Shown here piece by piece: positions 1 to 39,363 of a stretch of 39,363 nucleotides of DNA. Each line of letters opens with the position of its first letter. The stretch's first letter is position 1. The notes below the pieces were generated by a model. It was given only the letters and a program-made list of their open reading frames with translations, was not told the DNA's origin and ran no database searches. Source of the DNA: a virus; the IMG/VR virus record IMGVR_UViG_3300023082_000022, positions 1 to 39,363 of that record; one strand, 5' to 3'. A program made the position numbers and the translations under genes.

Positions 1-83
1 GGCGCTGGCTGGCCCGCGTGATAATGACCGCAGCAGGCATCCAGAAGATTGCCGCTGCCGCAGGGACAAACTGAACTGCTCAT
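1..83 (-). CDS. ychJ: YchJ-family (UPF0225) SEC-C protein, N-terminal fragment, host gene
   Basis: Host gene cut by the window edge; about 27 codons are visible, starting at the ATG at 81-83. The visible protein begins [20 protein letters not shown], which is the cysteine-rich SEC-C-type zinc motif (CPCGSG followed by CCGHYHAG) found at the N-terminus of YchJ/UPF0225 proteins. Its function is not established; the motif binds zinc. The ATG lies only 10 bp after the stop codon of the displaced host gene end in attL (TGA at 94-96), so before integration the two host genes were probably one operon. In the lysogen this gene now follows the phage left arm and late-direction transcription. Family call is firm from the motif; it rests on a short fragment. 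Confidence 0.75.
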
Positions 84-95
84 GAGGTCTCTCTC

Positions 96-199
96 ACCAC
101 CAGTATTTGCCGAAGTTTTCCGGGTTGGCCCAGAACTTGGCGTTGAGCCAGTCCGGGACCTGTTTGTACTCACGCAGATCATAAGTGAACAGGGTCAGC
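96..199. repeat. attL: attL: direct repeat bounding the prophage, left copy
   Basis: Bases 96-191 are identical to 39206-39301 (96 bp). The match continues to 199 with one mismatch (G192 versus A39302) and then ends. On the minus strand the repeat encodes the last ~34 residues of a host protein, ending GKYWW and TGA (94-96). The left junction base (C95) is host and the right sequence beyond 199 is phage. Position 192 G is therefore the phage allele. The crossover lies somewhere inside the identical 96 bp and cannot be narrowed by sequence alone. Confidence 0.93.
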
Positions 200-275
200 T
201 GCCTTATATTCCGGGCCTTTGGAGGCTTACTGGTGGCCGTGTGAGACCTGATCATAACGAGGCTCGACGAGCATG

Positions 276-305
276 TCTAACAGGTTTCTAACAGTCGTCT
301 AACAC
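276..305 (+). other. Candidate integrase arm-binding sites, left arm (three 11-bp-spaced repeats)
   Basis: Three copies of TCTAACAG/C start at 276, 287 and 298, exactly 11 bp apart, so they fall on the same face of the helix. The same octamer occurs twice at 11-bp spacing at 39131 and 39142 near the other end of the element. Short ordered repeats on both sides of the core are typical arm-type sites for tyrosine integrases of the lambda type. Binding is inferred. Confidence 0.6.
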
Positions 306-339
306 TTCTGGGCCATCATCCAGAGGCGCGCATGGGCAC

Positions 340-429
340 GCGATAAGGACCCATGCAGGCGCGATAAGGACCACGCGAGGGCACCCACGGGGGGGGATGG
401 GCGAGTGCGCCCGTAGTGAGGTGGTCCTT
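340..429. repeat. Repeat-rich non-coding segment of the left arm (region 200-537)
   Basis: The 338 bp between attL and the DUF1508 gene has no credible gene. Besides the arm-site repeats it holds a 12-bp direct repeat GCGATAAGGACC at 340-351 and 361-372, an inverted repeat AAGGACCAC (366-374) with GTGGTCCTT (421-429), a G8 run (389-396) and a small GGGCG/CGCCC hairpin near 399-412. A weak match to a phage promoter on the minus strand (CTCACTAC around 413-420) lacks the AT-rich upstream part. In a circularised T7-like genome the single terminal-repeat copy must lie between the terminase gene and the early genes, so it could be here, but nothing marks its ends. Confidence 0.45.
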
Positions 430-537
430 CAGATTTTTCCGTCAAATCTCAAAGGGTCTGATTGCGCCTGTCAGCGAATGCTTGATAGCGTTGTGCAGTC
501 GTTGCGTGGGTAGCGACACCACATGGAGGAAGCCTGC

Positions 538-747
538 ATGGCCGATGTATCGTATTTTTATGTGTACAAGGATGTTAAGAGTGAGTGGAGGTGGAAGTTC
601 GTTGCTAAGAACTCCAAGACCATCGCGGTAAGCTCTGAGAGCTATCACAACCTTGCAGACTGCGAGCACTCCATCACTCTGATTAAAACCCAAGGGCCTA
701 CCGCCGTTGTAATTGGTGATGATGATTTTGACCGCTTACGCAAATAG
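538..747 (+). CDS. DUF1508 / YegP-like small protein, probable moron
   Basis: The only plus-strand gene of the element, 69 residues. I chose the ATG at 538 because GGAGG lies about 8 bp upstream (525-529); an in-frame ATG at 523 overlaps that ribosome site. The sequence YVYKDVKSEWRWKFVAKN, then SSESY and ADCEHSI, is the DUF1508 (YegP-like) repeat: an aromatic/Lys-rich beta strand, the GEWRW-like core and the conserved ADCEH. One repeat is present, whereas E. coli YegP has two. Function of the family is unknown. It stands alone against the direction of all lytic genes, beside attL, followed by a strong inverted repeat (808-834). This is the usual place and arrangement of a lysogenic-conversion gene. 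I see no strong sigma70 promoter upstream. Family call good; expression and role inferred. Confidence 0.8.
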   Translation: MADVSYFYVYKDVKSEWRWKFVAKNSKTIAVSSESYHNLADCEHSITLIKTQGPTAVVIGDDDFDRLRK

Positions 748-807
748 GTGATCAGGATTGGCTCAGGTCGCATGGGCAGCTTGGGCCAGTCATTGATAGT
801 CATCATC

Positions 808-834
808 TTAAGACAGGCCACAGAGTGGTCTTAA
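808..834. terminator. Inverted repeat between convergent DUF1508 and terminase units
   Basis: TTAAGAC (808-814) pairs with GTCTTAA (828-834), and the inner CAC-AGA-GTG extends the stem with a 4-base bulge. It lies between the end of the plus-strand DUF1508 gene and the phage OR-like promoter. Followed by AAAAG on the plus strand and AAGATG on the minus strand, so the U-tract is poor. It could be a weak bidirectional terminator or a protein-binding palindrome. Confidence 0.4.
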
Positions 835-863
835 AAGAGGAGTAACCTCAAGCCTCCCTCTGG

Positions 864-880
864 TTATAGTGAGGGGTTTT
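864..880 (-). promoter_or_regulatory. Late-type phage promoter, phi-OR equivalent
   Basis: Read on the minus strand: AAAACCCCTCACTATAA, with CTCACTATA as in T7. It lies just downstream of the large terminase gene, where T7 has phiOR, a promoter used for replication at the right end. Downstream in its direction are only the left arm and attL, so in the lysogen it would read toward the host ychJ gene. Confidence 0.85.
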
Positions 881-925
881 GCTGTAGTGCTGAAAATGAC
901 CAGGCATCCTTGTCCAGTCACCCAT

Positions 926-2659
926 TCACCATCCCATATAGTTGGTCGTAGTACCGTCAGCCTCATAGCCGATCACCACGTCACCCATCATCATCTGCCT
1001 ATGGTCCTCAAAGCCGATCAACGGGTCTTCCATATGTTGCTGAAGGAAGTCTTCAAGCATCTCTGAAGCGCCTGCCTCTGAGTCTTTCTCCATGGCTTCC
1101 GTGAAGAAATGCACACCGATTGCCAGGGCATCAAGGCGGTCATCATGGGCCAGAGCCCCGCGCTCCTTAGTGATTCTTGTGAGCTGATAGAAGCCGCTGT
1201 ACTTCACATCGGTAGTCCCGTCGATGTTCAGGGCGGTTTCGTAATCACGGTTAATGACATCCTCCATGACCACAAGCTTATGACTGCCAAGAACCGGTTC
1301 CAGAACGTCGCAGATGCGCAGCTCTTTCTGACCCTTTGACTTGACCTCAGTGACTGCACAGCGGTGCGTACGGGTCATCACAGGGCTAAATAGCTTCACG
1401 TACATACCGTCGCCGAAGTTACCTTCAATGACCACCTCGTTGACCTTGAAGCGCTTGCCGATGTCTGCCAGAGCCTGAAGCGTCTTGTCATCGTAACCAC
1501 CACGGAAGCCCCCCCAATCCATCAGGAAGATGTAGCCGTTGAGCATGTAGAGGACCGCATAGCCCGTTTCGTCCTTGCCCCGGCCCGATGGGTCGATCAC
1601 AAGAATCTTAGCGGTATACGGTGCGGATGCATTGCCTACGGTTTCATAGCGGTGGAAGCGGTCGCCCTTGAGGCCAACGTTGGGCAGGCCCTTAATCTCG
1701 TTGCCGTTGTTCGGGAGCCACTGCAAGGTTGTCGGCGCCGACTCAAGAGAAAAGCGACCTACAACGAAGTCACGCAGCTTGAGCGGGTACTTTTCGGCGT
1801 CAGACAGATTTGGATTGAGCATAAATTGCAGAGCAAAACCGCCCTTGCCGTAAGACAGTTCACGCTCCCGCAAGTCGGTGTCGTCAAATCGAATAGGGTC
1901 GGTCGGCTCCCAGTAAAGGGTTCCGTCAGCGTCCAACTCGCCAGCCAGCATAGGGGCCAGTCGATGACCGTAGCTCTCACGGTCTTTTAGATCCTTCGGA
2001 TACCTTGCGGGCCAGATGGTAGTCACGTAGCCGCGACTCTCAAGTTCCCGATATAGGGTCATTTCAGTCTGAGGGGTCCCCAGATAGATGATTGTTCCGT
2101 TGGGCTTCAGGATTGCATCGAACTCTTTCACAAGCTCGCCCAGGTGTTCACGGGCAGCCTGAGTAGCCGAGTTATTCGGGACCTCCACGTCATCCGCAAT
2201 CAGGATGTCTGCACGGCTCCCCGTAAGCTGCCCAGTGATACCTACCGACTTCACCGATGGCGAATGGTCAGGCTTGGCAGGCCCCACGTCGAAGGCAAGC
2301 GAGCTGTCCCGCTGGCCGTTCTGAGGCTTCATGTGGTGCAGGAATGGGAGGAGGTCGATGATGCGCTTGATGAAGATGCTGTTCGCATCCGCCCGCTCTT
2401 TCGAGGCTGAGACGATGAGGAACTTGAGGTCTGGGTTGTTCCATAGCTTCCACACCACAAAGGCGCAGGTAATGAACGATTTTCCGATACCTCGGAATGC
2501 CTGAAGTATGAATCGACGTTGGTCGCCTGATGACAACTTACGACTCATGTCGATTTGGCATTTAGTTGGTTTTGGCAGGTTGAGCGCCCGCCACAAGACA
2601 AAAAGAAAGGCCACGAATGACCTTTTCATTAACGCAATTTCTTTATCTCCTTGGTTCAA
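926..2659 (-). CDS. 19: Terminase large subunit (DNA maturase B, T7 gp19-like)
   Basis: ATPase-nuclease motor that packages concatemeric DNA into the prohead and cuts it. 577 residues against 586 in T7. Visible motifs: Walker A in AFRGIGKSF (about residue 57), the acidic Walker B in LIADDVEVP, a [10 protein letters not shown] coupling motif, and the RNase H-like nuclease acids in [14 protein letters not shown] and AHDDRLDAL. The start is TTG at 2659: AAGGAGG lies 7 bp upstream and the codon directly follows the stop of the Rz gene (TAATTG). The first ATG in frame is ten codons later and has a poorer site. Last gene of the late unit, as in T7, followed by the OR-like promoter. Confidence 0.96.
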
Positions 2660-3124
2660 TTAGCTCCCTCCTTGGCGTTCTCCTTGCAGTTCGCGAATGG
2701 TTTGTTGAAGTGCAGTTACCTGAGCATCTGCACGTTGGGCGTGCTCGATAAGGAATCGAGAAGTGTCTGGGTGTAATTCGGCGTAACCATCAAAGATGGG
2801 TCCACTACAAGCTGAGAGGCCACGCACGGTTGCGTCGGCAAGTTGGACCCGCAGGCCGATACCGTCAGCGCGCAGCCGATCAATAGTCCCCTGAGCCAAA
2901 GACGACTTCTGCGCCAGATGCGCTTGCCACTGATTCGAGATGTCGGCCAGAGCCGCTTGAGACTTTTCACGTTCCTCCTCCTGTTTCTTGTTGAACGCCA
3001 GTTCGGCGGTTTGGGCCTCCAATAGGTGCTTGGTGTCGGAGTCGTGATAGCCCTTCAGGTAAACCCCGAGGACTATCAGACAGGCACAGACAAGCCCCAA
3101 GAGACCCTTGGTAAGGGTGTTCAT
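2660..3124 (-). CDS. 18.5: i-spanin, Rz-like (T7 gp18.5)
   Basis: Inner-membrane spanin subunit that fuses inner and outer membrane in the last step of lysis. 154 residues (T7: 143). N-terminal signal-anchor helix at about residues 7-24 (LLGLVCACLIVLGVYL), then a long charged helical periplasmic part with coiled-coil character (KKQEEEREKSQAALADI). Start ATG 3124 with AAGGAG upstream. The outer-membrane partner Rz1 is encoded inside it in another frame (2716-2970). Sits between the small terminase and large terminase genes, exactly as in T7. Confidence 0.92.
   Translation of the reverse strand: MNTLTKGLLGLVCACLIVLGVYLKGYHDSDTKHLLEAQTAELAFNKKQEEEREKSQAALADISNQWQAHLAQKSSLAQGTIDRLRADGIGLRVQLADATVRGLSACSGPIFDGYAELHPDTSRFLIEHAQRADAQVTALQQTIRELQGERQGGS
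2716..2970 (-). CDS. 18.7: o-spanin lipoprotein, Rz1-like, embedded in Rz (T7 gp18.7)
   Basis: 84-residue reading frame lying wholly inside the Rz gene in another frame. The N-terminus is strongly basic (MKSLKRLWPTSRISGKR) and is followed by a hydrophobic stretch ending in a lipobox LTVSAC, so Cys40 would be lipidated and the mature protein is about 45 residues. The mature part contains DPSLMVTPNYTQTLL, matching the DSSLMVEPNLTTEML region I recall from T7 18.7. This is the classic nested Rz/Rz1 arrangement; the two proteins join across the periplasm. The start codon is less certain than the frame; an initiation site further in is possible. Confidence 0.85.
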   Translation of the reverse strand: MKSLKRLWPTSRISGKRIWRRSRLWLRGLLIGCALTVSACGSNLPTQPCVASQLVVDPSLMVTPNYTQTLLDSLSSTPNVQMLR

Positions 3125-3135
3125 GCGGGGTCTCC

Positions 3136-3396
3136 TTAGTGGTGGGTCTCGCCGGGACCGTAGAGTTCTTCGTCAGTTAGCTTCTGAACATCATCGAGCG
3201 CAGCCGACAAGTCGCCCAGAAGGGACGCATTCGGTTGAAGCTTGGCGATGGTGAACTTGTGGCGTTCGAGGAACTTGCCGACGGCGTTATACAATTGAGG
3301 GGTGCGCTTGGCTTCGTCTTGCAAGTCCTCTAAGAGGCTGCGCGCAGTCACCGTATCGATGGCTGTTAGAAGCTGGCGTAATACGTCTTCACTCAT
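3136..3396 (-). CDS. 18: Terminase small subunit (DNA maturase A, T7 gp18-like)
   Basis: Recognises concatemer DNA and works with gp19 in packaging. 86 residues from the ATG at 3396 (T7: 89). This start is chosen for AAGGAG 7 bp upstream; the open frame runs further up through the holin gene but without a site. The matching core is RTPQLYNAVGKFLERHKF followed by IAKLQPN, nearly the T7 sequence. Begins 4 bp after the holin stop and ends 11 bp before Rz. Confidence 0.93.
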   Translation of the reverse strand: MSEDVLRQLLTAIDTVTARSLLEDLQDEAKRTPQLYNAVGKFLERHKFTIAKLQPNASLLGDLSAALDDVQKLTDEELYGPGETHH

Positions 3397-3400
3397 TTGG

Positions 3401-3604
3401 TTACTCCTTGCTCTTACGCTTTTCCTCCATAACGGTCTTGAAGACCATGACAACGGTTTGAGCGATTGTGTAGGTGATGAGAGTGACGTAGAACCAATCA
3501 CTCAGGGAAAGGCCAGCGAAGCGGCTTGCAACATCAGCACCTGCGCCTGCGGCCACAGGGACGTACTTGACGACCCCGTTTTGAAAGTCCATTTCGATGC
3601 TCAT
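3401..3604 (-). CDS. 17.5: Class II holin (T7 gp17.5-like)
   Basis: Membrane protein that permeabilises the inner membrane and times lysis. 67 residues, the same length as T7 17.5, with the matching segment GLSLSDWFYVTLITYTIAQ in the second hydrophobic helix and a charged C-terminus KTVMEEKRKSKE. A first, weaker hydrophobic stretch (VKYVPVAAGAGADVASRF) precedes it. The ATG overlaps the stop of the upstream gene (ATGA), suggesting coupled translation. Confidence 0.94.
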   Translation of the reverse strand: MSIEMDFQNGVVKYVPVAAGAGADVASRFAGLSLSDWFYVTLITYTIAQTVVMVFKTVMEEKRKSKE

Positions 3605-3981
3605 GGGGTCATTGCCTTGATCTGTTTTCGCAGGTTCTGGGCAAGGTCAATCTGTTCGGGCGTAGCAATACCCAGCACGATGTCCGGCCAGATAGCATCA
3701 AGCTCTACCTGAAGGTCATGCGGGGTCACGTCCGGTCGCTGCCACTCTGCAACTGGGCCAGCGTTACCTTGAGCGAGGTACTCGAAGATTTCCGGACAGT
3801 GAGGCCCAAAGGTATCCCACGGGCAGGCGGTAAAGGGCATTGTTTCGGCATAGCCTTCCATGTTGGCATTCACCACCAGAATGGTGAGGTCACAGTCGAT
3901 ACGGATTTTTTCTTTGTCAGACCAGCGAGGTGCTACGGCTCCCAGCACAGTCAAGTCATTGCTATAGGTCTTAGGGAACAT
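3601..3981 (-). CDS. Unknown protein downstream of the tail fibre, possible fibre assembly chaperone
   Basis: 126 residues from the ATG at 3981 (AAGGAG 6 bp upstream). T7 has no gene here. The C-terminal part, with AEWQRPDVTPHDLQVELD and PEQIDLAQNLRKQIKAMTP, looks like the helical end of small proteins that follow tail-fibre genes in many phages and help fibre folding. I cannot name a family. Position, 16 bp after the fibre gene and coupled to the holin (ATGA), is the main argument. It probably travelled with the exchangeable fibre tip. Function inferred from place only. Confidence 0.55.
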   Translation of the reverse strand: MFPKTYSNDLTVLGAVAPRWSDKEKIRIDCDLTILVVNANMEGYAETMPFTACPWDTFGPHCPEIFEYLAQGNAGPVAEWQRPDVTPHDLQVELDAIWPDIVLGIATPEQIDLAQNLRKQIKAMTP

Positions 3982-3997
3982 AAGGTCTCCTTCGTTG

Positions 3998-5791
3998 TTA
4001 TGCGACACGCATCCAGTTTGAAACCCCACCATTGTTTGAGACGCCTTGGTTGCGCCACGTACCGGGTGGGGCTGACGCGACGTGATTGTGAGTCGCATAG
4101 CGAAGGTTGCCGCCAGCGAGTTGCCCGTTTAAACCTATATAAGTCCCTGAGACGTTCAGCAGTGACGAGGTGCCGCCGACTGCTTCACCGTAAAGGTTAT
4201 TGATTACCCAGTTCCCAAGATTCCCGTTAGTGACGACGCTTCTATTTGTGCCACCCGAATCCATGATTGCCAGTTCTGAGCCCTGTTGCCATAAAGCGAA
4301 GCCATATTGACCGCCTCGATGGAATCCGTAAGCAGGCGGTGTTCCGTCAAGAGTTTGGGCCAGGAAATGGCAGTTTGAGTACATAGTGGGGTTTGCGAGG
4401 ACGCCATTTCGGTGAGATGCGACACGGCCCTGATTCTCGATACCGGATGTTCCTATCTGATTAAAGTTAGAAGAGCCATCCGCGCTCCAGCGAGCGGCCA
4501 GACTGTTTCCTGCCTGAACCCGAACAGAGTTGTCAGCGCCCGCATAGATGACCCCACGCGTAACGCCTTTGTCTTGGTTATAGAACCAGAGATGGCAGTT
4601 ACTATTGCCTGAGGAGCGAACTCCGAAAGAGTTCAGCGCGTCAATCGCGCCGTTGCCCATCGCATCGCCGTTAAAGGTGACTCTGCCATTGAGCTGACTT
4701 GTGCCGAGCACCAGTAGGTCTCGCTGGATGTGAGTGTTACCGTTACCCTGGAAGACGATGCGGGCACCGTTGGCGTTATCGTAAAGATGCACGGCCCTGT
4801 CCGCTGTACGAACAAATCGAATCGGATCAGAGCCGTCAGCTTTGGCAAACGTGAAGTTCGCTTCAACGTCGTTCCGAGAAACAAACGCGCCGCCTTTGGC
4901 ACCTTGGGTTCCTTTCCAAACAACATCGATTCCCGAAGTAGAGTCGATGGTCGCAGCGAGACCGTTAAAGTTGCCTAACTTGTCCGCTTCGGTCTTCGCT
5001 CGGTCAGCTTGAAACGTTGCCCGGTCAGCTTCGGTCGTCGCCTTACTGGCTTGTTCGACTGATAGCTGACGGGATGCTTCTGAAGCAGTCGCAGAGTTAA
5101 ACGAGAGACCCGCTTGATGTGTCGCTTCGGCCTGCTGTTCGGTAGCCTGCAAGTTGCTGGCTTGTGATGCGGCTGCCGAGGCGGCTGCCTGATCGCGGGA
5201 CGTATTGGTCTCAACAAGGTTTTGATAGGACTGAACATTGTTAGTGTGCGACTGTTGATTGCTCGTCTCCGCAGCGGCAGCAGACATCGCAGCGGCAGCG
5301 GCCTGATTAGATGCCGACTGGCCCCAAGCTTGTTCTTGCCGAAGGGTAACGGTGTCTCCGGGGTCAATAGCATCCGCAACATTGACGATCCTGCGACCGC
5401 GGGCATCAAGATCACCGTTGTTGTTCACACCGATTGTATCGGCGGTTAGGTCGCGAGCTTCCTCAGCGATGTGAAGCGATTGAATTTGCGAAGTGTTCAG
5501 GTCATAGGCCCGAAGGATCGACCCATCGCTAAAATCAACCAAGCGATCAGTCGCGGACGTTACTCGGCGCAGCTCAATATGATTAAAGCCCTGTGTTGGG
5601 CCCCAAGCGCTCGTAGTGTTGATGGTGGTTTTCGAGGTGAAGCGGTATTCCGAGTTTAGTACCAGAGGGCGTCGAGTAGACCCGATGAGGGTCACAATGA
5701 TGAACTTTCTGGCGAGGTACTCGAAGGGAATCGTAAAGTCCTTCAGGGTCCCGTCAAGGGGATACGTGAGGACTGTTTTAGGCGCGGCCAT
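3998..5791 (-). CDS. 17: Tail fibre protein (T7 gp17-like N-terminus)
   Basis: 597 residues (T7: 553). Residues 1-150 match the T7 tail-attachment domain closely: KTVLTYPLDGTLKDFTIPFE, ELRRVTSATDRLVDFSDGSI, ARGRRIVNV. Residues about 150-280 are Ala/Gln/Ser-rich with heptad-like spacing, the trimeric shaft helix, ending near EADKLGNFNGLA. The remaining ~310 residues, ending in YATHNHVASAPPGTWRNQG, do not resemble the T7 tip and should carry the receptor-binding specificity. The last segment resembles fibre C-termini of other tailed phages. Start ATG has AAAGGAGG upstream; the phi17-like promoter lies 51 bp before it. Followed by a small gene absent from T7. Confidence 0.95.
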   Translation of the reverse strand: MAAPKTVLTYPLDGTLKDFTIPFEYLARKFIIVTLIGSTRRPLVLNSEYRFTSKTTINTTSAWGPTQGFNHIELRRVTSATDRLVDFSDGSILRAYDLNTSQIQSLHIAEEARDLTADTIGVNNNGDLDARGRRIVNVADAIDPGDTVTLRQEQAWGQSASNQAAAAAMSAAAAETSNQQSHTNNVQSYQNLVETNTSRDQAAASAAASQASNLQATEQQAEATHQAGLSFNSATASEASRQLSVEQASKATTEADRATFQADRAKTEADKLGNFNGLAATIDSTSGIDVVWKGTQGAKGGAFVSRNDVEANFTFAKADGSDPIRFVRTADRAVHLYDNANGARIVFQGNGNTHIQRDLLVLGTSQLNGRVTFNGDAMGNGAIDALNSFGVRSSGNSNCHLWFYNQDKGVTRGVIYAGADNSVRVQAGNSLAARWSADGSSNFNQIGTSGIENQGRVASHRNGVLANPTMYSNCHFLAQTLDGTPPAYGFHRGGQYGFALWQQGSELAIMDSGGTNRSVVTNGNLGNWVINNLYGEAVGGTSSLLNVSGTYIGLNGQLAGGNLRYATHNHVASAPPGTWRNQGVSNNGGVSNWMRVA

Positions 5792-5841
5792 TTGTGCCTC
5801 CTTTCAGGTAAGTGGAAGCCGGACCCGTGCTGGCATCCTGC

Positions 5842-5858
5842 TTATAGTGAGGGGTTCT
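5842..5858 (-). promoter_or_regulatory. Late-type phage promoter, phi17 equivalent
   Basis: Minus strand AGAACCCCTCACTATAA, followed by GCAGG. Overlaps the last bases of the internal virion protein D gene and drives the tail-fibre/lysis/terminase block, as phi17 does in T7. Confidence 0.85.
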
Positions 5859-8800
5859 ATCTAATCTCTACGCCTTGCGTTTCCATGATCATCAGCAAAA
5901 GCTTTTGGCTCACAGGATCGTTAGGCACGAGCCCCCGAAGGCCGTTGAAAATACCGGTCATATATTCTTGATCGGCTCGACGTGAGTCAGTCCCAGCGGC
6001 TCCGAAGGCGTTGTATCCAACTTGTCCGGCGCTTGCGAGTACTCCATAGGCCGGGACCTGTTCGGCAATCCGCCCGAGGACCCCAGTAACCCGGTTGTCT
6101 TTGGTCGCGGAGAACTTCATGGCCCCAGAATCCCGCTTATCTTCAGGCCCCCGAGGGAGAATTGAGGATCGGACCATTGCGGCCTGATCGAATCCCAGCG
6201 GCGCCCCAACGATGTTCGCCAGACCCAGAGGCGCCCCGATGTGAGAGCTACGGGACAGGGCGGCATAAGCCAGCATTTTTGGGTCAAGAGCCTGCTTTAG
6301 ATAGCGCTCTCTCTGGTGCTGTGGCATGCCCGCTGCCTGGCTGTGCTTCATCGCCATGTACGCACTCAGCGCAAGACCAGTCGAGATGACTGCCTGCATG
6401 GTTTTATCAATAGCCCGACCGTTCTTAGTGGCGTCATGGAAACTACGGATTAGCCGGGAGTTGACCGAGCGCATGGTGAAGTTCTTGAACTGCATTGCCA
6501 TCTTGATTCCAGCGCCGTATGCCACGGTGTCCGCTGAAGCAAGCTTGTGCGGTCTGAGAATGGTTTCATCCGCAATCTTGTCGCCCATGCGCCACAAGTC
6601 CATCGTCCGAGGATCACGCTGAAAACCAGCCCGGTCGGTAATCTTGAAGGAGCCATCTTTCTGCTGCTGCACGTACGTCTTGATGAGGTCCCTCATACCT
6701 TGAAGTTGTTCAGGTGTGATCGACATCGAGTGAAGGCGTTGAGGCGCGAATAGTTTTGATGCACGACCAGCTAAGGCGTGGTCTACGAAGTCAGAAAGTA
6801 CCCCTTGGCGCCCAGCGTCGGCGATGTAGTTTGAAGTCTCTGTAAGAAACTTGGTGAAGGGGGAGCGAGCGGCCAGTTCCTGAGTGGCGAACTTGATAGA
6901 CCCCACCACGTTAGCGGCCAGCGGGCTTGCCCCAGCTTGGTCCCTGAGACGCTCCACGATGTCCGAACGGCTTGGTCTGATGTGGTTGTCCAACTCCCGC
7001 GCAAACACCATGGAGTGCATGTCAGACAGGTCTTTGGCACTGATCGTTGAACCCCACTGGCTCATGTCCCTCAGGAGCGGAACTCCTTTGAGGAGCATGT
7101 GGGTGTGGCCCTTCGTGACCATACCGGCCACCTCAGTGATGGACTGCGCACCCATATAGGCATTCTTCGAGAAGAAGCTGAGGTCAGTCAGGGCGCGTGC
7201 AGCAGTGGCCAAGGTGCCATCAACGTCGCTACGAGCACGGCCAGTCAATATTTTGATTCCCTCTTCAAGGGCTGCGCGTTCGGCTTTATTGCCAGCCTTG
7301 ACTCGCCCGATATCATTCACGAGTTCCGCTGTGCTTCTGCCAGTGGCCCCCATGATGCCGATGTCCCCGTTCACCCGCCTGTCATAGCTCGGTGTGATAC
7401 GAGAAAGATTGAATTCACGCAGGTCATTGACCGCGAAGGTGCCCCCATCGGAAAGCGGAATTGTCATGTCGGAGTCGAAAAGGTGGCGGCCTTCAAGGAA
7501 GTTGTTCACACCCAAGCCAGCGTTGCCGGGGATGCTTCCCTGACCATCAAGATTCAGCAGGTTGGACCCATTGTGGTCGTCAGTTTTGGCGATACCGTAA
7601 GCCTTCCGTTGGGCGTAGTCCTCAACCATTTCCTTGAGAATGCCCGCTCGCATTTGCTTGGTATCCACGGCAGGCACTGGCTGTTTGCCTTTGGGCTTAG
7701 GCAGGGTTGCCACACGTTCAGCCAGGATCGCGTCAACCCTATCTTTCAGCAGATTATCCACACGGGTTTTCACGGCTGAACGGGCTGCATAGCTGGCAAG
7801 CCAAGCCTCCATAATGGCGTGCTGCAAGCCTTCCTCACTACCAAAGCGCTTTACCTGTAGAAGCTTGGCAGCAGAGCTGTAGATGTTGGGGATATAAGAG
7901 CCAGCGTGACGAGTCTCAGGGAGAACAGCACGGGCGTTGCGGTTCCCGAACTGAGCTGGGGATTCCAGCATGTCAGCCTTGCGGTCGTAGTGCTTTCGCA
8001 CTGTGTCCATGAGTTTTCTTTCACCGTCAGTGAGCTGGGCCAGCTTGTTACCTGACTGCTCCTCAATGGCTTCTGCTACACGCCGGTAAGCCCGATCAAT
8101 GTGGACCTCGCGGCCACCGGCAGTCAGTGCATAAGAAGGGTCTTTGATTGCATCAAGAACCTGCTCAGACATGGTGTTATAGGTCACATGATCCTGCGCT
8201 TGGATGCGCTCTACGATGTCCGAGGCTGTTGCCCCGAACTTTCCATTGGAACCGCTGATAGTTCCTGTAGGAGAGCGGAACAGTTGGCCTCCAATAGCCA
8301 GCACCTCAGGGTTATCTGAGCGATTCAGCGTGTAGCCGATTTCGGTGAAGCCCCCCATCGAGAGGCCCTTAGCGGCCCTTTCAGGTACGACCTCAGCGGC
8401 CTCACTTAGAAGCTTCGGATTCAGCGGATTGCTGGCCGAAAGGATCGACCCGTCACGCAGACGCACAGCGCCCGGTTCGCTCGGGTGATCCACGAAGTCC
8501 ATGCCGTTAGCACTTTGGACTTCATCACCTTCACGCCATGGCATCCGTGTCGGGTCTTCCTGACCAAGCTGACGGGCCGTCTCGCGGGATTCCAATCGGA
8601 TGCTTGGCCCAGCAAACTCGTTGACGTCAAAGGACTCCCCATGGATGTCAAAGAGGTTCTTTTCAGATGCCTCACCGTGGCGTGCAAGGACAGCCTCAAG
8701 CTGATCGTTCGGGAGGTCTACACGTTCAACCTTTGGGGCCGCTCTCAGGGCCTTGTCGAAGAGAGCCGTCGCGCCTGCACCGAATAACGCACCACCTACC

Positions 8801-9960
8801 AATGCTGTGCCGTAGTGGCCTTCAATCCCTGTAATGTTTTCGCGCAGACCCTCGGACGCCATAGCGGCAGCGCCTGAGTACAGGGCTCCCTGAGCCACAC
8901 GGGATATGAGACGTGCGCCTGTCGTGCCGGGGATCGGAACGTAGGTCAATGGGTCCAGCCCAGCGCCTGCGAAGCCACCCACAATTTGGGCACCTGTACC
9001 CGTACCGTTGATCGTCCGTTGGTACGCTTGGTTTTCCTTCGCCATCGCTATGGCATTCGGCAGGTTCGCCCGGTTGCCCTTTGCGTAGTCCTGCACGAAC
9101 GAGAAGAACTGGGGGTCAACGCCTTCACGGCGAATCATCTCGTAATCTTCAGTGGTCCAACTCGAGGTGTCGTGGGGCTTCACCCAGTCCAGCGGGTCTG
9201 CATCCTCCATGGTTCCATAGCGCAGGACGGACCCCAGCGGGGAGGTCGCAAGGTGGGCCCCAACGGAATCGCCCAGACCCTCGAAGGTGCCCTTGGGTTT
9301 CTTGCCGGTGATGTTGGACAGGGTCTGGAAATCTTGCTGCGTCTGAGGGGCGGTCCCACCGGGCAGGGCTAATTGACCCATTACTGGTAGCTCCTTGCCG
9401 ACCTTGTTGCGAGCCGTCACACCTCGAATAGCATCCTCGAACTGGGCCCCTTCAGTCTTTGGGTGAATGCCCTGAGTGGCCGTCTCCTGTGTATCAAAGA
9501 ATCGACGGCTAACAGACTCCCCGGAGACGTCCAGCAACTTACGCATGTAGTTCTGGCCTTCAGGGCTGATCTTGCTGAAGTCGCCTTGATCCAGAGCGGC
9601 CAACTGAGGGGAGCCCAAACGGCCTTGTCCTTGGTTGTAGGCCAGAGCGGTCTTTAGATAATCGCCTTTGTAAGTATTGCTTAGGTCTTTAAGAGCCTGA
9701 GCGACGGCGGGGATTGCCTTTGCGGGGTTCATACGGTCTTCCGGAGTCATCAGGCCGTAAGCCTTGCCGGTTATAGCGGTGAACTGCCCGAGTCCCAGAG
9801 GGCCTGAAGGGGACTCGGCGGATGGGTTAAAGCTGGATTCGTTGAAGATCAACTTGTGCATGAAGTCGTAAGAGATACCTTGGCGGTCAGCTTCCTGACG
9901 AATCGTTGCGTCGTATTGCGTACCCGCCGCTTTAACGGCTGCATAGTCCCTGTCGGTCAT
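5857..9960 (-). CDS. 16: Internal virion protein D with lytic transglycosylase domain (T7 gp16-like)
   Basis: Core protein ejected first into the cell; it opens peptidoglycan and helps pull DNA in. 1367 residues (T7: 1318). The N-terminal ~150 residues form an SLT lytic transglycosylase domain: catalytic Glu41 in FNESSFNPSAESPSG, then GLGQFTAITGKAYGLMTP and ALAYNQG. The rest is long and helical with membrane-prone glycine/alanine stretches (for example GGALFGAGATALF). Start ATG 9960 with AAGGAGG. Follows gp15 by 17 bp. Plus-strand open frames across this region are shadows. Confidence 0.95.
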   Translation of the reverse strand: MTDRDYAAVKAAGTQYDATIRQEADRQGISYDFMHKLIFNESSFNPSAESPSGPLGLGQFTAITGKAYGLMTPEDRMNPAKAIPAVAQALKDLSNTYKGDYLKTALAYNQGQGRLGSPQLAALDQGDFSKISPEGQNYMRKLLDVSGESVSRRFFDTQETATQGIHPKTEGAQFEDAIRGVTARNKVGKELPVMGQLALPGGTAPQTQQDFQTLSNITGKKPKGTFEGLGDSVGAHLATSPLGSVLRYGTMEDADPLDWVKPHDTSSWTTEDYEMIRREGVDPQFFSFVQDYAKGNRANLPNAIAMAKENQAYQRTINGTGTGAQIVGGFAGAGLDPLTYVPIPGTTGARLISRVAQGALYSGAAAMASEGLRENITGIEGHYGTALVGGALFGAGATALFDKALRAAPKVERVDLPNDQLEAVLARHGEASEKNLFDIHGESFDVNEFAGPSIRLESRETARQLGQEDPTRMPWREGDEVQSANGMDFVDHPSEPGAVRLRDGSILSASNPLNPKLLSEAAEVVPERAAKGLSMGGFTEIGYTLNRSDNPEVLAIGGQLFRSPTGTISGSNGKFGATASDIVERIQAQDHVTYNTMSEQVLDAIKDPSYALTAGGREVHIDRAYRRVAEAIEEQSGNKLAQLTDGERKLMDTVRKHYDRKADMLESPAQFGNRNARAVLPETRHAGSYIPNIYSSAAKLLQVKRFGSEEGLQHAIMEAWLASYAARSAVKTRVDNLLKDRVDAILAERVATLPKPKGKQPVPAVDTKQMRAGILKEMVEDYAQRKAYGIAKTDDHNGSNLLNLDGQGSIPGNAGLGVNNFLEGRHLFDSDMTIPLSDGGTFAVNDLREFNLSRITPSYDRRVNGDIGIMGATGRSTAELVNDIGRVKAGNKAERAALEEGIKILTGRARSDVDGTLATAARALTDLSFFSKNAYMGAQSITEVAGMVTKGHTHMLLKGVPLLRDMSQWGSTISAKDLSDMHSMVFARELDNHIRPSRSDIVERLRDQAGASPLAANVVGSIKFATQELAARSPFTKFLTETSNYIADAGRQGVLSDFVDHALAGRASKLFAPQRLHSMSITPEQLQGMRDLIKTYVQQQKDGSFKITDRAGFQRDPRTMDLWRMGDKIADETILRPHKLASADTVAYGAGIKMAMQFKNFTMRSVNSRLIRSFHDATKNGRAIDKTMQAVISTGLALSAYMAMKHSQAAGMPQHQRERYLKQALDPKMLAYAALSRSSHIGAPLGLANIVGAPLGFDQAAMVRSSILPRGPEDKRDSGAMKFSATKDNRVTGVLGRIAEQVPAYGVLASAGQVGYNAFGAAGTDSRRADQEYMTGIFNGLRGLVPNDPVSQKLLLMIMETQGVEIR

Positions 9961-9977
9961 TAAGTCCTCCTTGAGGT

Positions 9978-12185
9978 TTAGAGTGGCCCACGGCCTCCCT
10001 TGATGTAGTCCTGTCGTGTCTTCTCGGCGCGCTGGGCGTCCTCCACGTTGGAATCAAAGTTGGCTTGCTGGGCTTGGGCGGCACGGTCACGCGCAAGGTT
10101 GCCAATAGCTTCCTTGGAGATGCGGTAACGTTTGCCGAGAGGGTTGGTAATCCAGAGGGCACCATTTGAGCTTTGAACGCTCAAGCCGCCTTCGGACCAC
10201 TCAGGGAGTGTCTTCAAGTAGCTCATGGTGTCGTCGATAATGGTCTTGCCGGTTTGCCACGAATTGACATCGTTGGGGTCGGTCATTAGGTCGCGCTTAC
10301 TGACCATCCCGTGGAATCCGTCTGAGCTGAATCTGCCATTTGACTCAATGAACGACACGGCAGTCTTCGATAGGTAATCCGATACAGCCTTAGCGGCCTC
10401 ATTAGGATCGCCATTCCGAAGCGTTGCGGCGTCGTAAACCTGACGGGCTTGGGTCTCGAAAGTGTTCGGGAGATACTTCAGCTCCTTGAAGGTGCTGTCG
10501 TTCTTAATCGAGGTCCATTGCTGATCCCGCGCAGTCTGTTCGTCCTTTCTGATTCCTTGGCGAGACTTCTCTGCGTCGATCAGAACTTGAGGCTCAATCC
10601 CGGCTTCAGCGGCATATCGCAGCTTTTCCAAAAGTCCTGCCTGTTCGGGGAACAGTTGCGCGACCGTCGACGGGTCTTGTTGATAGGACGCTTGGAGTTC
10701 CCTCAACCTGGGCGTATCTGTGACCGGCTCGGGAGACAACAGGGCGCCTTGCCATTCCCGCGAAGCATCCGTGAGAAGGGTTTTGAAGGCGGCCTGAAAC
10801 GGACCTTTCTCGTAATCCGCACGCAGCAGGGAGGCTTTCAGTTCGGCCTTCTTGGAGCCAGGGACATCCATGGCGTCAATCTGATTCAGCTTCTTGGCTG
10901 CGTAGGTCGCCATGTCGGCGTCCGTGAACTTGTCACCTGTGTTCCCGTTTGTGGGCAAGAACTTCGGTTCAACTGCGACGTTCTCCCCGGCCTGACGGCG
11001 GGTGTATGCGTTGTCAATTACGGCGAGCCGGTTATCAGTCTGAGCATTCTTTTGAAGCTGAATGGCTTGCTGCTTTGAGTTCTGAGCCACCAGGCCAATG
11101 AGCTGCGCCTTGGCCTGAATCAGGGATTGCCGAACTGGGGTCATCTGGGGACCCGTCTGAATCCAATCGTTCTCCTGTTCGAGCTTGTTGAGCTTCTGCC
11201 AGCCTTCTGCCGGGTCGTCGCTGTGAATCGCGTTGGCGATACCCAGTTGTAGACTTTCGGTTCGCTTGGAGTCTCTCGTGTAGGCAGCGTTTTGGGCTTG
11301 AACCTTGAGACCTTCATAGATGGTCGGCTCAATCAGGTCCCGGATTTTCCGCTGACCGCCGTAAACATTGATGGCCTTCTCCCCAAGGTTGTCGAGGAGT
11401 TGGACACCACCCTCCTTGTTGACCGCTTCTGAGGCAATTAACTGGACCGCTTTGACCGCATGGCCGTCGCTTGGGAATATCCCTGACTTGAGACCGTTGT
11501 TGACGTAGTTCACGAAGAAGTCAGCACTGCGCAGATGGCTCAACTGCTTGGGGTCATCAAGCATCGGCTGGAGGTCTGCGCGAGTCTCAAGCACTGCTTG
11601 AGTCTCAAGGTTCTTCGATAAGTACTGCGAATGCATGTCGTAGACGGCTGCACTTCGCCTGGTAATATCCGAGTTGAAGCCGTTTTGATAGTCCGTGTCA
11701 GATGGGTCTATTCCCGCCATCTGTGCATAATTTTGTGATTTCTGTTCGAGGCGAGTCTGGCGCCACTCATCAAGTTCCTGACGGGTGCGAAAAGATCCCT
11801 TTTGGACTTCTTGCTGCACCTCGGAGTCAACCTCATACGCAGCGTTTCGGCCTGACTTATAGCGCAGTTGCTGCATGGCGTATGGGTCGTCTTTGTATAA
11901 AAGAGTACCGTTGCCGATTGCTTCGCGGCGTTGCTCAGGGGTCAACTTGCGGATAATTTCGTTAGAGCGTTCGTCAGCCTTGGACTGGCGCTGGTCTGCA
12001 TAAGCCCCATATGCCCCGGATGCGGACTTCACAAGGCCACGAAGCGAGTCGCCCAACGAAGTGTCTATCTGTTCCGGCTTGATGTGAGCGGCCTTATACC
12101 CAGCACCAGTCCCGGCACGGAAGCCTTGACGGCCTCCCGTACTTTGTGTGGACTGGGCCAAAGCGTTGGTCAATTCATTAGCCAT
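9978..12185 (-). CDS. 15: Internal virion protein C (T7 gp15-like)
   Basis: 735 residues (T7: 747). Part of the inner core of the capsid, ejected with gp14 and gp16 to form the channel across the envelope. Mostly helical, rich in Gln and Arg/Glu (KADERSNEIIRKLTPEQRRE; QRSLIQAKAQ type helices). No catalytic motif seen. Call rests on length, composition and its place between gp14-like and gp16-like genes. Start ATG 12185 with AAAAGGAGG upstream; 2 bp after the gp14 stop. Confidence 0.88.
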   Translation of the reverse strand: MANELTNALAQSTQSTGGRQGFRAGTGAGYKAAHIKPEQIDTSLGDSLRGLVKSASGAYGAYADQRQSKADERSNEIIRKLTPEQRREAIGNGTLLYKDDPYAMQQLRYKSGRNAAYEVDSEVQQEVQKGSFRTRQELDEWRQTRLEQKSQNYAQMAGIDPSDTDYQNGFNSDITRRSAAVYDMHSQYLSKNLETQAVLETRADLQPMLDDPKQLSHLRSADFFVNYVNNGLKSGIFPSDGHAVKAVQLIASEAVNKEGGVQLLDNLGEKAINVYGGQRKIRDLIEPTIYEGLKVQAQNAAYTRDSKRTESLQLGIANAIHSDDPAEGWQKLNKLEQENDWIQTGPQMTPVRQSLIQAKAQLIGLVAQNSKQQAIQLQKNAQTDNRLAVIDNAYTRRQAGENVAVEPKFLPTNGNTGDKFTDADMATYAAKKLNQIDAMDVPGSKKAELKASLLRADYEKGPFQAAFKTLLTDASREWQGALLSPEPVTDTPRLRELQASYQQDPSTVAQLFPEQAGLLEKLRYAAEAGIEPQVLIDAEKSRQGIRKDEQTARDQQWTSIKNDSTFKELKYLPNTFETQARQVYDAATLRNGDPNEAAKAVSDYLSKTAVSFIESNGRFSSDGFHGMVSKRDLMTDPNDVNSWQTGKTIIDDTMSYLKTLPEWSEGGLSVQSSNGALWITNPLGKRYRISKEAIGNLARDRAAQAQQANFDSNVEDAQRAEKTRQDYIKGGRGPL

Positions 12186-12187
12186 GG

Positions 12188-12781
12188 TTAACCTCCTTTT
12201 GAGCCTGTAGTGTTCTTGGCTTCGTTTGTGGGCTTGGGCTTATTAGCGTTTCTTGACGCCGACATTGCTGCACCTTGCGCATACCCAGCACCACCCGCCG
12301 AAACGAGATTCAGCGCATTGGCGATGTTGTTCACTTTGTACTTGTCGCCACCCAGACCACGTACAGCACCTTTGGCGTTCTCCGAGCTGCCCACGCGATT
12401 CGCGAAGATGGCTTGATAATCACGAGTGTAGTTGTCGGTAATGTTCATGGCTTGTGCTGAAGAATCATTTGCGACGGAGTTCTTTAACCGGTCCATCGAG
12501 TTGCCCGAAAGACCCGACTCGCCAATGGCCGTATTGATCGTCCCTTCATTGCGAATGGACTGAAGGTTCACTTCGGTGAGCTGTCTTCGGGCCTCGTCCA
12601 GTTTGTCAGCGGTCTGAAGCTTCAAGTCGTTGTCCACAAAGTTGGCTTGCTTGACCAGTTCGTTTTGTTGCTTGCGCTCGTTATCGGCCATTTGCCCCTT
12701 GGCCTTGGCGCCCTCCGATGCACTCATAGCGGCACCGGCGACGGCGACAACCGCCATCCCGATGCTTACGGGTTCGCACAT
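12188..12781 (-). CDS. 14: Internal virion protein B (T7 gp14-like)
   Basis: 197 residues (T7: 196). Ejected core protein that forms the outer-membrane part of the T7 ejection channel. N-terminal hydrophobic Gly/Ala stretch (SIGMAVVAVAGAAMSASEGA), a central amphipathic helix (ADKLDEARRQLTEVNLQSI), and a Gly/Ala-rich region near the C-terminus (LVSAGGAGYAQGAAMSA). Start ATG 12781 with AGGAGG. Position and length agree fully with T7. Confidence 0.9.
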   Translation of the reverse strand: MCEPVSIGMAVVAVAGAAMSASEGAKAKGQMADNERKQQNELVKQANFVDNDLKLQTADKLDEARRQLTEVNLQSIRNEGTINTAIGESGLSGNSMDRLKNSVANDSSAQAMNITDNYTRDYQAIFANRVGSSENAKGAVRGLGGDKYKVNNIANALNLVSAGGAGYAQGAAMSASRNANKPKPTNEAKNTTGSKGG

Positions 12782-12790
12782 ACGTGCCTC

Positions 12791-13228
12791 CTATATCCAG
12801 AACTGTTTGAACGCGAACCCGGCAGGGGACATGAGGATGCCTTCTTGAAAGGTGGCACCCAGCTTTGTCAGCAGACGGATGTGCGTTTGATTGTCAACGG
12901 ATACCCAGTTGGTTTTTGGGGCCGGTGAGTAATGTTTGATCCACCTAAGGTGCTCCTTGAGAAGTCTGTAAAACTGCGCACGCTCTGCGTGGCTCAACAG
13001 GCGGAGAACATTGGTCGTTACAAACCAGATACCCATGGCGGAATGCCCACCGACTGCCAGTACTAAAGAGCCAATTACGATGGTGCGTACGTTTTCGTCA
13101 TACGCTTCAGCCATCACGCTGCATGGGTCTCTTCCAGATTTCATGCAGTGGAATTCTTGAAGGTCAGAAGTGCACAAGTCGCCAGCGGCAATCCTCAAGT
13201 GAGCCTCAGTGGCCTTAATCAGTTTCAT
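12791..13228 (-). CDS. 13: Internal virion protein A (T7 gp13-like)
   Basis: 145 residues (T7: 138). In T7, gp13 is needed for a functional virion core; the fold looks like a GNAT acetyltransferase (here HSAMGIWFVTTN and LRLLSHAERAQFYRLLKEHL), though no acetyl-CoA motif can be confirmed. First gene after the phi13-like promoter, followed 9 bp later by gp14. Start ATG 13228 with GGGAGG about 10 bp upstream. Confidence 0.87.
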   Translation of the reverse strand: MKLIKATEAHLRIAAGDLCTSDLQEFHCMKSGRDPCSVMAEAYDENVRTIVIGSLVLAVGGHSAMGIWFVTTNVLRLLSHAERAQFYRLLKEHLRWIKHYSPAPKTNWVSVDNQTHIRLLTKLGATFQEGILMSPAGFAFKQFWI

Positions 13229-13255
13229 GTGGGTTAAACCTCCCTGTAGTCATAG

Positions 13256-13272
13256 TTATAGTGAGGGCTTTT
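13256..13272 (-). promoter_or_regulatory. Late-type phage promoter, phi13 equivalent
   Basis: Minus strand AAAAGCCCTCACTATAA followed by CTATGAC. Lies between the nozzle gene and the internal virion protein A gene, as T7 phi13. One base differs from the other late promoters in the upstream C run (GCCC rather than CCCC). Confidence 0.85.
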
Positions 13273-13290
13273 AAGACCTTCACGCAGAGG

Positions 13291-15678
13291 TCAAACGCCG
13301 CTTGAACGGCGCATGTAGTTGCCCTCCCAGCCGCATCCGATGATGTTCAAAGGAACCGGCGCATAGGAGGAGAGAGTGACTCGTTGTGCTTTAGCGTTGC
13401 CGGTGACGGGAAATTTGTACTGACCTGTTCCAAGCGTCAGTTGGCCCAGTTTCACCTCAGTTCCCAGACGGCCCCCGGCCATCACGTAGACATACTCGGA
13501 TGAGCCGTTGTTGACGTTGATCTCAAAGGCCCCGGAAGCGTCATAATTGACCCATGCGCGGCGAAGCTGAAGGCGCCCGATGTCCTCGGTTGAAGTGGTC
13601 CCGTCGTCCGCGGTTTGCTTGATCAGGAACTTCGAGAACTCGTAGCGGAATCCGTACTCCAGGCCGATAACAAAAGTGGTCCCCATACGATTCCCCACAA
13701 ACTTAATGCGGTCGTCTGCGTTCCAATTAGCGGACTCGTGGCGCTCCATGACCCCTTGCGGGTCCACTGTGTAGAACACCGACAGATAGTCAGGTACTCC
13801 ACCGTAAATTGCGCCAAGGCTCACATAGGTTTCATTGAGGTCCTCGTCGTAACTTGTTGGGGTCATGAGTTTCTTCAGGTCCATGTAGGCGCGGTAAGGC
13901 TCCTGCACGTAGTCCACGGTGTCCGCTGTGAATTCAATGCGCTCAAGGCACATTCCGACACCTTGGCGCTCGTTGATCAGGTACATGTAGGACCCAATGC
14001 AGTCGGCGGCGAGGATTCGAGTATTCAGGCCGAACTCCCAATGTGACCAAGACTGCTGTACCAACTCCTCCTTGAGATAAAGGAACTTGTAGATGTAGAC
14101 ACGATTCTCTACAGCGTCGGAAAGCATCGAAACGAAGTTCTCAGTGCCTGATCCATGAATGTGGAAAACAGTGTTTCCGATATAGCTTGGTACGTGCGCC
14201 GATACGTCTTCGGCTGACTTCACGTCGCTGACATCCTGCACCGCGTAGTACCGCTTCAGACTCGTGTAGCTGGCCCTCGGAGCTGAGAAATAAACTCCAC
14301 GGCCAATGCCATAAGGCCTTGCTCCGTCGCTCACGTCGAACTCTGTAGTGAGGTCCAATTCAATCGTTTTGCTTGAGAGAATCCCTTGAGAGGAAAGTAC
14401 GAACTGAGCTTGATCTGACCAAAGCAGCAACTGCTCCGAGAACGGCACTGCATACTTCAGGATGCTGACTCGGTTGTGGCTGATTGCTACATCAATGGGG
14501 TCATCGTCACTCAAGGCGCTGACAGAGGTCGGGAAGAAATTGAAATACTTCGACGTGCGTGACATCACTACGTTTTCCCCGGAAAGGAAACCGAGGCGGT
14601 TACGGAAGAAGAAGATGTCGTTGATCGAAGCGCCGACGAAGGATGGCATTGGGTTTGTGCTGTCATCGCCGCATGTGCGATCTGTCCAGTTCAGCGGCGT
14701 CCAGTCGAATTGCCCATCAGCAGCACGAACCAGTGCGTGAGGCATTGAGGTCGGCTCAAGCCCTGTGATGATGCCGGGCTTTACCGTTTCCCGCCAAACC
14801 TGACCGGCAGCATCATAGCGAACCCAATAGTTATCCCCGGTTCTGGATGCTTCCCCGGTGATTTCCACAAGATACCCATCAGCACACTGAGCCGGGAGCT
14901 TGCTGAATGTCTGCACTTGATAAATAAATGAATTAAGCAGTTGGTTAGCGTAGCCATCCTCGGTTGCGATGGTCCGAATATTGTCCGTAGCGGGCGCGCT
15001 TATGATGATCCAGCCGTGACCGCTGTGGGCTGACCAGCCGTGTTGATTTAGCGCCGTGTTGATCTGTTGCGCGAACTGCCCCGCGATCCAGCCAGCATCT
15101 GTCTGCTCCACCTGAGGGGGTGTAGTCTCCGCAGCATCACCAATGGGCATCTTTACGGTAAACACCCACCCGGTATTAATGGTGATTTTCAAGGTGCGAC
15201 CATACTGCCCACCACGTACGTTAACTATCGCCCGACCGTCGAGGCGTGGGTATCCTGCTTGGGTCAATGTGCCCTTCATGGTGGTGGCGCGGTATCGATG
15301 GGCGACGAAGGTGTAGTCCGCCACGGTGATAATTCGCAGGTCCACACGAGGGTTTGCGCAGTTGGCATAACCGTTGTACCCACGCACCTCATAGGAGTTA
15401 CCCTTGAGGTCAACCACTGAGACACCTTGACCTGTGAACAACATGTAATACTGTTCAAAGGCATCTCTGTTTACGAGGTGAACGAGGGGCTTGGCGCCAA
15501 ACATACCGACTCCGCCCAGGCGTTTGACGAAAGTAGTAGGGGAGCGCTTCTGTAATCCTTCAGTTTCTGAAGACCATCCGTTTACCTGAATTTCGCCTTG
15601 ATTGCTAAAACGTAATACATCCGGTTGTTGTGAAATACCTCCTTTGAGGTTCTTAACGCTCTGGGAAACAAGACCCAT
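13291..15678 (-). CDS. 12: Tail tubular protein B / nozzle (T7 gp12-like)
   Basis: 795 residues (T7: 794). Hexameric tail nozzle that closes the tail tip and carries the fibres. N-terminus MGLVSQSVKNLKGGISQQPD is the typical start of the family, and NEGEIQVNGWSSETEGL-type text follows. Rich in beta strands. Start ATG 15678 with AAGGAGGG. Ends 62 bp before the next gene, a gap that contains the phi13-like promoter. Confidence 0.95.
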   Translation of the reverse strand: MGLVSQSVKNLKGGISQQPDVLRFSNQGEIQVNGWSSETEGLQKRSPTTFVKRLGGVGMFGAKPLVHLVNRDAFEQYYMLFTGQGVSVVDLKGNSYEVRGYNGYANCANPRVDLRIITVADYTFVAHRYRATTMKGTLTQAGYPRLDGRAIVNVRGGQYGRTLKITINTGWVFTVKMPIGDAAETTPPQVEQTDAGWIAGQFAQQINTALNQHGWSAHSGHGWIIISAPATDNIRTIATEDGYANQLLNSFIYQVQTFSKLPAQCADGYLVEITGEASRTGDNYWVRYDAAGQVWRETVKPGIITGLEPTSMPHALVRAADGQFDWTPLNWTDRTCGDDSTNPMPSFVGASINDIFFFRNRLGFLSGENVVMSRTSKYFNFFPTSVSALSDDDPIDVAISHNRVSILKYAVPFSEQLLLWSDQAQFVLSSQGILSSKTIELDLTTEFDVSDGARPYGIGRGVYFSAPRASYTSLKRYYAVQDVSDVKSAEDVSAHVPSYIGNTVFHIHGSGTENFVSMLSDAVENRVYIYKFLYLKEELVQQSWSHWEFGLNTRILAADCIGSYMYLINERQGVGMCLERIEFTADTVDYVQEPYRAYMDLKKLMTPTSYDEDLNETYVSLGAIYGGVPDYLSVFYTVDPQGVMERHESANWNADDRIKFVGNRMGTTFVIGLEYGFRYEFSKFLIKQTADDGTTSTEDIGRLQLRRAWVNYDASGAFEINVNNGSSEYVYVMAGGRLGTEVKLGQLTLGTGQYKFPVTGNAKAQRVTLSSYAPVPLNIIGCGWEGNYMRRSSGV

Positions 15679-15695
15679 AGGACCCTCCTTGTTAG

Positions 15696-16274
15696 TTATC
15701 GAGAGATTCGGCCCCCTGTATAGGCGTCACCGTCGAGCATGTTGTAGTTGCCATAATCAAGCTCGTACTCTTGGCAGTCGGCCCATGCGGCTAACTCCTG
15801 TTCCTGTAATGACCCCTCTATTTCACCAGCGCCGAAGAACCGAATATTAAATCGGCGGGAAGCCTTGGCGACGACGTAACTACGGAAGCATTCAGGCATC
15901 TGGTCATACTCGCGCAGGCGAACGAGGGATACGGTCACTGAGTCAGTGAACTGATCCGTTTTGTTTGTGCGGTCGTACAAGAAACCTCCACGATTTGTAT
16001 AGGAGCCTGTGGTTATCTTTAAGTAGTCGTCAAGATAGTGGATGAGATGCGAGAAACTGTCGGGAACCAGTTGCGCATCCTCCTCAATGTTGAACGTCCA
16101 GCCCTTTGATTGGATTTCGCGGTTTACCTGTTTGAGAATGCGGCGGCAGTTAGCGACATCTGCGTTGGGGTCGCCCTCAAGGGAGCTTACTGGCGACTCC
16201 CCAATAGCGGCGAGCATATCGTTTACTGCTGACAGTTCCTGATCGGACTCAATACTGGAATCGAAAATTGCCAT
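15696..16274 (-). CDS. 11: Tail tubular protein A / adaptor (T7 gp11-like)
   Basis: 192 residues (T7: 196). Dodecameric ring between portal and nozzle. Recognised by [20 protein letters not shown] and the Asn/Arg pattern [20 protein letters not shown], then GWTFN. Start ATG 16274 with GGAGG 4 bp upstream. First gene after the capsid terminator, so its mRNA comes from read-through. Confidence 0.94.
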
Positions 16275-16302
16275 TAGTCCTCCAAATTAATTCGGCGTAA
16301 GT

Positions 16303-16338
16303 AAAAAGCCCTCGACCCATTAGAACGGGAGGAGGGCT
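16303..16338 (-). terminator. Intrinsic terminator after the capsid gene, T-phi equivalent
   Basis: On the minus strand AGCCCTC pairs with GAGGGCT, with an inner CCC/GGG extension across the loop, followed directly by TTTTTAC. It lies 9 bp after the capsid stop and before gp11, the place of T7 T-phi, which lowers expression of genes behind the capsid. Confidence 0.88.
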
Positions 16339-16347
16339 ATTGGTGTT

Positions 16348-17403
16348 TTAGGGTGCTGGCTTGGGTTTTACTCGCTGAACTGTGGTGAACACCAGAGCTC
16401 CCGCAGCTTCAGGGCGTAGGCCGCCATGACCCATCGCATAACGACCGATGATTTGATCAGCCTGGAACTCGGCCCGACGCGCACGCTCAAGAGCCATGTC
16501 TTTCAGCTTCACAGTACCTACAGCCGAACGGTGGTTGAATAAACCGACAACGTTATCCAAAGCAACCTTTACGTCACCAGATGCCGTGGCGGGGAACGCA
16601 TGCTTGCGATTAGCGCCTGCGAGATTATCGCCAGCTCCACCATGGGTTAAGTGCGGCACTTCGATGACCTCAAAGCCCATCACGTTCTTGATGCTCCCAG
16701 TTTCGGGATCGGTCAATGCCGAGTAGTTCGCAGCGTTAGGCAGTAGCGCGGCCAGAATGGAACTGTAATTCTCAGGCGTTGTGTAGAAGCGGCGGTCGCC
16801 TGCTGGGACGTAGTTACGAGTCAGCTTTGCACGAGCAACAGTCAAAGCCTTTAAGATTGCCTTTCCCATTGCTTCAGCGTCCGCTTCCAAATCCGCCTTT
16901 GTGCCTACAGGCAGGACGGATGCGCTACCCAGACCAGCGATATTTTCATTAGTCGCTTCCGGCAAATTGCACAGCTTCGCCATTTCAGCGAGAACTGCGC
17001 CGTCAGCGGCAATTGCTAAAGCCTCACCAAGCTGCGCCGAGTATTCTGCACGAACGTCATAGTGACTCATGGCATCTTCGATATCGTAGATCAGGACATC
17101 AGAAGCCAGCAGGCCGTCGATGCCGATTACTTTCTCAGAGTGCTTGATATCCCCTCGTTTATCGTCAAGGTTTTCACCGGCAGCGAGGTAATAACCACCG
17201 GTACGCCCCATGACAGGAAACGAAGCAGACTTACCATTTTGAATGGTTCGGACCATATGCTTGTCCATAGTCACTGCACGACGCATAAATGCGGTCAAAA
17301 CTTCGCCTGCGAAGATTTTCAAGAAGGTAGAAAGTTTGTCGGTGTCTGTGCTGCCTTTGCCTTGATTCAAGCCAATTTGCTGACCGTTTTTAGCGTTTGC
17401 CAT
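16348..17403 (-). CDS. 10: Major capsid protein (T7 gp10A-like)
   Basis: 351 residues (T7 10A: 345). N-terminus MANAKNGQQIGLNQGKGSTD and C-terminal GHGGLRPEAAGALVF match T7 10A; the chain then continues with TTVQRVKPKPAP, slightly longer than T7. HK97-type capsid fold expected. Start ATG 17403 with AAGGAG. Behind the phi10-like promoter and ahead of the terminator at 16303. A -1 shift at the AAAA near the end would add only a few residues, so a T7-style 10B form is not supported. Confidence 0.96.
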   Translation of the reverse strand: MANAKNGQQIGLNQGKGSTDTDKLSTFLKIFAGEVLTAFMRRAVTMDKHMVRTIQNGKSASFPVMGRTGGYYLAAGENLDDKRGDIKHSEKVIGIDGLLASDVLIYDIEDAMSHYDVRAEYSAQLGEALAIAADGAVLAEMAKLCNLPEATNENIAGLGSASVLPVGTKADLEADAEAMGKAILKALTVARAKLTRNYVPAGDRRFYTTPENYSSILAALLPNAANYSALTDPETGSIKNVMGFEVIEVPHLTHGGAGDNLAGANRKHAFPATASGDVKVALDNVVGLFNHRSAVGTVKLKDMALERARRAEFQADQIIGRYAMGHGGLRPEAAGALVFTTVQRVKPKPAP

Positions 17404-17438
17404 AAATTAGTTCTCCTTGTGCTATGTTTCTCCAGATG

Positions 17439-17476
17439 CAGGACTCCCTTAGGGGATACCCAAAATGTGTGTCCTG
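17439..17476 (-). other. 5'-terminal hairpin of the capsid mRNA
   Basis: CAGGAC (17439-17444) and GTCCTG (17471-17476) are perfect inverted repeats and the transcript from the phi10-like promoter would start within it (A then ACAGGAC). A stem at the very 5' end is known to stabilise T7 gene 10 mRNA; the same role is likely here. Confidence 0.5.
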
Positions 17477-17493
17477 TTATAGTGAGGGGTTTT
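17477..17493 (-). promoter_or_regulatory. Late-type phage promoter, phi10 equivalent
   Basis: Minus strand AAAACCCCTCACTATAA followed by CAGGAC. Lies between the scaffold stop and the capsid gene, as T7 phi10. Full match to the late consensus of this phage. Confidence 0.88.
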
Positions 17494-17506
17494 AACTTTC
17501 CGTTGT

Positions 17507-18406
17507 TTACCAGTTTGCGTGGTGGACTTTGGCTTCCACTTCCGCTGTGTACTTCATGTCGCGGCCATAGCGTTTGTCACTCATCGCTCTAACCATTTCA
17601 TTTTGAGATTCAAAGCCTTTCGATTGCGGGGCTGCATCTCGACTTGCCGGAGCCGCATTTCTCCGTGTGATAGTTCGCTCGGGGTGCTTGCCAAACTTCT
17701 TGGATTGGCTCGCCATGCCTAAGTTGATAACTGAGCGAATGGCGTTGAGGTCTTGGCGCTCAATGGCCTCATACAGAACATCAACGGTTCCCGGTGAGTT
17801 TGCTTTCAGGTGGCTGATCACTCGCTCAAAGTTTTCCTTCCCGCCCGCATATTCTGTGATTTTCACTACGAAGGACTGGGCGAGTGCTTCTTGACCCTGA
17901 ATGAACGAGTTGACGAAACCTTTGGAGAACCCAGCCTTGGCGAGCTTCTCGTAACTGTCATCACTGAGGTGGCCGTCAGCTTCGTATTCGGATTCAATTC
18001 TTTCGGCAACTTCACTTGGAAGGCCTGACTTGATGGCCTGTTCGCGCAACTCCAGAAAACCGGTGGCGTATTCTTCAATGTCAGCGCTGGCTTTGGTTAG
18101 TTCTGCGTCAGGTTCACCCAACGGCGTGAAGTCCTCATTGTCGGCTTCGCTGTTGTCGTCTGATTCATTAGCTTCAGAATCATGTTCTTGGTCATGCAGC
18201 TGTTCATCCTCTTCCTCTTCGGGCTCCCCAATGAGTTCAATTGAGGCGTCACCGTCGCGGGCTGATACGTCCATTGCGAGCATGTTCTGTTCGTGTTCTT
18301 CTGGGTCGCTCGAAGAGATGACCGCACCGTTAACGCCGAAAGAGGCGTAAACATCGGCGGACTGGTAAACGTGGCCCAAGGCCAGAGCCAACATATTCAG
18401 TTGCAT
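17507..18406 (-). CDS. 9: Capsid assembly scaffolding protein (T7 gp9-like)
   Basis: 299 residues from the ATG at 18406 (T7: 307). The start follows AAAGGAG by 5 bp; the open frame extends 17 codons further up without a site. Recognised by YASFGVNGAVISSSDPEEHE and EQNMLAMDVSARDGD. Centre is very acidic (EEEEDEQLHDQEHDSE), the C-terminal half helical with FTPLGEP and a basic capsid-binding end (KRYGRDMKYTAEVEAKVHHA). Acts inside the prohead and is released before DNA packaging. Confidence 0.94.
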   Translation of the reverse strand: MQLNMLALALGHVYQSADVYASFGVNGAVISSSDPEEHEQNMLAMDVSARDGDASIELIGEPEEEEDEQLHDQEHDSEANESDDNSEADNEDFTPLGEPDAELTKASADIEEYATGFLELREQAIKSGLPSEVAERIESEYEADGHLSDDSYEKLAKAGFSKGFVNSFIQGQEALAQSFVVKITEYAGGKENFERVISHLKANSPGTVDVLYEAIERQDLNAIRSVINLGMASQSKKFGKHPERTITRRNAAPASRDAAPQSKGFESQNEMVRAMSDKRYGRDMKYTAEVEAKVHHANW

Positions 18407-18432
18407 ATAGTCTCCTTTGCGAAATGAGGGAG

Positions 18433-18506
18433 GAGACGAACACACAGGCACGGGCAATCATCCGTACTTTCCCCGAAGTCGGTTCGGCTGAACTGTGTGT
18501 TGTCTC
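18433..18506 (-). other. Long RNA hairpin in the scaffold leader, RNase III-like
   Basis: Arms 18433-18447 and 18493-18506 pair over 14 bases with one bulge (GAGACGAACACACAG against CTGTGTGTTGTCTC), and a CCGAA/TTCGG stem forms inside. It begins 1-2 bases after the phi9-like promoter, so the scaffold/capsid message starts with it. It could be an RNase III site or a stabilising 5' structure. Confidence 0.5.
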
Positions 18507-18507
18507 G

Positions 18508-18524
18508 TTATAGTGGGTGGTTTT
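18508..18524 (-). promoter_or_regulatory. Late-type phage promoter, phi9 equivalent (variant)
   Basis: Minus strand AAAACCACCCACTATAA followed by CGAGA. Two bases differ from the late consensus (CCACCCACT instead of CCCCTCACT). Lies between the portal stop and the scaffold gene, where T7 has phi9. Confidence 0.78.
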
Positions 18525-18526
18525 GT

Positions 18527-20152
18527 TTAGCCGCCGATTGGCACTGGCTTGACGCCCGCTGTGTCCATGGCTGCCTGAAGATTCTCGGGTGAAGCAGTAG
18601 CCTGAGCGGCCACGCCTGCACCGAGTCCTTGAGCCGCTGCCTGACCACCTTGAGCCACCATCTGTTCCGCTTGGCGCTTGGCCTTGTCGGCATCGGTCAG
18701 CAGCAGTCCAGCAGTGTCCAGACCTATAGCGTTAGCCAGCCGAATCTTCAGGTTGCCCATGTTGATGTCGGGGTCTTGCATGAGCGGCGCAATGGCTTGT
18801 AGCCCATTGAAGAACTGCGTGAGCTTATCGAGGTCTTGCCCACGTCCCAACGCTTCCAGGCCAGTGCTTACGGTCGGCTCTACGGCCTCCTTGGGCAGGT
18901 CGGGAATCTGAGAGGTGGCTTGTAGCTGATTCAGCAGGATGCGAACCAGCGGCAATTGCAGTTCCTGCGAGAGGATCGAATAGACCCCTCCAAGCGTGTC
19001 TTCCAGCTCACTCGCCACATACCGAATCTCTTCGGCGGTCACACGTTCACCCGACCGTTGCACCGCTGAGTTCAACATGAAGACGTAGGCAAGGCGTCCC
19101 TCGATGGCATCCGCTACGGATTTGGCTACGGTGAAGTCGGCTGTCTTCTCAAGTTGCAGGAACTCGATGTCCTGCTTGCGGCCAGCCACAAAGTCGCCCG
19201 TCTGGGCCTTGGTCAATCGCCGGACCTGAGTCATGCCGTTGGGGTTGACCAAGCCTACTACCTTCGAGGCAATCATTGAAAACTTGATCATCGCTTCGTG
19301 TAGGTTTTCTAAGGAGGTTAAGTCTCCCAGGTACTCCTCACAGTGCGACCGACCGTAGTTCTCACCGTCGCGCTTGGTCCATCGAACAGCAATCCACGGA
19401 ACGGCATCAGTGGGGTATTGACCATCGGTGCCTTCTACTTCAACACCGCCAACCTCTTGGTAGCTCAGGAAGTCGCCGGATTCGTCATCAAGGTACACAT
19501 GGGTGTAAACCTCGACCTCTTCGTCAGGCTTCTTGTCAGCACCATCAGCGATGGCGTTACGGACATCCTCAGGCAAGGCCGCAAAGGCAACCTTATCGAG
19601 AGTGATGATTTGCAACACGTTACCGAAGGCGTCTCGCTGGACCACATAGGAACTAAGCGGGTAGAGCTTCATCGGGTTGTAACCCGTGGCGCTGGCGTCA
19701 GGTTGGGGTAGATGAATGCAGCCATTACCAGCAAGGGCGAGCTGTCGGATCAGCTCAAAGAGCGTCACCCGATAGCTGTTCGCTTCCATAAAGGACATCA
19801 TGATGCGCTCGACCATGCCCAAGCCTTGGTCCACGATGGCAAGCTGTTCTGGATCACTGACCAGTTGTTTTGCCTGCCACTCCGATACCTTCAGTTTCAT
19901 CCAGCTCTGAAGAGGAAACAGTGCAAGCATCACCTTCGCAGATAGGTTGTTTAGCCCTCGGGCTCCTACCGCTTGCCAAGGTGTCGTGTAGTCAGTCGAG
20001 GCGTTATCTGAGGACTTGGGGAACAGAGAGGGGATTGTTACTTTTGCGCAGTTTTCAGCGCGAGTCTCATAGGGAACACGGTCGTTCTTTAAGCGGTCGT
20101 AAACTGCTTTAGCTGACTCTTCCCCGAGACCGGTACGTGCCATAGAGGCCAT
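18527..20152 (-). CDS. 8: Head-tail connector / portal protein (T7 gp8-like)
   Basis: 541 residues (T7: 536). Dodecameric portal at the packaging vertex. Nearly identical stretches to T7: NDRVPYETRAENCAK, DYTTPWQAVGARGLNNLSAK, NPMKLYPLSSYVVQRDAFGN, GERVTAEEIRYVASELEDTL. C-terminus Gln/Ala-rich (MVAQGGQAAAQGLGAGVAAQ). Start ATG 20152 with AAGGAGG and a 5-bp spacer; a second ATG three codons in is less well placed. Confidence 0.96.
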   Translation of the reverse strand: MASMARTGLGEESAKAVYDRLKNDRVPYETRAENCAKVTIPSLFPKSSDNASTDYTTPWQAVGARGLNNLSAKVMLALFPLQSWMKLKVSEWQAKQLVSDPEQLAIVDQGLGMVERIMMSFMEANSYRVTLFELIRQLALAGNGCIHLPQPDASATGYNPMKLYPLSSYVVQRDAFGNVLQIITLDKVAFAALPEDVRNAIADGADKKPDEEVEVYTHVYLDDESGDFLSYQEVGGVEVEGTDGQYPTDAVPWIAVRWTKRDGENYGRSHCEEYLGDLTSLENLHEAMIKFSMIASKVVGLVNPNGMTQVRRLTKAQTGDFVAGRKQDIEFLQLEKTADFTVAKSVADAIEGRLAYVFMLNSAVQRSGERVTAEEIRYVASELEDTLGGVYSILSQELQLPLVRILLNQLQATSQIPDLPKEAVEPTVSTGLEALGRGQDLDKLTQFFNGLQAIAPLMQDPDINMGNLKIRLANAIGLDTAGLLLTDADKAKRQAEQMVAQGGQAAAQGLGAGVAAQATASPENLQAAMDTAGVKPVPIGG

Positions 20153-20162
20153 ATCGACCTCC

Positions 20163-20462
20163 TTAGATGTTCAGACCGGTCCCCGAGCTGCGAGCCACTG
20201 AGAGGCCTCGTTTACCTTTAGAGCGGGCAGCGCGTTTAGCAGCTTCGCTGTCGCCGTCGTCTTCGGTGCTGCTGTCCTCTTTTGGTGCCTCCACCTGTGC
20301 GGCGGCGCTGGCAGGTTCGGGGGCATTCACAGCAGCTGCTACAGGTGCAGGGTCTGACTTCTTTTCTTCTTTGCTACTGCCGATCAGTCCACCACTTGCC
20401 GCGCTGGTTGTTTTCTCTACGACCTTCACAACTTTTTTAATGGCCTTTTTAAAGAATCCCAT
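20163..20462 (-). CDS. 7.3: Small virion/tail assembly protein (T7 gp7.3-like)
   Basis: 99 residues, the same length as T7 7.3. Basic amphipathic N-terminus (MGFFKKAIKKVVKVVEK), Pro/Ala-rich middle, and C-terminus KRGLSVARSSGTGLNI that matches the T7 ending KKSLSVARSSGGGINI. In T7 the protein is in the virion, needed for tail function and host adsorption. Start ATG 20462 with AAGGAGG. 10 bp ahead of the portal gene. Confidence 0.9.
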   Translation of the reverse strand: MGFFKKAIKKVVKVVEKTTSAASGGLIGSSKEEKKSDPAPVAAAVNAPEPASAAAQVEAPKEDSSTEDDGDSEAAKRAARSKGKRGLSVARSSGTGLNI

Positions 20463-20479
20463 TGGTTCCTCCTTGGTAA

Positions 20480-20749
20480 TTACCTCTTCAGTGCGCGCTT
20501 GATAGAAGCGCTCGCAGTTTTCTTGATGGTTGCTTTTCCAGTGTCCGAAGCAACGGCTGATTGCGTTCCTTCACCTGTTTTGGTTTTGGGAACTTTTAGA
20601 TCTTCGATACCATTGGTTGCGTCTGAGTCATCGCTGTTCGAATCGTCACCGAACTCGATGCCCTTAGGGGCCTCTTCGTTAACCGGTGCAGGTGCGGCAA
20701 TTGACTCAGGTCTAACTTTGGGCTGCTTAACTTTGCTACTGAAACACAT
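20480..20749 (-). CDS. 6.7: Small virion protein (T7 gp6.7-like)
   Basis: 89 residues from the ATG at 20749 (GGAGGAG 3-5 bp upstream). N-terminus MCFSSKVKQPKVRPESI matches T7 6.7 (MCFSPKIKTPK), the middle has EFGDDSNSDDSD like T7 VEFGGSSDETD, and the C-terminus is basic. T7 6.7 is a minor virion protein ejected into the cell. Its start overlaps the end of the 6.5-like gene by 14 bp. Confidence 0.88.
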   Translation of the reverse strand: MCFSSKVKQPKVRPESIAAPAPVNEEAPKGIEFGDDSNSDDSDATNGIEDLKVPKTKTGEGTQSAVASDTGKATIKKTASASIKRALKR

Positions 20750-21005
20750 GACTCCTCCTTCGTTCTTCCGTGGGCATATTTCGCTGTTCTTGCATGAGTT
20801 CAACGAGTTCCACGGTGGCGTTCATTCCTTCGATGAAACCAAGAATATGGTTCTCTGAGTAACCCTGCCTGCGCAGGTCGTCAATTGCTCCACTCCGAAT
20901 CAGGTACGAAGCGTTGCAACGTACTTTTATGTACTGGGCGGATGCATTGGCGATGTCAGGAATATTGTCCGGATCGTCAAATAAGTTTTGAATATCATTA
21001 AGCAT
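20736..21005 (-). CDS. 6.5: T7 gp6.5-like protein of unknown function
   Basis: 89 residues (T7: 84). The pattern MLNDIQNLFDDPDNIPDIAN, AQYIKVRCNASYL, SENHILGFIEGMNAT follows T7 6.5 (MLTPINQLLKN, SEAHILGFIQGLQ). Function unknown in T7 as well. Start ATG 21005 with GAGGAG. First gene after the phi6.5-like promoter, so it is expressed with the structural genes. Confidence 0.85.
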   Translation of the reverse strand: MLNDIQNLFDDPDNIPDIANASAQYIKVRCNASYLIRSGAIDDLRRQGYSENHILGFIEGMNATVELVELMQEQRNMPTEERRRSHVFQ

Positions 21006-21071
21006 TGCATCTCCTCGGTTGTCGGAGACGAAAGACGCCTGTAAAAGGCAGTAACTCTAAGTCTCATATGG

Positions 21072-21088
21072 TTATAGTGAGGGGTTTT
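21072..21088 (-). promoter_or_regulatory. Late-type phage promoter, phi6.5 equivalent
   Basis: Minus strand AAAACCCCTCACTATAA followed by CCATATGAGAC. Lies between the exonuclease gene and the 6.5-like gene, as in T7. The leader behind it can fold (GAGAC/GTCTC around a GCCT/AGGC stem), reminiscent of the T7 R6.5 processing region. Confidence 0.87.
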
Positions 21089-21157
21089 GTTATCATGCCG
21101 TGAAGTAGGACAAGGCCAGGAACTGAACCAGCATTAGGCTAAAGCCAACCTCAGGGC

Positions 21158-22042
21158 TCATGCAGTTGGCGTCCACAAGATCGGCTTCTGATTCTCATGG
21201 TCCCAGTCTGACCAACGCAAGATTCGAGCGACTTGGGCTTGCTGCAAAAGCTCAGGCTCAGACATGCCCTTTGAGGCCGCGAGCGACACCATGCAGGCCC
21301 ACAGGGATTCCGTTTCGACAGGCTCACGGCTGGTCCAATAAGTGACCTCTTCACCTTTACGAGGACCGGACTTCATAACCTTCGTGGCTTCGTAGTAGAA
21401 CTGGGGATTGTCCAGAAACTCTTCAGCAACAACTGGGCCCACGCTCGGGATTCCGCCGTACCCGTCTGTGGTGTCACCGATTAGGGTTTGGTACATATGG
21501 TATCGGTCAGCGGTCTCCATAGTGTTCCTGACGACCTTGTTATGGGTCAGCCACATGAACATCCCTGGAACTGTATTGAAGTCCTTGTCGCAGCTTGCAG
21601 AGACCACAGCGGCGCAGTCCACGAGGCCGGGATTGGTCATCAGAATGCCGCACACGTCATCGCCTTCAACACCGTCCCAACGGAACGCATACTTGCCGTA
21701 ATGCTGCATACAGGCATCAACGAAGTCCGGGTAGCCGACCGGTTTACGCTTGCCTTTGCGATTTGCTTTGTAAGTCTCAAGGACCTCTTTACGGAAGTTG
21801 TTATCGCCCGAGATGATGCACAACGGAACAAGCTCAAACGGTTTCTTGTTCTTCTTGCGGATGTCATCTTCGATTTCTTGCAAGATGCCCTTAACTGTGC
21901 CTCCAAGAATTGAACGGGCTTTTGCGTGGTCACACTCAAGTGTCCAGATGTCATTGCCCCAGTCCTGTTCTGTTTCACTTGCGGACATTGCAGAGAAAAT
22001 CAGAAAGTCCATATCAAGGGCCACGCCGATACGAGCGGTCAT
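21158..22042 (-). CDS. 6: 5'-3' exonuclease (T7 gp6-like)
   Basis: 294 residues (T7: 300). FEN/PIN-type nuclease that degrades host DNA and removes RNA primers. Acidic metal-binding motifs: ALDMDFLIF at the N-terminus, SGDNNFRKEVLETYKANRKG, DGVEGDDVCG, and SASCDKDFNTVPG; then the helix-hairpin part LIGDTTDGYGGIPSVGPVVA. Start ATG 22042 overlaps the stop of the 5.7-like gene (ATGA). Confidence 0.95.
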   Translation of the reverse strand: MTARIGVALDMDFLIFSAMSASETEQDWGNDIWTLECDHAKARSILGGTVKGILQEIEDDIRKKNKKPFELVPLCIISGDNNFRKEVLETYKANRKGKRKPVGYPDFVDACMQHYGKYAFRWDGVEGDDVCGILMTNPGLVDCAAVVSASCDKDFNTVPGMFMWLTHNKVVRNTMETADRYHMYQTLIGDTTDGYGGIPSVGPVVAEEFLDNPQFYYEATKVMKSGPRKGEEVTYWTSREPVETESLWACMVSLAASKGMSEPELLQQAQVARILRWSDWDHENQKPILWTPTA

Positions 22043-22248
22043 GCCGCACCTCCATGTTCATGCAGGAATAGTTGACCTGCTGTAGTGAGCGACCAGAAAC
22101 CCATATTGCGACCGTCAGTAGACACACAAGTAATATGACCACGGGAGGCAGCTTCGGAGACCAAGTGAGCGTTTTTGCGGTAGAAATCAGATTGGAATGT
22201 GCGGGCCTCTTTTTTAATGCTGAAAAGAACTTTGAGATACTCACTCAT
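22039..22248 (-). CDS. 5.7: T7 gp5.7-like protein (candidate inhibitor of stationary-phase RNA polymerase)
   Basis: 69 residues, same length as T7 5.7. MSEYLKVLFSIKKEARTFQS and VSEAASRGHITC match the T7 protein (MSDYLKVLQAIK, VAEAASRGHISC) almost position for position, and GRNMGFWSLTTAGQLFL continues the match. T7 gp5.7 blocks sigmaS-containing host RNA polymerase; the same action on the host enzyme is inferred. Start ATG 22248 shares one base with the previous stop (TGATG). Confidence 0.85.
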   Translation of the reverse strand: MSEYLKVLFSIKKEARTFQSDFYRKNAHLVSEAASRGHITCVSTDGRNMGFWSLTTAGQLFLHEHGGAA

Positions 22249-22571
22249 CAGTCCACCACTGCGGTCTTTATAGGGCTCATGCGGGTGACGTTGAGGTCCT
22301 TCAGTTCACGGCGCAGGTCTTCCGCGATGCCGTCTTTCATGGCTTGCTTAGTCAGGAAGACCATCATTCCTACGTCGTCCAGCGAAGTCGCTTTTTCGGT
22401 GAGGCGAATACCGGCTATGCAGTAAGCTTTTTGCTTGCCTTTGAGACTCTGGAGCGAGTCACGGCCTACTTCAGCTGCCCCCATCAGGCCCGTGCGAATT
22501 TCTTCCAGTTCTTCAGTCGAGTAAACGACACGAGTAGTGAACGTGTGTTGCAGGTTTAGAGTGATAGCCAT
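22248..22571 (-). CDS. 5.5: T7 gp5.5-like protein (candidate xenogeneic-silencer antagonist)
   Basis: 107 residues from the ATG at 22571, which has GGGAG 6 bp upstream; a longer frame runs through the terminator and is rejected. Resemblance to T7 5.5 (99 residues) is weaker than for neighbours: a GKQK motif near the middle, then a hydrophobic strand with LT, and the end VFLTKQAMKDGIAEDLRREL followed by SPIKTAV, comparable with T7 VVRTSFREAIKDMHEEY and SPATVREV. T7 gp5.5 binds and counters H-NS. In Pseudomonas the comparable targets would be MvaT/MvaU. Position directly before the 5.7-like gene supports the call. Confidence 0.68.
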   Translation of the reverse strand: MAITLNLQHTFTTRVVYSTEELEEIRTGLMGAAEVGRDSLQSLKGKQKAYCIAGIRLTEKATSLDDVGMMVFLTKQAMKDGIAEDLRRELKDLNVTRMSPIKTAVVD

Positions 22572-22586
22572 AAAGGTCTCCCAAAG

Positions 22587-22605
22587 AAAAGGCCCCGAAG
22601 GGGCC
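22587..22605 (-). terminator. Intrinsic terminator after DNA polymerase
   Basis: Minus strand GGCCCC-TTC-GGGGCC followed by TTTTC: a 6-bp GC stem with a short loop and a short U-tract, in the 42-bp gap between the polymerase stop and the 5.5-like gene. Weak to moderate by U-tract. Confidence 0.72.
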
Positions 22606-22613
22606 AAGATGAA

Positions 22614-24761
22614 TTAGTGACATTCGCGCCATGTAGGCCCGATCTTCCCTTCAGTATCCAAACGGCACCGGAAGTTGAACGACTCGCCTACGTTGCGAAT
22701 GGCTTGCTGTGCAGCGGCCACGATGACCTCAGCGATTTCCGGGGTCCTGGCAGCAATTTGAAGTTCGTCGTGTACCCAAGCCATGAAGCAGAAATCCCCG
22801 TCCCATCCATGGACGAAGCCGTGGGATTCCATAAGGAGCCTTTCGGTCTCCACGACCCACGCCTTGCAGATGAGCGCACCGGCTGACTGAAGGAGGGTAT
22901 TGAGGGCAGAGTGGGGCGAGCGGACGTGAATCTTTCGGCCATCCAGACCTTTAATCCAACGGCGCTTCCACTTCACGTCCCACTTCTTGAGGACCTTGTT
23001 GTAGGTCTGGGAGGTAATAAGTTGATCTTCAAGCGCTTGGCGAAGGCCGGTGATGGCCGGGGTGTTTTCCAAGAAGGATTTCTTGAGGGACTTGCCTTCT
23101 TTCTTACCGCCACCAATGAACCCGCCTACCTTGGCGTCACCGGCACCGTAGAGAAACGCATAGATGAATGTCTTGGCGATTCCTCGGACCAGCTCATGCT
23201 CATCATCGTGTTTGTCGCGGACCTCGAACTTGATGATTCCAGCCGCGCGACCATTAACCCAATGGATGTCCCCGTTCAGAACCGTGTCAGCGTATTGGCC
23301 TTGATCGAAAGGGGCCCCAAAGTGACCGAGGCAGCGCAGCTCAAGGCCAGACGCATCGACACCCACCTGGACGCAGTTTCCCCAGCCGGGGACCTTCTTG
23401 CGAGCAAAGACCGCCCCAAACAGCGAGCGACATTCGGGTCCGTAAGGTGAACTTGCTGACGGCACTTGGCCCATGTTCGGATAGCTGTGAGTGGCTCGTC
23501 CGGTGACTGCCCCGTTAGGGTTGATCGAACCGCGCATAAAGCCGTCTGCACCGACCAGTCGCATCCATGCGTTATCACCCTCAGCCAGCATCCCGATTCG
23601 CTTCTGAATCATCAGATAGTCACGAACCAGAGCGATGCATGCCTGAGCGGCTGGGTCTCCCACGAAGACGCCTTCAAGGGTCTCGTCGTCTACCTTTGGA
23701 GCCCCGGTCTTGGTGAATTCCGTAGGTTCCCATCCGGCTTCTTTGAGGACCTTGATGAGGTGAGCGCCTGACGCTGGGTTGAACGTTACGAACTCAACGG
23801 GCGTATAGGGCGCTCCTTCAAAGGTTTCCCGTGTGTCCCGCTTCTTGCCACCCTTGAGCCAGATCCCCCCAACCTTCGGGTATTTGACCCGAGGCATAGG
23901 GCGCCCGTCAGACCAGTTTTCAATAGGCTTGCCTGTGACAGGATGGCGGAATAACTCATTGCCACCTTTCGGCGCATACCATGACCCGAAGGTCTGAATG
24001 AGCTTCACAAGTAGGTCTGAGCGCTGGCCCGCAAGGTCTGAATAGAGACGCTCAGCCGCTTCAGGATCGAAAGGGAAACCATTGCGCTCCATCTGGGCGA
24101 GTGCCCATGCGGTGTCATGCTCAAGGTGAACGGCTTGGATAGACTTCATCCAGTGTTCGCCGTTTGGAGCGAGGCCAGCGGGAAAGTAGTAGGGGTCAGA
24201 CATGAGCTTCGTAACGAGCTTGCTCGTCACAACTACGTCCTGGACGCAATAGGCTTGCATCTCAGGACACCAGACGGTCCATTCACTGCCTTTCAAATAC
24301 GGCACGCCATCACGAGCGCACTTGGCAATGAAGTCTGTCTTGTATTCGCCTTTCATCTCACCGAGGCGATAGCCCCACGCCTCAAGAGCGTGAGAGCCAA
24401 AGCGATCACCGGGAAGTTTCCCTGTTCGCAGATAGCCGGTGTCGGTGTCGCGGATGTTGGAGTGGATCAGGCGGGACAGAACCAAGGTGTCCATGACCCG
24501 CTCGCGGGGGATGTTGATGCGCTTGCCGAAGTATTGACGCTTGAGCTTGTCAAGTGCAGGGATGTCGTACTTGATCCCGTTGTGGAAGACCACCAAACCA
24601 TCCGGTTTTGCAGCTTCAGCTTCAAGCTGGGCGATGTACTCCTTTAGATGGTCCGGGCCGAACTCAAAGAACTCGCCCGTGAAATAGTCTTGAGAAACAC
24701 CACAATGGAACTTATCGACGTTAGCAAGGAGCCCGTTCGTTTCAATGTCAGAAACGAGCAT
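22614..24761 (-). CDS. 5: DNA polymerase, family A with 3'-5' exonuclease (T7 gp5-like)
   Basis: 715 residues (T7: 704). Replicates phage DNA. Exonuclease acids Asp5 and Glu7 in MLVSDIETNGLL, plus VFHNGIKYDIPAL and YCVQDVVVTSKL. Polymerase motif A VGVDASGLELRCLGHF, motif B region AKTFIYAFLYGAGDAKVGG, motif C MAWVHDELQIAA. The thioredoxin-binding-type insertion of the thumb lies around KWKRRWIKGLDGRKIHVRSP upstream region as in T7. Ends GPTWRECH (T7 GPNWAICH). Start ATG 24761 lies inside the end of the preceding gene (14 bp overlap) with AAGG upstream. Confidence 0.97.
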   Translation of the reverse strand: MLVSDIETNGLLANVDKFHCGVSQDYFTGEFFEFGPDHLKEYIAQLEAEAAKPDGLVVFHNGIKYDIPALDKLKRQYFGKRINIPRERVMDTLVLSRLIHSNIRDTDTGYLRTGKLPGDRFGSHALEAWGYRLGEMKGEYKTDFIAKCARDGVPYLKGSEWTVWCPEMQAYCVQDVVVTSKLVTKLMSDPYYFPAGLAPNGEHWMKSIQAVHLEHDTAWALAQMERNGFPFDPEAAERLYSDLAGQRSDLLVKLIQTFGSWYAPKGGNELFRHPVTGKPIENWSDGRPMPRVKYPKVGGIWLKGGKKRDTRETFEGAPYTPVEFVTFNPASGAHLIKVLKEAGWEPTEFTKTGAPKVDDETLEGVFVGDPAAQACIALVRDYLMIQKRIGMLAEGDNAWMRLVGADGFMRGSINPNGAVTGRATHSYPNMGQVPSASSPYGPECRSLFGAVFARKKVPGWGNCVQVGVDASGLELRCLGHFGAPFDQGQYADTVLNGDIHWVNGRAAGIIKFEVRDKHDDEHELVRGIAKTFIYAFLYGAGDAKVGGFIGGGKKEGKSLKKSFLENTPAITGLRQALEDQLITSQTYNKVLKKWDVKWKRRWIKGLDGRKIHVRSPHSALNTLLQSAGALICKAWVVETERLLMESHGFVHGWDGDFCFMAWVHDELQIAARTPEIAEVIVAAAQQAIRNVGESFNFRCRLDTEGKIGPTWRECH

Positions 24762-25227
24762 CGGCAGTTACCTTGATGCAATCTAACGGCAACCACAGCC
24801 GTCGCTCACTGAAGCCAGTCACCACGTCGAAGCTGATTGCAAGCCCTACGAAACCGAGGTGATCGGCCTGAGGGGAACCCGCTTTGACGCGTTTGATTTC
24901 CTCGACCTGGTATACCCTGCTTTGCGGCAGGCGATAGCCTTTGAGAAAGTGGCTGTCAGGTAGGCGGGCGATAGTGAACTTGGTCCCGATGTTTACCGGG
25001 CACTCACTGGCAGGGACAGTTAGCAACTCCTGAAAGCGGTCCAAGAGGGGCTTTAGCAGCTCATCATGGGCCTTCTCCGACAGGGCCTTTAACGGGTCCT
25101 CTTTGGCCGGAGTGATCCACTCTGAAGGGCCCAAGGTGTTGAACTTGTAGGTGTAACCCAGCGATTCCAGCAGGGTTACGGCCTTTTCGCCTTTAAGCAG
25201 GTATTGCCGTACTTTTGTGTTGTCCAC
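24748..25227 (-). CDS. Unknown protein upstream of DNA polymerase
   Basis: 159 residues from a GTG at 25227 with GGAGG 7 bp upstream. Not recognised. N-terminal half is helical and charged (KALSEKAHDELLKPLLDRFQ); the C-terminal half has the look of a small beta domain (TKFTIARLPDSHFLKGYRLP, ERRLWLPLDCIKV), somewhat like an SH3-type fold, with no cysteine pairs or catalytic motif. T7 genes 4.5 and 4.7 lie at this place but I see no match to them. Overlaps the polymerase start by 14 bp, so translation is probably coupled and a role in replication is possible. Confidence 0.7.
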   Translation of the reverse strand: MDNTKVRQYLLKGEKAVTLLESLGYTYKFNTLGPSEWITPAKEDPLKALSEKAHDELLKPLLDRFQELLTVPASECPVNIGTKFTIARLPDSHFLKGYRLPQSRVYQVEEIKRVKAGSPQADHLGFVGLAISFDVVTGFSERRLWLPLDCIKVTADARF

Positions 25228-25277
25228 GGTTGATCCTCCAAAGGAATTGGTGACGGGGGTTGGTTTTAAGGTTGACC

Positions 25278-25300
25278 GAAAGGCCCCCGTAAGGAGGCCC
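25278..25300 (-). terminator. Candidate terminator behind the 4.3-like gene
   Basis: Minus strand GGCCTCC-TTAC-GGGGGCC (one G-U pair) followed by TTTC, 12 bp after the stop of the small gene at 25312. Short U-tract; it may act as a partial terminator or a 3' stabiliser. Confidence 0.55.
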
Positions 25301-25311
25301 TTGAGTCACTC

Positions 25312-25506
25312 TTAGATCAGGGCGGAAATCTTCGCGGCTTCGTCGTTCAGTTTCTGGCTTTCGCGAGCAGCTTCCAGAGCCTCAGCGGCTGCTTTTGCGC
25401 TCGCCTTAACGAGGAAATCGGCTTCTGCTTTCTTGATTTTGGCGGCTTTGGTCATCGCAGCGGCCAGTTGTTTCAGGGCGAATTTGTAGAGTTTGATCAT
25501 GGTCAT
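25312..25506 (-). CDS. Small helical protein (T7 gp4.3 position)
   Basis: 64 residues from the ATG at 25506 with AAGGAGA 5 bp upstream; the longer frame through the primase end is rejected. Starts MTMIKLYKFALKQLAAAMTK and continues as an Ala/Lys/Glu-rich amphipathic helix with DEAAKISALI at the end. T7 gene 4.3 at the same place also codes a short Ala/Glu/Lys/Arg-rich helical protein starting MFKLIKKL. Function unknown in both. Similarity is in type rather than in clear identity. Confidence 0.75.
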   Translation of the reverse strand: MTMIKLYKFALKQLAAAMTKAAKIKKAEADFLVKASAKAAAEALEAARESQKLNDEAAKISALI

Positions 25507-25516
25507 ATCGGTCTCC

Positions 25517-27752
<2,236 letters not shown>

Positions 27753-27790
27753 AGCGAGTCCTCCTTAGTCAATAGGTGATGGCTGTTAAA

Positions 27791-27810
27791 GCGAACTCCG
27801 ATGAGTCCGC
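27791..27810 (-). terminator. Hairpin after the amidase gene (terminator or RNase III site)
   Basis: Minus strand GCGGACTC-ATCG-GAGTTCGC (8-bp stem with one G-U) followed by TTTAACAG, 15 bp after the amidase stop. T7 has the R3.8 processing site in the same gap. The U-tract is only three bases. Confidence 0.5.
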
Positions 27811-27824
27811 CTCACAGTATTTAT

Positions 27825-28262
27825 TTACTTGGTCTTAGCGAGCCATTCGGCGACGCTGAAAGATGGGCAGGCCTTACCGGCGTCAAGGTCTCGGTGCCCA
27901 ACGGTTTTGGCGTGTGGATATATGCCTGTCACAGTTTCTTTCAGGTTCAACAATGATGCCCATTGGGCACCCGTAAAGTTGTCTTGTGGTTTGCCCGCAT
28001 TGTCGATACCGCCGACCATGCAGATACCCAGCGATTCAGAGTTGTGACCTTTTACGTGAGAGCCTACGACATCATGGGGACGGCCTGTTTCAATAGTGCC
28101 GTCTCGGCGGATAATGTAGTGATAGCCAACATCCAGCCATCCCTTTTGAACATGCCACTGGCGTATCTCACGCAGTCCGATGTCCATTGAGGGCTTGGTG
28201 GCTGCACAGTGAATAACGATTAGATTCGTCACCTCCCGCTTATTGAATTGAACACGAGCCAT
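27825..28262 (-). CDS. 3.5: N-acetylmuramoyl-L-alanine amidase / RNA polymerase inhibitor (T7 lysozyme, gp3.5-like)
   Basis: 145 residues (T7: 151). Zinc amidase that cuts peptidoglycan and, in T7, binds and inhibits the phage RNA polymerase to favour late promoters and replication. Zinc ligands His18, His123 and Cys132 and catalytic Tyr46 and Lys130 are all present (VIHCAATKPS, LDVGYHYIIRRDG, GHRDLDAGKACPSF). N-terminus MARVQFNKRE keeps the T7 MARVQFKQRE, the part that contacts the polymerase. Start ATG with AAAAGGAG. With a polymerase-inhibiting role it may also matter for lysogeny. Confidence 0.95.
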   Translation of the reverse strand: MARVQFNKREVTNLIVIHCAATKPSMDIGLREIRQWHVQKGWLDVGYHYIIRRDGTIETGRPHDVVGSHVKGHNSESLGICMVGGIDNAGKPQDNFTGAQWASLLNLKETVTGIYPHAKTVGHRDLDAGKACPSFSVAEWLAKTK

Positions 28263-28265
28263 TGC

Positions 28266-28718
28266 TTACGCTCCTTTTGTTTTCAAGACTCCTTCGGGAA
28301 TCTGTTTGTGCTTCTCCTTCATCCAAGCCAAGGGAACCAGCTTGTCTGCGTATTGAATGCCATGTTTCTCACACCACGCACCGTAAGTAGTAGGTGAGCC
28401 CTTATAGAGTTTCGCTTTGCTCGACGAAAAGACCAGACGAATGTCGAGGTCGGGATACTGTTCACGTAACAGTAAGTGCTTCTTGCGGTCATCGACTTCC
28501 CAGAGGCCTTTGCATTCGATAATGATCCCATTACCCAAGATGAAGTCGGGCAAATACTTGGCTTCTCGCGCTGGAACCAGATAGGTAATCCAGTGTTGTT
28601 CGAAGGTGTATGGCACGCCATGCTTGTCTAATAATTCACTGTTCTTCTCTTCCAGACCTGAGCGGAAACTACTTTGGGATGACTTACGTGGGCCGCTATA
28701 CCGGCCAAAAGCACTCAC
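28266..28718 (-). CDS. 3: Endonuclease I, Holliday junction resolvase (T7 gp3-like)
   Basis: 150 residues (T7: 149). Cuts branched DNA and takes part in host DNA breakdown. The active-site set Glu23, Asp58, Glu68, Lys70 is in FRSGLEEK, LPDFIL and IIECKGLW, each three positions beyond the T7 residues. KGLWEVDDRKKHLLLREQYP is close to T7. The start is GTG at 28718, two bases after the stop of the ssDNA-binding gene and without a clear ribosome site, so translation is probably coupled. Confidence 0.96.
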   Translation of the reverse strand: MSAFGRYSGPRKSSQSSFRSGLEEKNSELLDKHGVPYTFEQHWITYLVPAREAKYLPDFILGNGIIIECKGLWEVDDRKKHLLLREQYPDLDIRLVFSSSKAKLYKGSPTTYGAWCEKHGIQYADKLVPLAWMKEKHKQIPEGVLKTKGA

Positions 28719-28720
28719 TT

Positions 28721-29410
28721 TTAAAAGTCGCCGCCGTCATCGGGGACACTTTCTTCAGCATGACCGCGAGACTCGCTACGGTTTTCCTGCCATTGGTCCG
28801 AATCATCTGCCGAGTAGCCACCTTCTTCAGCTTCATCGCTCCAATTGTCTTCACCGGCAAACTCTTTCAGAGTGATCAGCATGACGCTATCGATCTGCAA
28901 TTTGACGGAAGCGCCTGCGACTTGAGACCAGCCGTACGGGAAGAGGGAGAACTTAACCTTTAGTTCCGAGCCACCAGAGATAGCCGGAACGCTGTCGATA
29001 CGCTTGCCCTTGGCGTCTACCACTTTAAGTGGCAATGGTTTGGATTCCTTGGAGGTTTTGTCGATGTAGGAGGCATAACCTTTTATCTTGAAAGTTACAG
29101 TGCCGTCATCGTTTTCAAAGAACGGCATATCGCCTTCGTAAGGTTCCAATGGCTTTTTGCCGCGCTGAACAGGTGGTGGATTCTTTTTGTTCTCGACAAC
29201 CAGAGCCTTGAAGTTGGCTTCATGCGCCGCTTTGATCTTGTCAATCAACGGCTGTGCATCTTTGGAAGGGACGGTAAGGTTAACTTTCCATTCGCCGCGT
29301 GGGTTGCCAAATCCCTTTTCAGGGTTGCCATAGTCCGGCTTTTGGATCGAACAGTACGGCTCAGCAATGCCTTTAGGTGTGGTGAGGATTTCTTTGCGTG
29401 GACCTGCCAT
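28721..29410 (-). CDS. 2.5: Single-stranded DNA-binding protein (T7 gp2.5-like)
   Basis: 229 residues (T7: 232). Coats ssDNA and coordinates polymerase and primase-helicase. N-terminus with EPYCSIQKPDYGNPEKGFG and EWKVNLTVP belongs to the family OB-fold. The C-terminal ~40 residues are very acidic and end in Phe (EESVPDDGGDF), the tail that T7 gp2.5 uses to contact gp4 and gp5. Start ATG 29410 with AAGGAG 9 bp upstream. A degenerate phage promoter lies 40 bp before it. Confidence 0.92.
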   Translation of the reverse strand: MAGPRKEILTTPKGIAEPYCSIQKPDYGNPEKGFGNPRGEWKVNLTVPSKDAQPLIDKIKAAHEANFKALVVENKKNPPPVQRGKKPLEPYEGDMPFFENDDGTVTFKIKGYASYIDKTSKESKPLPLKVVDAKGKRIDSVPAISGGSELKVKFSLFPYGWSQVAGASVKLQIDSVMLITLKEFAGEDNWSDEAEEGGYSADDSDQWQENRSESRGHAEESVPDDGGDF

Positions 29411-29450
29411 GGTGTGGGTCTCCTTGTATTGAGTGTGAAGTTTACTCCGG

Positions 29451-29466
29451 TTTAAGTGGGTATTTT
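29451..29466 (-). promoter_or_regulatory. Possible degenerate phage promoter (phi2.5 position)
   Basis: Minus strand AAAATACCCACTTAAA shares ACCCACT with the phi9-like variant and the upstream A run, but differs at several core bases. It lies directly before the ssDNA-binding gene, where T7 has phi2.5. Four mismatches in 16 positions to the early consensus; may be chance. Confidence 0.3.
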
Positions 29467-29839
29467 AACGGAACGCTGGTCGAACGATGCTTACGGTCGC
29501 TTCTTGAAGTTCTTCACGGCTGATCGCCATTGAGGCCTCATGAGCGGCAGACTTACGGATGGACCGGAAGACCGAGTAAACGACCGACTTGAAGTGCCCG
29601 TGAAGGAACCGCTTATCGAAGCGCCAAACTTCATGTTTAAAGTGCGCTGCATGTTTGTCGGAATACGCCAGATTGTTAGCAAGTTCCAATAATGTCAGCT
29701 CCACCAGCTCTTGTTGCTTTACATTCATCAAGCGCTCATACAGGAATCCCGCGAAACCAGATTGACGGACATGGCTGTAGTTGTTCAGATGCAAGAATCC
29801 GTCAGGCTTTGCACGGCCATTGCCTTGTGCCCGATTCAT
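29465..29839 (-). CDS. Unknown protein, gp2 position
   Basis: 124 residues. Not recognised. Helical, with Arg/His-rich stretches (HAAHFKHEVWRFDKRFLHGH, FKSVVYSVFRSIRKSAAHEA). T7 gene 2, the inhibitor of host RNA polymerase (64 residues), and 1.8 are at this position, but no convincing match is visible. Its ATG overlaps the previous stop (ATGA). A host-directed or replication role is possible. Confidence 0.75.
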   Translation of the reverse strand: MNRAQGNGRAKPDGFLHLNNYSHVRQSGFAGFLYERLMNVKQQELVELTLLELANNLAYSDKHAAHFKHEVWRFDKRFLHGHFKSVVYSVFRSIRKSAAHEASMAISREELQEATVSIVRPAFR

Positions 29840-30024
29840 TGAGTCACCATGAAGCGGTCGATGTTTGGCGCAACAACTGGCCGAATGCGTGTGACTACTG
29901 CATCGCTGAACATGGTTTCAGTCGCAGTCCAGGCAGCGTCGATGCTGACGGCAAAGAGGGTCACTTCATCTACATGATCATCAATTTGCACCGTAGCCTT
30001 AAACTCTTTTTTAGCGTTTTCCAT
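29836..30024 (-). CDS. Unknown small protein
   Basis: 62 residues from the ATG at 30024, which shares one base with the stop of the dNMP kinase gene (TAATG); AAGGAG is about 10 bp upstream. N-terminus MENAKKEFKATVQIDDHVDE then VTLFAVSIDAAWTATETMFS suggests a small beta-alpha-beta domain. Not recognised. Coupled to both neighbours. Confidence 0.7.
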   Translation of the reverse strand: MENAKKEFKATVQIDDHVDEVTLFAVSIDAAWTATETMFSDAVVTRIRPVVAPNIDRFMVTQ

Positions 30025-30707
30025 TAAGTAATAACTCCTTGTTCTTTTAGCTGGTCGAGCATCGCCCACGGTTCACCCCGCCGATTAACTACAAGAGCGT
30101 CGAAAGGGTGTGCCATAAGAGCGATGTCTGAAATGTGGTAAGGCTGTTCGTCAACGGCTGGAATAAACCAGTCGCGAACAATACGGACTGTTTTAATGTC
30201 TGGGGCATTACACAGGCCCTGATATTCGTTGGGCATGCGCATATCAGTGACTACAACGTGGTCGTAGCTATGTGTCTGAAGACCCTTGCGAACTTCAACC
30301 ATGCCCAAGTCAAACCAGACGTCTGGCTTGCCCAAGTGCTCTCGGTGATATTGCGTTCCGAATGTCTGCAAGTGCCAGCGCAGTGAACGAGGGGCCTCTA
30401 TGTCAAAGCTACGCATTGCCCATAGTTTATAAGGGCTATTTGGGAGTTCTCCGATACATAGGCCGGGAGTAACGTTATCCTTAGCAGACGTGTGCATGTT
30501 CTTCTCAAGGAGAACTGCTCGGCCTTTCTGGTCCCCTGCCAGAGCCTCAGCGCACACCCGTTTAAGGACATCAGCGAATGCCACTCGCAGCACTTTGCGT
30601 CCTTCGGATTCGAGAAGACCGATAAGGGTGTCTTTACCTGACTTACCCCGAATGCTGTTGAGGGCCAGTAGTGAAACTCCACCATTGTGGTTATTTCTTG
30701 CGGGCAC
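30024..30707 (-). CDS. Deoxynucleoside monophosphate kinase-like P-loop protein
   Basis: 227 residues from the GTG at 30707, chosen because AAAGGAGG lies 7 bp upstream and the longer frame overlaps ligase. P-loop near the N-terminus in SIRGKSGKDTLIGLL, the GKSGKDT form typical of phage dNMP kinases. A lid-like RSLRWHLQTFGTQYHREHLG and DVWFDLGM follow, then VVVTDMRMPNEYQ. Converts dNMPs from degraded host DNA to dNDPs. T7 itself uses gp1.7, an unrelated type, so this is a functional replacement found in relatives. Confidence 0.82.
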   Translation of the reverse strand: MPARNNHNGGVSLLALNSIRGKSGKDTLIGLLESEGRKVLRVAFADVLKRVCAEALAGDQKGRAVLLEKNMHTSAKDNVTPGLCIGELPNSPYKLWAMRSFDIEAPRSLRWHLQTFGTQYHREHLGKPDVWFDLGMVEVRKGLQTHSYDHVVVTDMRMPNEYQGLCNAPDIKTVRIVRDWFIPAVDEQPYHISDIALMAHPFDALVVNRRGEPWAMLDQLKEQGVIT

Positions 30708-30756
30708 GCGGATGCCTCCTTTGGTTAGGTGTCTTTTGGTATTCTTTGCGAGAGAG

Positions 30757-31812
30757 TTATTCTTTAATGCGAGGGTCCGAGATACCCCGGAATGAATCAA
30801 AAGATGGGTGACGTAAAGAACCGTCTGGGTAGCGTTCCATAAAAGTGACCTTTACGGTGTGATCCTCATAGGGATTTACTGCGTCACTTTGAATGTCTTC
30901 ACCGAGACCGCCCTTGATAGTTGGAAACTGCCCAGACCCGTACGCATCCCGCGAAGCCTTAATCACAGCAGCTGTGAACTCGTCCATAAGAGGCTTTGAG
31001 ATCTTGCAGGCGCTAACTACGTGACCGGACTCAAGGAGAACCTCAAAGCCGATCACCTTGCCTTCGTTGGCTTTGCCGGGAGTGCCCCAAACGAGGCCAA
31101 CGACCTTGCCGTCTTCGTTGTCGTCCGGTACGCACTTCCACATACCGACTTGTTTCGAGCGCTTGTAATGACCGTTCGGGTCCTTCAAAACGAGCCCTTC
31201 AAGACCTTGCTCACGGACCACCTCAAAGGTGTTGTCTACCTCGGCCATGCTGAACAGGTCCCAGCTTTCGGCTACTTGCCAATCAATCTCAGGGAAGCGC
31301 TTCTTGAGGGCGTTCACTTGGTACTCAACGTGGTACTTCATGACACTGTGCGTCACGCCGTATTCCTGACCTGACAGAACAGCATCCATCGGGAGGATGC
31401 CGAAGACCATCACCTTAAGGCGACTCAGCTCGATGGTTTCATGACGGCGTAGAGTGCCCGCTATGTCCTTGCAAGGCAGCTCGTCAATAAGTAACTCAGC
31501 ATCCAGCATGAAACCATCCGGGAACAAAGCTTCGTCGGTTTCGAAAAAGTCGATCCAACGGTTGTCCGCATCCAGAGGCTGTGCATGGTTCTTCGCAACA
31601 AGCGCCGGAAACTGTTTACCTTCTCGGGACAACCATTCAGCGAACCATAGGTCAGTCGCTTCTGGTTGTACACACAGGTTCAAACGAACGCCGTCGTATT
31701 TGATATCGGCAATGATGTAACTTTCGTCAATCACGGCTTGTACTGCGGATGTGCTGAAGTTAACAGGACGGTGTGGGTTGGTTTTGATGATAACTTCTTG
31801 GACTTTACTCAT
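30757..31812 (-). CDS. 1.3: ATP-dependent DNA ligase (T7 gp1.3-like)
   Basis: 351 residues (T7: 359). Seals nicks during replication. Adenylation motif I is ADIKYDGVRLN with Lys38; further motifs are DAELLIDELP (III), EGLVLKDPNG (IV) and VGMWKCVP (V). The C-terminal OB domain contains GKVIGFEVLLESG and HPSFDSFRG. Start ATG overlaps the preceding stop (ATGA). First enzyme gene behind the two 1.1-type promoters. Confidence 0.95.
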   Translation of the reverse strand: MSKVQEVIIKTNPHRPVNFSTSAVQAVIDESYIIADIKYDGVRLNLCVQPEATDLWFAEWLSREGKQFPALVAKNHAQPLDADNRWIDFFETDEALFPDGFMLDAELLIDELPCKDIAGTLRRHETIELSRLKVMVFGILPMDAVLSGQEYGVTHSVMKYHVEYQVNALKKRFPEIDWQVAESWDLFSMAEVDNTFEVVREQGLEGLVLKDPNGHYKRSKQVGMWKCVPDDNEDGKVVGLVWGTPGKANEGKVIGFEVLLESGHVVSACKISKPLMDEFTAAVIKASRDAYGSGQFPTIKGGLGEDIQSDAVNPYEDHTVKVTFMERYPDGSLRHPSFDSFRGISDPRIKE

Positions 31813-31952
31813 TCAGCGGTCTCCCAAGCGTGACGGGCACAGCGTTGGGTTTTGTTCAACTTGCCACGACGGGCTCTTACCGTTGCCATTTCTTCATCGG
31901 AACGACGTTTAGTGGTACGAACAGTTCGTTGGACAGGTGAGTTAGCGTGCAT
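31809..31952 (-). CDS. Small basic protein (T7 gp1.1 position)
   Basis: 47 residues from the ATG at 31952 with AGGAG 8 bp upstream; an open frame reaching further up crosses the promoter and is rejected. Very basic (RTVRTTKRRSDEEM, RARRGKLNKTQR). T7 1.1 (42 residues) is also small and basic and lies at the same place, but I cannot show sequence identity. Coupled to ligase by ATGA. Function unknown. Confidence 0.72.
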   Translation of the reverse strand: MHANSPVQRTVRTTKRRSDEEMATVRARRGKLNKTQRCARHAWETAE

Positions 31953-31988
31953 CGTAAAGACTCCTAAAGTAGAAAAGGATGGTTGTGC

Positions 31989-32005
31989 TTTTAGTGAGGG
32001 TTTTT
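31989..32005 (-). promoter_or_regulatory. Early-type phage promoter, phi1.1 second copy
   Basis: Minus strand AAAAACCCTCACTAAAA followed by GCACAACC. Very close to the T3 promoter core ACCCTCACTAAA. Drives the 1.1-like gene and the DNA metabolism block. Confidence 0.87.
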
Positions 32006-32083
32006 GAATCCAGCGACCCAACGAGAAACACCCGGCATCTTTAAGAATCTTTAAGTAAGAATCTCAACGGTGGTCGGGTGTGC

Positions 32084-32100
32084 TTTTAGTGAGGGATTTT
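32084..32100 (-). promoter_or_regulatory. Early-type phage promoter, phi1.1 first copy
   Basis: Minus strand AAAATCCCTCACTAAAA followed by GCACACCCG. Starts 3 bp after the RNA polymerase stop codon. Identical to the next promoter (31989) over CCCTCACTAAAAGCACA. Confidence 0.87.
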
Positions 32101-32102
32101 AA

Positions 32103-34781
32103 TCAAGCGAACGCGAATTCACTTTCCAAAATCTGGGTGATGTCCAAGGTCCCCTTGTCGGGGGTCGGCGGCATCTTGTCTAACTGGCTCTCGTGAAGTT
32201 GCTCCATGAATTGCTCACGGAAGTCTTCGAGAACATCGTTTTCGGTGTACGTATCGACCATCGTTTCCCGAACCGCTTTGAACATCGCCCCGGCTTTCGC
32301 AGGGATGGTGCCAAAGCTGTCGTGAATCAAAGCGAAGAACTCAACGCCATACGCTTCGTAAGCCTTTACGACAGTCTTGCGAAGGTGCGAGCCATCCTGT
32401 GAGTGGACGAAGTTAGGTGAGATTCCCGACTCTTGTTTGGCACCATCGATGCTGTCCGAATCCCGCACGTTAATGGTGGCTTGCAGGCGTACCGTCCCCA
32501 GAAACATGAGGTCTACTCGACGCTGTACAGGCTTCATGTACTCTTGCCAGACCGGGAAGCCGTCAGGCGTGACCCAGTAAACAGGCATGCACGGCTTAAG
32601 GACTTCGGGAGCTGGATTCTTCTTGGTCCTTTTGGTCGCTGTCACTTCGGTAGCGAGGAGCTTTGCGGCTTTTTGTAGCCACAACATCGCCTCGACGGCC
32701 TTCACGACAACCACGCTCACAGAGTCCCAAATGAGATTCGCCATATACCGGGCGCATTGCTGTGCATTGGGGAACCATTGAACGCCGTCACCAGCGTCGA
32801 GAGCAGGCTGGATGATGTCGTCGCGTACCTGATCGGTGAACCCAAATGCCTTGGAGCCGTAAGCCAGGGTCATGACGGACCGTTTAGTAACCTTTCGGGT
32901 GATCCCGTAGCCCATCCAGCCCTGTGCGAGGCTTCGGGTCCCCAGAATACGGCGCTCGGTGATTGCCCCGGTCTTGGTGTTGGGAATCACCTCTATGCTG
33001 TCATCGGTGCCTTCGAGCAGGTCCTTTTTGACCTTCTCTATGACCTCTTCAGCCACAAGCCGGTAAATGTCCTGCACCTCGTCTGATGGCAGCAAGTTCA
33101 CGGCTCGCCCACCACGCTCATCGCGCAGCATTGCCGAAAAATGCTGAATGCCAGAGCAGGACCCGTCGAAAGCGATAGGCAAGGCTGACTTCCAGTTTTC
33201 GCCGTGTTCCTTTACGCCCGCCCACTCAAAGCAGAAAGCGAGGAAGCAAAACGGGGAATCCATCTTGGTCCATTCCGGCTGGCCCAAAGGGTCCCGAGCA
33301 ATCTCGAGGATTAGCGCTTCATTATCTTCGACCCACTTCTTGCGCTGGCTGAAGTCAACTTTGTCCACGCCCGCACAGTTGGCCCCGTGAATCTTTAGCC
33401 ATTCAATTCCTTCTTTGCCGACAGGCTCTGCGATTGCAGCCATCAGCAAGCCTTTGGTCATATCGTTGCCCTGGGGATTGAAGGACGGGATTGCATAGAC
33501 TCGGCCGCGCCAGTCGAGGTTGTACGGAAAGTAAATCGCTTCGTACCCCCCGAACTTTTCAGCTTGCTCAATGATGAACTCGAATGACAATCGACGGCTC
33601 ACACGGGCGCGGTCTCGGCGGTAGACTCCCGCTGCCTCTTTCTTCCATGCTTTTAGGATGGCTGGGTCATCGCCCATGCTTTCCGGTTGCACGGGTAGTT
33701 CCTCACGGTCTGCTGTAGGGAACTTGTCGATTGGAACATGTTTCCAGCCCATTACCGCTTTAGCCACTTCGAGGACTTGAGTGTTTACTTTCCATGCAGA
33801 CGCCTGCGCGATATTCACCGCTTTATAAACTTCAGGCATGAACACGTTACTGTAGCGATGCAAACCACGCTTAGAGCGTACACGGATCAAGGGCAGGGGC
33901 TTACGACCCTTTGCCCAGTAAGCGCCTCCAATCATTTTTGTCCACGCTTTCGGGGGCACAATCGTTGGCTGATGTCTTGGCGTAATGCCTGCCAGAGAGA
34001 AAGCCCGAGCGCAAAGCTTGTCGGCCCATTCAGTAGTCAGGTGGACAAACTCACCATCTAACTTCGAGTTACCGGCGTTCTCACGTTTCATTTCAACTAA
34101 CTGAGTGGACTCTATAAGTAACTCAAGGAGTCGGATTCCGATGTGAAATGTAACGTCGTTTTCAAGGGTGTCCCAAGCTGCCCAAGCCGATTGCAATTCG
34201 TTGGCTTCTTGCATGTGGGCTTCGACCTTCTCAAGGTATTTCACCTTGTAGGTGTGGCCGTTGCGTTGGTTAAGTGCCTTGCGGATGTGCTTGTTGAAAT
34301 GCTCGGCTTCTTGCTCGCGGATACGACCGAAACGGGCTTCTTCTTCGAGCCCACGCCCAAGGGCAACGGCGATGCTCTGTACGCTTTGAGGTCCTTTTTT
34401 TGCAACGGTATTCAGGACGATTTTCACTGTGATGGCTGCAACGTTTTCCGCTTTGACCATTTGGAAGAATTGAAGCCCGACATGCTTGCGGCGCACTTTC
34501 GTTATCTGGTGCTCGACCCAGTTGTCGAAGGCCTTCATGAGGAGGGGAACCAGTGTTGTGATTACTGGCTTGGCGGTGGCGTTATCTGAGAATTCGCCGC
34601 GCTCCATTTGGCGCTCAAGTGCTTTGTGAAAGCGCTCTTCGCCGAGTGTGTAAGCTTCGTGTTCAAGTGCGAGTTGCTGTGCTGCTATATCGTCTCCATA
34701 CAGTCGCGACAGTGCGTTAAAAGCCGATTCACTATATTTTATATCGGAGAAATCATGTGGCGGAGGCTGAATTTTGGACAA
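32103..34781 (-). CDS. 1: Single-subunit DNA-directed RNA polymerase (T7 gp1-like)
   Basis: 892 residues (T7: 883). Transcribes all middle and late genes. Motif A AFDGSCSGIQHFSAMLRDE (catalytic Asp near 546), motif B TKRSVMTLAYGSKAFGF with the Lys and Tyr, motif C ALIHDSFGTIP with Asp821, and the C-terminal ILESEFAFA foot. Counting back from the end, Asp757 (QRRVDLMF) is at the place of T7 Asn748 and matches the T3 residue; the Arg and Gln of VRLQ (T7 Arg756/Gln758) are kept. The start is TTG at 34781: it places DFSDI at residue 10, as in T7, and no in-frame ATG lies in reach. Its ribosome site is poor, and an AGAGC/GCTCT hairpin (34795-34810) lies just upstream. Confidence 0.97.
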   Translation of the reverse strand: MSKIQPPPHDFSDIKYSESAFNALSRLYGDDIAAQQLALEHEAYTLGEERFHKALERQMERGEFSDNATAKPVITTLVPLLMKAFDNWVEHQITKVRRKHVGLQFFQMVKAENVAAITVKIVLNTVAKKGPQSVQSIAVALGRGLEEEARFGRIREQEAEHFNKHIRKALNQRNGHTYKVKYLEKVEAHMQEANELQSAWAAWDTLENDVTFHIGIRLLELLIESTQLVEMKRENAGNSKLDGEFVHLTTEWADKLCARAFSLAGITPRHQPTIVPPKAWTKMIGGAYWAKGRKPLPLIRVRSKRGLHRYSNVFMPEVYKAVNIAQASAWKVNTQVLEVAKAVMGWKHVPIDKFPTADREELPVQPESMGDDPAILKAWKKEAAGVYRRDRARVSRRLSFEFIIEQAEKFGGYEAIYFPYNLDWRGRVYAIPSFNPQGNDMTKGLLMAAIAEPVGKEGIEWLKIHGANCAGVDKVDFSQRKKWVEDNEALILEIARDPLGQPEWTKMDSPFCFLAFCFEWAGVKEHGENWKSALPIAFDGSCSGIQHFSAMLRDERGGRAVNLLPSDEVQDIYRLVAEEVIEKVKKDLLEGTDDSIEVIPNTKTGAITERRILGTRSLAQGWMGYGITRKVTKRSVMTLAYGSKAFGFTDQVRDDIIQPALDAGDGVQWFPNAQQCARYMANLIWDSVSVVVVKAVEAMLWLQKAAKLLATEVTATKRTKKNPAPEVLKPCMPVYWVTPDGFPVWQEYMKPVQRRVDLMFLGTVRLQATINVRDSDSIDGAKQESGISPNFVHSQDGSHLRKTVVKAYEAYGVEFFALIHDSFGTIPAKAGAMFKAVRETMVDTYTENDVLEDFREQFMEQLHESQLDKMPPTPDKGTLDITQILESEFAFA

Positions 34782-34842
34782 GGGAATCCCATTAAGAGCA
34801 CTTTGGCTCTTCCGGTTAGTTGGGTGATTTACTTTTTAATGG

Positions 34843-34890
34843 GCGTAGAGAGTCCTTCAGGGCATATCTGAGAAAGCTTTCTCTCTACGC
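34843..34890 (-). other. Large hairpin upstream of RNA polymerase, RNase III-like
   Basis: GCGTAGAGAG (34843-34852) and CTCTCTACGC (34881-34890) form a perfect 10-bp stem; inside is the palindrome AGAAAGCTTTCT (34871-34882) and a TCAG/CTGA helix. In T7 an RNase III site separates the last early genes from gene 1. No U-tract follows, so processing is more likely than termination. Confidence 0.6.
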
Positions 34891-34905
34891 TTTTAAAGGC
34901 GGGGT

Positions 34906-35199
34906 TTAATGGCGGGGTGTCTGCGTAGTTACGATTCTTCCAAGGATGTCGGAAAGTTTGTAGGTGAAAGTTTTAACCTCTCCATCAGCAGTTGTTTGCA
35001 TGATGTTTAATGTCCCGGATACATGGGTCGTTGAGGAAAGTTTCGTGACGACTTTTCCGCACGGGCCTACGCCAAGTGCGAATTCGCACGTTTCGTGAGC
35101 GAAGCGATAAGCACTGTCGAACTCGTTTTCTTTCTTCGGTACTGCGCAGATAAAGCGTATTGACTGAATGTCACTAAAGTTGTGGCTTTGGGATTTCAC
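34906..35199 (-). CDS. Unknown early protein
   Basis: 97 residues; ATG overlaps the stop of the oxygenase gene (ATGA). Not recognised. Contains SDIQSIRFICAVPKKENEFD, an acidic helix (SAYRFAHETCEFALGV) and beta-like VSGTLNIMQTTADGEVKTFT. Two cysteines (CEFALGVGPC) are close together. Lies directly before the processing hairpin and RNA polymerase, the place of T7 0.7, but is not a kinase. Confidence 0.72.
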   Translation of the reverse strand: MKSQSHNFSDIQSIRFICAVPKKENEFDSAYRFAHETCEFALGVGPCGKVVTKLSSTTHVSGTLNIMQTTADGEVKTFTYKLSDILGRIVTTQTPRH

Positions 35200-35906
35200 T
35201 TCACTTCACTCCAATGAACCAGAAGATTCCTTTCGCCCTCGGTTACGGGCATTCCATAATGTCTGTGGGCTTTTCCGCTGAAGAACATCCCGTGTCCTAC
35301 AGGTAACTGAGGGACCAGAATGTTTGGCTCAAATGGGCCTGAGTGGACCAGCGTTCCGCCTCCTGTGAGGGCCCGTGTGAGGGCTACTACAAGCGTCACG
35401 TCTGAGTCTCTGTCAGTGTGCCAATGACCTCTTGGCGTGTTCTCGACGGTGTATTGCGCCGCCTGGATGGTGCGTAACTCGCTTGGGTCTTGCCCCATCA
35501 GGACTTTTGCTAAGGGAATCCCGGCGTTGTGCCAGAGGCTTCGCAGGCACTCATAAAGCGCCGGGCATTCGGTCATAAAGGACACCTCTGGTATCTGAGT
35601 TTCCTCAGGCTCTACCTCGTTCACTGCGTACGCCATGCAGTCCAGTTCAAGCATGAGGTCCTTGCAGAACTCCTCGGAGAGATAGGGAAAGGAATAAACA
35701 CCGTGCCCGTATGCCGTAATCACAGAAAGGGCTTGGCCCCACTCGGAATCCTGTGTGTAGTCCTCGAAACTGATCGGCTTGACGCCTTCAGCGTGTTCGG
35801 CCATTTCTTTAAGGGCGCCCAGGATTCGGCGTAGGTCCGGGTGATATTTGTCCACTGACGGGTATGCGGTGAGCGCCTTGCTCAGTACGTGGTTCTGCCC
35901 AGTCAT
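35196..35906 (-). CDS. 2-oxoglutarate/Fe(II)-dependent oxygenase (prolyl hydroxylase-like)
   Basis: 236 residues. The double-stranded beta-helix iron site is visible as GHWHTDRDSDVTLV (His163, Asp165), then KAHRHYG with His214/216 and Arg226 ten residues after His216 (VTEGERNLLVHW) as the 2-oxoglutarate salt bridge. SGPFEPNILVPQLPVGHGMF fits the strands in between. This is the PKHD/P4H type seen in several phages. Hydroxylates a protein, nucleic acid or small molecule; substrate unknown. T7 has no such enzyme. Early location argues for a host-directed or DNA-modifying role. Both ends overlap neighbours by ATGA, so it is part of one operon. Confidence 0.82.
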   Translation of the reverse strand: MTGQNHVLSKALTAYPSVDKYHPDLRRILGALKEMAEHAEGVKPISFEDYTQDSEWGQALSVITAYGHGVYSFPYLSEEFCKDLMLELDCMAYAVNEVEPEETQIPEVSFMTECPALYECLRSLWHNAGIPLAKVLMGQDPSELRTIQAAQYTVENTPRGHWHTDRDSDVTLVVALTRALTGGGTLVHSGPFEPNILVPQLPVGHGMFFSGKAHRHYGMPVTEGERNLLVHWSEVK

Positions 35907-36328
35907 GCTGTCTCTCCCTGTGCTGGTGTCTTGAAGAATTGACGGACACGCGCCCAGAGGCGAGCAACCGGAGGAGCAGCCTTGCGCGCTTCTTCGGCTT
36001 CATGGGCATCGATGATTGCGTCTAATGGGTGCTTGGTGAGGCGGTAAAGGGCAGCGTTCAGGCCAGAGAATTCACATTCATCGGCACGGGACCAGTGGAA
36101 CAACGCCGCCTTTAACAAATGGTGTCCAACTTCCTGCATGGTGTCTGTCAGAAACTGGAAGTACATCCGGTAGTTCCCATCGCGTTTGATATCTATACGA
36201 AGCCACGTTCGGCCCCGGCGATTGCTGACGTACTGGGCTAAACCGGTTCGCAAAGCGTCCTGCATGGCCCCCAGAATCTTGTTGGCTACTGCGGGGCTGG
36301 TGAAGTTGGTCAGATTGTATTTATTCAT
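35903..36328 (-). CDS. Unknown early protein
   Basis: 141 residues; ATG 36328 with AAAGGAA upstream. Not recognised. N-terminal half has TSPAVANKILGAMQDALRTG and a positively charged RRGRTWLRIDIKRDGNYRMY; C-terminal half is helical (AIIDAHEAEEARKAAP, VARLWARVRQFFKTP). No membrane segment. Coupled to the oxygenase gene by ATGA. Confidence 0.72.
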   Translation of the reverse strand: MNKYNLTNFTSPAVANKILGAMQDALRTGLAQYVSNRRGRTWLRIDIKRDGNYRMYFQFLTDTMQEVGHHLLKAALFHWSRADECEFSGLNAALYRLTKHPLDAIIDAHEAEEARKAAPPVARLWARVRQFFKTPAQGETA

Positions 36329-36347
36329 GGCGTAGAGGTTCCTTTCA

Positions 36348-36366
36348 GGGCTCTTAAAGAGAGCCC
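36348..36366 (-). other. Small hairpin between early genes
   Basis: GGGCTCT (36348-36354) pairs with AGAGCCC (36360-36366) around a 5-base loop, in the gap between two early genes. No U-tract on either strand; may be a processing or stability element. Confidence 0.4.
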
Positions 36367-36403
36367 GTCTCGTCGGTTTCGTATGGGTAAAGCTGGCTGG
36401 GGC

Positions 36404-36673
36404 TTACTGAGTTTTTTCAGCGTCGTTGTAAGGCTGGAAAACGTGGACGTATTGGCCGTCTTTGAGATAGCCCGCAATGGTCTCTGTGTAGCGATTGTCA
36501 GCGGCAGCGACCCAGCCGAGTTTTGCGCATAGAGCCTTTGCGGCTGCTCTGTGGTTGCCTTGTTGGCTTAGGCCGTAATCCCAAGAAATGGTTACTGAGC
36601 CGCCTTCGGCAGTGGCCTTAATGCGTGAGCACTTGGTGTTGGTTGGGCAGATGTACTTGGTGGTTATGGCTTG
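36404..36673 (-). CDS. Unknown early protein
   Basis: 89 residues from the ATG at 36673 with AAGGGA 6-7 bp upstream; a longer open frame reaches into the promoter region and is rejected. Not recognised. Looks like a small alpha/beta domain: MQAITTKYICPTNTKCSRIK, then GSVTISWDYGLSQQGNHRAA, AKALCAKLGW and HVFQPYNDAE. First gene behind the sigma70-type promoter, so it should be made first after infection, like T7 0.3; it is not similar to Ocr (not strongly acidic). Confidence 0.7.
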   Translation of the reverse strand, partial: QAITTKYICPTNTKCSRIKATAEGGSVTISWDYGLSQQGNHRAAAKALCAKLGWVAAADNRYTETIAGYLKDGQYVHVFQPYNDAEKTQ

Positions 36674-36749
36674 CATGAGAAATTCCCTTTTAGAGCAAAT
36701 AATGTGTTTATCGGCGCAGCGTCTTTGTCGTCGCGTTGCCACAAGGCGC

Positions 36750-36778
36750 AATCTACGCGCGGCATGTGTTTAAGTCAA
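36750..36778 (-). promoter_or_regulatory. Sigma70-type early promoter
   Basis: Minus strand TTGACT (36773-36778), 17-bp spacer, TAGATT (36750-36755): 5 of 6 and 4 of 6 consensus bases at ideal spacing. It drives the early operon ending in RNA polymerase and is the counterpart of the T7 A promoters. In the lysogen it would need to be silent or weak. A TGTGTTTATCGGC repeat (near 36703 and 36788) lies on both sides of it and could hold a regulator. Confidence 0.7.
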
Positions 36779-36845
36779 CACCTAATTTGTGTTTATCGGC
36801 CCGAAAGAAAGCCTGAGCGCTTAAGTAACTCAGGTTCCGGGTCTG

Positions 36846-36862
36846 TTTTAGTGAGGGTTTTT
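36846..36862 (-). promoter_or_regulatory. Early-type phage promoter, phi-OL equivalent
   Basis: Minus strand AAAAACCCTCACTAAAA followed by CAGAC. It lies about 70 bp upstream of the sigma70-type promoter, as T7 phiOL lies before A1. Likely a secondary origin or leftward booster of early genes. Confidence 0.85.
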
Positions 36863-36873
36863 AATTCGTGATA

Positions 36874-37239
36874 CTACAGCGGGTGATTCGCTAAAGCGTC
36901 CAATAGGACTTTCCGAGTCTCTTCCCGCGTAACCTTGAGCGCCATGGCGAGGCACAGCCAAGAGCCGAAACGGAGCGCTTTATACGAGCGTCCTATGCTG
37001 TCGTTGTAGTAATACTGTTCGACCACACACTCTGCGCCCACGCGCCACTCCGAGCCATGCTGCGAGAGTGCGCCAAGAGCAGTAAGCTCATCGATTCCTT
37101 TTTGAATGGTCCTCAAAAGGTCGGAATGAGTTCGTACTGGAGCCATCTCGTACAGCCTCAGAGAGTCCATGTGCAGGTATGGCGCCTGTGCATGGTGAGG
37201 TATCTGGAGGGAGTCTCTGTCTGTTTTTGGCGATGCCAT
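36874..37239 (-). CDS. Unknown protein, possible regulator of the early region
   Basis: 121 residues; ATG 37239 has AAAGGAG 10 bp upstream. Not recognised. The middle RTHSDLLRTIQKGIDELTAL and GALSQHGSEWRVGAE could form a helical winged-helix-like unit, but no standard helix-turn-helix is clear. Ends TREETRKVLLDALANHPL. It stands alone between the phi-OL-like promoter and a gap that contains a 16-bp palindrome, so a role in regulation is worth testing. This is inference from position. Confidence 0.68.
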   Translation of the reverse strand: MASPKTDRDSLQIPHHAQAPYLHMDSLRLYEMAPVRTHSDLLRTIQKGIDELTALGALSQHGSEWRVGAECVVEQYYYNDSIGRSYKALRFGSWLCLAMALKVTREETRKVLLDALANHPL

Positions 37240-37295
37240 AAAGTCGGCGCTCCTTTCGCGATCACCGAAAAACTTGGATGCGTTACCTGCAAGGG

Positions 37296-37315
37296 CCGCA
37301 GTGAGGGAGCTTTTA
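37296..37315 (-). promoter_or_regulatory. Weak candidate phage promoter in the leader of the 37239 gene
   Basis: Minus strand AAAAGCTCCCTCACTGCGGC has CCCTCACT but then GCGG instead of ATAA or AAAA, and the A run is two bases further away than in the clear promoters. The Pseudomonas phage gh-1 consensus as I recall it (CCCTCACTRTGGC) is nearer to it. Low confidence. Confidence 0.3.
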
Positions 37316-37331
37316 CTACTCAGATGAGTAG
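37316..37331. promoter_or_regulatory. 16-bp palindrome, candidate operator
   Basis: CTACTCA-GA-TGAGTAG, a perfect inverted repeat with 7-bp arms, in the 156-bp gap upstream of the gene at 36874-37239. The size fits a dimeric repressor site. No U-tract makes it a terminator. No second copy seen in the window. Confidence 0.45.
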
Positions 37332-37395
37332 GACACTTCGTCGCCGATGATATCAGGCCGAGGCCGTTGCGGCACCTCAGTAGCTAACTGACCCA

Positions 37396-37815
37396 CTATT
37401 CATAGAGGTTCAATAGTGCAAAGAAGCCGTACAGAATCAATGCGGGACCTACCACCCAAGGCCACCACCCCGAGGCCTTTTTGGGGAGGGCGTCAGGGTC
37501 ATCCATTCGCTTCTTGATCTCCCCTAATTCATTGAATAGGCAGTATCGGAAGCGCTGTTCTTCGATGTCCATTTCACCGTTTCGAGCCAATGCACGCTCA
37601 TACAGAATCCCGCTGATGGCTTGTATCACCTCGTTAGGGTCTTCGTATTTCACAAGGCCCCACATGTACGCATCCCACGCCATGACACGTGCGACTCTTT
37701 CCCCCTCAGAGGGAGCCAGGTCGATACCGGCTAACCTCTTGCTCAGTTCAAGTTGAGCTTTGCGTATGCCTTCCCTGTTTAGATCACCCACCACTACAGC
37801 CATCCCTTGAATCAC
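37396..37815 (-). CDS. Tail-anchored membrane protein of unknown function
   Basis: 139 residues from a GTG at 37815 (AGGAG only 3 bp upstream) or 135 from the ATG at 37803; the start is unsure. The cytoplasmic part is soluble and charged (REGIRKAQLELSKRLAGIDL, ERVARVMAWDAYMWGLVKYE). One membrane helix lies at the very end (WWPWVVGPALILYGFFALL), so the protein is tail-anchored. Directly behind the integrase, outside the lytic core, so a lysogen function such as superinfection exclusion or a lysogeny decision is possible. A CTCCTA/TAGGAG hairpin covers the ribosome site. No family recognised. Confidence 0.7.
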   Translation of the reverse strand: MIQGMAVVVGDLNREGIRKAQLELSKRLAGIDLAPSEGERVARVMAWDAYMWGLVKYEDPNEVIQAISGILYERALARNGEMDIEEQRFRYCLFNELGEIKKRMDDPDALPKKASGWWPWVVGPALILYGFFALLNLYE

Positions 37816-37818
37816 AAA

Positions 37819-37837
37819 CTCCTATGGTACTTAGGAG
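37819..37837 (-). promoter_or_regulatory. Hairpin covering the ribosome site of the membrane protein gene
   Basis: Minus strand CTCCTA-AGTACCA-TAGGAG. The downstream arm is the Shine-Dalgarno sequence AGGAG itself, so long transcripts from the integrase side would hide it. Translation may be controlled by where the RNA starts. Six base pairs only. Confidence 0.4.
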
Positions 37838-37887
37838 GGAGCAATCAGGACCATGCGGATACCTGTAGGAAACGTCTCTTTATGAGG

Positions 37888-39174
37888 TCAGGCTGGCGCC
37901 ATCAAGGAACCTTTGAGTGCTTCGACCATTCGTACGATTCGGGCGGTCCTGCCTGCCCCGTATAGATCGAATGTGATAGACCCAGAGCTATGCCCCAGAA
38001 TGCTCTGCGCGATCCCCAGAGGAACCTCAGCGGCCTTCATTGACCCCGCGGCGGAATGCCTGAGCGAGTGAAAGGAGAGGTTGCCTCCAGACTCCAGCTT
38101 CAGGAAACCGCGAAGCATCTCGTTTAGTGGTTTGTTAAACCAATGCTCCTTTGCGGTGAACAGCCTTTGGGAACTGGAGGCTTTAACGAATTCAAGGAAG
38201 GCTGGTAGATCAAATCCATAAGCTCCATCAACGAGAGGAACTATCCGCACCGAATGCTTGTTCTTTAGGAACTTGCCGTTGTTGTCGTTGATGTCGATAA
38301 CCCAGATACCGTTTACCTGCTTAATGTCCTCCGTTGTGAGCTGGTATATCTCACTGATACGAGCCCCCGTGATCGCTCCCAGAGAGAGCGCCCAGCGGTG
38401 CCATGATGTAGCAGGCAAGCTATTCGCCTGACGCATGATGGTCTCTACCTGATTCGGTGTGAAAGCTTCACGCGAGCTGTCAGCCCCTTTGGTGATCTTC
38501 AGGCCCTTGTCGAATGACTTAGTGAGGTAGTCATTATTCACAGCCCAATCCATCACCACCGATAGCCGAGTGAGTAGCTTGTTCACCGTGGACCCTTTAC
38601 GGGTCTTCATCAGAGTTTCTTTGAGCCTCACCATGTCAGCCCGTGTGTGGGCTTTCAGGTCCAGCTCACCAAGAGCACCTGCAATCACATTGCATGAAGT
38701 AACGATCTCTCTAAGGGTGCTGGCCCGAACGTTGTCTTGTTGCTCGGTCTTGTAGAGGTCGGCAAGGAATTCAAACGTCACCGGTTTGGTTACTTCAAGG
38801 GGTCTTACAGATTGAGACGGACGAGCAGGGTAGGCCATAGGATCACTAAGACCCCCATAGATCATTTCATACGCTTCACGGTCCCTCAGTGGCCCAAGGC
38901 AGCCCTCAGCGACCACTTTGAGGTAGGAGCGCAGGTCACTCCAAGTCGCCTGTGGTGCCTCGACGTGGAACGCTGCCAACGACCTCAAGATATCTGCGGA
39001 GACCAGCATGGCTTGTGGGCGCTCTGAGGTCCTCAAAGATAGCGTGAAGGCAGCCTTGGAGCCTGATGGACGTAGACGCAGGTAGTACCGGCCATTTCTA
39101 CGGTAATGCCAGGGCTTTGCGAGCCGAATTTCTAACAGATGTCTAACAGTTGGTCCGTGAGGTGCAGCGTTCAT
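37888..39174 (-). CDS. int: Tyrosine recombinase, phage integrase
   Basis: 428 residues. Integrates and, with partners, excises the phage. C-terminal catalytic domain has Arg272 (TGARISEIYQL), a probable beta-hairpin Lys306, His369 and Arg372 (HSLRHSAAGSM), His395 (ILGHSS) and nucleophile Tyr405 (FDLYGAG). The middle (TFEFLADLYKTEQ to DYLTKSF) is the SAM-like core-binding domain, and the N-terminal RRNGRYYLRLRP is a DUF6538/arm-binding-like strand pair. ATG 39174 lies 29 bp behind the host stop codon with no clear ribosome site or promoter between; arm-type repeats lie within its first codons. The set is complete, so it is probably active. No separate excisionase recognised. Confidence 0.95.
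   Translation of the reverse strand: MNAAPHGPTVRHLLEIRLAKPWHYRRNGRYYLRLRPSGSKAAFTLSLRTSERPQAMLVSADILRSLAAFHVEAPQATWSDLRSYLKVVAEGCLGPLRDREAYEMIYGGLSDPMAYPARPSQSVRPLEVTKPVTFEFLADLYKTEQQDNVRASTLREIVTSCNVIAGALGELDLKAHTRADMVRLKETLMKTRKGSTVNKLLTRLSVVMDWAVNNDYLTKSFDKGLKITKGADSSREAFTPNQVETIMRQANSLPATSWHRWALSLGAITGARISEIYQLTTEDIKQVNGIWVIDINDNNGKFLKNKHSVRIVPLVDGAYGFDLPAFLEFVKASSSQRLFTAKEHWFNKPLNEMLRGFLKLESGGNLSFHSLRHSAAGSMKAAEVPLGIAQSILGHSSGSITFDLYGAGRTARIVRMVEALKGSLMAPA
39131..39149 (+). other. Candidate integrase arm-binding sites, right arm (two 11-bp-spaced repeats)
   Basis: TCTAACAG at 39131-39138 and 39142-39149, same sequence, strand and 11-bp spacing as the three copies at 276-305. They lie inside the first codons of the integrase gene, so binding could also repress or block it. 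Confidence 0.6.
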
Positions 39175-39203
39175 AATGAGGCAACCATTTGATTCTCATA
39201 GGA

Positions 39204-39363
39204 TTACCACCAGTATTTGCCGAAGTTTTCCGGGTTGGCCCAGAACTTGGCGTTGAGCCAGTCCGGGACCTGTTTGTACTCACGCAGATCATAAGTGAAC
39301 AAGGTCAGCACTTGATCGTCCCGTGCGAAGCGTTCATTGAGCTGCAGCGCCAGCGAGTAAAAA
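39204..39363 (-). CDS. Host protein gene, C-terminal end restored by the phage
   Basis: The 3' end of a host gene that continues beyond the window; about 52 codons visible, ending at TAA (39204-39206). The visible protein includes LALQLNERFARDDQVLTLFT, then [17 protein letters not shown] and [13 protein letters not shown] do not recognise it with confidence; a Pseudomonas DUF6231-type protein next to ychJ is a guess. The last ~32 codons are in the attR repeat, so integration keeps the protein intact but changes its stop from TGA to TAA. Confidence 0.8.
   Translation of the reverse strand, partial: FYSLALQLNERFARDDQVLTLFTYDLREYKQVPDWLNAKFWANPENFGKYWW
39206..39309. repeat. attR: attR: direct repeat bounding the prophage, right copy
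   Basis: Identical to 96-191 over 39206-39301, then one mismatch and a further 7 matching bases to 39309. Right of it is host DNA and left of it phage DNA, so T39205 (giving the TAA stop) is the phage allele and A39302 the host allele. Distance between the two copies is 39,110 bp, the size of the circular phage genome with one terminal-repeat copy. Confidence 0.93.

Follow-up and report, generated by a model that had tools for sequence, protein, structure and literature searches.

The window analysed here covers the full 39,363 bp of a virus record, and its gene set is T7-like: a single-subunit RNA polymerase and a family A DNA polymerase are accompanied by T7-type head, connector, tail and internal virion proteins and a terminase, with a tyrosine integrase gene (int) at the right end. 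The two ends carry a direct repeat of 104 bp with one mismatch, and the octamer TCTAACA(G/C) starts at positions 276, 287 and 298 and again at 39131 and 39142, always on the plus strand and in 11-bp steps. The features of the two ends are as follows.

96..199: attL core repeat, 104 bp, 103 of them identical to 39206-39309
117..137 (right copy 39227-39247): likely crossover region, 21 bp, shared with both ends of a small element in Pseudomonas genome G310
251..279, minus strand: predicted sigma-70-like promoter, TAGACA-17-TATGAT, facing the core, and int in the circular form only
276..283, plus strand: predicted far-arm site, innermost copy, TCTAACAG, overlapping the -35 hexamer of the putative int promoter
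287..294, plus strand: predicted far-arm site, middle copy, TCTAACAG
298..305, plus strand: predicted far-arm site, outermost copy, TCTAACAC
420..448, minus strand: terminal-repeat-start motif of Pseudomonas T7-like phages, 29 bases
37888..39174, minus strand: tyrosine integrase, 428 aa (PF00589, E 7.4e-20; best Foldseek match lambda Int)
39131..39138, plus strand: predicted near-arm site in int codons 13-15, reading CTG TTA GA on the minus strand
39142..39149, plus strand: predicted near-arm site in int codons 9-11, reading CT GTT AGA on the minus strand
39182..39194, minus strand: perfect IHF consensus match between the core and the near arm (3 in the window versus 0.78 expected)
39206..39309: attR core repeat, the 3' end of an intact DUF6231 gene
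39207..39363, minus strand: 3' part of the host DUF6231 gene (E 2.1e-22), stop codon at 39204-39206

The ends of the window are a real attachment site. In 4 of the 5 Pseudomonas loci compared (L086-L089) its left and right flanks are contiguous and overlap by the core, which is the empty site, and the fifth locus (L090) matches just the core part of the left flank. One core is common to attL, attR and the empty attB, as in heterobivalent integrase systems. DNA like the DUF6231 gene end is present in 297 of the 298 Pseudomonas genomes searched; six of these hold two copies (G034, G068, G081, G107, G192 and G242), and five of the six are also among the genomes with an int relative. The gene to the left of the core (window 1-95) resembles ychJ. 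The crossover itself is likely to fall within window 117-137, because the small element of G310, which occupies the same gene, has only those 21 bp in common between its two ends. A tRNA gene as attB is not supported, since ARAGORN identified no tRNA and Rfam returned nothing on the window.

A sequence-only reading had proposed the five octamers as integrase arm sites, and their positions, orientation and 11-bp step are all as it described. Its further statement that they occur only at the ends of the element is true of the phased arrays, which are unique in the window, and fails for one solitary sixth copy at 3363-3370 on the minus strand, which is within chance. Nor is the octamer common elsewhere in the window: there are six copies, five of them in the arrays, versus 1.58 ± 1.19 expected, and none of 100 shuffles reaches six. 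The left array is the sole triple of any 8-mer at 11-bp steps in the window, even with up to one mismatch allowed; such triples average 0.013 per window in 300 Markov-1 windows, and a triple with a matching pair was met in none of 20,000 random end pairs. The right pair had been thought to overlap the integrase start codon, and here the reading was mistaken: the ATG is at 39174-39172, and the pair occupies nucleotides 26-44 of the open reading frame, codons 9-15. A separate repeat, GATAAGGACC, lies twice on the plus strand (342-351 and 363-372, 21 bp apart) between the terminal-repeat motif and the far arm; it also lies near the far arm, in either orientation, in 7 of the 14 small elements described below.

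The integrase protein has its PF00589 catalytic domain at residues 238-405, and R272, H369, R372, H395 and Y405, which we take to be the catalytic residues R, H, R, H and Y, are invariant in four integrases. Foldseek with the AlphaFold model (mean pLDDT 57.9) places lambda Int first, with 393-415 columns aligned in five full-length chains, nearly the whole length. The N-terminal domain is weakly predicted as beta-beta-beta-alpha (pLDDT near 65). Among 10 integrase N-termini, Pfam gave no curated arm-binding domain at threshold; below threshold, DUF6538 appears in 9 of the 10 (E 0.0073 to 4). The relatives whose length was measured have 447-509 aa, so that the window integrase, with its 428 aa, falls about 20-80 aa short of them. 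Its N-terminal domain is most like those of L004 and L006 (63%), and its core-binding part most like the lineage with the arm word TGKKACAAA (up to 68%); an exchange between the N-terminal and catalytic domains was considered and set aside, the class means showing no clean separation.

Relatives of the integrase at 41-46% identity are found in phages 3MF5, phTUNSm/phTUNSv and G11 and in four genome contigs, and 59 of 398 Pseudomonas genomes hold a relative at E <= 1e-30; scans of viral contigs with a single protein and with an alignment as queries found none. We compared the int starts of 38 sequences, the window included, by a script that looks for two copies of a TGNNANMA word 11 or 12 bp apart in the first codons. 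Two phased copies are present in 35 of the 38 genes, and the same test is passed by 1 of 684 control windows of 60 bp placed deeper inside the int genes. The three sequences missed by the script are L042 and L044, where the copies are visible just beyond the scanned stretch, and phage G11 (L012 101-120), where the pair inside int is inverted, not direct. The class TGTTAGAA comprises the window, L004-L006, 3MF5 and phTUNSm; the other near-arm classes are TGGGACAAA with TGTTACAAA, TGTCACCA, and TGTTACAA with a 12-bp step. In 3MF5, two further TCTAACA copies with a 9-bp step lie in the terminal repeat (L009 139-155), away from attP.

What keeps such repeats in a coding sequence? An 11-bp step does not preserve the codon phase, so the two copies in int fall in different reading frames. 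The integrases of L004, L005 and 3MF5 have 45-49% protein identity to that of the window, and the codon comparison indicates that selection at the near-arm copies is on DNA, not on protein, because in these four diverged genes the repeat-bearing codons for identical amino acids (GTT AGA and CTG TTA GAA) are the same in 5 of 5 cases, versus 23 of 124 amino-acid-identical positions elsewhere (3 of 43 for leucine, arginine and serine). Codon 14 is the only TTA among the 49 leucines of the window integrase. Within the TGKKACAAA lineage synonymous change in the repeat codons is low, but 10 of 48 sliding windows are as low. Where arm sites double as int codons, the protein N-terminus and its DNA site would have to evolve together.

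The other arm was sought in DNA downstream of int from 16 genomes. A second core was found for 13 of them and the far end of G210 was recognised by its repeats; G003 and G068, for which no second core was found, stand outside the counts. Agreement between the arms was scored in 16 elements (13 small elements, the window, 3MF5 and G11), G285 with its truncated int and phTUNSm (L010) being left out. In all 16, three copies of the int-side word in 11- or 12-bp steps lie inside the opposite end, with 0-6 mismatches over the three copies; the best-fitting 430-bp piece from the interior of these elements has 9-11. The words (TGTTAGAA, TGKKACAAA, TGTCACCA and TGTTACAAG) vary by integrase lineage, with agreement between the two arms of each element; only in G112, G304 and G040 are the TGKKACAAA and TGTTACAAG probes not cleanly separable. 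The arms of the G310 element are of the TGTCACCA kind; the class of G11 is assigned from a weak int-side fit, its pair being inverted. The middle far-arm copy is degenerate in G001, G112, G304 and G040, and some steps are of 12 bp. Since the far ends of the relatives hold three copies of their int-side word, three predicted sites in the far arm and two in int is the general plan, and the motif goes with the integrase lineage.

We conclude that the repeats are, with high confidence, arm-type binding sites of the tyrosine integrase of the window phage, as predicted from the sequence. The arm-site reading suggested earlier is supported by the layout, by the att duplication with known empty sites, by the recurrence of the 3+2 plan and by the agreement of the arm motifs; the agreement between arms and its co-variation with integrase lineage constitute the strongest evidence for putative binding by the integrase itself. 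A recombination directionality factor (RDF) of the Xis, Cox or TorI kind, bending attP and steering excision, would also bind short phased direct repeats near attP, and if inherited with int it would co-vary likewise. Known RDF sites, however, are usually on one arm, whereas the copies here are on both arms in the 3+2 plan and within int, with a motif class that tracks int lineages, and no RDF gene was identified in this analysis; we consider this explanation improbable. A phage repressor or regulator with operators controlling the 279-251 promoter and int would accord with the overlap of the innermost far copy with the -35 box and with the KilA-N/Rha-type regulators common in related elements, but operators would need neither a matching pair across the core in the int coding sequence nor any tracking of int lineage, which makes this explanation more improbable still. 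Chance or protein-driven repetition in the integrase N-terminus, for which the coding position of the right pair and the conservation of V10, R11, L13, L14 and E15 might speak, deserves next to no credence given the same DNA motif at the other end, an 11-bp step that breaks the frame, the 0.013 triples expected per window and the codon identity of 5/5 versus 23/124.

How would an attP built of arm-type sites be arranged and used? In the circular form it would read, towards int: far sites 305-276, promoter-like sequence 279-251, core 199-96 (equal to 39309-39206), IHF-like site 39194-39182, int start codon 39174 and the two near sites 39149-39131 in codons 9-15. By these coordinates it spans 285 bp, with the outermost far site at one end and the innermost near site at the other. 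The N-terminal domain of the integrase would grip the far and near arm sites while its catalytic domain would cut at the core, within the 3' end of the host DUF6231 gene; the attP DNA would be bent, probably by IHF. As attP brings its own copy of that 3' end, the host gene would be made whole again on integration, and the prophage would have the three far sites at attL and the pair within int at attR.

The predicted promoter agrees with the consensus at 10 of 12 positions with a 17-bp spacer; two promoter-like matches are present in a 501-bp region versus 0.1 expected, and its -35 hexamer (279-274) overlaps the site at 276-283. No promoter-like site near int was found in 38900-39363. Comparable sites after the last far repeat match at 10/12 in G002 and at 9/12 in G001 and G112 (spacers 18-19 bp), and the 11 remaining elements of those scored match weakly (7-8/12). 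In the circle, int would probably be read from the far-arm side through the core, and integrase on the far arm would mask the -35 box, so shutting down the promoter of its own gene. Integration would separate promoter and int by about 39 kb, with the promoter-like site in attL and int at attR, so that int in the prophage would be readable only from the host side. Control of int by its own product, which had been suggested for the right set of repeats, is plausible; it is likelier via the left set, because the innermost left copy overlaps the -35 box and the right set lies inside coding sequence. We infer binding, bending, self-repression and the promoter switch, the last two purely from consensus matches.

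In T7-like phages of Pseudomonas, the motif found at 420-448 stands where the direct terminal repeat starts: its match is at 37109-37147 in gh-1 (repeat from 37143), at 39961-39999 in WRT (repeat from 39996) and at 41616-41655 in Laces98 (repeat from 41652), and in 3MF5, where the int cassette has the opposite orientation to the motif, the annotated 277-bp terminal repeat begins near the motif end. Given a repeat length of about 217-277 bp, the terminal repeat of the window phage is predicted to start near 422 and to enclose the far arm, and int is predicted to be the first gene entering the cell.

The same attP plan recurs in 14 small int-bearing elements of Pseudomonas genomes with a recognised far end (L049, L050, L052, L055, L058, L061, L064, L066, L070, L072, L074, L077, L080 and L083), about 6-12.6 kb from core to core. 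In 13 of them int is the sole match to the window phage, and G001 has a gp16-like gene as well. They are small integrated elements with their own int and without a full set of virion genes, as satellites are. The G001 gene encodes 1351 aa and is 44% like the internal virion protein of the window. At L049:11867-15922 (minus strand), in a 12.6-kb element, a frame of 1351 aa resembling a T7-type internal virion protein, with a transglycosylase domain, stands beside an FtsK/terminase-like gene; this element may be a prophage that has shrunk or a satellite equipped with an ejection protein.

The terminal-repeat motif, with up to 6 mismatches, is present in 8 of the 14 elements, 129-190 bp before the last far repeat (165 bp in the window). 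It can be recognised by eye with an indel in G304 and G131, exists only in a degenerate form in G285, and was not found in G002, G310 or G040. A stricter form of the motif matches 26 places in 298 genomes, and the reversed pattern has no match. By hand count, 12 of these places have a same-strand int relative no more than 12 kb away and 2 are about 39 kb off, a prophage-sized distance; 3 are beside a gene for a protein of about 335 aa only, 2 are on the strand opposite to an int and 7 are near neither.

A cluster of KilA-N/Rha-like regulators has 13 proteins from 12 of the 14 elements. The protein of about 335 aa is encoded in 8 of the 14 and an upstream partner of about 131 aa in 7; an example of the former is L058:5180-6193 (plus strand). 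It is present in 23 of 298 genomes, with 26 matches, of which 21 lie no more than 10 kb from an int relative (hand count), and it had no match in 50,697 phage records. Four IMG/VR loci that carry it (L098-L101) carry the terminal-repeat motif as well (up to 5 mismatches). Searches of Pfam and the PDB gave it no convincing match. Only one member of its family (L055:14421-15689) has an Ig domain at the C-terminus, like phage virion proteins, and the protein could be a virion protein. Its identification as a capsid was tried and dropped: there is no profile match to the window capsid and none in the PDB, and the AlphaFold model has a mean pLDDT of 36. The cargo of the elements includes Lamassu-like LmuA/LmuB (G002), a SIR2 protein (G310) and PDC-M34B (G112). 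We suggest, with confidence evenly divided, that in Pseudomonas the attP-int cassette may serve as the mobility module of phage satellites, an undescribed family that T7-like phages package, a reading that takes in the terminal-repeat motif, the KilA-N/Rha-type regulators, the pair of about 335 and 131 aa and the defence cargo. The competing view that the small elements are deletion remnants of prophages is weakened by the gene pair they share, which phages lack.

The prophage life of T7-like phages is still being worked out, and in the available parts of the literature their attachment machinery is mapped as cores alone. The window offers a full predicted attP for one such phage, with a promoter switch that can be tested. 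The 38 natural integrase starts, with about four arm specificities, could serve for swaps or for new Pseudomonas integration tools, and the same cassette leads to small defence-carrying elements, maybe satellites of T7-like phages.

In lambda, the arm-type sites are short repeats flanking the core, bound by a heterobivalent tyrosine integrase. The window integrase is like lambda Int in being a PF00589 tyrosine recombinase with an extra N-terminal part and predicted short-repeat arm sites around the core; unlike lambda, its near-arm pair lies in the 5' coding sequence of int, the layout is 3+2, attB is the 3' end of a protein gene and the phage is T7-like. For IntS of KplE1/HK620, one report has arm-type sites overlapping the int promoter and Int repressing its own gene, which it argues to be widespread (PMC2951348). 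In the window a predicted arm site overlaps a predicted int promoter. The KplE1 promoter stays beside int in the prophage attL (PMC2951348), whereas in the window the two would be parted on integration, with the promoter-like site in attL and int at attR, and sites lie in int codons.

Paired 10-bp direct-repeat arm sites are described for the cluster J mycobacteriophages Omega and BAKA, where two arm-like sites overlap the int start codon and a regulatory role is suggested (PMC3706429). Their start-codon pair is inverted and apart from attP, which is 3' of int (PMC3706429), whereas the pair of the window is direct and itself a predicted arm of attP; the inverted near-arm pair of G11 resembles the Omega/BAKA arrangement. 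Phage vB_PaeM-G11 was induced from a lysogen and a 14-bp att core is reported for it (PMC10142737), and in the T7-like cyanophage S-TIP37 int and attP are reported to be required for integration (PMC8776855). G11 (PMC10142737), the T7-like cyanophages (PMC8776855) and LUZ100 (PMC10134795) combine T7-like genes with a tyrosine integrase, as the window does; the passages available from these papers describe cores or integrases and not arm sites, whereas in the window arm sites are predicted. Within the partial literature consulted, we found no description of these repeats or of T7-like satellites in Pseudomonas. Set beside these systems, what appears to be new is a predicted attP with one arm embedded in the opening codons of int, conserved there, and in agreement with the other arm in each element.
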